A stretch of 49,500 nucleotides of DNA, from contig JABDAN010000015.1 of NCBI GenBank assembly GCA_013289175.1, forward strand, positions 1 to 49,500. Reading direction: 5' to 3'. This stretch comes from Bacteroidota bacterium. GTDB lineage: Bacteria; Bacteroidota; Bacteroidia; Chitinophagales; Chitinophagaceae. The notes below the pieces were generated by a model. The model saw nothing but the letters and a program-made list of their open reading frames with translations, was not told the origin of the DNA and did no database searches. Both the position numbers and the translations under genes were made by a program. Positions 1 to 49,500 of this stretch are shown one piece after another. Position 1 is the first letter of the stretch; every line of letters begins with the position of its first letter.

Positions 1-12
1 GTATCAATGTAA
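1..12 (+). CDS. Possible 3' end of an upstream susC gene (partial)
   Basis: The first four in-frame codons read Val-Ser-Met-stop. SusC-type receptors often end in a short beta-strand with a hydrophobic last residue, and a susC gene is expected immediately before the susD that follows. The gap to the susD ATG (43 bp) is like the 31-bp gap of the second susC/susD pair in this window. Twelve bases cannot prove the identity, so this rests on context alone. Confidence 0.3.
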   Translation, partial: VSM

Positions 13-55
13 CCTTCTAATAGTAAGAAAGCTTAAACCAAAAAATTTGAACGTT

Positions 56-1606
56 ATGCAAATATTTAAAAAACTAAACTGGGGATTTTTTCTAGCCGTC
101 TCCTGTGTTGCACTCTTTTCCGGGTGTACAAAATTTCTGGATCGTCAGCCCCTGTCTGCTACCTTAAGTGATTTAAACCAGGGAGGATTGGAAGGCCAGG
201 CCATCGGTCTTTATGGAACGATCCGAAACTCCCAGTCTGCTCCCTATTGCGGAGACGGCATGGTGGGGATCGGATATATTCCAATGCAGGGTTTTCGTTC
301 CGGAGACCAGACCGTCAATGCGGATCCCGGAGCTGCCGGTTATATTACGGCCTATTCTGATTTCCAGTACAGCAAGGACGACTGGGCAAACGGGGTATAC
401 TGGGACCGGCATTATCAGATGATTCTGCTGACCAATATATTGCTACAAACGGCCGATTCCCTTAAACTTTCGGACAACGCTTCCCTGATCAATATTGCCG
501 AGGCCAAATGGTTCCGGGCTTATTCCTATTTTGATCTGATAAAAAATTATGGTGAAGTACCGCTGATTACTAAGAGGGTTTACCAGGTTTCCGACGGACA
601 GATACCAAAATCCTCTGTGGCAGATGGATATGCACTCATTGATGCAGACTTAGCCTACGCAGAGACCTATCTGCCTTCTGCGCAACCATCCACATCCGTG
701 GGAAGACTGGTGCAAAATGCGGCCAGAACCCTGCATGCAAAAACCTACCTGATGCGGGATGCACCGCTGCCCACCACGCAGGCCAACTACCAGAGTTGTC
801 TGGATCTTTGCAAACAGATCATCAACTCCAATCAGTATGCGCTCTTTAGTCCTTATTGGGCCATTTGGAAAACGCAAAATGAAAACTGCTCCGAATCTAT
901 TTTTGAAGTACAGTGCCAGCAAAATGCGAATACCGCAGCAGGTGTGAATACGACCTATTGGAGCTGGTGGGGTACCGAACAAGGTGTCCGCGGTTCAGGA
1001 GACTGGAACCTGGGATGGGGATGGAACAATCCTACCCAAAACCTGGTCAATGCCTATGAATCAGGTGATCCGAGAGAAGCAGCTACGATTTTATTTTCTG
1101 GTCAGTCGGATGATCCGGCCAACGGAGGCTATGGACGTACTCTGCCACCGCTGACCAACTCTTTGTTCTGGAACAAAAAAACCTATGCCGATCCAGCTGA
1201 GCAAGCAGCTGCCGGAGATCCGACCGGTGCCGCCTTTGAAAATACCCGCGTATTGCGTTATGCTGATGTGATCCTGATGGCTGCAGAATGCGCCAATGAA
1301 ATCGGAGGAGCGGAAAACGACAGTGCTTCAGAAGCCTGGTTGGAAATGATCCGGGCCCGCGCCAGAAACGGTAATAATTCTGTGCTTCCCTATATACAAT
1401 ACCAGAACCAGGCGCAGTTCAGGACGGCCATTCAGAAAGAAAGAAGGGTGGAATTTGGTATGGAGATGGAACGGTTCTATGACCTCGTCCGCTGGGGACA
1501 AGCACAGACCGCTTTGGCGGGTTATACGCCTAAGAATGAATATTACCCGATACCAACGGCAGCCTTGTCCGGCAATCCAGCCCTGGTTCAAAACCCGAAT
1601 TATTAG
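56..1606 (+). CDS. SusD/RagB family nutrient-binding outer-membrane lipoprotein
   Basis: This is a surface glycan-binding lipoprotein that caps a SusC TonB-dependent channel and delivers oligosaccharides to it. The N-terminus has a Lys-rich start, a hydrophobic stretch and a lipobox ending in Gly-Cys at about residue 24. Family signatures are the early EAKWFRAYSYFDLIKNYGEVPL helix segment (TPR-like), the RYADVILMAAE segment and the C-terminal ERRVEFGMEMERFYDLVRWG segment. The length (516 aa) is normal for the family. I prefer the ATG at 56 over an in-frame TTG at 47 because it gives a clean signal peptide. It would be the second gene of a susCD operon whose susC lies outside the window, and it is followed 64 bp later by a second lipoprotein gene. 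The glycan bound cannot be read from the sequence; the nearby GH144 and GH13 genes suggest a glucan. Confidence 0.93.
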   Translation: MQIFKKLNWGFFLAVSCVALFSGCTKFLDRQPLSATLSDLNQGGLEGQAIGLYGTIRNSQSAPYCGDGMVGIGYIPMQGFRSGDQTVNADPGAAGYITAYSDFQYSKDDWANGVYWDRHYQMILLTNILLQTADSLKLSDNASLINIAEAKWFRAYSYFDLIKNYGEVPLITKRVYQVSDGQIPKSSVADGYALIDADLAYAETYLPSAQPSTSVGRLVQNAARTLHAKTYLMRDAPLPTTQANYQSCLDLCKQIINSNQYALFSPYWAIWKTQNENCSESIFEVQCQQNANTAAGVNTTYWSWWGTEQGVRGSGDWNLGWGWNNPTQNLVNAYESGDPREAATILFSGQSDDPANGGYGRTLPPLTNSLFWNKKTYADPAEQAAAGDPTGAAFENTRVLRYADVILMAAECANEIGGAENDSASEAWLEMIRARARNGNNSVLPYIQYQNQAQFRTAIQKERRVEFGMEMERFYDLVRWGQAQTALAGYTPKNEYYPIPTAALSGNPALVQNPNY

Positions 1607-1670
1607 TTGTATCCATGATTTTCTGATTGTAGTATAAAAGCCCGTATTCAAATAAAATAAAACTTATAGT

Positions 1671-2534
1671 ATGCGTATAATCCATAAAATTTTAAAATCC
1701 GCGGCGATCGTTTTGATAGTGGGTGTCGCTATAAACGGATGCGAAAAAATTGATCACCCCGCTTTAGGGGATTATCCCACAGACAGCAATCCTCCTGGCG
1801 GACCGGTAAAATTTTATGCCGCATATGACAATATCAATGCCGACAGCATCCGGGCTACCTTTGCCAATACCGATAGTGTAACTTCCTATGTCGCTGGTGT
1901 GAGCGGTCAGGCGATTCAGTTCAATCCGGTATGGGGCGCGTCGGGCGGCGATTCGGTATATAGTTTTTTAGTCTATCCGAATGCCAATGATTTTGCGACC
2001 ACCGCCACCAGTTTCACCCTTTCTTTCTGGATGAATATCCCACTGGCAAAAAAAGATCCCGTGAACGCAGATGGCATTATTGCGCTGTCGAGCACCAGCA
2101 ATTTCTGGGGAAATATCACCGTCTATGCCGATCATTTTACCCCTTCTTCCGATTCCATGCAGCTCAAGTTTCACTTTGCCAATGGACTAGGGGATAACTG
2201 GGATTTTGCTGGTTATACCGGCGTCAACATGTGGCCCGGCATGTATGATGGCAATTGGCACCAGGTTGTTTTCAGCTATGATGCGACTTCGCTGACGGCA
2301 ACCCTTTACCGGGATGGCGTACAATTTGATCAGAAAAAAAATGAAACCATTGTTTTTGACGGCAATGCGTCCAGTCTGGTAGTGGGAGGTTTTGAACAGG
2401 CAGCCAATATCCAGGGCAACTATGCCGGAAATACCTGGATGTCGGGTTTCCCAGGCGCCATTGACCAGCTGAAATTTTATGCCGAAGCTTTGTCTTCGAC
2501 CGACGTAGCTACAAATTATGCCAATAAGCAGTAG
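1671..2534 (+). CDS. LamG/concanavalin-A-like lipoprotein, probable surface glycan-binding protein
   Basis: The 287-residue protein has a signal peptide with a lipobox at INGC (Cys about residue 24), so it is probably an outer-membrane lipoprotein. Residues about 90-285 have the pattern of a Laminin_G_3/ConA-like jelly roll: FTLSFWMNIP early, then DGNWHQVVFSYD, TATLYRDGVQFD, SSLVVGG and a C-terminal PGAIDQLKFYAEALS segment. These segments are typical of the LamG fold. It follows susD in the same direction and is closed by a hairpin terminator at 2565-2600, so it most likely belongs to the susCD transcript and acts as an accessory surface glycan-binding (SusE/F-like) protein. No catalytic residues are recognisable. 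The ligand is unknown, and a purely structural role is possible. Confidence 0.8.
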   Translation: MRIIHKILKSAAIVLIVGVAINGCEKIDHPALGDYPTDSNPPGGPVKFYAAYDNINADSIRATFANTDSVTSYVAGVSGQAIQFNPVWGASGGDSVYSFLVYPNANDFATTATSFTLSFWMNIPLAKKDPVNADGIIALSSTSNFWGNITVYADHFTPSSDSMQLKFHFANGLGDNWDFAGYTGVNMWPGMYDGNWHQVVFSYDATSLTATLYRDGVQFDQKKNETIVFDGNASSLVVGGFEQAANIQGNYAGNTWMSGFPGAIDQLKFYAEALSSTDVATNYANKQ

Positions 2535-2564
2535 GTAGTATATATTCGTTTTTTGGTTTAAGCA

Positions 2565-2600
2565 GGGGTTGCATAGTTGGTGCAGCCCTTCTTATTTTTA
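2565..2600 (+). terminator. Intrinsic terminator after the susD-LamG genes
   Basis: A nine-pair stem (2565-2573 with 2581-2589, including two G-U wobbles) has a 7-base loop and is followed by a T-rich tract (ttcttattttta). It separates the susD-lipoprotein genes from the cytochrome/VCBS/GH144 group. No convincing promoter is visible between it and the next start codon, so partial read-through may supply the downstream genes. Confidence 0.7.
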
Positions 2601-2633
2601 GCAGTTTTTTGAAGGAAGCCTTAACTTTTGAGG

Positions 2634-3842
2634 ATGAAATTCATGGCGAGAAACAGGCGCGCTGCTTTTACCCTTTTCTGGATCGTCTCTGGAATCTTTT
2701 TTCTTACGCAATGTGTTCACCCCGAAAACAAGCAAACGACCAAGGCAGTCCCCGAAGAAAAGGTAAACCTGTCCCAGTTTGCCGGTTCGCAGGCCTGCGC
2801 CGGTTGCCATAAGAATATTTATGATAGCCATATTCATACCGCGCACTATCTTACGACCCGGCCAGCCCAGGTGGAATTTATCAAGGGCAGTTTTCAACCG
2901 GGAAAAAATCGGTTTGCCTATGACTCTGACCGGGTGGTGGTCATGGAAAAAAGAGACAGCGGGTTTTATCAGGTTGCCTACTTTAGGGGCGATGAAAAAA
3001 TAGCGGGCCGCTTTGACATCGTGGTCGGTTCGGGTTCCAAGGGTCAAACCTATATTACCCGTTATCACGGGCAACTATATCAACTGCCGGTATCTTATTT
3101 TACCGCCGCCCGAAACTGGGCCAACAGTCCTTTATATCCCACCAATCCCATTCTGTTTAACCGGCCGATTACTTCCCGATGCCTGGAATGCCACAGCAGC
3201 CTGGCCACCGTCCTATCGGCACCGAATGTCGAGCCTGAATCCTTTGATGAAAAAATGATCTATGGGGTAGACTGCGAAAAATGCCATGGTCCCGCAGCCA
3301 GGCATGTTGCTTTTCAAACACAAAACCCCCAGGCCGGCCATGCAGAATTTATTTTGAATCCGGCCAGGTTTACCAAAAAACAAAACCTGGATCTATGCGC
3401 CCTATGCCATAGCGGAAGACTGCAAAAAACAAAGCCTTCTTTTGAGTTTGTTTCCGGAGACCGGTTGAGTGATTATTTTGCCATTGATACCTTTCCCCCG
3501 GACCCCGACCATATCGACGTGCATGGCAATCAGTATGGTCTCCTTCGCGCGAGCCAGTGTTTTAAGATGAGTGGCACGATGACTTGCACTACTTGTCACA
3601 ATCCGCATGAAAATGAAAGAGGCCAGATTGCTTTGTTTTCACAACGTTGTATGTCCTGTCACAACGCAGCACACCACAATACCTGTTCCCTGACTGCATC
3701 CATGGGATCTTCCATTGCACAGAACTGCATAGATTGCCATATGCCCCGCAAGCCGTCCCAATCCATTACCGAATTGCTTCCCGGCCACCTGGCACCAACC
3801 GCTGCCATGATCCGCACACACCTGATAAAAATATACCGATGA
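2634..3842 (+). CDS. Multiheme c-type cytochrome with seven CXXCH motifs
   Basis: This is a secreted electron-transfer protein of about 402 aa. It has a hydrophobic signal segment (about residues 10-27) ending in LTQC, a possible but atypical lipobox. Seven covalent heme-binding CXXCH motifs are visible in order: CAGCH, CLECH, CEKCH, CALCH, CTTCH, CMSCH and CIDCH. They cluster at the N-terminus (one) and in the C-terminal half (six), and there are many additional His residues that could be distal ligands. This resembles the cytochrome c554/NrfB-like multiheme group, but I cannot assign a reaction. I use the ATG at 2634; an ATG at 2643 is also possible, and a TTG at 2628 is less likely. The stop codon overlaps the next gene's ATG (ATGA at 3839-3842), so it is translationally coupled to the VCBS lipoprotein. 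Its presence inside a glycan-uptake locus is unusual. Confidence 0.88.
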   Translation: MKFMARNRRAAFTLFWIVSGIFFLTQCVHPENKQTTKAVPEEKVNLSQFAGSQACAGCHKNIYDSHIHTAHYLTTRPAQVEFIKGSFQPGKNRFAYDSDRVVVMEKRDSGFYQVAYFRGDEKIAGRFDIVVGSGSKGQTYITRYHGQLYQLPVSYFTAARNWANSPLYPTNPILFNRPITSRCLECHSSLATVLSAPNVEPESFDEKMIYGVDCEKCHGPAARHVAFQTQNPQAGHAEFILNPARFTKKQNLDLCALCHSGRLQKTKPSFEFVSGDRLSDYFAIDTFPPDPDHIDVHGNQYGLLRASQCFKMSGTMTCTTCHNPHENERGQIALFSQRCMSCHNAAHHNTCSLTASMGSSIAQNCIDCHMPRKPSQSITELLPGHLAPTAAMIRTHLIKIYR

Positions 3843-6800
3843 GATTGCGCTTAGCTTGCCTGATGGGATTTCTGATGGTTTTTCTTTCCTGCCGCCGGCA
3901 GTCCAATGCCTTTGAATCCCTCCCGGCCTCCCAAACCCATATTGATTTTGCCAACAAATTGGAAAAGAAAAACCTTTTCAATATCCTTTATTATCTGTAC
4001 TACTATAACGGAGGAGGGGTGGCCATCGGGGACATCAACAACGACGGGCTGCCCGACATTTATTTTACCGCCAACAGCAAGGGTCACAACAAACTCTATT
4101 TGAACAAGGGTGGATTTGAATTTGAGGATATTACCGAAAAAGCAGGTGTTGCCGGAAGTTCCGATTGGTGTACGGGCGTCACGATGGCGGATGTGAACGG
4201 AGATGGCCTGCTGGATATCTATGTCTGTTCTGTCCAGGGTGAGCACGGCCTGACGGGCAGGAATGAACTGTTTATCAACAACGGAAACGGAACCTTTACG
4301 GAAAGCGCCGAAAAATACGGACTCGCACTCTCTGCTTATTCAACGCAGGCAGTTTTTTTCGACTACGATCACGACGGGGATCTGGATTGTTTCATATTAA
4401 ACCAGTCGCATCATCCCAACTCAAATATTGTGGACACGAGCAACCGCCGGAAATTTGACCCCAACGCGGGAAGCCGGTTATATCGAAATGATCTCAACAC
4501 GACGGGTCGTTTTACAGATGTGACGGCCGAGGCGGGTATATATCAAAGCAGTCTGGGATACGGACTGGGAGTTTCCGTCGCCGATATGAACAACGATGGT
4601 TGGGATGATATTTATATCGGCAACGATTTTCACGAGAACGATTATTATTATATCAACAATGGAAATGGAACCTTCACAGAAAGCGGTGCCCAACATTTTG
4701 GACACTATTCCCGCTTTAGCATGGGCAACGATATCGCCGATTATAACAATGATGGGCAACCCGATATCGTGACCGTGGATATGTTGCCGGCCGACGAACG
4801 GACCCTAAAAACCTATGGGTCGGATGAGAACTACCAGATTTATCAGTACAAAATATTACACAACGGTTTTCAAAACCAGGTCTCCAGGAACTGCCTCCAG
4901 CGGAACAATGGGGATGGTAAGTCATTCAGCGATGTTGCCCTGATGGCGGGTATCTCTGCCACCGACTGGAGTTGGGCTCCCCTGATGGCCGACTTTGACA
5001 ACGACGGCAACAAAGACCTTTTTATCACCAGTGGTATTGTAAAAAGGCCCGTGGATTTGGACTATGTCCGGTTTGTTTCCAACCTCGCTGCCACTACCAA
5101 CCGCGACGCGTCCGACGAGTTCGATGAGATGACGATCAAGAAAATCCCCGATGGAAGTTCGCATCCCTTCATTTTTCAAAATCAGGGAAACGGGTCGTTT
5201 AAGGATCTCAGCGATCTGTGGGGAACCAGCGGGTTGAAGGGATATTTCAATGGGGCGGCCTATGCGGACCTGGACAATGACGGGAACCTGGACCTGGTGA
5301 CCAACAATATCAATGCCCCGGCGGTAGTTTTGAAAAACAATTTGCCAAAGAAAAACTTTCTTTCGGTTTCTTTTCAGGGAGCGGGTATGAACCGGTTTGG
5401 CATTGGAGCAAAAGTTTATCTCTGGTCCCATGGCAACCCATCGGGCGGTGAGTCCATGCAATATCAGGAGCTGATGCTTACGCGCGGATTTGAATCTTCC
5501 TCCGATACCCACCTGCATTTTGGACTCGATAGTCTGGGGGCGGACAGTCTGCTGGTCGTTTGGCCGGATCAGCGGTTCCAGGTGATTAAAAAAGTTGAAG
5601 TCAACCGCTCTTTGGTGGTTTATCAAAAAGATGCGTCGGGCCTGTTTAATTACCACGGATTCTTTCCTGAAAAAAAGGCGCTTTTAAACAATATCACCAA
5701 ACAGGTGGACTGTCCTTGGAAACACCAGGAAGATGATTTCAACGATTTTGCTCAGCAATATCTGATCCCACACAAGGAAAGTACCCGAGGACCCAAAATT
5801 GCAGTCTGTGATGTGAACAAAGACGGGTTGGATGATTTTTATGCCTGCGGTGCAAAAAACCAGGCAGGGGTCTTGATGATTCAGCAAAAGAATGGAACAT
5901 TTATTTCAGTCGATACGGCTTTGTTCAACCGCGACGCCATTTGCGAAGATGTGGACGCCATTTTTTTTGATGCCAACGGCGACGGGTATCCCGATTTATA
6001 TGTAGTCAGCGGAGGGGACGAGCCACCCTCTTCGCCGCATTGTTTGGAAGACCGTTTGTATCTCAATGATGGCAAAGGTCATTTCAAAAAGGACTCCAAT
6101 TTTATGTCACAGCTTTATGAGAACAAATCCTGTGTTGCGGTAGCCGATGTCGACCGGGATGGAGACCTGGATATTTTTGTTGGCAATTTAGCGGGCACGA
6201 CCGGCATTGGATTCGGTCTGCCGCAGACCTCCCATCTTTACCTCAACGATGGCAAGGGACATTTTAGCATTGCCATGAATACCATCGACCTGACAAAGAT
6301 TGGCACGGTTACCTCAGCGGCTTTTGCCGACCTCAACCAGGACGGATGGCCTGATCTGATCGTCAGCGGGGAATGGATGCCGATGAAAATTTTCATGAAC
6401 GACCATGGAAAGTTTAAAGAGACGGACGTACCCAACTCGACCGGTCTTTGGCAAACCCTGTACATGACCGATGTGAATGGCGACGGTTTTCCCGATATCC
6501 TGGCCGGCAACTGGGGACACAATTCCAAACTCTGGGCCGGGAAAAACGGCCCCTTGAAATTATACATCAAGGATTTTGATCACAATGGCACGATTGAACA
6601 GATCATGTGTTATACCATCAATGGACAGGAATATACTTTTTTGGCAAAAGATGAACTGGAAAGAGCGCTCCCGGTCCTGAAAAAGGCCTACGAAAGATAT
6701 GACGAAGTCGCCGGCAAGACCGTTCAATACATTTTCTTTGACCTTTTTAAAGATTATACCGAGCTCAAAGCAGAAACCCTCAGCTCTTCTTGTTTTATCA

Positions 6801-7135
6801 ATGATGGGAAGGGTAACTTTACCCGGACGGATCTACCGGATGCCTTGCAAGAAGCGCCCGTTTTTGCGTTTGCCCAAATATCCACAAAGCCTTCTTCAGG
6901 ATGGCTGGCCGCCGGAAATTTTTATGGCGTGGTGCCCTATGAGGGAAGATATGATGCCCTGTATCCTACTTTTTTTACACTGAGTAAAGCGGCCTCGGCC
7001 TTTCAGCCGCCTTCTGTTTTGCCGCAGATCACGGGAGAGGTTCGGGATGCCAAATGGCTGAATACAGCAAAGGGAAAAATATTGGTTGTGGCAAGAAACA
7101 ATGATTCCTTAATTTTTTTTAAACCTGGGTTATGA
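3839..7135 (+). CDS. VCBS/FG-GAP repeat and UnbV/ASPIC domain lipoprotein (CRTAC1-like)
   Basis: This large surface or periplasmic lipoprotein (1098 aa) has a signal peptide ending in FLSC (Cys about residue 20). Residues about 50-500 hold a first beta-propeller built from FG-GAP/VCBS repeats with Ca-binding DxNxDG-type loops (DINNDGLPDIY, DVNGDGLLDIY, DYDHDGDLD, DMNNDGWDDIY, DFDNDGNKDLF). About 507-597 is an ASPIC/UnbV domain, and a second propeller follows. That second propeller carries a Lys/Glu-rich helical insert (about 937-985) shared with the two paralogs near the window end. The open frame extends upstream to 3647, but that part overlaps the cytochrome; the ATG at 3839 gives the signal peptide and an ATGA overlap. 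It is coupled downstream to the GH144 gene by a second ATGA. The molecular function is unknown. Such proteins are often linked to SusCD loci in Bacteroidetes, and binding or scaffolding is inference. Confidence 0.85.
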   Translation: MRLRLACLMGFLMVFLSCRRQSNAFESLPASQTHIDFANKLEKKNLFNILYYLYYYNGGGVAIGDINNDGLPDIYFTANSKGHNKLYLNKGGFEFEDITEKAGVAGSSDWCTGVTMADVNGDGLLDIYVCSVQGEHGLTGRNELFINNGNGTFTESAEKYGLALSAYSTQAVFFDYDHDGDLDCFILNQSHHPNSNIVDTSNRRKFDPNAGSRLYRNDLNTTGRFTDVTAEAGIYQSSLGYGLGVSVADMNNDGWDDIYIGNDFHENDYYYINNGNGTFTESGAQHFGHYSRFSMGNDIADYNNDGQPDIVTVDMLPADERTLKTYGSDENYQIYQYKILHNGFQNQVSRNCLQRNNGDGKSFSDVALMAGISATDWSWAPLMADFDNDGNKDLFITSGIVKRPVDLDYVRFVSNLAATTNRDASDEFDEMTIKKIPDGSSHPFIFQNQGNGSFKDLSDLWGTSGLKGYFNGAAYADLDNDGNLDLVTNNINAPAVVLKNNLPKKNFLSVSFQGAGMNRFGIGAKVYLWSHGNPSGGESMQYQELMLTRGFESSSDTHLHFGLDSLGADSLLVVWPDQRFQVIKKVEVNRSLVVYQKDASGLFNYHGFFPEKKALLNNITKQVDCPWKHQEDDFNDFAQQYLIPHKESTRGPKIAVCDVNKDGLDDFYACGAKNQAGVLMIQQKNGTFISVDTALFNRDAICEDVDAIFFDANGDGYPDLYVVSGGDEPPSSPHCLEDRLYLNDGKGHFKKDSNFMSQLYENKSCVAVADVDRDGDLDIFVGNLAGTTGIGFGLPQTSHLYLNDGKGHFSIAMNTIDLTKIGTVTSAAFADLNQDGWPDLIVSGEWMPMKIFMNDHGKFKETDVPNSTGLWQTLYMTDVNGDGFPDILAGNWGHNSKLWAGKNGPLKLYIKDFDHNGTIEQIMCYTINGQEYTFLAKDELERALPVLKKAYERYDEVAGKTVQYIFFDLFKDYTELKAETLSSSCFINDGKGNFTRTDLPDALQEAPVFAFAQISTKPSSGWLAAGNFYGVVPYEGRYDALYPTFFTLSKAASAFQPPSVLPQITGEVRDAKWLNTAKGKILVVARNNDSLIFFKPGL

Positions 7136-8814
7136 AAATAAAATGGACTTATTTGAACTGGATGATCACAGGGGCCGTGGTCAGCTGTTTTTTTTCCTGT
7201 AGTAAAAGCAACGGGCCCGCCGCAACGCCGCCACCACCTGTACCGGTCGTCCTAAAGAATATTTTTTTAAACAACGTGGCTTATGCGGCCCCCGTATACA
7301 ACGTCGTTGGCGAACCGGTTATTAAAATGCAGTTTTCCCAGCCCATACTGGAAAGTTCGGCACCTTCATCCATCGCTCTTTCCGGGGGCGGAACAGTCCA
7401 GTTGAACACAACTTTTCAAAACGGAGATTCGGTCCTGGTGATCCAACCGACTGCGCCGCTTCTTTATCTGACACGCTATACGTTTTCCATTGCCTCCTCT
7501 TTAAAATCGCAGTCGGGCGGTAGCCTCATCAACAATTATAAAAATACTTTTTATACCCAGATCGATTCGACAGACAAATTCCCTCAAATGACAGACAGCG
7601 CCCTGTTGACGCTGGTCGAAAATCAAACCTTTCAATATTTCTGGAAGTTTGGACATCCGGTTTCTGGACTTGCCCGTGAACGCAGTTCTTCTGGTGATGT
7701 GGTTACCACGGGTGGCAGTGGATTTGGGCTGATGGCCATGCTGGTAGCCGTAAAGCGGAATTTTATAACCCGGGCTGAGGCGCTGTCGCGCATCGATACG
7801 ATTGTGAATTTTTTAACCAACAAAGTATCGCGCTATCATGGTGCGTTTCCGCATTGGATAAACGGCGTCTCTGGCGTCACGGTGCCTTTCAGTGCACAGG
7901 ATGATGGTGGCGATATTGTGGAAACTGCTTACATGATGCAAGGGCTGCTTTGCGTCAGACAGTTTTTCAACAGCACGACGGATCCGGATGAGATCAATTT
8001 ACGCAGCCTCATCAATAATTTATACAACGCAGTAGAGTGGAATTGGTACCGGCAAAACGGTCAGAATGTGTTGACCTGGAACTGGAGTCCCGATTTTAAC
8101 TGGGCCATCAATGCACATGTAACCGGATGGGATGAAGCGCTGATTACTTATGTTCTGGCGGCTTCTTCGAATGTAGATTCCAATACGATTACAAAAAATG
8201 TGTATGATTACGGATGGGCGGGAAACGGAAGTGAGGTGAACGGGAAGTCCTTTTTTGGTATCATTCTTCCCCTGGGCCCCGACTACGGAGGACCTTTATT
8301 TTTTTCACACTATTCTTTTTTGGGAATCAATCCACACGATTTGACCGATGACTATGCGAACTACTGGGTACAGGACACATCGCATGCAACCATCAATTAC
8401 CTTTACTGCATATCCAATCCCAATCATTTTTACGGGTACAGCAACCTTTGCTGGGGACTTACGGCCAGCGATGTGCCGGGAGGTTATAGTGCCAGCTCTC
8501 CCACCAACGATCTGGGCGTGATTGCGCCTACGGCGGCAGTCTCATCGCTTCCCTATACACCCACTCAATCGATGAATGCCATCCGGTTTTTTTATTACAA
8601 ACTTGGAGACAAGCTTTGGACTGGGTATGGATTTTTAGATGCATTTGATCTGAACAGCCTCTGGTTCGATTCAGATTGTTTGGCCATTGATCAGGGCCCG
8701 CAGATCGTGATGATAGAAAATTACAGAAGCGGACTGTTGTGGAATTTATTCATGAGTTGTCCGGAGGTTAAAAGAGGCATGGGCAACCTGGGTTTTAGCA
8801 GCCCTAACCTGTAG
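7132..8814 (+). CDS. GH144-type glucanase (glycoamylase-like domain, PF10091) lipoprotein
   Basis: The 560-aa protein has a lipobox at FFSC (Cys about 23) and a Pro-rich linker. An Ig-like (SbsA/Big_5-type) domain follows at about 40-145, then a large alpha/alpha-barrel catalytic domain from about 155 to the end. The segments NQTFQYFWKFGHPVSGLARER, TTGGSGFGLMAMLVAVKR and DGGDIVETAYMMQGLL are characteristic of the glycoamylase-like family. Its characterised members (GH144, including an enzyme from Chitinophaga pinensis) act on beta-1,2-glucan as endo-glucanases or sophorose-releasing exo-enzymes. The start overlaps the VCBS stop codon (ATGA), so the cytochrome, VCBS and glucanase genes are translated in series. 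A lipoprotein anchor suggests periplasmic or surface action on glucan delivered by the neighbouring SusD. Endo versus exo specificity cannot be decided here; other PF10091 members are uncharacterised. Confidence 0.85.
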   Translation: MKIKWTYLNWMITGAVVSCFFSCSKSNGPAATPPPPVPVVLKNIFLNNVAYAAPVYNVVGEPVIKMQFSQPILESSAPSSIALSGGGTVQLNTTFQNGDSVLVIQPTAPLLYLTRYTFSIASSLKSQSGGSLINNYKNTFYTQIDSTDKFPQMTDSALLTLVENQTFQYFWKFGHPVSGLARERSSSGDVVTTGGSGFGLMAMLVAVKRNFITRAEALSRIDTIVNFLTNKVSRYHGAFPHWINGVSGVTVPFSAQDDGGDIVETAYMMQGLLCVRQFFNSTTDPDEINLRSLINNLYNAVEWNWYRQNGQNVLTWNWSPDFNWAINAHVTGWDEALITYVLAASSNVDSNTITKNVYDYGWAGNGSEVNGKSFFGIILPLGPDYGGPLFFSHYSFLGINPHDLTDDYANYWVQDTSHATINYLYCISNPNHFYGYSNLCWGLTASDVPGGYSASSPTNDLGVIAPTAAVSSLPYTPTQSMNAIRFFYYKLGDKLWTGYGFLDAFDLNSLWFDSDCLAIDQGPQIVMIENYRSGLLWNLFMSCPEVKRGMGNLGFSSPNL

Positions 8815-9005
8815 CACTGTGAACGGCAGCTTATTATTTTCGCAAATATTGGGGTTGAGCCTTATACTGACTGGTTAAAGAGCAGGGAAAGAATTATTTT
8901 GATCCACTAAATATTTATTGAAACCCTCTCGCCGACCCTGATGGTGGAAGCGCCGTGCCATCGTTTAAATAAGCCTATATAATCAAATCGATTTACATTC
9001 GGTAT

Positions 9006-10724
9006 ATGAAAACAGGTATTCAAAGATCCGCCTTGATCTGGACCTTAACGGTATGTTTTTTTGCAAATACTTGGGGCCAGGACAGTACCCAAAAAAAGTG
9101 GTGGAAGGAATCGGTGGTTTATCAAATCTATCCCCGCAGTTTTAAGGACAGCGATGGAGATGGGATCGGAGACCTCAAAGGAATTATTTCTGAGCTGGAT
9201 TATATCCAGCGTCTGGGCGTCAATGTGGTCTGGCTAAACCCCATCTACAGTTCTCCCAACGACGACAACGGATATGACGTGAGTGACTACCGCAACATCA
9301 TGAAAGATTTTGGCACCATGGCCGACTTTGACTCCTTGATCAAAGGCATGCACGCACGGGGCATCAAACTGGTCATGGACCTGGTGGTCAACCACAGCAG
9401 TGACGAACATGAATGGTTTAAACAAAGCAGGAGTTCCAGAACAAATCCTTATCGGAACTACTATCACTGGTGGAATGCGGAAAGGGGCAAACCAGCGCCC
9501 CGATATAGCTTGTTTGATGTAAACCATGATGCCTGGCGCTACGATTCTTTGACCAACGCGTATTATCTCCATTATTTCTCCAGGAAGCAGCCCGACCTGA
9601 ACTGGGAAAATCCCCGACTTCGACAGGAAGTCTATGATATCATGAAATTCTGGGCCGACAAAGGAATCGATGGGTTCAGGCTGGATGCCTTTCAGTATGT
9701 TTCCAAGGATACTACTTTTCCCCAATTTCCTGTAGGATACGAAAACAAATTCTGGTTGTATTATGCCATGGGTCCCCACCTGCATGACTATTTAAAGGAA
9801 ATGAACCGCGAGGTGTTGAGTAAATACGATGTGATGAGTGTGGCAGAAGGTGCAGGCAATTCTTTCGACGATGCGCACGCGCTGGTGGACGCAGACAGAA
9901 AAGAATTGAATATGGCTTATGCTTTTGATGGAGTAGACGTAGCCAAAAAAGAAGGTTATAGCCTCCTGCATTTCAAAGAGGTCTTCTCTCGCTGGGACAG
10001 CGCCTTTGCTCAAAACGGTTGGCTGTCCATATTCCTCTCCAATCATGATCAGGCCAGGCTCGTCAGTAGATTTGGCAACGATAGCCCGGCCTTTCGGAAC
10101 CCTTCAGCGAAAATGCTGGCCACTTTTATTATGACTATGCGGGGTACACCTTACTACTACAATGGAGATGAACTGGGCATGACCAATATAGGATTTAAAA
10201 AGATCGAAGAATACCGGGATATGTCCATGCTCAATGAATATCAGCACCAAAAAGATCTGCATGCTGACACGATCGCTTTTTTAAAAGAAAAAAGTTTTGA
10301 CAGCCGCGACAACGGAAGAACTCCATTCCAATGGAATAAGGAAAGGAATGCCGGTTTTACCACCGGAACACCCTGGATTGAAGTGAACCCAAATTTTAAA
10401 ACAATTAACGTGGAAACCGAAGAAGCAGATCCCAATTCTGTATTAATCTATTTCAGAAAACTCGTCCTGCTTCGAAAGTCTGAACCCACGCTGGTATATG
10501 GTAAGTACGAGCTGCTGGACAAAGAAAATCCCGATGTGTACAGTTATACCCGAAGTGAAAAGGGACACCAGATTCTGGTGATGTTGAATTTCACTTCCCA
10601 TGAAGCCATGGCCCGTACGGGACTGGATCTAACCGGGAAAAAACTACTGATCGGAAATTATGCAACACCTTCCCGCTCCGGAAGACTGCGACCCTATGAG
10701 GCCGCGGTATGGGAGATGCAATAA
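9006..10724 (+). CDS. GH13 family alpha-glucosidase / oligo-1,6-glucosidase-like, secreted
   Basis: This retaining alpha-glucoside hydrolase is exported by an N-terminal signal peptide (about residues 1-25, cleaved near WGQ). The (beta/alpha)8 barrel follows directly with VVYQIYPRSFKDSDGDGIGDL and DLVVNHSSDEH. The catalytic triad is visible: nucleophile Asp227 in DGFRLDAF, acid/base Glu281 in VAEGA and stabiliser Asp348 in LSNHDQAR. QPDLNWENP is typical of the oligo-1,6-glucosidase, trehalose synthase and alpha-glucosidase subfamilies. The length (572 aa) fits single-domain family members with a short C-terminal beta domain. The 191-bp gap upstream shows no clear promoter box. The next gene starts 8 bp after its stop. 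Exact linkage specificity (alpha-1,4 or alpha-1,6) is not determinable. The combination with a beta-glucan-type GH144 may mean a mixed-linkage glucan, or simply two activities in one locus. Confidence 0.92.
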   Translation: MKTGIQRSALIWTLTVCFFANTWGQDSTQKKWWKESVVYQIYPRSFKDSDGDGIGDLKGIISELDYIQRLGVNVVWLNPIYSSPNDDNGYDVSDYRNIMKDFGTMADFDSLIKGMHARGIKLVMDLVVNHSSDEHEWFKQSRSSRTNPYRNYYHWWNAERGKPAPRYSLFDVNHDAWRYDSLTNAYYLHYFSRKQPDLNWENPRLRQEVYDIMKFWADKGIDGFRLDAFQYVSKDTTFPQFPVGYENKFWLYYAMGPHLHDYLKEMNREVLSKYDVMSVAEGAGNSFDDAHALVDADRKELNMAYAFDGVDVAKKEGYSLLHFKEVFSRWDSAFAQNGWLSIFLSNHDQARLVSRFGNDSPAFRNPSAKMLATFIMTMRGTPYYYNGDELGMTNIGFKKIEEYRDMSMLNEYQHQKDLHADTIAFLKEKSFDSRDNGRTPFQWNKERNAGFTTGTPWIEVNPNFKTINVETEEADPNSVLIYFRKLVLLRKSEPTLVYGKYELLDKENPDVYSYTRSEKGHQILVMLNFTSHEAMARTGLDLTGKKLLIGNYATPSRSGRLRPYEAAVWEMQ

Positions 10725-10731
10725 CCTGTCG

Positions 10732-11994
10732 ATGAAGAAAATGGTGCCGATAATTTTTGCCTTGATGGCTATGGGTTATCAGGACGCATTTTCTCAATTT
10801 GTTTTGCGCGGAAAGGTTCTAAATGCAGATTCGCAAAAACCGCTGCCGGCGGTTTCAGTTTACCTCAACAATACTTCCCTGGGAACACTCAGTGACGAGC
10901 AGGGTCTCTTTTCTTTGAACAATATTCCCCGCGGAAAATTCAGATTGATTGCGACCAGCGTAGGATTTGAAACCTGGTCGGAACTGGTGAATCCCGCCGA
11001 TTCAAAAGGAACGATTTTAATTTCCCTGGTACCTAAATCACTGCAACTCGGGGAAGTTGACGTCAACCCGCCCGATCCTAACGGATGGGCAAAATGGGGT
11101 AAATTATTCCGGGATATTTTTTTGGGAACTACTCCCCGTTCGGTTGACTGCTACCTGGACAATCCGGAAGTAATAAAATTCAGGTTGAACGCGGACAATA
11201 CCTTAACGGTCACGGCTACCAAACCGATCGTGATTAAAAACTACTGGCTCGGTTACCGCATCCAATACAAGCTGGAAGATTTTGAATACGATTTCAATAC
11301 CGGGGTGGTAAGCTACCAGGGATATGCATTGTTTAGTGACCTTTCTCTGACCCATCCGGCAAAAGCCGCCCGCTACGAGCAGGAAAGAGCGAAGGCCTAT
11401 CAAGGATCGCTGATGGAATTCATGAGGGCTTTTTATGTCAATCAGCTCCAGGCCGGGGGATTCGAAATAAGAAGTCTGAAAAAAATTTATAACCCCGAAA
11501 AACAAAGGGCAAAGAAAATGCTCGAAGAGATTGAAAAATACAAGGCTTCCAGCGTCGCGTCAGATAGTACACTAGAGCCGACTGATGAATTCGGTATGAC
11601 GCTCCGTTCTCATTTCAATGCAGATTCCATCAGAAATTTCAAGAAACAAATGCTTGAACCGGATTCTGTCGTGAGCAACCAGTTGATTGATGCCGATAGC
11701 GTCGGTTTTGCGGTAGATAGTTCCACCGCAGCGATGTATTCCCCGGATTCCTTGCAGATCGCCTACGAGTTAAAAATGGAGCCGGCAAAATATAAAGCGA
11801 TTTCAAAAAAGTATAAGGAGGAGAGATTTCAGATTTCCCAATTTGTATTTGGTCACCAAAAAGCCGTTTTAATTCTCAATAGTGGTTATTATTATTCGCC
11901 CGAAGATCTCAAGATCACGGGTTATTGGGCCTGGTGGGAAAATATGGCTACCAAGCTGCCGTATGACTATGTTCCCTCCAATCCCAGAGAATGA
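10732..11994 (+). CDS. Carboxypeptidase-like regulatory domain protein, secreted, unknown role
   Basis: The 420-aa protein has a signal peptide ending near AFSQF. A CarboxypepD_reg-like beta-sandwich follows at about 22-100, with the pattern VLRGKVLNADSQKPLPAVSVYLNN, TLSDEQGLFSL and IPRGKFRLIATSVGFE. The remaining ~300 residues contain many aromatic and charged residues and no recognised catalytic motif. The same domain starts SusC receptors, but here there is no plug or barrel. The ATG at 10732 lies 8 bp after the GH13 stop, so it is probably in the same transcript. The frame is open further upstream, but that part overlaps the GH13 gene and gives no signal peptide. The 3' end overlaps the 3' end of a convergent acetyltransferase gene by 47 bp. 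Many Bacteroidetes carry proteins of this layout with no assigned function. Confidence 0.8.
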   Translation: MKKMVPIIFALMAMGYQDAFSQFVLRGKVLNADSQKPLPAVSVYLNNTSLGTLSDEQGLFSLNNIPRGKFRLIATSVGFETWSELVNPADSKGTILISLVPKSLQLGEVDVNPPDPNGWAKWGKLFRDIFLGTTPRSVDCYLDNPEVIKFRLNADNTLTVTATKPIVIKNYWLGYRIQYKLEDFEYDFNTGVVSYQGYALFSDLSLTHPAKAARYEQERAKAYQGSLMEFMRAFYVNQLQAGGFEIRSLKKIYNPEKQRAKKMLEEIEKYKASSVASDSTLEPTDEFGMTLRSHFNADSIRNFKKQMLEPDSVVSNQLIDADSVGFAVDSSTAAMYSPDSLQIAYELKMEPAKYKAISKKYKEERFQISQFVFGHQKAVLILNSGYYYSPEDLKITGYWAWWENMATKLPYDYVPSNPRE

Positions 11995-12523
11995 TATTCC
12001 AGTCCAGGCCTCCATATTTCAAAGTCGCTATTATCTGAAATCCGGATTTTTGATGGGCTTTGAGCGACCTGGGATTGTTTTCTGCTACATCGGTAATACA
12101 ATAGTCAAATTCCATCATCAGACTTTCCTTGTAATACTGATACATTTTTTGTAGCAGCCCCGTGCCACGATATCCCCTGGCAATGCACAACTGCCCGACC
12201 ACAACGTATTTTGAATTTCGAAGTAGTTGGTTATCGTATTCGATGGTATCAATTGCATCAAATAAATCTGCCAGCAATGCATGCTGATGTCGGGCAGCGG
12301 GCAGCGCAACCAACGCATATCCGACTACCCGTTCTTTGTCCTTTGCAATAACTGAAGGATTTTCCCCGTGCAGTTGCTGCAAGAAATCAATTGAATAATC
12401 AGCCGTCACGAATCCTTCCAACTCGGCTTGTTCAGCTGTCAGATTTTTTTTTAAATTTTCCTCCTGCAGTTTTTTTATGCCTTCCAGTTCAGAAAGTTCT
12501 GTAACCCGTTTGATCGTGACCAT
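11948..12523 (-). CDS. GNAT family N-acetyltransferase
   Basis: This 191-aa cytoplasmic acetyltransferase of the GNAT fold transfers an acetyl group from acetyl-CoA to an unknown amine. The acetyl-CoA motif A is visible as VVVGQLCIARGYRGTGLLQKMY (R-G-Y-R-G-T-G, a variant of Q/RxxGxG/A) near residues 115-135. Motif B-like TDVAENNPRSLKAHQKSGF follows. I chose the ATG at 12523, which gives MVTIKRVTEL. The frame stays open 13 codons further, but without a good start context. The C-terminal codons run 47 bp into the convergent CarboxypepD_reg gene, so their mRNAs would be complementary at the 3' ends. The substrate could be a small molecule or a protein terminus. Confidence 0.85.
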   Translation of the reverse strand: MVTIKRVTELSELEGIKKLQEENLKKNLTAEQAELEGFVTADYSIDFLQQLHGENPSVIAKDKERVVGYALVALPAARHQHALLADLFDAIDTIEYDNQLLRNSKYVVVGQLCIARGYRGTGLLQKMYQYYKESLMMEFDYCITDVAENNPRSLKAHQKSGFQIIATLKYGGLDWNIILWDWREHSHTAAW

Positions 12524-12779
12524 AATGCTTTGTAAATATTCACTCTTTTTCCCTGGGTTCAAGGAAAATCCCGATAGGATATAGGATACCCTTCAAAAGT
12601 ACCCCGTTGGATGGAATCAAAAAATGATGAATCCCAATTAATTTTTGCTGGTGTATTTAATATTCCTATTTTCAATCTCCTTGGGATGCCTACCAGCGGA
12701 ACATGCAAGAGATTAACCCCCAGGATCTTGATCGCACATCCCCCTACGAAAATTTCTTTTTTCCTTTTAAACCAAAAGC

Positions 12780-13826
12780 ATGCAACCCACCAACCTTATC
12801 CGCGCCGGAAGGCTCGCGCTGTTCCTTACCTTGATTGCCCTGATCAGCTGGGAGATTTTTCTAAGACATAAAAACATAACGATTTCTTACGACGACAATG
12901 AAGCCCTGTTCGCAGATAAAATGGCCATGATTTATGGACCCAGCGAACAGGAAACGGTCTTCATCGGGTCTTCCCGAATAAAATATGACCTGGACATTCC
13001 CACCTGGGAGGCATTGACGGGACAAAAAGCCATCCAGCTCGCCAACGTGGGAAGCAGCCCGAGACCTGTTCTGGAAGCCCTGGCCAACGATCCTCAATTT
13101 AAGGGCAACCTGATTGTGGACGTTACCGAGCCTTTGTTTTTTTCACCGGGAGCCTTATATGACGGGTCCACCAGAAAGAAAATCGCCTATTTTAAAAACA
13201 GAACGCCTACGCAACGATTCAGCTTCCAGGTGAACCATGTTCTGGAATCTCAGCTGGTATTTTTGGATCAGGATAATTTTTCTGTCACTGCGATGTTGGA
13301 AAATGCGCAGTTACTGCCTCCCCGGGAGGGTGTTTTCCCCGGATTGTATTTCCCCAGACAATTTGGCCAAGTGAGTTTTGATAGACAGACCTATATGACA
13401 CCGGAATTTGTTATCGATACCAATTTGCAGGTTCAGGTGAGAAAAGTATGGGCTCGGGGTATTGCACGCAGGGGTGATCCACTGCCTGCCGATAAGATGA
13501 ACGCCATTTTCAATTCTGTAAAAAGAGACGTGGACAAAATTAAAGCAAGGGGAGGACGGGTGGTTTTCGTTCGTACACCTTCCAGCGGCCCTTTCCGGGA
13601 AGCGGAAGCAAAGGGATTTCCAAGGAACGCTTTTTGGGACCGTTTGCTAACCCTGACGGGATGCCCCGGTATTCATTTTACAGATTATCCGGCCACCGCA
13701 AATTTTATTTGTCCTGAATGGTCTCATCTGAAACCGACAGACGCCGTGCTCTTTACCCAAAGTCTGGTCAAAATCCTGCGGGAGGAAAAGGGATGGACAT
13801 TCCCCGTAAAACCGGAAAAAAGTTAA
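12780..13826 (+). CDS. SGNH/AlgX-like membrane-anchored protein, partner of the MBOAT acyltransferase
   Basis: The 348-aa protein has a single N-terminal membrane anchor (about residues 8-26) and a periplasmic domain. The nucleophile-type motif FIGSSRIKYDL (Ser about residue 63) and a C-terminal CPEWSHLKPTDA segment (His about residue 322) fit block I and block V of SGNH-fold hydrolases or acyltransferases. The next gene, an MBOAT, starts 39 bp downstream. Pairs of an MBOAT and an SGNH-like periplasmic protein (as in AlgI/AlgJ/AlgX and PatA/PatB systems) transfer acetyl groups from cytoplasmic donors to extracytoplasmic polysaccharide or peptidoglycan. The acceptor here is unknown. The 256-bp region upstream, shared with the divergent GNAT gene, holds no motif I can name. 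Confidence 0.78.
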   Translation: MQPTNLIRAGRLALFLTLIALISWEIFLRHKNITISYDDNEALFADKMAMIYGPSEQETVFIGSSRIKYDLDIPTWEALTGQKAIQLANVGSSPRPVLEALANDPQFKGNLIVDVTEPLFFSPGALYDGSTRKKIAYFKNRTPTQRFSFQVNHVLESQLVFLDQDNFSVTAMLENAQLLPPREGVFPGLYFPRQFGQVSFDRQTYMTPEFVIDTNLQVQVRKVWARGIARRGDPLPADKMNAIFNSVKRDVDKIKARGGRVVFVRTPSSGPFREAEAKGFPRNAFWDRLLTLTGCPGIHFTDYPATANFICPEWSHLKPTDAVLFTQSLVKILREEKGWTFPVKPEKS

Positions 13827-13865
13827 TCCCGAATCCTTTTCTTAACCCCCAACAACCTACATCCG

Positions 13866-15347
13866 ATGTTATTCAACTCTTATACTTTTATTGTTTTCTT
13901 TATCGTCGTTTTGATTTTGCACAACCTTCCATTTTCATGGAAGACGAAAAAAATCAATCTCCTGCTGGCCAGTTATATCTTTTATGCGGTCTGGAATCCT
14001 CCTTTTATTCTGCTGCTCTGGCTTTCCACCATCGTGGATTATTTTGTCGGTAAAGCCCTTTATAAACAGGAAAACAAATACAAGAAAAAATTATTCCTGG
14101 TCGTCAGCCTGATCGGAAACCTGGGCATGCTTTGCTTTTTTAAATACGGGGGATTTATCTTGGAAAACTTTACCCATCTGGTTAATGCCCTGGGTGCGAA
14201 TTTTCATCCGGCAAAACCCAATATCATCCTGCCGGCGGGTATTTCCTTTTATACCTTCACCACCCTTTGTTATACCATCGACATGTATAAGAAGGAAAGT
14301 AAACCGGTAGAGTCCTTATTGGATTTTTCACTGTTTGTTACTTTTTTCCCGCATCTGGTGGCCGGTCCGATCGTACGACCCCCGCAACTGGTTCCCCAGT
14401 TCGCCACTCCCCGCAAAGCCAACGCCCAGCAGTTGACCCAGGGTCTGTTCCTTTTGTCCCTTGGACTTTTCATGAAAGTATTTCTGGCGGACGGCATGTT
14501 GTCGGGGCCTGCCAATACCGTATTTGGTGCAGAGGACCCATTGAAAACCATAGATGCCTGGGCCGGGGTGCTGGCGTTTTCGGGTCAGATTTTCTTTGAT
14601 TTTGCAGGATATTCCTCCTGTGCCATCGGTGCCGCTCTTTGTCTTGGCTTTGTGTTGCCTCAGAATTTTTTATTTCCTTATGCCGCTATCGGCTTCACAG
14701 ACTTTTGGCGTCGCTGGCATATTACGCTGTCTTCCTGGTTGCGGGACTATTTATATATCCCCCTGGGTGGAAACAGGCATGGAACATTCAAAACTTATAG
14801 AAACCTCATGATCACCATGCTCTTGGGCGGTTTATGGCATGGCGCCAACTGGACTTTTGTGGTATGGGGAGCCCTTCACGGTTTGTATTTGTGGTTTGAA
14901 AAAGCCTATAGGGATATGCGAAAAGTAAAAGCGGTCAATATATTTCCTGAAATCAACAAAAAGATGGTAGAAGGAGCCTTCCCTGTGGAAATGGGACATC
15001 CCAAATCCCTCTCCAACTTTTTGTTGGCGATGGGAACTTTCTTTCTGGTAAATGTCACCTGGGTATTTTTCAGGTCGCCGAATTTTGGGGCTGCCTGGCA
15101 GATGCTGCATTCCATGTTCGTTCAGATTCCCAAATCAACGGCCGTCTTGTCTTATCTTGAAATAATCGAAGTAAGTACGATCATGTTGGCCTTGGTAATC
15201 GCCCATTGGCTCATGAGAAATACCATGGTGCTGAAGGTTGCCGAAAAAATGCCCTGGTGGCTGCTCGGCCTGGTATGGTCGGGCATGCTGATACTCATCG
15301 CCCTCAGTCAGAACGCGAGCAGTTCATTTATCTATTTTCAGTTTTGA
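13866..15347 (+). CDS. MBOAT family O-acyltransferase (AlgI/DltB-like)
   Basis: The 493-aa polytopic membrane protein has roughly ten hydrophobic segments. MBOAT signatures are present: GISFYTFTTLCYTIDMYK, FFPHLVAGPIVRP, GFTDFWRRWHITLSSWLRDYLYIPLGG and GGLWHGANWTFVVWGALHG, the last holding the invariant His. This matches AlgI/DltB/PatA-type proteins that move acetyl groups across the cytoplasmic membrane for polysaccharide O-acetylation. The gene follows the SGNH-like gene with 39 bp spacing and would be co-transcribed. The acceptor is unknown; the absence of polymer-synthesis genes nearby means the modified glycan is made elsewhere. Confidence 0.93.
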   Translation: MLFNSYTFIVFFIVVLILHNLPFSWKTKKINLLLASYIFYAVWNPPFILLLWLSTIVDYFVGKALYKQENKYKKKLFLVVSLIGNLGMLCFFKYGGFILENFTHLVNALGANFHPAKPNIILPAGISFYTFTTLCYTIDMYKKESKPVESLLDFSLFVTFFPHLVAGPIVRPPQLVPQFATPRKANAQQLTQGLFLLSLGLFMKVFLADGMLSGPANTVFGAEDPLKTIDAWAGVLAFSGQIFFDFAGYSSCAIGAALCLGFVLPQNFLFPYAAIGFTDFWRRWHITLSSWLRDYLYIPLGGNRHGTFKTYRNLMITMLLGGLWHGANWTFVVWGALHGLYLWFEKAYRDMRKVKAVNIFPEINKKMVEGAFPVEMGHPKSLSNFLLAMGTFFLVNVTWVFFRSPNFGAAWQMLHSMFVQIPKSTAVLSYLEIIEVSTIMLALVIAHWLMRNTMVLKVAEKMPWWLLGLVWSGMLILIALSQNASSSFIYFQF

Positions 15348-15383
15348 TAGGGAACGGACCCGGCAACATGGTTTATTAGAAAA

Positions 15384-16064
15384 TTAGAACCGGTAACCTA
15401 CATAAATCTGAAGCAGGTTATTTTTAAAATTGACGTCACTGCTACTGGGAATATAACTCGGCGGCACACTGCCCATATTGTAGGAAGTGGGTATTTTATA
15501 CAAATTGGTCAGGCTAAGATTATAGCGCGCCCCAACCAGAATTCCCATAAAGGGGCGCACTTCCACGCCTCCGCTGAAGCCAAAATCAAACCGGTTATAA
15601 TAGTTGATCAAGGCATCTGCCTGGGGTACGCCGGTAGACGGCTGACTGGTGCTGTCGGCTTTCGCATTGAGCAGGTAGGCAACCTGTGTTCCTATCTGGA
15701 TCTGTACAAAGTGGGTTATATTGATGACCGCCAGCTGGGCCAGCATGATGTAGTCCAGATAAATTTTTCCGGTCGTTTGCCCCGTAGCATAATTGTATCC
15801 CTGATGAGAATAAAGCAGTTCGGTTCTTGAGCCCAGGATTGATTTTGAACTGGGATCCAGAAATATTCCAACCTGGTAACCGGTTTCGCTCCCATTGTTG
15901 ATGGAAGAGGCTCCCGTGATATTGGTAAAATTCAATCCGGCTTTGATACCCAATCCAAGGGAATGACTGGGACTTTTGGGTTGTTGGGTTTTGGTAACGA
16001 CGCTATCCTGACAAAAAACTTTAATGGGAAGGGTTAATAGGAGAAGGTAAAATATTTTTTTCAT
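15384..16064 (-). CDS. Small outer-membrane beta-barrel protein (PorT/OmpW-like type)
   Basis: The 226-aa protein has a signal peptide (MKKIFYLLLLTLPIKVFCQ) and alternating hydrophobic/polar strands typical of an eight-stranded outer-membrane barrel. It begins with LGLGIKAGLNFTNITG, includes EVRPFMGILVGARYNLSLTNL, and ends in LLQIYVGYRF with the C-terminal Phe expected for BAM recognition. This is a very common Bacteroidetes class (PF13568-like), usually without known function. It is convergent with the MBOAT gene (36-bp gap) and divergent from the lipocalin-like gene. Confidence 0.82.
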   Translation of the reverse strand: MKKIFYLLLLTLPIKVFCQDSVVTKTQQPKSPSHSLGLGIKAGLNFTNITGASSINNGSETGYQVGIFLDPSSKSILGSRTELLYSHQGYNYATGQTTGKIYLDYIMLAQLAVINITHFVQIQIGTQVAYLLNAKADSTSQPSTGVPQADALINYYNRFDFGFSGGVEVRPFMGILVGARYNLSLTNLYKIPTSYNMGSVPPSYIPSSSDVNFKNNLLQIYVGYRF

Positions 16065-16227
16065 AAAAAATTTTCCTTAAGGTAGTACTACCGGAAATTC
16101 CCGACAATAGAACAAAAGTTATGGGTGACCCTCCAAAACTTCGTCCAGAAGGGGCTGACTACATCGTTGCATAGAATTTTGTCGCCGAAGACGGATCTTC
16201 CTAACTTTCCAACTCTAAAAACAAAAC

Positions 16228-16698
16228 ATGAAAATTTTTCTGACTTTTCTTATAGGGATGACGGTCTTTCTGGGATGTGAATCAAAATCAGGAGACAGCG
16301 GCTCTGCCGCCGCTGTGGTTGCCAATCCCTTGATCGGGACCTGGCAGCTGGTTTCCGGCTCTACGATTCGGGGTAAAGACACCACCACCACGGATTATAC
16401 AAAAGGGAAGAAATTTCTAAAAATCATCAATGCCACCCATTTTGCTTTCGTTGGCCACGATTTAAACAAGGGAATGGATTCTCTTAAGTTTTATTCCTCC
16501 GGCGCGGGCACTTATACCCTAAAAGACAGCTCTTATACTGAACACCTGCAATTCTGCAGCGACCGGAATTGGGAAGGCAATGACTTTAGCTTTACCATCG
16601 TGATCAACAACGATTCACTGACACAGACAGGCATCGAAAAAGTTGAAAAAATCAATATAAACCAGCTCAATATTGAAAGGTACGTTCGCGTAAAATGA
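16228..16698 (+). CDS. Small lipocalin-like lipoprotein
   Basis: The 156-aa protein has a lipobox at FLGC (Cys about 17) and a Ser/Ala-rich linker. A predicted beta-rich domain starts with NPLIGTWQLVSGS and continues with LKIINATHFAFVG, GAGTYTLKDSSYTEHLQF and INQLNIERYVRVK. The GTWxL opening and overall strand pattern resemble the Lipocalin_4/DUF4488-like families that Bacteroidetes secrete. No ligand or enzymatic function can be assigned. Its stop codon lies 5 bp from the stop of the convergent sugar dehydrogenase gene. Confidence 0.72.
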   Translation: MKIFLTFLIGMTVFLGCESKSGDSGSAAAVVANPLIGTWQLVSGSTIRGKDTTTTDYTKGKKFLKIINATHFAFVGHDLNKGMDSLKFYSSGAGTYTLKDSSYTEHLQFCSDRNWEGNDFSFTIVINNDSLTQTGIEKVEKININQLNIERYVRVK

Positions 16699-16703
16699 AT
16701 GCT

Positions 16704-18401
16704 TTAGCCTTTCGATAACCGATAAATTTTTCCGTCCGGTTTGGTGAAAAGGTACATCTCCCCTTTTTCATCTTGCGAAAACCGCAGGTCAACCCGGTCT
16801 TGTCCGCAGATTTGCCGAAGCGATTGCTTTTTGCCCCGTAGAGAGACAAACCATTCCTTCACAAGCGCCTGTTTCCCCAGCTTCAGATCGGCGGTATTGA
16901 TATAAAAAAGTCTACCGGTTGGAATGTCGCCAAAAAGGTATTTTCCTTGTAGTTCTGGGAGTTCCCGGCCTTGATATACAAAACCCCCGGCGATGGCATT
17001 ACCCTCGTCGTGGTCAAACAGGGCAACGGGATAGGTGATGTGATAAAGCCTGTCATCGGTAGGCAGTGGATACAGGTGATTGATATTTCCCAAAGGATGT
17101 ACAGCAAAGGGTCCCTCCCGGACTGGCCACCCATAGTCATGGCCCTTTACAATCCAATCGATCGCTTCGATATTTGCCTGACCAATATTGGTTGCCAGCA
17201 TGACACCCGCATGAGCCCAGGTAATCCGGTTGGGATTTCTGAAGCCTTGGGCATAAATTTCCCGCACCGTGCGGGGATCTGGATTTTGGACAAAGGGATT
17301 GGAGGGAGGAATTCCATATTGACCGTTGGCGCTGTTCTTCCCCAGGGGATCGATCCGCAAGATCGTACCCCATATATGATCAGGATGATGGGTTAGAAAA
17401 CTTGCACCGTTTTCCACACTGCCTCCGTCACCCACACCGATAAATAAATTCCCGTAGTCTTCATCCCCGGGCCTGGCGCGTGGATTGAAAATAATCTCCT
17501 GCATCCCGTGTATACCCGCCACCATATCTATGCGCAGGAGTTCGCGGCAGGTTCCGCTAAACTGCGGAGCCAAAGGGTCCTTTATTTTCCATTCACAGAG
17601 GACCCATTGCAGGGTTTGTTTGATGGAATCCGGAATCAAGAAATCCGCTTTACCCGCATGGGGTCGTTCACAATGGGTCGTATAAAAAAGCCCGTTTCGG
17701 GCATATTCTGGATGAAAGGCAAAGCTTCCCAGGCCCGTTGCCAGTCCGGGTTGGTTGATAAAATCGGGCTTAAACTTAGAAATATCCAGCCAGACCTGCG
17801 GTTTTTGATTTGTCAGTTTATAAATCAGTCCACGTTGATCCAAGACAAACCAGGCATTGACCGGAGTCACCCAATCCATTTTACTGATCCTGGTCAGGGG
17901 CTCTTTGTCGCTACTGGGGGGTATCTGACCAAATGGATTTAGGCGGATAAGTAGAGAGGAGGCTTGTATTTTTTCCGGAACCGGGTTGTGGATCGCAAGG
18001 GAATCTTCGGTTTCTTTCTTTCCTGTTTTCTGTACCTGTAAAAAGGCAATGAGCTGATCCATGTCCTGGTCAGAAAAAAAGGTAAACGATGGCATCAAGG
18101 AATGGTACTTCGACAGGATTGTGTTGGCATGCTTGTCTCCCGTTTGGACAAGGTTTTTCGGTGAACGGATAAATTCCCTAAGCCAGGTCAGGGAATCGGC
18201 TTGGGTGATACCGGACAAATCAGGGCCAATCCCGTCCTGTTTAAAATTGTGACACCCACTGCAATTGTTTTTAAAAAGTAACTGGCCTTTGGCAATGGAA
18301 AGGGAATCCGGTGCGGCCACGCTGGTCGTTTTGCCCCGACCACAGGAAAATAAAAAAATAGAAAAAATCAAAACAATCGGCGAACAAATGCCTGGCTTCA
18401 T
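16704..18401 (-). CDS. Cytochrome c fused to PQQ-dependent sugar dehydrogenase (GSDH/sorbosone-type) lipoprotein
   Basis: The 565-aa protein has a lipobox at FLFSC (Cys about 20). A class-I cytochrome c domain follows at about 35-125, with CSGCH heme attachment and LMPSF supplying the probable axial Met. A six-bladed GSDH/sorbosone dehydrogenase propeller spans about 155-560 (LATGLGSFAFHPEYARNGLFYT, IGVGDGGSVENG, HPDHIWGTILRIDP, YAQGFRNPNRITW, YGWPVREGPFAVHP). Family members oxidise sugars or aldoses in the periplasm using PQQ; the fused cytochrome would accept the electrons. No PQQ biosynthesis genes are in the window, so the cofactor would have to be made elsewhere or scavenged. The substrate is undetermined. 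It is a single gene on the minus strand, convergent with the lipocalin-like gene. Confidence 0.88.
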   Translation of the reverse strand: MKPGICSPIVLIFSIFLFSCGRGKTTSVAAPDSLSIAKGQLLFKNNCSGCHNFKQDGIGPDLSGITQADSLTWLREFIRSPKNLVQTGDKHANTILSKYHSLMPSFTFFSDQDMDQLIAFLQVQKTGKKETEDSLAIHNPVPEKIQASSLLIRLNPFGQIPPSSDKEPLTRISKMDWVTPVNAWFVLDQRGLIYKLTNQKPQVWLDISKFKPDFINQPGLATGLGSFAFHPEYARNGLFYTTHCERPHAGKADFLIPDSIKQTLQWVLCEWKIKDPLAPQFSGTCRELLRIDMVAGIHGMQEIIFNPRARPGDEDYGNLFIGVGDGGSVENGASFLTHHPDHIWGTILRIDPLGKNSANGQYGIPPSNPFVQNPDPRTVREIYAQGFRNPNRITWAHAGVMLATNIGQANIEAIDWIVKGHDYGWPVREGPFAVHPLGNINHLYPLPTDDRLYHITYPVALFDHDEGNAIAGGFVYQGRELPELQGKYLFGDIPTGRLFYINTADLKLGKQALVKEWFVSLRGKKQSLRQICGQDRVDLRFSQDEKGEMYLFTKPDGKIYRLSKG

Positions 18402-18512
18402 TTGAATTGATCAAATACTGAAGATACTGAATCAACATTGAAATTTAATGTCGAGTAAACAAGCGATTCCCTTTGGACACAAAAGCATCGAAGAGATTAT
18501 TCCCGCATCGTG

Positions 18513-19151
18513 TTACAGTACCAGACGAAAGCCTATACCCAACGAATTCAATGGATTTGAACTGAGACTGGTTGAGACACTGAACTGATTGCCTACAACC
18601 TCTGGGCCAGGGTAGGTCGTTTTTGTGGAATTATAGTTGATGGAAAAAAGTTCCGGTATCGTGAGTTCCAAAAAAAACTTATTGGAAATTTTGTATGCGA
18701 TTCCCGGATAAAGGTATACTTCGCCCCCATTGGTGGTATAGATGGTAACCTTATTTCCATTGATGTCGTGGCCACTCTGGGTTGACCCCAAATAGTTTGC
18801 ACCGGCTTGTCCAAAAAGAAAAAATTCCTTTCCTAGATCCTTGTATTTTCTATAAAATAATCCAATGCCGTAATTGTTGTTCGAAGAAGCCTGGGAACCC
18901 GTACCATAGTTGTAGTAACCATAGGATACCTCCAATCCAAATACGGCATTTTCATGGATGGCTTTGCCAACAGAGACATTGAAGTTCCCGACCGATGTAT
19001 TTGCATTTGGGTTGGGATTTGGATTATAATCGGCGCTGGAAGTAGAAAAGGAAAGCTGGCCACCCAGCAGAATGGATCCCTTACTGAATTGTGCTTCCGA
19101 TGCCGTAACAATAAATAGAAGGGAAGAAAAGATGAGTAAATATTTATTCAT
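18513..19151 (-). CDS. Small outer-membrane beta-barrel protein
   Basis: The 212-aa protein has a signal peptide ending at SEAQF and an alternating strand pattern. It starts with GSILLGGQLSFSTSS, includes NAVFGLEVSYGYYNYG and NKFFLELTIPELFSI, and ends in LNSLGIGFRLVL. An Asn/Pro-rich loop (NPNPNPNAN) lies between strands 1 and 2. It resembles other Bacteroidetes eight-strand barrels (outer membrane protein beta-barrel domain) and has the same class of architecture as the gene at 15384-16064, but it is not obviously a close paralog. Function unknown. It lies downstream of the TSUP gene on the same strand with a 205-bp gap, so it is probably transcribed separately. Confidence 0.78.
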   Translation of the reverse strand: MNKYLLIFSSLLFIVTASEAQFSKGSILLGGQLSFSTSSADYNPNPNPNANTSVGNFNVSVGKAIHENAVFGLEVSYGYYNYGTGSQASSNNNYGIGLFYRKYKDLGKEFFLFGQAGANYLGSTQSGHDINGNKVTIYTTNGGEVYLYPGIAYKISNKFFLELTIPELFSINYNSTKTTYPGPEVVGNQFSVSTSLSSNPLNSLGIGFRLVL

Positions 19152-19356
19152 AAAAATGGGTTTGATTATAGTGTCAAGTTATCAAGAATGATCTTAATGA
19201 GATCCTAAAATATACCCTTAAGATGAAGCCGGATATGGCTAACCGATATGCCTATTCGCTGCACCGGTAACGAAAATATTTCGCATCTAAGTGTTTGCCT
19301 TAGTAGGAATCCATGTGAAGTATTTTTTTTAAATTAGTTGAAACAGCACGTACGAG

Positions 19357-20178
19357 CTAACTCAGGAGGATGCGAATGCCCACCAGCCCCAGACAAACGG
19401 CCAGAACGCCAATGATGGTTTTGCTTTTTAATTTGTGGGATAACCAGGCACCGACCTGTGCACCCGGGATGACACCAATGACAAGGCCGATCACCATGTG
19501 CAGAATTTTTGGATCGCTGTAACTTCCCTTGATCGCGTGAACGATCACACTCACGGTTGCCATGATGGCCAGAATAAAATGGGATGTGGCCGTGGCAATA
19601 AATACTGGGAATTGAAGCCACTGAACCAACGCGGGCACATGAATGATTCCCCCGCCGATACCCAATAAAGGAGAAATATAGCCCACCAGGACGCTAATGA
19701 AGATTCCCCGGGTTTGATTGTAGGTATAATTATAGGTAAGGCCAGATTGATCTGTCAGAGAGTGATGTTTCCACCGGGATTGACTTCCATCCTTCACCAC
19801 GGGTTTAATGGTTTTGCCATGATTAAACAACAGGTAGATCGACAAGAGGATTAACAAGATTCCAAAAACCATGTTGAAGATATTCCGGGCGATGAATTGG
19901 GTTGTCAGTACACCCAGTATCGAACCGGGTATGGTGAACAGAGCGAAAATTATTCCGGCCCGATAGTCAATACGACCTGACCGCGCATAGGCAATGGAAC
20001 CGGAGATCGCATTGGTGGCTACAATGGCAATCGAGACGGCCGTGATCGTTTCAGTGCTCAACTCCGGATAACTCAGGATCAGGATCGGCACCAAAATAAA
20101 ACCACCACCAGCGCCGATCAGGGTACCAAACATTGCGATGATGAACCCTAGAATAACTAAGATGGCCATGGTATGCAT
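19357..20178 (-). CDS. TSUP family transporter (TauE/SafE-type)
   Basis: The 273-aa inner-membrane protein has two homologous halves of about four helices each. The conserved opening GTLIGAGGGFILVPILIL is repeated in the second half as YISPLLGIGGGIIHVPALV, the hallmark of the TauE/SafE fold. Family members export or import sulfite, sulfoacetate or other small organic anions; the substrate here cannot be told. Two starts are possible (ATG at 20178 or 20169). No sulfur-metabolism genes flank it. The 127-bp region shared with the divergent membrane protein gene contains a TAAATTTG box on the plus strand. Confidence 0.88.
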   Translation of the reverse strand: MHTMAILVILGFIIAMFGTLIGAGGGFILVPILILSYPELSTETITAVSIAIVATNAISGSIAYARSGRIDYRAGIIFALFTIPGSILGVLTTQFIARNIFNMVFGILLILLSIYLLFNHGKTIKPVVKDGSQSRWKHHSLTDQSGLTYNYTYNQTRGIFISVLVGYISPLLGIGGGIIHVPALVQWLQFPVFIATATSHFILAIMATVSVIVHAIKGSYSDPKILHMVIGLVIGVIPGAQVGAWLSHKLKSKTIIGVLAVCLGLVGIRILLS

Positions 20179-20292
20179 AGACGAAATCAGGTCGCAAGTT
20201 TCATTTATTTCTCTGTATCGGTGAAAAAAATGTATGAAAGAAGCCGCCCGCTGGCAGTTCGAAAATGCCTAATTTCCAAGAGGAAATCCTTT

Positions 20293-20300
20293 TAAATTTG
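20293..20300 (+). promoter_or_regulatory. TANNTTTG-type -7 box, 5 bp before a start codon
   Basis: TAAATTTG matches the Bacteroidetes -7 element. The ATG of the membrane-protein gene begins at 20306, so if the box is used the mRNA would be nearly leaderless. No clear TTTG -33 element is found at the usual spacing, so this is tentative. Confidence 0.35.
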
Positions 20301-20305
20301 ACGTC

Positions 20306-20881
20306 ATGGACCCTTTTACCCACATTAAATCAGTCCTTGCCATCGTGCTGGGTTTAAGCATTGCTCACCTCTTGCAGTCCACCTTGAATCTTGTGCTACA
20401 CCGGGGAAATAAAAAAGCTTACTGGGTTCACATGCTCTGGGTTTTTTATGTTTTTCTGATCATACTTCATTTCTGGTGGTGGGAATATAACCTCACGGGT
20501 ATAAAAATCTGGTCCTTCCTGGAATACTTATTTGTGACACTGTATATCATAAATTTTTACGCCATTGCCTATGTGATCTTTCCCAGCAACATCACCGATT
20601 ACCAAGACTCCTACCGGGTTTATTTCTATTCAAGGAAGAACTGGTTTTTCGCATTCCTTGGATTCAGTTTTTTACTGGATATCATTGATACCCTGATCAA
20701 GGGGAAACAATATTTCATGCATTCGGGAACAGAATATGAAATGAGGATCCTACTTCATATTGTGCTGTGCCTGTTGGCGATCAAATTCGATAACAAAAAA
20801 TTCCAGGCGGCCCTGGTTATTTTTTTTATTGCTTACGAGATTTTTTATATCGCATGGTCCATTCCCTATATCGGAAAATAA
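20306..20881 (+). CDS. Polytopic membrane protein of unknown function
   Basis: The 191-aa protein has about six hydrophobic segments: residues about 8-28, 39-57, 68-90, 113-130, 147-163 and 167-188. It is rich in aromatic residues (MLWVFYVFLIILHFWWWEY). No signature of a transporter or enzyme family is recognisable. Similar ~190-residue proteins occur singly in Bacteroidetes genomes. It is transcribed alone and diverges from the TSUP gene. Confidence 0.75.
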   Translation: MDPFTHIKSVLAIVLGLSIAHLLQSTLNLVLHRGNKKAYWVHMLWVFYVFLIILHFWWWEYNLTGIKIWSFLEYLFVTLYIINFYAIAYVIFPSNITDYQDSYRVYFYSRKNWFFAFLGFSFLLDIIDTLIKGKQYFMHSGTEYEMRILLHIVLCLLAIKFDNKKFQAALVIFFIAYEIFYIAWSIPYIGK

Positions 20882-21224
20882 AGTGGAGTCGGGTTCGAAG
20901 AAGGATGAACGATCCTGTTCTTTTCTGACTTTGTACTTCATTTCTGCAGATTGGACCGGGGCGCCCGGATCCTGAAATAAGACATGGAATCTAGAGGTTC
21001 CCGTAGCGCAAAACAACCCGAGGATAGAAAAGGAGTGCAATCATCCTTGGAAGTAAGCCCAGAGATGCTTTTCAGCAAGAAATCCCCACCAGGGCAGGCC
21101 CTACCAGGGCATACCAAACATCAAAAAAATAGGGAATTATGACAGTTATCCCTATTTTTGTGACATAATAAGGGATTACAACAATATAATTGATAAATTA
21201 GTGCATTAAATTGATGAATGCCAA
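20882..21224. other. Intergenic region with hairpins and a candidate operator
   Basis: This 343-bp non-coding stretch lies between the membrane protein and the XRE regulator. It holds a weak hairpin followed by GTTCTTTTC just after the upstream gene (20902-20916, 5-bp stem), a GC-rich hairpin (CCGGG/CCCGG at 20956-20968) and a direct repeat ACCAGGGCA at 21088 and 21103. A strong AT-rich inverted repeat lies at 21125-21159. I see no plausible small ORF. Confidence 0.5.
21125..21159. promoter_or_regulatory. 11-bp perfect inverted repeat plus TTRTGACA direct repeats, candidate operator
   Basis: AAAAATAGGGA (21125-21135) is the exact reverse complement of TCCCTATTTTT (21149-21159), with a 13-base spacer. 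Overlapping it, TTATGACA (21137-21144) recurs as TTGTGACA (21158-21165), 21 bp apart, which is two helical turns. The position 65-100 bp before the XRE gene suggests autoregulation. A bidirectional terminator is the alternative reading. Confidence 0.45.
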
Positions 21225-21668
21225 ATGAACCCTCCCATGCATTTCTTCTCTAAAAACCTTCGATTTTTGCGCAAAAAGGGCCAATTGAACCAGGAAGAAA
21301 TCTCCCTACTCTTCCACAAGCGGCCCAATACGGTCGGCAATTGGGAAAATCAAAAAAGTGAGCCCAGTTTGACAGAACTGATCAAGCTAGCTGCCTATTT
21401 CCATGTTTCTACCGAGAGCCTGCTTCAGGCAGACCTGGAAGCCCAAGCCGAAGCAGGGGGAACCAACCTTTCAAGCCCTACCACAAACCCAAAGACCCCA
21501 TCCAGTGACCGGCTGGATCCCCTACCAGGGGCATTTTCTGAAAGCAATCCGGATGCGTTCTGGTGGATTTTACGGGAGCTTCGCACCCTTCATGAGAAGC
21601 TGGATAAACTCTCAGAAACCCTGCGTCCAGCCGCTCATCATCTTACGGCTGACAAAAGTTCGCATTGA
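21225..21668 (+). CDS. XRE family helix-turn-helix regulator with disordered C-terminal tail
   Basis: In this 147-aa protein, residues about 10-68 form a Cro/C1-type HTH: LRFLRKKGQLNQEEISLLFHKRPNTVGNWENQK, SEPSLTELIKLAAYFHVSTESLL. A low-complexity Pro/Thr/Ser-rich linker (about 75-105) and a short charged helix (about 115-135, ILRELRTLHEKLDKLSETL) follow. The helix could be an oligomerisation segment. Two in-frame starts are possible (21225 and 21237). No partner toxin or phage gene is adjacent. The target is unknown; the inverted repeat just upstream is the best candidate site. Confidence 0.8.
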   Translation: MNPPMHFFSKNLRFLRKKGQLNQEEISLLFHKRPNTVGNWENQKSEPSLTELIKLAAYFHVSTESLLQADLEAQAEAGGTNLSSPTTNPKTPSSDRLDPLPGAFSESNPDAFWWILRELRTLHEKLDKLSETLRPAAHHLTADKSSH

Positions 21669-22141
21669 CCCAGTCCCGATTTTGGAAAAAATTTCCAAAG
21701 GATGGAAAAAAATGAAGCGTGCGTGCCAAAAAAATATTTCGGAAGAAACTAAAATTTTCTTTGTAAATCTTTCATTGTTAGGTCTCTGCACCTGCTGTAG
21801 TGCCGGAGGGTTACCTTATTTTCTGAATTGGTCCCAACCTTGAAATTATAGGGTTAGTTCTTTATTTACCGAAGCAATTAAAGTGAATTCATTCGTCGAA
21901 AAAGTTATGAATTGGATAGTATAATTGCAATATTTGTTTTACGATGGCACCTACCTTTTTCACTTAGGAAAAATACAATATCAGGGAAATGCCAACGTTT
22001 ATACTGCTAAGACTATCCATTCATATTACACAGGGATTAGCGTTTATTTTTTTACACCCTGCGTAATACAGATGAAAAGCCAACTGGTGAATAACCAGCC
22101 GATCCGACTCGAACCTTTTGAAAACTTATAAATCCTGCGTC
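21669..22141. other. 473-bp intergenic stretch, mostly featureless
   Basis: This AT-rich region lies between the XRE gene and the transpeptidase gene. Short frames are present but lack a start with any support and do not look coding. A partial -7-like element (AATATTTG near 21930) and a small hairpin (CTGGT/ACCAG, 22084-22098) are the only structures seen. The promoter of the downstream gene is presumably here. Confidence 0.5.
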
Positions 22142-23029
22142 ATGAAAACGTTGTCTAAACTTGTGTCAACCAGTAGCGTATCGCTGTTGGTGATTACCTC
22201 CCCGGTGCTGATTTCCAGCAACCATAAAAAAATTGAAGTATCTACCAGTACCGCTGTCGTAGCGGCTACCTACCATATTCCTGTTTTAACGAACAGTAGT
22301 TTTAAAAACTTTAAGTACAGCAGCCCTGAAATGACTGTATCTGTCGCAGAAAAAGCGGCAAATGTCGACAATGCACCCGATTTTAATGCCAGTGCTGCAG
22401 CAAAAAAGGCTTTCGAAGTGAAAATGGTTATCCAGCAGGCGCTGACCATGTATGATTCCATGAAACTGGAACAGTCAGGCCTGAATCAGAAAGCATTCGA
22501 ATACGCCTGGAGAGGTTATCATAACCTTTTAAAAACCGGACAGCTGAAAAAATCTTACGTACTGACGGTATGCGATTTTACTCAGTCTTCCAGCAGCAAA
22601 AGGATGTATGTCATTGATGTCGCCCATAAAAAGTTACTGTTTAACACCTATGTGTCTCACGGGATGAATTCAGGTGTGGAATATGCCACTACGTTTTCAA
22701 ACAAGGCAAATTCATTCAAGAGTAGCCTTGGATTTTTTATCACGACCAAAACCTATGTCGGAAGAAACGGTCTTTCCTTAAAGGTTCAGGGTCTGGAGAA
22801 AGGATACAATGACCTGGCAGCGAAAAGACATATTGTACTACACGGTTCCAACTACATCAGTCCGGAATACCTGAAAGACAATGGTGAAATGGGAAGAAGC
22901 CTTGGTTGTGCAGCGATCCCCAATGCCATGAGCCCCAAGATTATCAAAACGATTAAGAACGGTAGCTGTTTGTTTATATATCATCCAACTGTCAAGTATT
23001 TAACGCATAGCAACATCATCAATGGTTAA
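22142..23029 (+). CDS. L,D-transpeptidase-like catalytic domain protein (YkuD_2 family), exported
   Basis: The 295-aa exported protein has a signal-like N-terminus (hydrophobic about residues 8-22) and a Ser/Thr/Ala-rich spacer. A catalytic domain follows at about 125-290. The pattern YVLTVCDFTQSSSSKRMYVIDV, YVSHGMNSG, HIVLHGSNYIS and GRSLGCAAIPN holds the His and the active-site Cys of the YkuD fold, here of the murein L,D-transpeptidase PF13645 type. Such enzymes cross-link or trim peptidoglycan peptides in the periplasm. The ATG at 22142 is preferred over a TTG 24 bp upstream. The gene is monocistronic, closed by a strong terminator at 23053-23083. Confidence 0.85.
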   Translation: MKTLSKLVSTSSVSLLVITSPVLISSNHKKIEVSTSTAVVAATYHIPVLTNSSFKNFKYSSPEMTVSVAEKAANVDNAPDFNASAAAKKAFEVKMVIQQALTMYDSMKLEQSGLNQKAFEYAWRGYHNLLKTGQLKKSYVLTVCDFTQSSSSKRMYVIDVAHKKLLFNTYVSHGMNSGVEYATTFSNKANSFKSSLGFFITTKTYVGRNGLSLKVQGLEKGYNDLAAKRHIVLHGSNYISPEYLKDNGEMGRSLGCAAIPNAMSPKIIKTIKNGSCLFIYHPTVKYLTHSNIING

Positions 23030-23052
23030 TTTAAATCAATAGTTTAAGCAAT

Positions 23053-23083
23053 AAAAAGGGGTCAGAAATGCTGCCCCCTTTTT
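23053..23083 (+). terminator. Intrinsic terminator of the transpeptidase gene
   Basis: A nine-pair stem AAAAAGGGG/CCCCTTTTT extends by three more pairs (CAG/CTG) across one mismatch. The loop is AAATG, and the stem ends in a T run. The A-tract/T-tract symmetry allows function in both directions. Confidence 0.85.
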
Positions 23084-23126
23084 GAGTTTCGTTATATCCT
23101 TAGTAGTTAAAATCCAATCCCTTGAT

Positions 23127-25475
23127 ATGAACCGACTGATCCTTCTGCTATGTGCCCTTTTCCTGCTCGGGGGAAATGTTGTAGGCCAGTCCCTTGATTC
23201 TTCCCTCAGTGTCTATAACAGCAGATTCCCACAAGAAAAACTTCATATTCAGTTCGATAAAGATGCTTACCTGCCCGGTGAAACCGTGTGGATGAAAGCC
23301 TACCTCCTGAACGGCGCCACCCCTTCGGAACTGAGCAAAAATATTTATTTTGACTGGACCGATGCCGATGGGCGTTTGCTCCTGCACAGCGTATCACCCG
23401 TTAAAGAAGGAGGGGCCAGCAGCTATTTTAGAATTCCCGCCTGGGTGAAAAACGGCGTCGTGCACGTGAAGTCCTACACGCAGTGGATGCTGAATTTTGA
23501 CAATGATTTTCTCTTTAATAAAGATATTCCCGTGCTGATGCCCGTGGATGGAGCCGTTCCCACCCCCGACAAACCCCAGGTGACCATTCATTTTTATCCC
23601 GAAGGGGGAGATCTGATTAACGGCGTTTCTTCGGCCATCGCCTTTGAAGCCCTGGACCAGCACAACAGGCCGGCCGCAGTGCATGGTGCGATCAAAGATT
23701 CAAAAAACGCCATGCTGGATTCATTTTATTCCGTTTACAACGGCATGGGAATCCTGCATTTTAAACCCGTCTACGGAGAACATTATTTCGCCAGCTGGAC
23801 GGATGAAACGGGCGAGCTGCACAACACCCCGATTCCAGATGCGAAAGCCAATGGATTGGTATTGCATGTGGACCCTTACAACGACGAACAACTGCATTTT
23901 AAATTGGAAAAATCCATTGACGCAACCAACCTGACCAAGATTGTCGTCGTGGGAACCATGCATCAACAAGTTGTATACCGGACCAGCCTGACCCTTCAAA
24001 ATAATGTGGCAGAGGCGACCATACCTGCCGGCTCCTTTTCGGGCGGTGTATTGCAACTGACGGCACTGGACGCAAACCTCTCGCCATTAGCAGAAAGAGT
24101 GGTATTCATCAACAACCAGAAACCCTATGCGAAAATTCAGATGAAACATGAGTTGGTAAACCTCAGCAAAAGGGGTCGAAACGAAATTTCAATAGAAATC
24201 CCCGATGATCTGGTAACCCATGTCTCCGTTTCTGTAACGGATGCGGGTTTGGGATACGACAGCAGCAACAATATTTATTCCGATCTACTGATAAGCAGTG
24301 AATTAAAAGGATTCATTCCCCAAGCGGCCTCTTTTCTGGTCAATTCACCGGAATCACCGGAGATCAACGAACACCTGAATCTCCTTTTGCTTACCCATGG
24401 CTGGAGAAGATTCAACTGGGAGTCCGTCGTGTCCGGAAAATTCCCTGAACTCAAATATCCACGTGATCCCGGATTCCTTTCCATCAAAGGAGAGATCAAA
24501 TTCAGTACCGGTCTGGACGCTCAAGATACCATGTCCATGCTCTTGATTTCACGCGACCGCAAAAAACATGTCTTAAAACTACCCGTCGACGGCCATGGGA
24601 AATTCTCCCAGGGCGGATTATTTTTTTACGACTCCGTTCAGGTTGTTTACAAATTCAATAATGTCAGCAAACTCAACAGCAACGGCCAGATCTTTTTAAA
24701 CGCGGATCTGCTGGCTGCCCTAAGCCCTGCCAAAGCAGATGAACCTTCGTTTTCCTGGGTGAAAGTGCCCGAAGTAGTACTGGAAAAAGAACTAAATGGC
24801 AACATCATAGAAACCCATGACAATTCTATTCCTTCAACGGCGATGAGTTATGTCGTCAGTCCGAAGTCCGATTCCCTGGGAAGAAATTCAGAAAGTGTTG
24901 GTCACTATCTCTATGACAATTTCGCGGATCTGCGTTTCCCTGCGACCCTCAAAGAAAACCAGCCGAGTCCCGATGGCAGGCTGACTTCTTACAATCCGGG
25001 ATACGCATCAGCACAACGCAACAATGTAAATGTCACCATGGATGGAAACCCGATTGCGATGGATGAACTAAAATCCGTCAACATGAAAGAAGTTTTATAC
25101 ATCAAGTTCCTTCCAAAACCCAATCAGAAGGGGTTGCCGATACTGGCCATTACCAGCAGGCAGGCTTTGGACCAAAGCAATATCCTGGAAAATAAAACCG
25201 GATTTGCTGTAATTACCGGATACACACCGGTGCGGGAATATTATGAACCGCACTATGATAAGATAGCAGATTTCAAAGCGTCGGATTTCCGGTCAACCCT
25301 TTACTGGAATCCCGAAATCCGACTGGATAAAACCCATCATAAAACGCGGTTTGTTTTTTATAACAACGATATCAGTAATAAATTCCGGGTAGTGATGGAA
25401 GGAATGAACCAGGAAGGAAAACTTTGTCGGATAGAAGAAATTATTAAATATACCAATACAACCAATAAACCTTAA
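23127..25475 (+). CDS. Large periplasmic MG2 (macroglobulin-like) domain protein
   Basis: The 782-aa protein has a signal peptide (MNRLILLLCALFLLGGNVVGQ) and a macroglobulin-type beta-sandwich at about 35-130 (EKLHIQFDKDAYLPGETVWMKAYL). Further beta-sandwich repeats follow, including a second MG-like segment (PQVTIHFYPEGGDLINGVSSAIAFEALD). The C-terminal third includes DNFADLRFPATLKENQ and NVNVTMDGNPI, which resembles a plug-like or carboxypeptidase-regulatory fold. Bacteroidetes carry many such ~800-residue proteins annotated as TonB-dependent plug or MG2 proteins, with unknown roles; there is no thioester motif. The ATG at 23127 starts the signal peptide. The frame opens 45 bp earlier but overlaps the upstream terminator. 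A 90-codon gene follows after 2 bp. Confidence 0.78.
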   Translation: MNRLILLLCALFLLGGNVVGQSLDSSLSVYNSRFPQEKLHIQFDKDAYLPGETVWMKAYLLNGATPSELSKNIYFDWTDADGRLLLHSVSPVKEGGASSYFRIPAWVKNGVVHVKSYTQWMLNFDNDFLFNKDIPVLMPVDGAVPTPDKPQVTIHFYPEGGDLINGVSSAIAFEALDQHNRPAAVHGAIKDSKNAMLDSFYSVYNGMGILHFKPVYGEHYFASWTDETGELHNTPIPDAKANGLVLHVDPYNDEQLHFKLEKSIDATNLTKIVVVGTMHQQVVYRTSLTLQNNVAEATIPAGSFSGGVLQLTALDANLSPLAERVVFINNQKPYAKIQMKHELVNLSKRGRNEISIEIPDDLVTHVSVSVTDAGLGYDSSNNIYSDLLISSELKGFIPQAASFLVNSPESPEINEHLNLLLLTHGWRRFNWESVVSGKFPELKYPRDPGFLSIKGEIKFSTGLDAQDTMSMLLISRDRKKHVLKLPVDGHGKFSQGGLFFYDSVQVVYKFNNVSKLNSNGQIFLNADLLAALSPAKADEPSFSWVKVPEVVLEKELNGNIIETHDNSIPSTAMSYVVSPKSDSLGRNSESVGHYLYDNFADLRFPATLKENQPSPDGRLTSYNPGYASAQRNNVNVTMDGNPIAMDELKSVNMKEVLYIKFLPKPNQKGLPILAITSRQALDQSNILENKTGFAVITGYTPVREYYEPHYDKIADFKASDFRSTLYWNPEIRLDKTHHKTRFVFYNNDISNKFRVVMEGMNQEGKLCRIEEIIKYTNTTNKP

Positions 25476-25477
25476 CC

Positions 25478-25750
25478 ATGTTAAACCTAGAATTTACCCT
25501 GACTGTGCTGAATCTGTTTTTTATGATTGCTGGTGCTGGAGTGGCCGGTTATCTGTTAAGAAGTCGCCAGCTCAAGAAAAAACAATTCAAAATATCGGAA
25601 CTCCGAAAAGAAATCGTATATAATCATGCCCAGATCCTGGAACTGCAGAAAGAATATGTCGGGTTGGAAAAATCTGTCAACAGTACCCGGGCAACGGTGC
25701 GACCCATGACAAAAATTATGACGGACACCAAAGAATCCGCCGCTTTATAA
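25478..25750 (+). CDS. Small single-span membrane protein with coiled coil
   Basis: The 90-aa protein has one transmembrane helix (about residues 5-27, ending in LRSR) followed by a Lys-rich amphipathic region. A probable coiled coil lies at about 38-70 (ISELRKEIVYNHAQILELQKEYVGLEKSV). It begins 2 bp after the MG2 protein's stop, so the two are surely co-transcribed, and it may anchor or assist it. No family recognised. It converges with paaG (7-bp gap). Confidence 0.72.
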   Translation: MLNLEFTLTVLNLFFMIAGAGVAGYLLRSRQLKKKQFKISELRKEIVYNHAQILELQKEYVGLEKSVNSTRATVRPMTKIMTDTKESAAL

Positions 25751-25757
25751 ATCGCTC

Positions 25758-26534
25758 CTATCTGCCGGTAAACCTGGGAGTCCTTTTTTGTAAAAAAGCT
25801 GTTACACCCTCGCGAAAATCCTCGGTATGACCGGCTTTCTGCTGAAACTTCTTTTCAAGTTCCAGCTGTTTTTCAAGGCCATTGGTAGAAGATTCCAGGA
25901 GTGCCTTCCGGGTCAATATCAAGGCAATGGTGGGGAGTTTGGAAAGAACCGTAGCAATCTCCCTGGTTTTTTCAATAAAAACCTCTTCTTCAAAACAGGC
26001 ATAAATCATTCCCATTCCTTCGGCCTGCGCAGCAGAAATTTTATCACCCAGCATCATGAGTGCGGTAGCTTTTTGCAATCCGATGAGTCGCGGAAGGAAA
26101 AAAGTGCCTCCGCAATCCGGAATCAATCCGATTTTTGAAAAAGCCTGAACAAAACTGGCTGAATTAACCGCTATCACAATGTCACAGGCCAGGGCAATAT
26201 TGGCTCCGGCGCCCGCCGCTATTCCATTGACTGCGCACAGCACGGGTTTGCGGATTGTTTTGAGTAGCCGGATGACCGGGTTATAATTTTCATCGATGGC
26301 TTTTTCAAAATCCGGCAATTGGTCCGCCGGAAATTCTGTGAGATCCTGACCGGAGCAAAAAGCGCGCCCTTCGCCCGTGAGTATCACGGCGTGAACGGTT
26401 TCATTTTCATCACAGGCCAAGAGTTGATCCTGTAATTCGAGCGCCATCTGGCGGTTAAAAGCATTAAGTTTTTCCGGACGATTTAGAGAAATGCGGGCAA
26501 TATTGTCTTTTATTTCCAGTAAAATATCTGACAT
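25758..26534 (-). CDS. paaG: 2-(1,2-epoxy-1,2-dihydrophenyl)acetyl-CoA isomerase (enoyl-CoA hydratase family)
   Basis: This crotonase-fold enzyme (258 aa) converts ring-1,2-epoxyphenylacetyl-CoA to the oxepin form in aerobic phenylacetate breakdown. The oxyanion-hole segments AFCSGQDLTEF and GIAAGAGANIALACDI are present. IPDCGGTFFLPRLIGLQKA carries the acidic residue in the P-D-x-G-G-T context typical of PaaG rather than of ordinary enoyl-CoA hydratases. It is the last gene of the paaABCD-paaG unit. I use the ATG at 26534; an ATG at 26555 would overlap paaD by 10 bp. A generic enoyl-CoA hydratase such as PaaF is the alternative, but motif and position favour PaaG. Confidence 0.88.
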   Translation of the reverse strand: MSDILLEIKDNIARISLNRPEKLNAFNRQMALELQDQLLACDENETVHAVILTGEGRAFCSGQDLTEFPADQLPDFEKAIDENYNPVIRLLKTIRKPVLCAVNGIAAGAGANIALACDIVIAVNSASFVQAFSKIGLIPDCGGTFFLPRLIGLQKATALMMLGDKISAAQAEGMGMIYACFEEEVFIEKTREIATVLSKLPTIALILTRKALLESSTNGLEKQLELEKKFQQKAGHTEDFREGVTAFLQKRTPRFTGR

Positions 26535-26545
26535 GGTATCGGGGT

Positions 26546-27019
26546 TTAATGACATTTAAAGTAATCGAATGGTTCCTGGCAATCCAGGCAACGGTATAAG
26601 GCTTTACAGGCGGTCGATCCGAATCGGCTGATCAACTCCAAATTCCTGGAATGGCAGTGAGGACAATATGCCGGATGGTCGTTCCCGTTTTGTGAGCAGC
26701 CATGAGGAGTAGGTGGAGCGATGCCAAATTCAAGCAGTTTCTTTTTTCCGGAGTCAGTCATCCACTCGGTTGTCCATGCTGGTGAGAGGGACTGGGTAAT
26801 TTCAACCTGAGTGATTCCATGTTTTGCCAGTTCGCTGTGTATATCTTCCTGGATGGTCTCCATAGCCGGACAACCACTGTAGGTTGGGGTAATGCATATG
26901 GAAACTTTGTTATCCGTCATTTCAACACTGCGCAGAATCCCCAACTCGGAAATACTAAGGACAGGAATTTCCGGATCCCTGACTTCAGACAAAATGGATA
27001 TGATTTGCTCGGTGTTCAA
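26546..27019 (-). CDS. paaD: Phenylacetyl-CoA epoxidase maturation subunit PaaD
   Basis: This 157-aa protein is needed for an active PaaABCE epoxidase, probably in metal or Fe-S assembly. An N-terminal MIP18/DUF59-type domain (LSEVRDPEIPVLSISELGILRSV, ITPTYSGCPAMETI) is followed by a C-terminal Cys cluster CPHCHSRN...CRCLDC-like segment ending in FKCH, which fits a bound metal or cluster. The family start lies at the TTG of 27017-27019, since no ATG occurs until after the conserved DPEIP region. It follows paaC with a 40-bp gap and precedes paaG. Confidence 0.92.
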   Translation of the reverse strand: MNTEQIISILSEVRDPEIPVLSISELGILRSVEMTDNKVSICITPTYSGCPAMETIQEDIHSELAKHGITQVEITQSLSPAWTTEWMTDSGKKKLLEFGIAPPTPHGCSQNGNDHPAYCPHCHSRNLELISRFGSTACKALYRCLDCQEPFDYFKCH

Positions 27020-27059
27020 TGAGATCGTATTTATGATTTCCTACTTTTCATAATCTAAT

Positions 27060-27833
27060 TTACCAACTCACCCCAGGATAAGCTCTCGGCAGAATCTGCA
27101 TGACCGATAACAAGTCTTCTAACTGTTCTGTATGTACGCCGTTTTTCCCAGACAGTGCGTTCGGAGATATTTTATCTGCGGACAGAACAGGAATGGTAGC
27201 GCTGGCCAGAGTACTGTTTACTTCCTTATACCAGCGCGATTTGATTTTTTCCGGTAACGGACATACGCCTTTTTCGGCCGCTTCATATTCAAAATCTGCC
27301 GCCGTGAAGATTTCTCCGATAAAGGGATGGAGCATTTGTATGGCATCCAGCATCCTTGCATGACTTTCCTCGGTCCCATCTCCCAGACGCATGACCCACT
27401 CTGCGCTCCACCTGAGGTGATAACGGGTTTCTTTGATTGATTTTTCGGCAATGGCAGCGATATCCCTATCGGCGCTGGATAACAGTTCCTCATAGAGCAG
27501 GAACTGGTAGGAACTGAAATAAAATTGACGCAGGATGGTTCTCGCCCAATCGCCATTTTCCTGTTCCACTAAAATCAGGTTCCTGAATTCGGATGGATCC
27601 CTGAAATACGCCAGGTCGTCTTCGGTCAGGGTCTGATTTTTGTCAATCCGGTTGATTCTTACAGCTGCCAGCTGGTAAAAATTTCTTGCCTGTCCGATCA
27701 GGTCCAAGGCAATATTGGATAAAGCGATATCCTGCTCCAGAATGGGTCCTTGTCCTGTCCATTCGCTGTTGCGGTGTCCCAGGATCAGGGTGTTGTCTGC
27801 CCAGTAAATGACAAAGGTCGAAACCAGATCCAT
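27060..27833 (-). CDS. paaC: Phenylacetyl-CoA epoxidase structural subunit PaaC
   Basis: This ferritin-like four-helix protein (257 aa) pairs with PaaA in the ring epoxidase but lacks its own catalytic di-iron site. Recognisable segments are YWADNTLILGHRNSEWTGQGPILEQDIALSN, LDLIGQARNFYQLAA, RDPSEFRNLILVEQENGDWA and ETRYHLRWSAEWVMRLGDGTEES. Its length matches the family. It starts 2 bp after paaB, so the reading is likely coupled, and is followed by paaD. Confidence 0.95.
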   Translation of the reverse strand: MDLVSTFVIYWADNTLILGHRNSEWTGQGPILEQDIALSNIALDLIGQARNFYQLAAVRINRIDKNQTLTEDDLAYFRDPSEFRNLILVEQENGDWARTILRQFYFSSYQFLLYEELLSSADRDIAAIAEKSIKETRYHLRWSAEWVMRLGDGTEESHARMLDAIQMLHPFIGEIFTAADFEYEAAEKGVCPLPEKIKSRWYKEVNSTLASATIPVLSADKISPNALSGKNGVHTEQLEDLLSVMQILPRAYPGVSW

Positions 27834-27835
27834 CT

Positions 27836-28129
27836 TTATATATTTTTCAACTCATCGGGGAGGTGGTAAAAACCGGGGTGCCGGAATATCTTGTCGTTGG
27901 CAGGATCATACAGGGATGCGGACTCGTCGGGATTGGAAGCATGAATAAATTTGCTTTCGACCACCCATATGCTGATGCCTTCATTTCGCCGGGTGTAAAC
28001 ATCCCGGGCATTTTCAATGGCCATGGCCGCATCGGCTGCATAAAGGCTGCCGGCATGTTTGTGATCCAGTCCCTGACGGGCCCGGATGAATACCTCCCAA
28101 AGCGGCCACTGTTCAGTTTTGCGATCCAT
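27836..28129 (-). CDS. paaB: Phenylacetyl-CoA epoxidase subunit PaaB
   Basis: This small (97 aa) subunit bridges PaaAC heterodimers in the epoxidase complex. WPLWEVFIRARQGLDHKHAGSLYAADAAMAIENARDVYTRRNEG and the IWVVESKFIHAS segment match the family, as does the length. It starts 5 bp after paaA and ends 2 bp before paaC. Confidence 0.96.
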   Translation of the reverse strand: MDRKTEQWPLWEVFIRARQGLDHKHAGSLYAADAAMAIENARDVYTRRNEGISIWVVESKFIHASNPDESASLYDPANDKIFRHPGFYHLPDELKNI

Positions 28130-28134
28130 ATATC

Positions 28135-29073
28135 TTAGATAAGGGCATGATTATGATTTTTTTTTCGGGCATAAGCCGCCGCCGCCTCCCGAACCCAGCG
28201 ACCTTCCTCGTGCGCTTTCTTTCGGGCTTCCAACCTTTCATGATTACAGGGTCCGTTGCCTTTTAATACTTCATAAAATTCATCCCAATTGATTTCACCA
28301 AAATCATAGTGGCCCGAATCGGGATTCCATTTCAAGTCCTTATCGGGTAAATCCATGTGAAGCACTTTTGCCTGGTCAACACAGACGTCTACAAACTTCT
28401 GCCGAAGCTCGTCATTGCTAAATCGTTTAATTTTCCATTGCATGCTGCGTTGTGAATTGGGTGAAGCATCGTCGTTTGGCCCAAACATCATCAGGGAAGG
28501 CCACCACCACCGGTTGATGGCGTCCTGACACATTTCTCTCTGGGCCTCGCTGCCGCGGCTCAAGGTCAGCAGAATTTCAAAGCCCTGCCGCTGATGAAAA
28601 CTTTCTTCTTTGCAGATTCTTATCATCGCCCGGGCATAGGGCCCATAAGAGGCACGGCAAAGGGGCACTTGATTCATAATCGCGGCTCCGTCCACCAGCC
28701 ATCCGATGGCGCCAATGTCCGCCCAGGTGAGGGTGGGATAATTAAAGATCGAAGAATATTTTGCTTTTCCCGCATGGAGTTGTTCTATGGTTTCGTCGCG
28801 GGTAATGCCCAAGGTTTCGGTGGCTGAATAAAGATAAAGACCGTGTCCTGCTTCGTCTTGCACTTTGGCGATCAAGGTCGCTTTTCTGCGCAGAGAAGGC
28901 GCCCGTGTAATCCAGTTTCCTTCAGGCAACATCCCTACAATTTCGCTGTGCGCATGTTGTGACATCTGCCGAATCAACATTTTACGGTATTCCTCCGGCA
29001 TCCAGTCTTTCGGCTCGATCCGGATCTCCTGGCTGATCTTGGAATCAAATAATTCCTGTTCCGTGGCATGCAT
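28135..29073 (-). CDS. paaA: Phenylacetyl-CoA epoxidase catalytic subunit PaaA
   Basis: This 312-aa cytoplasmic di-iron monooxygenase subunit makes ring-1,2-epoxyphenylacetyl-CoA using O2 and electrons delivered by PaaE. The ligand motifs EAGH (in [17 protein letters not shown]) and EESFH (in [18 protein letters not shown]) are intact. [30 protein letters not shown] is a strong family signature. It is the first gene of a minus-strand paaABCD-paaG operon. A palindrome at 29103-29120 lies 30-47 bp before the start codon and probably binds the TetR repressor encoded at 31278-31868. Other phenylacetate genes (paaK, paaZ, paaJ, paaH) are not in the window. Confidence 0.97.
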
Positions 29074-29102
29074 ATTGCAATTTACAGGTTAATAGAGATA
29101 AA

Positions 29103-29120
29103 AACTAACGATTGTTAGTT
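29103..29120. promoter_or_regulatory. Candidate TetR (PaaR-like) operator in front of paaA
   Basis: AACTAAC-GATT-GTTAGTT is a perfect 7-bp inverted repeat with a 4-bp spacer. Read on the minus strand, it is followed after three T's by TATCTCTA, in the place of the -7 box. A near-identical element with the same arrangement precedes tetR. The core fits, with one mismatch, the CNAACGNNCGTTNG pattern I recall for PaaR-type regulators. Confidence 0.72.
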
Positions 29121-29200
29121 ATAATAATCGCAAATATTTTAAGAAAATAATTTAGATTTAGTTTTTATTTATTTCAAGTAGGCACATAAAAAAGGAAAGG

Positions 29201-30160
29201 ATGAAAAACAAAATAGGGGGGCTGTTGTTTTTCTTTACGTTTCCCGGATTTTTTTTAAACCCGATGTTCGCGCAGCAACCTACACAGTCTCCCAGACCGC
29301 AACAACCAGCGCCGGCCTCGCGCCCGAGCACACAACCGCACCCACCTCGACCCAATCCGCAGCCACCCAGACCCCAGCCGCAACCATCACACCCGACTTC
29401 ACCGGCACCTAGACCGCAACCCCAACCATCGCGCCCCATTACACATCCATCGCATCCAACACCTCAGCCACCCATATCACGACCGAGTCCGCAACCGCCG
29501 GTGACACGTCCACCTGCGCCCCGTCCCCCCGCACCGCGTCCACCGCAGGGAGGCGGATCAGGATATCGTCCGCCACCACCACATGGAGGAGGATACCGAC
29601 CACCTCCACCACCGGCTGCCTATCGGCCTCCGGGTTGGAGACCGCCTCCGGTTTATACCAGACCACCTTATGTATATGGCGGACGAAATTATTATACCTA
29701 TCACCATTATTATTACCATCCCTACAGGCCCTATGTATACAATCCCTACTGGCATCCGGTTGGTTTTTTTGTTGCAGCCGTTGCAGCTACTGCTACCATC
29801 ATTGCATTCAACAATATGCAATACCGGTACTATCAGGGAGTGTATTATCAACCCGTCAATGGAGGTTACCAGGTGGTCCCGGCACCACTGAATTCAACCA
29901 TTCAGTTTATGCCTACCGGATACTCAACGATATCGGTATCGGGCACCAACTATTATTACTTTGGCGGTGTTTTTTATATCTATACCCCCAATGGCTTCAT
30001 GGTAGTGAGTGCGCCTCCCGGAGCCGTGGTATATAATTTACCCGGCGGATGCGAGACGGTGCAATATGGAGATATTACTTATCTGAGATACAACAACACG
30101 TTTTTCCAGCCGATTCTGTACAATGGACAAAACGCCTACGAGGTTGTGGAAGTGCAATAA
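29201..30160 (+). CDS. Proline-rich exported protein, DUF6515-like
   Basis: The 319-aa protein has a signal peptide (hydrophobic about 7-23, cleaved near FAQ) and a ~125-residue Pro/Gln/Arg/Ser low-complexity region with PQP, RPP and PHGGGYRPPPP runs. A Tyr/His-rich stretch (NYYTYHHYYYHPYRPYVYNPYW) and a hydrophobic segment (VGFFVAAVAATATIIAF) follow. The C-terminal beta-rich repeats have the pattern YYQGVYYQPVNGGYQVV, YYYFGGVFY, GFMVVSAPPGAVVYNLP and ITYLRYNNTFFQPI. That repeat pattern is what I know as DUF6515. The role is probably in the cell envelope but unknown. Its position between paaE and paaA, on the opposite strand, splits the epoxidase genes. A Shine-Dalgarno-like AAGGAAAGG precedes the ATG. 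Confidence 0.75.
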   Translation: MKNKIGGLLFFFTFPGFFLNPMFAQQPTQSPRPQQPAPASRPSTQPHPPRPNPQPPRPQPQPSHPTSPAPRPQPQPSRPITHPSHPTPQPPISRPSPQPPVTRPPAPRPPAPRPPQGGGSGYRPPPPHGGGYRPPPPPAAYRPPGWRPPPVYTRPPYVYGGRNYYTYHHYYYHPYRPYVYNPYWHPVGFFVAAVAATATIIAFNNMQYRYYQGVYYQPVNGGYQVVPAPLNSTIQFMPTGYSTISVSGTNYYYFGGVFYIYTPNGFMVVSAPPGAVVYNLPGGCETVQYGDITYLRYNNTFFQPILYNGQNAYEVVEVQ

Positions 30161-30189
30161 AGACAGGAGTTGGACGGCACTGGCAATGA

Positions 30190-31275
30190 TCAGCGGATAT
30201 CAAAGTCGATCGTGAGTGCATCAGAAGCCGGATGAGCCTGACAGGCGAGAATGAATCCATGTTCCAACTCTTCTTCAGCCAGGGAGTAATTTTGATCCAA
30301 GTGCACGCTGCCATTCACGAGTTTGGCGCGGCAGGTTGCGCAAACACCGGCCCGGCAGGCGAAAGGAAGATCGGCACCGGCCTTGATGGCTGTTTCCAGG
30401 ATCGTCGGACCTTCAAAGGGCACCAGAAATTCAGTGGACGCACCATCCAGCCGTATGGTAACTTGACTAATCTTGCCGGTGGGCTCTATTTTTTCAGAGA
30501 CTATTTTTTTTGCGGACACAACCCGTTCTCCCGGGTCTGAGAATAACTCATAGTGGATTCTTTTCTCGTTGATTCGATGATTCTCCAACCAGTTTTTTAT
30601 AGAGAAAATCATTTCGACCGGTCCGCACAACAAATATTCCTGATCATCATCTAAAGGCAGGATGGATTTGAAAATCATCTCACATTTTTCTTCACTGATC
30701 CTTCCTTCAAAAACAGCCGCATCCATTTTCTCCTGGCTGAAGAGCATCAGTAGCTGGAAGCGTTCAGGGAATTCATTTTTTAAAGCCAATAGTTCTTCCC
30801 TAAAAATGACGGAATGACGGGTTTTATTTCCATAGATCAGCGTGAACCGGCTCCTTGGCTCTTCCTTCAATACTGTTTTTAATAGGGAAATAACAGGCGT
30901 GATGCCACTGCCGGCCGCGAAAGCCACATAGTGTTTTTTGTTTTTCTCTGCTAAGTTTAGAGAAAAATTACCCGTAGGAGCCATCACTTCCAACATCTGA
31001 GCTGCTTTAAAATGCTGGTGGGCGTAGGAAGAGAAGCGGCCCAATTCCTGCCTTTTGATGGCAACACGCAATTCATTTTCATAGGGACTGCTGCAAATGG
31101 AATACGATCTTCGAACCTCCTCTCCTTCAATTTGGGTGCGCAGTGTAATGTTTTGTCCAGCTTTAAACAAAAATTCATCCTTCCACTCTGGGGGAATCTG
31201 AAATGAAACTGAAATGCAATCCGCGGTTTCATTTCTTATGTCTACAATCTCCAGGGGTCTAAAATGTTTGGCCAC
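30190..31275 (-). CDS. paaE: Phenylacetyl-CoA epoxidase reductase subunit PaaE
   Basis: This 361-aa NADPH-dependent flavo-iron-sulfur reductase supplies electrons to PaaA. An FAD domain (RSYSICSSPYE, about 55-65), an NAD(P) domain (FAAGSGITPVISLLKTVL, about 120-137) and a C-terminal plant-type [2Fe-2S] domain with CRAGVCATC and a later FILACQAH Cys are in the usual PaaE order. Translation begins at a GTG (31273-31275), where the conserved N-terminus MAKHFRPLEIVDI starts. It lies 2 bp downstream of tetR, so its expression is tied to the regulator. It is separated from paaABCD by the DUF6515-like gene. The alternative of a generic phenol or benzoate reductase is less likely given the neighbours. 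Confidence 0.93.
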   Translation of the reverse strand: MAKHFRPLEIVDIRNETADCISVSFQIPPEWKDEFLFKAGQNITLRTQIEGEEVRRSYSICSSPYENELRVAIKRQELGRFSSYAHQHFKAAQMLEVMAPTGNFSLNLAEKNKKHYVAFAAGSGITPVISLLKTVLKEEPRSRFTLIYGNKTRHSVIFREELLALKNEFPERFQLLMLFSQEKMDAAVFEGRISEEKCEMIFKSILPLDDDQEYLLCGPVEMIFSIKNWLENHRINEKRIHYELFSDPGERVVSAKKIVSEKIEPTGKISQVTIRLDGASTEFLVPFEGPTILETAIKAGADLPFACRAGVCATCRAKLVNGSVHLDQNYSLAEEELEHGFILACQAHPASDALTIDFDIR

Positions 31276-31277
31276 AA

Positions 31278-31868
31278 TTATTTCTTTAATCCCTCAATGA
31301 GGTATTTAACCATGTTGTCCTCGAGTACATCGGGAGGAATTATTTTTCTGGAGCGATGCCAGGACTCTATGCCACTGATCGCCGACAGTAAGGTCAGCAC
31401 CGCCACATAAGGTTCGATGTTTTTCATTTCACCGCGATCAATTCCCCGGGCAATGAGGTCAGAGAGACTGCGCCGGTAATTTCTTCGCTGATTAAGAAAG
31501 TTTGACAAATAGGGTTCGGGCAGATGCCTCCATTCATGATCTGAGATATACACGTATTCATACTGGTCCATCATCATGCGGATATGAAAACGAATGATGA
31601 GCTCCATTTTTTTCAGGGCCGACTCAGGAGCAGACTGAACGGCCTCTAGATGAGAAAGGAAATCATTGGCCACTTTGAAACAGATAGCCTGGAGGATTTC
31701 AGACTTCGACTGGATATGATTGTAAAGACTGGCAGCTTCCACGCCTACGTGCTCGGCCAGATCGCGCATGGAAGCAGCACCGAAACCCTTCTCCCGGAAA
31801 AGTTTGGATGCTTTTTCAATGATCACATCTTTTTTACTGCTGTTCTTTTTGCTTCGGATCTTAGCCAT
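31278..31868 (-). CDS. TetR family repressor, probable phenylacetate-pathway regulator (PaaR-like)
   Basis: This 196-aa DNA-binding protein has an N-terminal HTH at about 15-60 (IIEKASKLFREKGFGAASMRDLAEHVGVEAASLYNHIQSKSEIL). The helical ligand domain resembles the TetR_C group near FadR/PaaR (HIRMMMDQYEYVYISDHEWRHLPEPYL). Regulators of this type bind acyl-CoA or phenylacetyl-CoA and release DNA. The ATG at 31868 gives the normal N-terminus. An in-frame GTG at 31892 is upstream but would lie within the operator. It forms a unit with paaE (2-bp gap). Operators in front of this gene and of paaA support autoregulation and control of both paa units. Confidence 0.87.
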   Translation of the reverse strand: MAKIRSKKNSSKKDVIIEKASKLFREKGFGAASMRDLAEHVGVEAASLYNHIQSKSEILQAICFKVANDFLSHLEAVQSAPESALKKMELIIRFHIRMMMDQYEYVYISDHEWRHLPEPYLSNFLNQRRNYRRSLSDLIARGIDRGEMKNIEPYVAVLTLLSAISGIESWHRSRKIIPPDVLEDNMVKYLIEGLKK

Positions 31869-31874
31869 GTGACC

Positions 31875-31882
31875 CAAAGATA
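31875..31882 (-). promoter_or_regulatory. TATCTTTG -7 box for tetR-paaE
   Basis: On the minus strand TATCTTTG is an exact TANNTTTG match. The operator at 31885-31900 sits immediately upstream, between this box and the place of the -33 element, so a bound repressor would block sigma contact. The ATG starts 7 bp beyond the box, implying a very short or absent 5' leader. Confidence 0.55.
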
Positions 31883-31884
31883 AA

Positions 31885-31900
31885 ACGAACACTCGTTAGT
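31885..31900. promoter_or_regulatory. Candidate TetR operator in front of tetR-paaE
   Basis: ACGAACACTCGTTAGT agrees at 12 of 16 positions with ACTAACGATTGTTAGT upstream of paaA, and both fit ACnAACnnnnGTTnGT. The dyad symmetry and identical placement next to a TATCT box make a shared operator likely. Confidence 0.72.
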
Positions 31901-31933
31901 AAAATTCCTTTTCCTATAGAAGGCAAAATCCTG

Positions 31934-31941
31934 TAGGTTTG
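31934..31941 (+). promoter_or_regulatory. TAGGTTTG -7 box for the PfkB-family kinase gene
   Basis: This is an exact TANNTTTG match, 43 bp upstream of the ATG at 31985. The -33 region (TTCC) is a poor match to TTTG. A GTAGG/CCTAC hairpin (31933-31960) follows in what would be the 5' untranslated region. Confidence 0.45.
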
Positions 31942-31984
31942 CAGCGTTTTACCGGCCTACCGGAATCTAAATAATAATACTTTT

Positions 31985-32908
31985 ATGTCCATTATTTGTG
32001 TTGGTAGCATGGACTATGATGCCATCGAAACGCCCTTTGGCAAAACAGATAGGATTGTGGGCGGAGCCGCTGTATATGCAGCCTACGCCGCCGCTAATTT
32101 TCTGAAACCCGTGAACCTGGTCAGTATTATTGGAAATGATTTTGAAGACAAGGAAGTAAAATTACTGGAATCCAAAGGGGCTTCTTTTGAAGGCGTGGAA
32201 AAAGTAAAAGACAAGAAATCATTTTTCTGGAGTGGCCGCTACCACATGGATATGAATACCCGCGATACGCTGGTGACGGATCTCAATGTGCTGGCAGATT
32301 TTAATCCTCAGATTCCGGACAGCTACCAGGATTCCGAATTCCTATTGCTTGGAAATCTGCATCCTGCTGTACAAATCAGCGTGATTAAACAAATGAAAAC
32401 CCGTCCGCGTTTGATCGCCCTGGATACCATGAATTACTGGATCAGCGCTGCCATCGAAGACTTAAGACTGGTACTCACCATGGTAGATCTGCTGATGGTA
32501 AACGACACGGAAGCGCGCGAACTTTCCGGTGAATACTCCCTGGTCAAAGCCGCCCGGGTGATCATGCAGATGGGACCGAAATTCCTGGTCATAAAAAAAG
32601 GAGAACACGGCGCTTTGCTTTTTCATGGAAACCAGGTTTTCTTTGCACCCGCCCTTCCTTTGGAAGAAGTGTTCGATCCAACGGGTGCCGGCGATACTTT
32701 TGCTGGAGGATTTATGGGTTATATCGCCAAGACAAAAGATATTTCATTCAATAATATGAAGACGGCGATCATTGTCGGGTCAGCAATGGCTTCTTTTTGC
32801 GTGGAAAAATTTGGTACGGAACGGCTGAAAGAAATCAATCGCCGGGAAATTGATGATCGGATTCGCCAATTCATTGACCTGGTAAACTTTGACATTTCTC
32901 TTATATAG
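31985..32908 (+). CDS. PfkB family sugar or nucleoside kinase
   Basis: The 307-aa cytoplasmic ribokinase-fold enzyme has an N-terminal substrate-binding part with GGAAVYAAYAAA (about 28-39). VNDTEARELSG follows, and the ATP-anion-hole motif FDPTGAGDTFAGGFMGY carries the catalytic Asp (about 238). It phosphorylates a sugar or nucleoside with ATP; the substrate is not evident. The missing two-glycine SGG style and the RYHMDMNTRDTLVT lid segment suggest the adenosine/cytidine kinase-like branch common in Bacteroidetes, but that is a guess. It is monocistronic and is followed by the asd leader region. Confidence 0.85.
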   Translation: MSIICVGSMDYDAIETPFGKTDRIVGGAAVYAAYAAANFLKPVNLVSIIGNDFEDKEVKLLESKGASFEGVEKVKDKKSFFWSGRYHMDMNTRDTLVTDLNVLADFNPQIPDSYQDSEFLLLGNLHPAVQISVIKQMKTRPRLIALDTMNYWISAAIEDLRLVLTMVDLLMVNDTEARELSGEYSLVKAARVIMQMGPKFLVIKKGEHGALLFHGNQVFFAPALPLEEVFDPTGAGDTFAGGFMGYIAKTKDISFNNMKTAIIVGSAMASFCVEKFGTERLKEINRREIDDRIRQFIDLVNFDISLI

Positions 32909-32998
32909 TTGCTTTTGGAAAGCTGGCAGAAAATGACTGCGATATCCAAGAACAAAGAAAGAAAACCAGCTCGTTTCAAAAAGGTTTGTCAAAAATAA

Positions 32999-33030
32999 TT
33001 TGGTTTAAAAAAAATGGAAGGTTATTTTTG
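32999..33030 (+). promoter_or_regulatory. Bacteroidetes promoter for the asd leader transcript (TTTG-N20-TATTTTTG)
   Basis: TTTG at 32999-33002 and TATTTTTG at 33023-33030 match the -33/-7 consensus with a 20-bp spacer. The expected start site (about 33034-33038) falls at or just before the ATG of the leader ORF. Confidence 0.75.
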
Positions 33031-33037
33031 TGGTTCG

Positions 33038-33103
33038 ATGAAACAGATTACATCCTATACAAAGAAGAGCACCAAGAAGCCCTGGAACAGGGAAGGTGCC
33101 TGA
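33038..33103 (+). CDS. asd leader peptide, 21 aa, Lys/Thr-rich
   Basis: ATG at 33038, TGA at 33101-33103. The peptide has 5 Lys and 3 Thr among 21 residues, with two Lys-Lys pairs in the order T8-K9-K10-S11-T12-K13-K14, plus one Ile. Lys, Thr and Ile are made from the product of the downstream gene asd. The second Lys-Lys pair (AAGAAG, 33074-33079) lies exactly in the internal loop of the 1:2 hairpin of an attenuator. A ribosome stalling there for lack of charged Lys or Thr tRNA would open that hairpin. Coding potential cannot be proven from one sequence, but the agreement of codon content, promoter and RNA folding is strong. Confidence 0.7.
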   Translation: MKQITSYTKKSTKKPWNREGA

Positions 33104-33137
33104 CATTTTGTATATTCAAAATAATAGAGCCTTCCCC
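33069..33137 (+). promoter_or_regulatory. Attenuator 1:2 pause hairpin and 2:3 antiterminator
   Basis: Pairing 1:2 is GCACC(33069-73)/GGTGC(33095-99) plus CCCTG(33080-84)/CAGGG(33088-92), with a GAA loop. Pairing 2:3 is GGGAAGG(33090-96)/CCTTCCC(33130-36), seven perfect pairs. Segment 3 is also the 5' arm of the terminator, so 2:3 and 3:4 exclude each other, and 1:2 excludes 2:3. GGGAAGG occurs twice (33090 and 33141), as an attenuator requires. Confidence 0.72.
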
Positions 33138-33160
33138 ACCGGGAAGGCTTTTTGTTTTTT
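33128..33160 (+). terminator. Intrinsic terminator before asd (attenuator 3:4 stem)
   Basis: AGCCTTCCC (33128-33136) pairs with GGGAAGGCT (33141-33149) around a CACC loop, giving nine perfect GC-rich pairs. The run TTTTTGTTTTTT follows. It lies 26 bp before the asd ATG and 25 bp after the leader stop codon, so it can only act to stop asd transcription. Confidence 0.9.
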
Positions 33161-33185
33161 AATGAATTAAAACCTGTAAAAAAAA

Positions 33186-34175
33186 ATGAAAGTTGCTGTT
33201 GTCGGGGCCACCGGATTGGTGGGTACCAAAATGCTCGAAGTACTGGCTGAAAGAAATTTTCCGGTTACCGAACTGATTCCTGTTGCTTCTGAAAAGTCCG
33301 TCGGTAAAAAACTGTTCTTTAAGAATAAGGAATGGACCGTGGTCAGTGCAACCGACGCGATCGCAGCCAAACCAGCCATCGCCATTTTTTCTGCAGGAGG
33401 CAGCACGAGCCTGGAATGGGCGCCAAAATTTGCTGCCGCCGGTATTACGGTCATTGACAATTCCTCCGCCTGGAGAATGGATCCTTCCAAAAAACTGGTG
33501 GTTCCTGAACTCAATGCCGATGCCCTGACCCGGGAGGACAAGATCATTGCCAATCCCAACTGTTCGACGATTCAAATGGTAGTGGCACTCAATCCCCTGC
33601 ATTTAAAATACAAAATCAAAAGGATTGTCGTAAGTACCTACCAGAGTGTTACTGGAACCGGCGTTAAGGCCGTTACCCAGCTGATGAATGAGCGCAAAGG
33701 GATCCAGGGAGATATGGCCTATAAATACCCGATCGATCTGAATGTCATTCCCCAAATTGATGTTTTTCTTGACAACGGATATACCAAGGAAGAAATGAAG
33801 ATGGTTCACGAAACACGCAAAATCATGCGCGACGAAACGATACGGGTTACGTCTACCACGGTCAGAATACCTGTGATCGGCGGTCACAGTGAGGCCGTGA
33901 ATGTAGAATTTGAAAGAGATTTTGACCTCCGGGAGGTAAAATCCTTATTGGAAAAAGCGCCGGGAGTGGTTGTGGTGGACAATACCGCCAAACAGGAATA
34001 CCCCATGCCCAAAGATGCCCATAACCGGGATGAAGTATTTGTGGGCCGACTCAGGCGCGATGAAACCCAACCCAATACACTGAATATGTGGATCGTCAGT
34101 GACAACCTGCGCAAAGGGGCGGCTACCAACGCGGTTCAGATTGCTGAATACCTGCTGGAAAAAGGGTTAGTCTAG
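33186..34175 (+). CDS. asd: Aspartate-semialdehyde dehydrogenase
   Basis: This 329-aa cytoplasmic enzyme reduces aspartyl-4-phosphate with NADPH to aspartate semialdehyde, the branch point to lysine/diaminopimelate and to threonine, methionine and isoleucine. The Rossmann motif GATGLVG (7-13) and the catalytic Cys126 in ANPNCSTIQ are present. The catalytic His lies in the IGGHSEAVNVEF segment. Length and order match bacterial Asd. It stands alone as a transcription unit, behind a leader peptide and terminator that look like an attenuator (33038-33160), so expression probably rises when charged Lys or Thr tRNA is scarce. A poly-A stretch rather than a Shine-Dalgarno precedes the ATG. Confidence 0.96.
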   Translation: MKVAVVGATGLVGTKMLEVLAERNFPVTELIPVASEKSVGKKLFFKNKEWTVVSATDAIAAKPAIAIFSAGGSTSLEWAPKFAAAGITVIDNSSAWRMDPSKKLVVPELNADALTREDKIIANPNCSTIQMVVALNPLHLKYKIKRIVVSTYQSVTGTGVKAVTQLMNERKGIQGDMAYKYPIDLNVIPQIDVFLDNGYTKEEMKMVHETRKIMRDETIRVTSTTVRIPVIGGHSEAVNVEFERDFDLREVKSLLEKAPGVVVVDNTAKQEYPMPKDAHNRDEVFVGRLRRDETQPNTLNMWIVSDNLRKGAATNAVQIAEYLLEKGLV

Positions 34176-34217
34176 AGGCGGTTTGGGCGTGCGGATCCAG
34201 GCACTACAAAGTCTTTG

Positions 34218-34778
34218 TCAAACTCGTCCCCAGTTCTCGCCGCTCTTAATTCGGTGCATGGTCATTTCACTGACGCCGTATTTGTCCGCCAGTTTTTTGA
34301 TGGTAAGCTGGCGGTTGTTGCTGGAGAGGATTTTTTTGATGGACTTCACCTGGGCAGCGGTCAGTTTTAAACCCACCGGCCGGCTGGATTGAATTTTCTT
34401 ATAAGCTACTTTGGCCGGGCTCTTCTGCTGGTGAAGGATCATATCGTCCAGGCTAACCCATTTCAGGTTTTTGACCGAGTTATCGGTCTTATTGTGGTTG
34501 AGGTGAATGACAAATTTTTGTTTCGAGGATTTTTTCTTTACAAACATCCGGGCGATTTCCCGGTGCAGATAAAGGGTGCCGTTGTTTCCCGGGCGATGCA
34601 AGTTCAACGTTTTATAACCGGTCGTCACAGAACCCTTCAGTAATTTACCATCCGTATTGATGTGTTCGTAGTAACTGGCTACGCGGCCAGTAGATGAGAG
34701 ACCATACTTTTTGCGAAGTAGCTTCCAACCGGGAAACATCAGGGGCTTCCAGGTTTCGCCAGGAATTTTTTTTATCAT
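34218..34778 (-). CDS. NUMOD4/HNH endonuclease-like protein with C-terminal helix-turn-helix
   Basis: In this 186-aa protein, residues about 5-45 resemble a NUMOD4 DNA-binding motif (ETWKPLMFPGWKLLRKKYGLSSTGRVASY). An HNH-type nuclease core follows at about 85-120 (REIARMFV, then VIHLNHNKTDNSVKNLKWVS). A C-terminal HTH spans about 145-185 (LTAAQVKSIKKIL, TIKKLADKYGVSEMTMHRIKSG). This arrangement is that of homing or phage-type HNH nucleases, here without an intron or phage context. The ATG at 34778 is preferred; upstream in-frame codons to 34823 lie in the gap to ligA. It is downstream of ligA on the same strand (46 bp). Whether it cuts DNA or acts as a regulator is open. Confidence 0.78.
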   Translation of the reverse strand: MIKKIPGETWKPLMFPGWKLLRKKYGLSSTGRVASYYEHINTDGKLLKGSVTTGYKTLNLHRPGNNGTLYLHREIARMFVKKKSSKQKFVIHLNHNKTDNSVKNLKWVSLDDMILHQQKSPAKVAYKKIQSSRPVGLKLTAAQVKSIKKILSSNNRQLTIKKLADKYGVSEMTMHRIKSGENWGRV

Positions 34779-34824
34779 GGCTTCGGTTTTACTAAAGTTA
34801 CAAAAAAACAATCGCTCCTCCACT

Positions 34825-36924
34825 TTAGTTCCCTGCCGCTTGTCCCATAAAGCGGAGGAATTCCTTTTCCGTCAGGATTTTTATGGAAGGGATCTTTTTA
34901 GCCTTCTCGAGTTTAGAACCCGCCTCTTCTCCGACCACCAAATAGTTCAATTTGCTGCTTACCCCACCCAAAATTTTTCCCCCCTGGGCTTCCACCATCG
35001 CTTCGGCCTCACTTCTTTTCAGTTCGTTCAGTGAACCCGTAAACAGAAAACTTTGTCCATCCAGATTTCCGGATCCCGATCTTTCGGATCGAGTATTCCG
35101 CAGGTTGATGCCAAGAGCCTCCAGCTTCTCGAGCATATGGATATTGTCATGATTCTCAAAAAATTGCTGGATGCTTCCGGCCACTTTTGGACCCACATCT
35201 TCCATGGCAAGCAGTTCTTCGGGGCTAAAACGGGCAAAGTCAGGAAGATAGCTGACGGCCTTGGCCAGGGTTTTGGCCGTGGTTTCTCCTACGTAGCGTA
35301 TTCCCAATCCAAAAATGACCCGATGGAGGGGCTGTTTTTTGGAGGTTTCGATGGCTTCCCGGAGATTTTGAATACTTTTTTCTCCAAAACCCTCCAGTTT
35401 GGCAATTTTGTCGAAAGGAAGCTGATAGATGGCCGGAACGTCTGGGAGAAATCCCAATTCATAAAATTTTGAGACATTGGCGGCACCGAAGCTGCGGATG
35501 TCCATGGCGTCTTTGCTGACAAAATGAATGATTCTTTCTACCACTTGGGCCGGGCAATTGATATTTACACAACGCAGCACCGCTTCGTCGGGTACTTTCA
35601 CCAGCTCATCACCGCAAGCCGGACAGTGGGTGGGAAAAACAATTTTCTTTTCTTTTCCTGTTCTCAGTTCACTGAGTGGTTTTACAATATAGGGAATGAC
35701 ATCTCCTGCCCGTTCCACCAATACCTGGTCTCCTATTCGTAGATCTTTCTGTCGAACCACGTCTTCATTAAAAAGAGACACCGATGCGACGCTCACCCCG
35801 CCGATGGGTACCGGTTCAATTTTAGCAACGGGAGTGATACTGCCTGTGCGGCCGACCTGGAATTCAACTTTGAGCAACCGGCTGGTAGCCTGGCGGGCTT
35901 TGAACTTAAAGGCAATGGCCCAGCGAGGATGGTGGGTGGTCATGCCCAAGACATCTTGCAGGGCAAAATCGTTCACTTTGATGACCATGCCGTCGATTTC
36001 GTAAGGCAACGCATCGCGCCCGGATTCGAAAGCCACACAGTAATCGACCACGGAATGGATGCCTCGGAAAACTTTTTTTTCTTTTTTGGGACTTCTAAAT
36101 CCCAGATCCCAGAGCATTTCCAAGGAATCGCTGTGTGTTTTCGGAGATTTTTTGCCGGTTGAGGTAAAATAACTGATATGGTATAAAAATACTTCCAGGT
36201 TCCTTCGACTGACTTCTGCGGGATCTTTGATCCGCAAAGAACCGGAGGCGGCATTTCTCGGATTGGCCAGCGGTGCCAGCTGTTGCTCCGCCAGCTGTTG
36301 ATTGTATTTTTTAAAATTTTCCTTGTTCATCAAGACCTCACCCCGGATTTCTATCTGTTCTATTCCGTAGCGGGAGAAAGCGGCTGACAAGGGTACTGAC
36401 CGGATCTGCCGGATATTGGTTGTTATTTCATCGCCTTCCACCCCGTCTCCCCGCGTCGCTCCCCGGACCAGCAAGTCGTTTTCATAGATCAGGGAAATAC
36501 TGGCACCGTCAAATTTTGGTTCAACACAATATTCCAATTCCTTCAGGCCGGTCAACTCCCGGGCTTTGCGATCCCAGTCCAGCAGGTCCTCCGCATTGTA
36601 AGAATTTTCCAGTGAGAGCATCGGAACCAGGTGTCGGACGGTTGGAAAACTTTTTGTGAGGGACTTGGCCACGCGTTGCGTCGGAGAATCCGCTGTTACG
36701 GAATCGGGGTTTTCGGATTCCAGTTTTTCGAGCGCCTTATATAAGGTGTCGTATTCTGAATCGGTGAGCAGGGGATCGTTTAGTATATAATACCGGTATT
36801 CGTGGAAGACCAGGGCTTTGCGAATGGATGCCAAATCTTTTAAGGTCACCCCCTTCTGGGACAACCGTTGGAGCAGGCTTTGACTGAGTTCCTGTAAGGA
36901 TCGGGTTTGATCGGCGCTGTACAT
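34825..36924 (-). CDS. ligA: NAD-dependent DNA ligase LigA
   Basis: This 699-aa essential replication and repair ligase joins nicks using NAD. Domain order: an N-terminal Ia domain (HEYRYYILNDPLLTDSEYD), then an adenylation domain with Lys137 in the motif EPKFDGASISL. The OB fold (FQVGRTGSITPVAKIEPV), a four-Cys zinc finger (CPACG...CVNINCPAQ), HhH repeats and a C-terminal BRCT (SFLFTGSLNELKRSEAEAMVEAQGGKI) follow. The length is a little above the usual ~670. The ATG at 36924 begins the family's N-terminus. Confidence 0.97.
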   Translation of the reverse strand: MYSADQTRSLQELSQSLLQRLSQKGVTLKDLASIRKALVFHEYRYYILNDPLLTDSEYDTLYKALEKLESENPDSVTADSPTQRVAKSLTKSFPTVRHLVPMLSLENSYNAEDLLDWDRKARELTGLKELEYCVEPKFDGASISLIYENDLLVRGATRGDGVEGDEITTNIRQIRSVPLSAAFSRYGIEQIEIRGEVLMNKENFKKYNQQLAEQQLAPLANPRNAASGSLRIKDPAEVSRRNLEVFLYHISYFTSTGKKSPKTHSDSLEMLWDLGFRSPKKEKKVFRGIHSVVDYCVAFESGRDALPYEIDGMVIKVNDFALQDVLGMTTHHPRWAIAFKFKARQATSRLLKVEFQVGRTGSITPVAKIEPVPIGGVSVASVSLFNEDVVRQKDLRIGDQVLVERAGDVIPYIVKPLSELRTGKEKKIVFPTHCPACGDELVKVPDEAVLRCVNINCPAQVVERIIHFVSKDAMDIRSFGAANVSKFYELGFLPDVPAIYQLPFDKIAKLEGFGEKSIQNLREAIETSKKQPLHRVIFGLGIRYVGETTAKTLAKAVSYLPDFARFSPEELLAMEDVGPKVAGSIQQFFENHDNIHMLEKLEALGINLRNTRSERSGSGNLDGQSFLFTGSLNELKRSEAEAMVEAQGGKILGGVSSKLNYLVVGEEAGSKLEKAKKIPSIKILTEKEFLRFMGQAAGN

Positions 36925-36955
36925 AACTATATATTAACAACTTATTTTTCCGGAC

Positions 36956-36979
36956 TGTTGTCTATAATGTTGTCTATAA
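36956..36979. repeat. Perfect 12-bp tandem duplication between ligA and the Nudix-like regulator
   Basis: TGTTGTCTATAA occurs twice in immediate succession (36956-36967, 36968-36979). It lies 32 bp upstream of ligA and 76 bp before the regulator's ATG, in a divergent promoter region. It could be a double operator half-site or a recent slippage duplication. Confidence 0.8.
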
Positions 36980-37054
36980 TAGGGCAGTGGTGTGAAAGTT
37001 CAGAGGATCTGGATTATATTTAACGAATCGGTCGACGATTACAAATTTACGTGT

Positions 37055-37786
37055 ATGAGTACTGAAAAGCCGGCAAAGAAAAAGGATATCAAAGCCGTTT
37101 TAAAACAACTGCAAAGTGACGGCCTGATCGGCATTTCAGTTGATTGTGTAATTTTTGGGTTCGATGAAAACGAGTTGAAACTCCTGATGATCAAATCGGA
37201 TCTAAAACAGTTTGAAGGGAAATGGTCCCTGCTCGGTGACCTGGTTCACCGGGATGAAAACCTGGACGAAGCGGCATACCGGATATTAAAAGAGCGGACG
37301 GGGATGGATGATGTGTACCTGGAACAGGTCATGAGTTTTGGCGAGGTACACCGTCATCCGGCGGCCCGGGTCGTGACCATCGCCTATTGTTCCCTCATTA
37401 ATATTAAACAACACGGTCTTCAAAAAACGGACAATGAACTGCACTGGCATAAACTCAGTCCGGTGATGGACATGGCCTTTGACCACCAGCAGATTTTAGA
37501 TGTCTGTCACGAATGGCTTCAAAAACGGGTGCAGGAACATCCCCTCGGATTCAGTCTGCTTCCTCGCAAATTTTCCCTGCGTGAATTACAAAACCTCTAC
37601 GAAGCGATTTTAGGGATCAAACTGGATAGAAGAAACTTCCGAAAGAAGTTTTTTTCACTCGATGTGCTCGAAGACACCAATGAACTGGAATTTGATGTTC
37701 CCCACCGTCCTGGTAAACTTTATCAGTTCAATTATCAGAAATACAAAACGCGGGAAGGAAGAAAATTTATGCGTCTGGATTTTTGA
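37055..37786 (+). CDS. Nudix-fold transcriptional regulator (NrtR/AraR type) with degenerate Nudix box
   Basis: In this 243-aa protein, residues about 20-150 have the Nudix fold (GISVDCVIFGFDENELKLLMIKSD, GKWSLLGDLVHRDENLDEAAYRILKERTGM). C-terminal residues about 160-240 form a winged helix (LLPRKFSLRELQNLYEAILG, RNFRKKFFSLDVLEDT, PGKLYQFNYQKY). Aligned to GX5EX7REUXEEXGU, the box keeps E68, R76, L78, E80 and G83 but has D62, I77 and R81 in place of G, E and E, so hydrolysis is unlikely. The Bacteroidetes members with this layout (AraR-like) sense sugars and control glycan genes. It stands directly before a susC gene in the same direction. The ATG at 37055 is preferred over an upstream GTG at 36992. 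Confidence 0.85.
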   Translation: MSTEKPAKKKDIKAVLKQLQSDGLIGISVDCVIFGFDENELKLLMIKSDLKQFEGKWSLLGDLVHRDENLDEAAYRILKERTGMDDVYLEQVMSFGEVHRHPAARVVTIAYCSLINIKQHGLQKTDNELHWHKLSPVMDMAFDHQQILDVCHEWLQKRVQEHPLGFSLLPRKFSLRELQNLYEAILGIKLDRRNFRKKFFSLDVLEDTNELEFDVPHRPGKLYQFNYQKYKTREGRKFMRLDF

Positions 37787-37878
37787 CGCAACCTGTATCG
37801 ACTTTGCAGCGTTTAATTCATGTTTACTGTCTACATGGTTATTCAAGTTAATTCTGCATTTTTTTAGTGGTAAATTAT

Positions 37879-37896
37879 TTTAACATTATTGTTAAA
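37879..37896. promoter_or_regulatory. 18-bp palindrome upstream of susC, candidate operator
   Basis: TTTAACA-TTAT-TGTTAAA is a perfect 7-bp inverted repeat with a 4-bp spacer, 52 bp before the susC ATG. A TATTTTAG box (a one-mismatch -7 element, 37914-37921) follows 17 bp later. The preceding regulator gene is the obvious candidate to bind it. Confidence 0.55.
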
Positions 37897-37947
37897 TTCT
37901 GCTAAATAAATACTATTTTAGCTGCTTAATTGCTTAAACCATTGATT

Positions 37948-40941
37948 ATGACCATGAAACGATTGCTTAAGAGGATCTCCGTCCTCTTGCTATGTGTATC
38001 TTTAACACAATTAGCATTCTCCCAGACAAAAGTTATCACCGGAACAATTATTGATGACAAAGGCTCACCCGTCGCAGGTGCAACCGTTTCCGTTAAAGGT
38101 GGTAAGGGTGGGACGACCACGGATGCCAGCGGAAATTATTCTTTATCTGTTCCGACGACAGCCAGAACGATTCTTGTCAGTTCCGTCGGTTACAATCCAC
38201 AGGAAGTAAGTATTGTAGACAGAACTACAGTAAGTATTGCCTTGGTTACCGCTTCCCAGTCACTCAATGACGTGGTGGTAATTGGATATGGAACTGCCCG
38301 CAGGCAGGATGTAACAGGATCTGTTACTTCCATCAAAGCGAAAGATTTTAACAAAGGTGCCATTACTTCACCGGATCAATTGCTGCAAAGTAAAGTAGCC
38401 GGTTTGGAAATCACCAACAACACCGCACAGCCCGGTGCCGTCACAACGGTCATCATCAGAGGTAACAACTCCATCCGCGCCAGTGATGGCCCGCTTTATG
38501 TAATTGATGGAGTGGCCCTGGACGGAAGAACAGCCAGACCCAGTTTGAATCTGGGTGCCAACGGCCTTCCTTTCGGTCAGACACCGGAAGCCAATCCCCT
38601 ACTTTATATCAACCCCAATGATATCGCCACCATGGATGTGCTCAAAGATGCATCCGCAACGGCCATTTACGGATCTCGTGGTGCCAACGGAATCATCATG
38701 ATTACCACCAAGCGTTCTCAATCTGAAGGAACGAAATTGGAGTTTGGTACCAGCTTCGGCGTGAACGCAGGATACATGAAAAATTACGATGTACTGACCA
38801 CCAGCCAGTTCATCCAAGAATCCAACGCAAACAACCTGAAACAGGATTCCGGCTTTTCTACCAACTCAATGAAAGCCGTAACCCAAAGTACCTTATCACA
38901 GAATTACAGCCTGGCTTTAAGCGGAGGCAGTGAAAATGGCAGATATCGGGCATCTTTCCTCGGATCTGCATACAATGGTTTTTTGAAGAAAACTTCCCTG
39001 GACCGCTACCTGGGAAATTTTGGTGGTCAATATAAATTCCTGGACAAGCGCCTGGCCATTGACTTTGATGTCATCGTAGGTCATACAACTGAAAACATCG
39101 CCCTGTTAACCAATACAGCGGGTGCGGGTGGAAACATGATGGCTTGGGCTCTGAACTGGAACCCAACGGTTGCACTCACTGAACCGGATGGCACTTGGAA
39201 CAACAACACCAACAACACCTTTGGTGTACCCAATCCACTGGCGGTCAGCGATGCATACACCGATATTGCTGATGTCAATGTGGTCCAAGCCAATATATCT
39301 GCCGGCCTGTTGCTGGCAAAGGGTTTGGAATATAAATTCTTATATGCGATCAACAATGGAGTGGGTACACGCAATACCAGCATGGACGGATGGGTGAACG
39401 GAATTCAAGGAATTTCCGGTACCGGATTTGGTGCCGTTTCTTCTGCCCACCTGACTTCCCAACAATTTACCAATACCCTGACCTATAAGACAGATCTTTC
39501 AAAAGATCTGCACTTTGAAGTGATTGGTGGTTACGAATATTGGAAAACAGCATACGGTAACCAAACCGTATCCGGCAAAGGGTTTAATACCAACCTGACC
39601 CAGCAGAGCAGAACGAACGTACTGTACTCCAGTTTCCTGGTTAATGCAGCAACCACGTTCCCGATCGTTCAGTATGAAGATCCGACAGCAGAAATACAGT
39701 CTATCTTCGGCAGGGCTAATTTCAACCTGGCCAACAAGTACTACCTGACTGCTACGGTGAGAGATGATGGATCCAGCAAATTCGGTTCTAACAATAAGTA
39801 TGGTGTGTTCCCGTCCTTTGGAGCCAAATGGGTACTGAACAATGAAGACTTTTTGAAGAACAATAGCTTTCTTAGCATATTGGATCTGAGAGGTTCTTGG
39901 GGAATTACGGGTAACCAGGAATTTCCTGCTGGTGCCTCCCAGGCGCAGATCACTTCCAGCGCTTATGATAATGCAGGACAAACCAACGTATCCAACCCCG
40001 ATCTGAAATGGGAAAAAACAACCATGTGGGATATCGGTATTGATTTCGGATTCGCCAATGGACGTATCAACGGTACTGTAGACTACTATAATAAGAACAC
40101 TACCGACATTTTGTTCCAGAGTACGGCAATCCAGCCAGCACCGGCTTCCATTTTCTTCATTAACCTGCCTGCCAATATCATCAACCAGGGTGTTGAATTT
40201 TCCATCAACGCAACGGTTATTTCCCACAAGGAATTCACCTGGAACCTGGGATTCAATATTGCGTACAATACCAATATCCTGAAGAACTTCAACCAGGCAT
40301 TGATTCGTACTGGTCAGGTGGATGGTAACGGTGTATCCGGCGGATTTGCAGAAGCCATCGCCAACAACCAAACCGTGGACGTTTACTACCTGAAACCATT
40401 CCAGGGTTTTGACAAGAGCGGTAACCAGATCGTAGATTCTGCGAACAAGGGACCTCAATTTGCTGGCAATCCGAACCCCCACGAAATATATGGATTCAGC
40501 AATACGTTTACTTACAAGAAGTGGACATTGACACTGAATGCCGGCGGATCCTTAGGATTCATGATTTACAACAACACCCTCAATACGATTACCAACATCG
40601 GGCAGTTCTCTAAAGGCCAGAATGTTTCAGCCAGCCAGTTCGGTACCGGCGAATCCATCGGAGATGGAGCCCAGGTATCTACCCGCTACTTAGAAAATGG
40701 TAATTACCTGAAATTGAGAAACGCCACATTGACTTATGCTTTTGGAAACCTCGGACAGTATGTTAAGAACTTCCAGGCGTTCGTAGGCGGTTCTAATTTG
40801 TTCGTGATTACTAAGTTCCAAGGTTTTGATCCAGAAGTAAATATTGATAAGAGCATCAACGCTTATCCTTCCAGAAGTATGGAATATCTGCCTTATCCGA
40901 CACCAAGAATTATCACTTTTGGTTTCAGCTTTGGACTTTAA
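37948..40941 (+). CDS. SusC/RagA family TonB-dependent outer-membrane receptor
   Basis: The 997-aa protein has a signal peptide (cleaved near FSQ). A CarboxypepD_reg domain (TGTIIDDKGSPVAGATVSVKG) is followed by a plug domain (SPDQLLQSKVAGLEITN, VIIRGNNSIRASDGPLYVIDGVAL, MDVLKDASATAIYGSRGANGIIMITTKR) and a 22-strand barrel ending in PTPRIITFGFSFGL. All are SusC hallmarks. It imports oligosaccharides or other ligands captured by the following SusD, powered by TonB. I use the ATG at 37948; an ATG at 37954 and an upstream TTG are alternatives. It is followed after 31 bp by susD. The substrate is not readable from sequence, and no glycoside hydrolase gene is found in this second locus within the window. 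Confidence 0.96.
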   Translation: MTMKRLLKRISVLLLCVSLTQLAFSQTKVITGTIIDDKGSPVAGATVSVKGGKGGTTTDASGNYSLSVPTTARTILVSSVGYNPQEVSIVDRTTVSIALVTASQSLNDVVVIGYGTARRQDVTGSVTSIKAKDFNKGAITSPDQLLQSKVAGLEITNNTAQPGAVTTVIIRGNNSIRASDGPLYVIDGVALDGRTARPSLNLGANGLPFGQTPEANPLLYINPNDIATMDVLKDASATAIYGSRGANGIIMITTKRSQSEGTKLEFGTSFGVNAGYMKNYDVLTTSQFIQESNANNLKQDSGFSTNSMKAVTQSTLSQNYSLALSGGSENGRYRASFLGSAYNGFLKKTSLDRYLGNFGGQYKFLDKRLAIDFDVIVGHTTENIALLTNTAGAGGNMMAWALNWNPTVALTEPDGTWNNNTNNTFGVPNPLAVSDAYTDIADVNVVQANISAGLLLAKGLEYKFLYAINNGVGTRNTSMDGWVNGIQGISGTGFGAVSSAHLTSQQFTNTLTYKTDLSKDLHFEVIGGYEYWKTAYGNQTVSGKGFNTNLTQQSRTNVLYSSFLVNAATTFPIVQYEDPTAEIQSIFGRANFNLANKYYLTATVRDDGSSKFGSNNKYGVFPSFGAKWVLNNEDFLKNNSFLSILDLRGSWGITGNQEFPAGASQAQITSSAYDNAGQTNVSNPDLKWEKTTMWDIGIDFGFANGRINGTVDYYNKNTTDILFQSTAIQPAPASIFFINLPANIINQGVEFSINATVISHKEFTWNLGFNIAYNTNILKNFNQALIRTGQVDGNGVSGGFAEAIANNQTVDVYYLKPFQGFDKSGNQIVDSANKGPQFAGNPNPHEIYGFSNTFTYKKWTLTLNAGGSLGFMIYNNTLNTITNIGQFSKGQNVSASQFGTGESIGDGAQVSTRYLENGNYLKLRNATLTYAFGNLGQYVKNFQAFVGGSNLFVITKFQGFDPEVNIDKSINAYPSRSMEYLPYPTPRIITFGFSFGL

Positions 40942-40972
40942 ATATGAAAATGATCTTTAATAAAATTAATGT

Positions 40973-42634
40973 ATGAAAAGGTATAAAAATTTGAAAATAG
41001 CAGCTTTGGTACTGGCTATTGGATCGGTGGTTGGGTGTACTAAACTGAATCAGCAACTAAACAGTACGTTGACGCCTGAACAGGCAGCTGCGGCCTTCAA
41101 CGCCTCTTTGTTCCTGCAGACAGCCTACAATGATGTAGGCGGACCCTATTCTAATCTGACGGGTGATGTGAGTCCCTTGGCAGAAGTTTCCAGTGACATC
41201 GGTGCAATACCGACCCGCAAGACGGACTGGGGAGATAACGGTGCCTGGATCAGTTTCCATCATCATAACTGGCCAGTGGATGACGGAGAACAATTGTTCA
41301 TCAATTCATGGAATGACCTGAATAAGATCAATTTTGACGCGACCAACGTCATGACCTTTAATCCCTCTAAAGAACAAATCGCAGAAGCCAGGTTTATCCG
41401 GGCACTCGCCTTGTATCAATTGTTGGATATGTTTGGTCAGTATCCCTTCAGAAATCCGGGAGACAACCTCCTGAATGCACCGAAGGTATACCGTGGAGAC
41501 AGCGCCGTTCAATTCATCATCAGCGAAGTCAACTCACTTATGCCGGATTTGGATCCCACAAACGGGATAAGCAAAGCCAACACAGATGCAGCGAAAGTGC
41601 TGTTGATGAAATGTTACCTGAACCGCGGAGCTTTCGATAACCGTGCTGCTCCTACTTTTAATGATGCCGACATGCAACAGGTTATTACCATAGGCAACTC
41701 GATCATTCAAAGTGGTAAATATTCTTTCGCTTACAACTATTTCGATAATTTCAACAACCGCAACGACACGACCGTTCATGAAGGCATATTTGCTTGTCCG
41801 AACAAGTCGGGTGTTGCAGCCAATAACACCGGTATTCAGGGTAAATGGTGGCCTACGCTCCATTATGATCAATATACACCCCTGGGTCAGCAAGGTGGTT
41901 GGAATGGATTTGCTACCATTGCTGAATTCTACAATTCATTTGCTGTAAATGATAAGCCCATTACCGAAACTGCAGCAGATACGCTGTTGAAAGATACCCG
42001 TATCGGTGGTCGGTTTTATGCAACCTGTACCGACAAATCCGGTGTTAAACCAGGACTTTTGATCGGACAACAATACAATGAAGTCGGACAGAAGCTCTAT
42101 GACAGAAAAGGCAACCTGCTGGTATTCCTGCCGCAGATGGCGCCCGATTTATTGGAAAATGATCCAACTACATTGGAAATTACCGGGATCCGCGAAGTGA
42201 AATATCCTCCGGATTATTCCCAAGGTGTTGTGAGCTACAGCACCGCTGGTAACTGGCTGATGCTTTACCGCTATCCAGATGTGATGCTGATGGTTGCGGA
42301 GGCGTTGATGCGCCAGGCTTCTCCTGACAATGCTACTGCCCTGTCACTGGTAAACCAGCTGAGAGCCGCCAGAGGAGCCAATCCCTTGACCGCACCGATG
42401 GCTTTGTCCAATCCAACCAATACATACGATCCTACTACCCTGCTTGCTGAAAGAGGCCGGGAACTGTATGGTGAATTTGTTAGAAGAACAGACTTGATTC
42501 GTTTTGGACTTTGGAAGATCGCCTGGGCTTACAAAACGGCCGATCAGAGCGATACCTACCTGGTTTATCCGATCGCCAGTGCAGCACTTGCCGCCAATCC
42601 TAATTTGATACAAAATCCTGGATATGCTAACTAA
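40973..42634 (+). CDS. SusD/RagB family nutrient-binding outer-membrane lipoprotein
   Basis: The 553-aa lipoprotein has a lipobox at VVGC (Cys about 22). Typical helices are EARFIRALALYQLLDMFGQYPF early, RYPDVMLMVAEALMRQ and QLRAARGAN in the middle, and ERGRELYGEFVRRTDLIRFG near the C-terminus. It is the partner of the SusC 31 bp upstream. It is only distantly similar in wording to the SusD at 56-1606, so the two loci probably serve different ligands. A 20-bp-stem hairpin follows 43 bp after the stop. Confidence 0.94.
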   Translation: MKRYKNLKIAALVLAIGSVVGCTKLNQQLNSTLTPEQAAAAFNASLFLQTAYNDVGGPYSNLTGDVSPLAEVSSDIGAIPTRKTDWGDNGAWISFHHHNWPVDDGEQLFINSWNDLNKINFDATNVMTFNPSKEQIAEARFIRALALYQLLDMFGQYPFRNPGDNLLNAPKVYRGDSAVQFIISEVNSLMPDLDPTNGISKANTDAAKVLLMKCYLNRGAFDNRAAPTFNDADMQQVITIGNSIIQSGKYSFAYNYFDNFNNRNDTTVHEGIFACPNKSGVAANNTGIQGKWWPTLHYDQYTPLGQQGGWNGFATIAEFYNSFAVNDKPITETAADTLLKDTRIGGRFYATCTDKSGVKPGLLIGQQYNEVGQKLYDRKGNLLVFLPQMAPDLLENDPTTLEITGIREVKYPPDYSQGVVSYSTAGNWLMLYRYPDVMLMVAEALMRQASPDNATALSLVNQLRAARGANPLTAPMALSNPTNTYDPTTLLAERGRELYGEFVRRTDLIRFGLWKIAWAYKTADQSDTYLVYPIASAALAANPNLIQNPGYAN

Positions 42635-42676
42635 AGTATATTCAGAATAATTAGAGGATAATCAGATTAATATTTG

Positions 42677-42724
42677 AAATTGCAAAAGGCTATTATGAAA
42701 ATAATAGCCTTTTGCAATTTTAGC
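42677..42724 (+). terminator. 20-bp perfect stem with GAAA tetraloop between susD and the VCBS pair
   Basis: The arm at 42677-42696 is the exact complement of 42701-42720, with loop GAAA and a following TTTTA. It can act as a terminator or as an mRNA-stabilising 3' structure for susCD. The next gene starts only 7-20 bp further on, with no promoter in between. Confidence 0.8.
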
Positions 42725-42730
42725 CTTGGA

Positions 42731-45700
42731 ATGGCTCGACAAATGATCAAAATCCTAAAAGTGGAAAGATTCCAGTGCCCAGGAATAAAAGGCCTCAGCA
42801 TTTTTCAACATCTAGCATTTGTACTGCTTTTTTGTTGTTCCTGTAACCACAAGGATAAGGCAGTTCCTTTGTTTGAGCTGATGGAGCATACGGGGGTAGA
42901 CTTTCAGAATCCCGTAAAAGATGGGAAACTGGACAACAGTTTTTTATTCCGGAATTTTTACAATGGAGGGGGGGTGGCCATCGGCGACATCAACAACGAT
43001 GGTTTACCGGATATCTTTTTGACTTCCAATATGGGCAGCAACAAGCTCTACCTGAACAAAGGCCATTTCAAATTTGAGGACATTACCGATCAGGCAGGCA
43101 TCCGCCAGGACAGTATGTGGAGCACGGGAGTGGTATTTGTAGACATCAACAACGATGGTTGGCTGGATATCTATGTCTGCAATTCAGGTCATATGAGTGA
43201 CGGCCACCGCAAAAACAAACTCTATATCAACAACCACAACGGAACCTTCACTGAGTCGGCTGCCCAATATGGGCTGGATATTTCTGCCTATACCACCCAG
43301 GTTTCTTTTTTTGATTACGATAACGACGGGGACCTGGATTGTTTCATGATCAACAACAGTCCGATACCGGTCAATACGCTGAACAATTCCAACCGGCGTG
43401 ACCTTCCCGATGCCCAATGGCCGGTTTCGGATTTTTTAAAAGGAGGCGGCGACCACCTGTTTAGAAACGACAACGGCCATTTTACAGAAGTCACCCAACA
43501 GGCCGGAATCCACGGCACACTCATCAGTTTTGGACTCGGTGTTTCAGTGGGTGATATCAACGGCGACGGCTACCCTGATATTTTTGTTTCCAACGATTCC
43601 TATGAACGGGACTATCTGTACATCAACCAGAAAAACGGCACCTTTAAAGATGAGCTGGAAGATTGGTTTGGCCATACCAGCTTTTCATCCATGGGAGCCG
43701 ATATTGCCGATATCAACAACGACGGTTATCCGGAGATTTTTACCACCGATATGTTGCCCGGTGATGACTACCGCCTAAAAACCCTGGGTTCCTTTGACAA
43801 CTTCGATCTGTACAATGCCAAAATCAAAGCCGGGTTTTATTATCAGTATATGAAGAACTGCCTTCAGCTCAACAACGGCAATGGAAAATTTTTAGACATC
43901 GCCAACTACAGCGGGGTCTCTGCAACCGACTGGAGCTGGGGTGCCCTGATGTTTGACATGGACAACGACGGATACAATGATATTTATGTTTGTAACGGCG
44001 TAAACAAAGATGTAACCAACCTGGACTTCATGAATTATTTTGCCAACGATGTAGTCCAAAACATGGTACTCGATGGAAATAAACTCGCGGTGGACCAGAT
44101 CTTAAAGAAAGTACCGGTTACTCCCATGCTCCATAAAGCATTCAGGAACATGGGAAACCTGCGTTTTTCTGATGTGGGGGTGAGCTGGGGATTTACCCAG
44201 GCCTCTTTTTCCAATGGCGCTGCCTACGGAGACCTGGATAATGACGGCGACCTGGATCTGGTGATCAACAATGAAAACGGTCCCGCGTTCATTTATAAAA
44301 ATAATTCCCGGGAGATCAACGGCAACAACTACCTGGGCGTATTTTTAAAAGGAAAAAATAAAAACACCTTTGCAGTCGGCAGCAAAATTGAAGTCTATGC
44401 CAACCATCAGATCTTTACCCGGGAAGTGATACCCAGCAGGGGTTTTCAATCCTGTATGGACAACAAACAGATCATCGGCCTGGGCAAATTGACGGAAGTG
44501 GATTCGATGGTCATCGTCTGGCCTGACCGCTCCTATTCCAAATTCATTCACCCGGAAATCAACAAAACCGATACGATTCAGCAGGATGATGAAAAAAACC
44601 TGATGCGTACATGGACGAAATCGGATTCCACGCAGTGGCTACTCAAACGGGTGAAAAGCAGTTTTGACAAACACCAGGAAGACGACAACATTGATTTTTA
44701 TTATGAGCACAATCTACCCAAAATGTTATCGCGGGAAGGTCCCAAGGCTGCGGTGGGTGATGTGAACGGAGACGGATTACCCGATGTGTATATCGGAGGC
44801 ACAAAGGATCATCCGGGGCAACTTTATTTGCAAACGGCCACCGGAACTTTTATAAAGAAGGCAGAGCCTGCCTTTGATCAGTCTTCGGACTATGAAGACG
44901 AAGCTGTGCTTTTTTTTGATGCCGACCGGGACGGAGATCTGGATCTCTTCGTCGGTCCAGGGGGAAACAACAGCCAGCCTTATACAAGGCAGATGCAGTT
45001 TCGGTTATTTAAAAATGACGGAAAGGGAAATTTCACGCTAGATCCCAATGCTTTCCCTCCAAACAACGACGGCATGAATACCGCGGTTGCCATTGCTTAT
45101 GATTTTAATCAGGATGGATTTGAGGATCTGTTTATCGGAGGCAGAAGTATACCCCGGTCTTATGGACTTTCTCCCCGGAGTTTTTTATTTGTCAACGATG
45201 GCAAAGGTCATTTTACTGATATCGCAAAAACTAAAAATCCTCAGATCGCCAACATTGGCATGGTCACGGGTGCTGCCTGGACGGATATCCTAGGCAGTGG
45301 AAAGAAGCAACTGGTCATTGCCGGAGAATGGATGGCACCCAGAATATTTTCCTATCACACCGATCACTTTGAGGAGATACCCTCCAATCTGAATGCCTTC
45401 TCCGGTTGGTGGCAAACCCTTGTGGCGGCCGATGTAAACGGCGATGGGAAACCGGATTTGATCTTGGGTAATATTGGCGAAAATTTTTATCTGCATCCCG
45501 ACTCCGCCAACCCCGTAAAACTATGGATCAATGATTTTGACCAAAATCAAATCCCGGATATTGTCCTGACACAAACCATTGACGGAAAAGACATGCCGGT
45601 CTTTTTAAAACATGAAATGGAAATTCAGTTGCCTTCCCTAAAAAAACAAAATCTGAAAAACAGTGATTTTGCCAAAAGATCGATTCAGGATCTTTTTTCC

Positions 45701-46144
45701 CCGGAGCTGTTGAACAAAGCCCTGGTAAAAAAATTTAATTACTGTTCTTCCATCGTGGCGATCAATCTGGGGAACGGGCAATTTGCTATCCAGAAATTAC
45801 CCCAGATGGTGCAGCTCTCTTCATTAAATTCCCTGCGCACGGGTGATCTGGACGGAGACGGAAAAACCGATATCGTCGCCGGAGGAAACGATTTTGGATT
45901 CCTCCCGCAATTCGGCAGACTTGACCAAAGCTTCGGTCATATTCTGCTCAACAACGGCAAAGGTGTTTTCACATGGGTGGGTCCAAACCGTTCAGGTCTT
46001 GAGCTGCGTGGCCAGATCAGGGACATTGCCTGGATCAATACAGCGAAGGGAACGGATTTGTTATTTCTACAAAATGATGAATATCCCGTACTCTACCGCC
46101 TAGACAATACATTCAAAAAATCATTTAACCTTTCTTCACCATGA
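42731..46144 (+). CDS. VCBS/FG-GAP repeat and UnbV/ASPIC domain lipoprotein, paralog 2
   Basis: This protein of about 1137 aa has an N-terminal signal and lipobox CCSC near residue 37. The architecture matches the gene at 3839: propeller 1 (NGGGVAIGDINNDGLPDIF, VDINNDGWLDIYVC, DYDNDGDLDCF), UnbV domain at about 530-620 (NYLGVFLKGKNKNTFAVGSKIEVY), then propeller 2. The helical insert lies at about 960-1005 (LKHEMEIQLPSLKKQNLKNSDFAKRSIQDLF). I choose the ATG at 42731; the ATG at 42743 is equally possible. The frame opens further upstream, but that part is inside the terminator stem. It overlaps the next paralog by ATGA. Function unknown; the association with a SusCD pair suggests a surface-exposed accessory. 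Confidence 0.84.
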   Translation: MARQMIKILKVERFQCPGIKGLSIFQHLAFVLLFCCSCNHKDKAVPLFELMEHTGVDFQNPVKDGKLDNSFLFRNFYNGGGVAIGDINNDGLPDIFLTSNMGSNKLYLNKGHFKFEDITDQAGIRQDSMWSTGVVFVDINNDGWLDIYVCNSGHMSDGHRKNKLYINNHNGTFTESAAQYGLDISAYTTQVSFFDYDNDGDLDCFMINNSPIPVNTLNNSNRRDLPDAQWPVSDFLKGGGDHLFRNDNGHFTEVTQQAGIHGTLISFGLGVSVGDINGDGYPDIFVSNDSYERDYLYINQKNGTFKDELEDWFGHTSFSSMGADIADINNDGYPEIFTTDMLPGDDYRLKTLGSFDNFDLYNAKIKAGFYYQYMKNCLQLNNGNGKFLDIANYSGVSATDWSWGALMFDMDNDGYNDIYVCNGVNKDVTNLDFMNYFANDVVQNMVLDGNKLAVDQILKKVPVTPMLHKAFRNMGNLRFSDVGVSWGFTQASFSNGAAYGDLDNDGDLDLVINNENGPAFIYKNNSREINGNNYLGVFLKGKNKNTFAVGSKIEVYANHQIFTREVIPSRGFQSCMDNKQIIGLGKLTEVDSMVIVWPDRSYSKFIHPEINKTDTIQQDDEKNLMRTWTKSDSTQWLLKRVKSSFDKHQEDDNIDFYYEHNLPKMLSREGPKAAVGDVNGDGLPDVYIGGTKDHPGQLYLQTATGTFIKKAEPAFDQSSDYEDEAVLFFDADRDGDLDLFVGPGGNNSQPYTRQMQFRLFKNDGKGNFTLDPNAFPPNNDGMNTAVAIAYDFNQDGFEDLFIGGRSIPRSYGLSPRSFLFVNDGKGHFTDIAKTKNPQIANIGMVTGAAWTDILGSGKKQLVIAGEWMAPRIFSYHTDHFEEIPSNLNAFSGWWQTLVAADVNGDGKPDLILGNIGENFYLHPDSANPVKLWINDFDQNQIPDIVLTQTIDGKDMPVFLKHEMEIQLPSLKKQNLKNSDFAKRSIQDLFSPELLNKALVKKFNYCSSIVAINLGNGQFAIQKLPQMVQLSSLNSLRTGDLDGDGKTDIVAGGNDFGFLPQFGRLDQSFGHILLNNGKGVFTWVGPNRSGLELRGQIRDIAWINTAKGTDLLFLQNDEYPVLYRLDNTFKKSFNLSSP

Positions 46145-49100
46145 ACCCAATCCGCAAAGGCACGATCCATGTGCCGGTGCTTTTATGGTGGATGATCGCT
46201 TTTGTTTCCTGTCAACCAGAGAAAGAAAAGGGAAAAGAATCTTTCGTAGCTCTGGCGGCCGGTGAAACAGGATTAAATTTTGTCAATAAGCTCACCCCAA
46301 CGGAAGCCTTCAATGTATTTGACTACATGTATTACTACAATGGCGGGGGTGTGGGCGTAGGAGATTTTAACAACGACGGTAAGCTGGATATTTTTTTTGC
46401 AGCCAATCAATCCAGGAATAAATTATTTCTCAACCAGGGAGGAATGGTCTTCAAAGATGTGAGCGAGGAAGCGAAAATTCCTTACGATTCGAGCTGGTCG
46501 ACCGGGGTGTCGGTTATAGACATCAACAACGACGGACTGCTTGATATTTATATTTGCCGGGTTGACAACCGTCATTCACTCCGGGGACACAATGAGCTGC
46601 TGATCTGTAAGGGGATCGATAAAAACGGCGTTCCCTACTATGAAGATGAGGCCGCCGCCTACGGCCTGGATTTTTCAGGTTATAGCACCCAGGCCGTTTT
46701 TTTTGATTACGATATGGATGGAGACCTGGACATGTATTTGCTCAATCATGCCCATCTTCAAAACGGGAATTACGGACCCCGCGCCGAGAACCTGCTTACC
46801 TATACTCCGGGCTCCGGCGATAGGCTTTTCAGAAACGACGGGAATGGGAAATTCACCGACGTGACCAAATCTTCCGGTATCCACAGCTCGGCCATCGGTT
46901 ATGGGTTGGGGATTACGGCAACCGATATTGACCTGGATGGCTATCCGGACCTGTATGTCGGAAATGATTTTCACGAGAACGACTACCTCTATATCAATCA
47001 ACACAACGGGACATTCAAGGATGAACTCAATGACCACCTGATGCACACCAGTCAGTACACTATGGGAGTGGATGTGGCCGATGCCAACAACGACGGCTTG
47101 CCCGATATCATTTCCATGGATATGCTTTCTGCAGATCCCTATATCTTAAAACGATCGGAGGCGGAAAACACCCTGGATATTTTTAACATGAAAATCGGAC
47201 TGGGATACAATTACCAATATACCCGGAACAATCTGCAGTTTAACCGGGGCAATGGTCAGTTCAGTGAAATTGGACTTTATGCCGGCGTCGCCGCCACAGA
47301 TTGGTCCTGGTCACCGCTGTGGATGGATTTTGACAACGATGGCAAAAAAGATTTGTTTATTTCTCATGGCATACCCAGGCGGCTCAACGATATCGACGTC
47401 ATCAATTTCGCGGCCGACGCAGATGTGCTCAATGAAATCCAGCCAAAAGAAGGGGGTGGTTCGAACAGCATGAAGCTGATAGAAAAATTTCCTGAAATCA
47501 AGTTACCCAATAAATTTTTTCTCAATACTGGTGAGATGAAATTCGATGACCGCGGAGAAGATATTGCCAACAATCCCAGTTCTTTTTCCAATGGAGCGGC
47601 CTACGGGGATTTTGACAACGACGGGGACCTGGACATCGTCGTCAACAACATCGATGATCCGGCCGTGATCTATAAAAATACCTGCAACGACAGTGGAACC
47701 AGGGCCTTTGTGGAAATCAAACTAAAGGGACCTTCCCAAAATATCAATGCGCTTGGATCCAAGTTTGTTCTCTTTGTACAGGGCCAGATCCGGACCTATG
47801 AAAAATATCCGGTCCGCGGATTTATGTCCAGTAGTGAAGAACCGGTCCACATCGGACTGGACGGGACCAAAGTGGATTCCGCTTTTCTGATTTGGCCCGA
47901 CAACAGCTATCAGCCCATCTTGCTGGACTCAAAAAAACCATGGGTACAGTTTGCTTATTCCAAGGGCCTGCCCGCATTTGACTATGGCAAGATTAAAAAT
48001 TTCCTGAAGAATCCATCCCGGCCCATGGTGAACATCACAGCCGGAACCCAGCTGCTTCATGCACACGAAGAAAACGACTTTCATGAGTTTGACCGGGAGC
48101 CTTTGATCCCCCACATGGTCTCCACGGAAGGACCCGCACTCCTGGTGGGAGATTTTAACAAGGATGGACTGGACGATGTTTTTATCGGTTCTTCCAAACG
48201 CAAGAAAAGTGTGGTCTATTTACAGGACAAATCGGGAAGGTTTATTAAGACCAACCAGCCCGATATCGAAAGCGACAGCACCTACGAAAATGTAGACGCC
48301 ACCATGGCCGATGTCAATCAGGACGGATATCCTGATCTGATCCTTGCCAGCGGAGGCAACGAATATTATGGAACCGACAAATACCTGACGCCCCGGGTCT
48401 ACCTGAACAACGGGAAGGGCATATTCACCAAAGCCCCGGATGCTTTTGGTAATTTATTTGTAAATGCATCCTGCGTAGTGGCCTGCGATTTTAACGGAGA
48501 CGGATATCCTGATTTATTTATCGGTGGCCGCTCTGTTCCCTGGGACTATGGCAGCATACCGAAATCATATTTACTGGAAAATGACAAACACGGAAAATTT
48601 GTCGACGTCAGTTCTTCGAAGGCCACTGGACTCAGTGATGTCGGATTTGTTACCCACGCCTGTTGGGTGGATCTGGATAAGGACGGAGACTCCGATCTTG
48701 TCCTTAGCCTCGAGTGGGGAGGGATCATAGCCTTCATCAACAACCAGGGAACATTTACCAAGAAAGTTTTATCGGATAAAAAGGGATGGTGGAATTTTGT
48801 TATCCCTTGCGATATCAACCAGGATGGTAAGATCGATTTTATTGCGGGAAACCTGGGTTTGAACAGCCGGCTGAAGGCATCTGCGCAGGAACCAGTCCGT
48901 TTGTATTACAATGATTTTGACGACAACGGAAAAAAAGAACAATTGCTGACCTACTATTTAAACGGGAAGGAAATTCCTTTTGCCACCAAAGACGAATTGC
49001 AAAAACAAATGCCGGTTCTTAAGAAAAAATATTTGTATGCCCAGGATTTTGCCAAAGCATCGCTGCAGGAACTGGTGGGGTCGGATAAGATTAAAAATGC

Positions 49101-49485
49101 CCAGGTGCTGGAAGCCAATTATTTTGCCAATGCCGTTTTAATAAACCAGGGCAACCTGAATTTTTCAACCGAAGCCCTTCCCTGGAAAGCGCAGTTCAGC
49201 TCTTTTCGGGACGCGGTGGTCGTGGATGCCAACCGGGACAGTCTTCCGGATATTATCCTGGTTGGAAATTATTATGACAACAACATTCAGATGGGTCGCA
49301 ACGATGCCGACTATGGAACCGTTTTATTAAACAAAGGGAGCGGAAAATTTTCGGCAGACCTGATCAACGGGATTATATTAAAAGGTCAAACCCGGCACAT
49401 TCGCAAAATTAAAATTCAGCAGAAAGACGCTTATATCGTAGTGCGGAACAACGACAGCACGGAAATTATTGAATACCTGCCCTGA
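46141..49485 (+). CDS. VCBS/FG-GAP repeat and UnbV/ASPIC domain lipoprotein, paralog 3
   Basis: The 1114-aa protein has a lipobox at FVSC (Cys about 23) and the same three-part layout. Propeller 1 has GVGDFNNDGKLDIFF, IDINNDGLLDIYIC and DYDMDGDLDMYLL. The UnbV domain lies at about 520-606 (VEIKLKGPSQNINALGSKF). Propeller 2 has the helical insert at about 950-995 (KDELQKQMPVLKKKYLYAQDFAKASLQELV). The ATG overlaps the previous stop (ATGA, 46141-46144), so the two paralogs are translationally coupled and probably made in similar amounts. An A-rich hairpin starts right at the stop codon. No catalytic residues are recognised; Ca-binding loops are numerous. Confidence 0.85.
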   Translation: MNPIRKGTIHVPVLLWWMIAFVSCQPEKEKGKESFVALAAGETGLNFVNKLTPTEAFNVFDYMYYYNGGGVGVGDFNNDGKLDIFFAANQSRNKLFLNQGGMVFKDVSEEAKIPYDSSWSTGVSVIDINNDGLLDIYICRVDNRHSLRGHNELLICKGIDKNGVPYYEDEAAAYGLDFSGYSTQAVFFDYDMDGDLDMYLLNHAHLQNGNYGPRAENLLTYTPGSGDRLFRNDGNGKFTDVTKSSGIHSSAIGYGLGITATDIDLDGYPDLYVGNDFHENDYLYINQHNGTFKDELNDHLMHTSQYTMGVDVADANNDGLPDIISMDMLSADPYILKRSEAENTLDIFNMKIGLGYNYQYTRNNLQFNRGNGQFSEIGLYAGVAATDWSWSPLWMDFDNDGKKDLFISHGIPRRLNDIDVINFAADADVLNEIQPKEGGGSNSMKLIEKFPEIKLPNKFFLNTGEMKFDDRGEDIANNPSSFSNGAAYGDFDNDGDLDIVVNNIDDPAVIYKNTCNDSGTRAFVEIKLKGPSQNINALGSKFVLFVQGQIRTYEKYPVRGFMSSSEEPVHIGLDGTKVDSAFLIWPDNSYQPILLDSKKPWVQFAYSKGLPAFDYGKIKNFLKNPSRPMVNITAGTQLLHAHEENDFHEFDREPLIPHMVSTEGPALLVGDFNKDGLDDVFIGSSKRKKSVVYLQDKSGRFIKTNQPDIESDSTYENVDATMADVNQDGYPDLILASGGNEYYGTDKYLTPRVYLNNGKGIFTKAPDAFGNLFVNASCVVACDFNGDGYPDLFIGGRSVPWDYGSIPKSYLLENDKHGKFVDVSSSKATGLSDVGFVTHACWVDLDKDGDSDLVLSLEWGGIIAFINNQGTFTKKVLSDKKGWWNFVIPCDINQDGKIDFIAGNLGLNSRLKASAQEPVRLYYNDFDDNGKKEQLLTYYLNGKEIPFATKDELQKQMPVLKKKYLYAQDFAKASLQELVGSDKIKNAQVLEANYFANAVLINQGNLNFSTEALPWKAQFSSFRDAVVVDANRDSLPDIILVGNYYDNNIQMGRNDADYGTVLLNKGSGKFSADLINGIILKGQTRHIRKIKIQQKDAYIVVRNNDSTEIIEYLP

Positions 49486-49498
49486 AAAAAAATCAGGG
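49480..49498 (+). terminator. Possible terminator hairpin at the end of the VCBS pair
   Basis: CCCTGA (49480-49485, including the stop codon) pairs with TCAGGG (49493-49498) around an all-A loop. The window ends before any T run can be checked. Confidence 0.35.
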
Positions 49499-49500
49499 GA

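Follow-up and report, generated by a model that had tools for sequence, protein, structure and literature searches.

The gene asd in a member of the Chitinophagaceae is very probably governed by a ribosome-mediated transcription attenuator that senses charged tRNA-Lys, with threonine and isoleucine as a probable second input. The element lies in a 49,500-nucleotide stretch of contig JABDAN010000015.1 (hereafter the window), which belongs to an assembly that is 80% complete. The gene predicted to be regulated encodes aspartate-semialdehyde dehydrogenase (33186-34175, plus strand), and its product matches the NCBIfam model TIGR01296 with 431 bits (cut-off 324) as well as Pfam PF01118 and PF02774. 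In the proposed mechanism, a ribosome would load close to the very 5' end of the transcript and begin translating a short leader ORF. With Lys-tRNA scarce, it would stall on one of the conserved Lys codons, covering region 1 of the leader RNA and leaving region 2 free; region 2 would then pair with region 3 to form an antiterminator, and RNA polymerase would continue into asd. With lysine plentiful, the ribosome would move on to the stop codon and mask region 2, the 3:4 helix would form, and transcription would stop 5' of asd.

All elements of the window leader lie on the plus strand. A promoter, which we take to be of the Bacteroidetes -33/-7 type, occupies 32999-33030 and consists of TTTG (32999-33002), a 20-nt spacer and TATTTTTG (33023-33030); direct reading of the letters finds it exactly as an earlier interpretation of the window, made from the sequence alone, had described it. 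That sequence-only reading had also reported a leader ORF of 21 codons with five Lys codons, three Thr codons and two Lys-Lys pairs, and direct reading bears this out. The ORF spans 33038-33103 (ATG 33038-33040, TGA 33101-33103) and encodes MKQITSYTKKSTKKPWNREGA, with Lys codons beginning at 33041, 33062, 33065, 33074 and 33077 and Thr codons at 33050, 33059 and 33071. Since the -7 element begins only 15 nt 5' of the leader ATG, the transcript should be nearly leaderless. The same spacing recurs across the family: a strict TAnnTTTG lies 14-19 nt 5' of the in-frame leader ATG in 53 of 99 family leaders and is accompanied by an upstream TTTG in 52 of those 53, while only 3 of 99 shuffled 70-nt controls contain TAnnTTTG anywhere. 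Many of the other 46 leaders carry variants such as TANNTTCG or TANNTTTA, as judged by eye. Leader mRNAs with this promoter arrangement should thus have almost no 5' UTR.

The predicted RNA fold of the leader is strong. The minimum free energy (MFE) of 33030-33165 is -43.8 kcal/mol, against -26.7 +/- 3.2 in 200 shuffles, none of which was as good (z -5.3). Region 1 (33056-33064, TATACAAAG) comprises Tyr-Thr-Lys codons. Region 2 (33090-33114) contains GGGAAGG at 33090-33096, the 5' side of the antiterminator, and TTTTGTATA at 33106-33114, which pairs with region 1. In the MFE fold 33056-33063 is paired with 33107-33114, and the internal loop of this 1:2 hairpin falls exactly on the second AAGAAG (33074-33079), as had been proposed. 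The intrinsic terminator (33126-33160), likewise anticipated as a 3:4 hairpin followed by a T run, appears as a separate hairpin in the MFE fold and was recovered by a terminator scan, which sets the hairpin at 33126-33151, counts 11 pairs when G-T is allowed and finds its tail rich in T. Region 4, within it, is a second GGGAAGG at 33141-33147, and either copy can pair with the shared CCTTCCC of region 3 (33130-33136), which agrees with the earlier suggestion of mutually exclusive folds. The antiterminator had been drawn as a seven-pair helix; the pairing of GGGAAGG with CCTTCCC holds, but the helix exceeds seven pairs because ATTTTG (33105-33110) and CAAAAT (33117-33122) make an inner stem, so that its 3' half extends over 33117-33136. 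The TTTTG inside TTTTGTATA can accordingly pair with CAAAA (33117-33121) as well as with region 1.

The element is conserved upstream of asd in relatives. Among 58 genomes searched by asd protein similarity, 54 gave a match, and the best 30 of these loci had without exception (30/30) a CCYTCCC terminator preceded by a leader ORF, a region 1 resembling CAUACAAAG and a region 2 containing UUUUGU, although at one locus (L014) the element was found only on searching further upstream. The terminator lies 48 to 359 nt from asd in these loci, and the genes 5' of the element differ among them. As to the duplicated GGGAAGG, the feature that relatives had been expected to retain, the competing arrangement of G-run, CCYTCCC and G-run is kept (29 of 30 loci pass this loose motif) but the exact letters are not kept in all. 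Among 80 asd loci from named organisms in a separate collection, chosen by protein only, the element was found in 22 (E < 0.005, on the asd strand), including records of Flavihumibacter, Niastella, Limnovirga, Filimonas and Parafilimonas, and was absent in 58, including Mucilaginibacter, Pedobacter, Sphingobacterium, Flavobacterium, Hymenobacter and others, as well as three metagenome-assembled genomes labelled Chitinophaga pinensis.

Covariance models extend this distribution across the family, placing a match immediately 5' of asd in 93 of the 147 Chitinophagaceae genomes sampled (78 loci through model R1 and 15 further genomes through model R2); the other 54 genomes showed no asd-linked match among the matches examined. 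R1 matches occur in 110 of the 147 genomes (E 0.01 or better), some of them away from asd. When 97 loci were read (seven weak ones from the window's own genome, the other 90 from the family), asd adjoined the R1 match in 78. Of those seven weak loci, only the one before hisG proved to be a leader. R2 matches occur in 111 of the 147 genomes (E 0.0001) and rest mainly on sequence, since the R2 structure retained only the terminator pairs. Forty further R2 stretches comprised 15 before asd, one before dapA and seven before hisG (by BLAST), two before lysA and two before an aminotransferase gene, the remaining 13 having no recognisable leader target. Outside the family matches were few, in four genomes of one and three of the other of the order and phylum samples, and the seven matches inspected there were all ordinary gene-end terminators, none of them before asd.

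The leader ORF and its Lys codons are conserved together with the structure. The sequence-only reading had tied its proposal to the persistence of the short ORF in relatives, and an ATG-initiated ORF is indeed kept in 99 of 100 aligned family asd leaders, the exception (L145) having no in-frame ATG; a further leader, L366, has none within the stretch listed. When codons are numbered from the ACA codon of region 1 as position 0, Lys is found at +1 in 92, at +4 in 79 and at +5 in 88 of the 100 leaders, a uniformity that is overstated, and a conservation that is partly by selection, because sequence models supplied some of these leaders. Only the 30 loci obtained by asd protein similarity and the 80 named asd loci are free of such selection, and of 29 genus loci picked by protein alone, 15 have Lys at +4 and all have it at +1 and +5. 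In the set of 100 leaders the +5 Lys is encoded by AAA in 46 and by AAG in 42, so that the third base varies while Lys is retained. Leaders contain on average 4.4 Lys and 2.2 Thr codons; none of 99 is free of Lys, and two lack Thr. Conserved Lys and Thr codons upstream of asd, which the earlier reading had proposed to look for in relatives, are present, Thr occupying position 0 in 84 of the 100 leaders. The C-terminal half of the peptide is variable, and many leaders end soon after the KK pair.

The helices were compared across species in two ways. In an alignment-free duplex test, each leader's own pairing partner was compared with foreign partners (n=98; L145, with no ATG, and L187, with too short a region, were omitted), and own partners were preferred family-wide, with z of -12.9 for 1:2, -5.4 for 2:3 and -21.6 for 3:4 and 0 of 2000 permutations as extreme in each case, values in which relatedness among the leaders is still included. 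Within the genus the corresponding values were -3.0, 0.0 and -7.6. In the genus alignment of 30 sequences, 81, 91 and 94% of cells are paired for 2:3, 1:2 and 3:4, exceeding slid versions, and column covariation was not above shuffles for any of the three helices. Of the covarying stems suggested earlier, then, the family-wide preference for own partners, kinship included, was found, but column covariation within the genus was not.

The geometry of the switch was examined by folding calculation in 99 leaders, with RNA removed up to 12 nt past the first base of the A-site codon and with region 3 allowed to pair upstream before region 4 is made. With the A site at -4 to +6, the mean probability of 2:3 is 0.96-0.99; it declines from +7, reaching 0.15 at +13 and 0.19 at the stop codon, where 12 of 99 leaders still have 2:3 above 0.5. 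The conserved Lys codons thus lie within the range where a stall would free region 2. The full-length MFE fold contains 3:4 in 94 of 99 leaders. In the window, codon 14 (the final Lys, in the second KK) is the last ribosome position to spare the complete antiterminator; one codon on, at 15, the helix is weaker, and at the stop codon it has disappeared. When no ribosome is placed on the RNA, the transcript short of region 4 is also predicted to adopt mainly 2:3 at equilibrium (mean probability 0.80, exceeding 0.5 in 84 of 99 leaders), so that default termination would need 1:2 to form first and persist. The earlier reading had held that scarcity of either Lys or Thr favours 2:3; by this calculation a stall at any conserved Lys codon would free the antiterminator, while Lys appears to be the common signal and Thr/Ile probably a secondary one.

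Related leaders at other genes point to the same amino acid. In other genera, Lys-rich leaders of the same layout precede dapA at seven loci and lysC at one (L203), and two lysA loci of one genus, L376 (G155:C19) and L380 (G033:C21), have Lys/Thr leaders encoding MSLITSIKTIKTKKPYLYG and MTLIANIKTIKTKKPYLYG; the identities of dapA, lysA and aspartate kinase rest on models above cut-off. Because Lys is kept despite nucleotide change and the same leader stands before dapA, lysC and lysA, the signal common to all of them would be Lys. The genus with the lysA leaders had no examined asd match, as if the switch there sat on another gene of the pathway. Among relatives of the window, inspection of 30 dapA loci turned up no Lys leader, and none of 30 loci of monofunctional lysC had a Lys leader with a terminator; with neither dapA nor lysC so equipped in the window's genus, the lysine leader there is on asd alone. 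The chances are about even that Chitinophagaceae have a lysine regulon under ribosome-mediated attenuation. A single Lys-tuned leader would then control asd in nearly all cases and, in certain genera, dapA, lysC or lysA in addition; Thr/Ile codons would be confined to the leader of asd, the branch gene, and the codons of each leader would mirror the amino acids made downstream.

The asd leader could instead chiefly sense threonine and isoleucine, its Lys codons being a by-product of A-rich RNA. The frequent Thr at position 0 and the codons at +3 speak for such sensing: at +3, Thr is found in 48 of 100 asd leaders, with all four Thr codons in use, and Ile in 24. Taken together, Thr or Ile occupies +3 in 72 of 100 asd leaders against none of seven dapA leaders (Fisher 0.0003; 0.0025 counting five genera). 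The dapA leaders in this comparison were aligned visually at +3, and in two of them a deletion affects that position. Six genomes with both leaders have T or I at +3 in asd and not in dapA. Against Thr/Ile as the chief signal, the Lys codons at +4 and +5 lie outside region 1 and are kept through synonymous change, and the leader also stands at dapA, lysC and lysA, genes that serve Lys alone or reach Lys first. Moreover, the Thr at position 0 is within helix 1:2 and may be structural, and thrA of the same genome has its own, different Thr/Ile-rich leader. This alternative is accordingly unlikely, and the +3 pattern fits, without proving, an extra Thr/Ile signal added to a Lys-sensing attenuator at the branch gene asd.

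An additional role in trans for the peptide or for the short RNA released by attenuation, of the kind reported for rnTrpL/peTrpL of Sinorhizobium, is rather less probable still. The expected near-leaderless start would be shared with rnTrpL as described in one report (PMC10117765), and a short stable RNA would be expected; the variable C-terminal half of the peptide and the early stops after KK, however, fit a role in cis.

The Lys-sensing attenuator has close mechanistic relatives. With thrL and the his, trp, phe and ilv attenuators of Proteobacteria it shares end-product codons in a leader ORF, the alternative 1:2, 2:3 and 3:4 helices and a terminator; the classical mechanism and attenuation of thrABC have been described (PMC1183508; PMC12925634). 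It differs from thrL-type attenuators in its Lys (plus Thr/Ile) codons and its targets asd, dapA, lysC and lysA, and from those of Proteobacteria in its Bacteroidota promoter and its presumably near-leaderless start. The Rfam leader families (Thr, His, Phe, Trp and others) gave no match at the gathering cut-off in the window.

The nearest precedent is SEP5 of Sinorhizobium meliloti, a small ORF in a 5' UTR that is translated, contains six codons for Thr and three for Lys, is suggested by its authors to be a leader peptide and is reported to be conserved in Sinorhizobium only (PMC10117765, in its account of SEP5). Its target is named "aspartate dehydrogenase" in that paper and may not be asd, and, unlike for the asd leader, no terminator or competing helices are described in that account (PMC10117765). 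In Flavobacterium psychrophilum, of the same phylum, structured 5' regions with clues to leader peptides precede amino-acid operons, and the conserved 5' elements named include pheA and hisG; asd, lysine and threonine are absent from the main text of that study (PMC9723704). Searches of the open-access literature yielded no Lys leader at asd or dapA apart from SEP5, so that the view that a Lys/Thr attenuator on asd is undescribed in Bacteroidetes stands within that literature, with SEP5 as a near precedent (PMC10117765). The mechanism is known, and the amino acid, lysine, and the lineage are apparently new. For other amino acids, some attenuators in Bacteroidetes/Chlorobi were reportedly predicted in a 2004 study by Vitreschak.

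In other phyla asd, dapA, lysC and lysA are controlled by the lysine riboswitch (L-box, RF00168; PMC5584792), an aptamer that, unlike the asd leader, has no leader peptide. A metabolite- or protein-binding RNA switch with the same terminator, in which the ORF is incidental, would account for the strong conserved structure (that of the window, and folds of six leaders with z of -5.0 to -6.9) and for a U-rich stretch of high conservation. The ORF, however, has its start, stop and Lys codons in 99 of 100 leaders, and no Rfam family reached its gathering score in the window, where the best sub-threshold match was itself a leader-peptide family (Phe_leader, 28.4 bits, 55 needed). RF00168 was found neither in the window nor in any of 147 family genomes, while a control search was positive in 4 of 14 named genomes, including B. 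subtilis and E. coli. A binding switch is therefore very unlikely. The T-box model, also considered for the asd leader, was not matched when the window was scanned with Rfam.

It is scarcely credible that the hairpin serves only to end transcription of the preceding gene and that the short ORF arose by chance: a pfkB-type gene on the same strand does end at 32908 and leaders of about 20 codons are short, but the element is kept despite the differing upstream sequences and distances from asd in the 30 loci, and such a terminator would give no reason to keep the ORF, the Lys codons and the competing 2:3 helix.

Lysine genes are known as RNA-regulated mainly through the lysine riboswitch, and one survey assigns riboswitches to lysine and attenuators to threonine, histidine and phenylalanine (PMC1262725). 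An attenuator reading Lys codons would extend the peptide-leader solution to lysine, in a phylum in which RNA regulation of amino-acid synthesis is little studied, and, if the interpretation is correct, Chitinophagaceae use ribosome-mediated attenuation where other phyla have the lysine riboswitch. The asd and dapA leaders of the same genomes, which differ in Thr/Ile codons as their positions in the pathway predict, amount to a natural experiment. A near-leaderless attenuator would also stand in a phylum mostly without Shine-Dalgarno sites, their general lack having been stated for flavobacteria (PMC9723704).

Several other leaders were seen during the survey. Before a trpE gene (L202, 263-373), identified by its best NCBIfam match, which is below cut-off, there is a terminator with a leader containing one Trp codon (MKANRNSNNSWHLNSDQG). 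A gene for a class I/II aminotransferase that scores below every NCBIfam cut-off shown, so that its specificity is unclear, follows a terminator and a leader ORF containing Lys/Tyr codons at three loci (L194, 245-410; L375; L385). Of 25 hisG loci in relatives and the window's own genome, 23, the own-genome one among them, have a short His-rich leader ORF upstream, and two of the 25 are halves of one gene; the own-genome hisG (L115/L282, G000:C3, about 67490-67720, minus strand) has a His leader, MKKSFTIHHHHSLPRR, and a strong terminator. The thrA gene, a fused aspartokinase-homoserine dehydrogenase, was read in the own genome (L323, G000:C80:6600-7460) and in related regions (L324-L340), where a Thr/Ile-rich frame ends in a conserved hairpin around the stop codon. 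No clear intrinsic terminator was seen in the thrA regions, with one weak candidate (L337). At least 7 T/I in 12 codons occur in 16 of 19 thrA regions, the own genome having 6; the hairpin motif is present in 18 of 19, and a conserved CCATAT..TGGGC stretch lies 3' of it, so that this leader possibly represents another kind of attenuation, as far as its sequence indicates.
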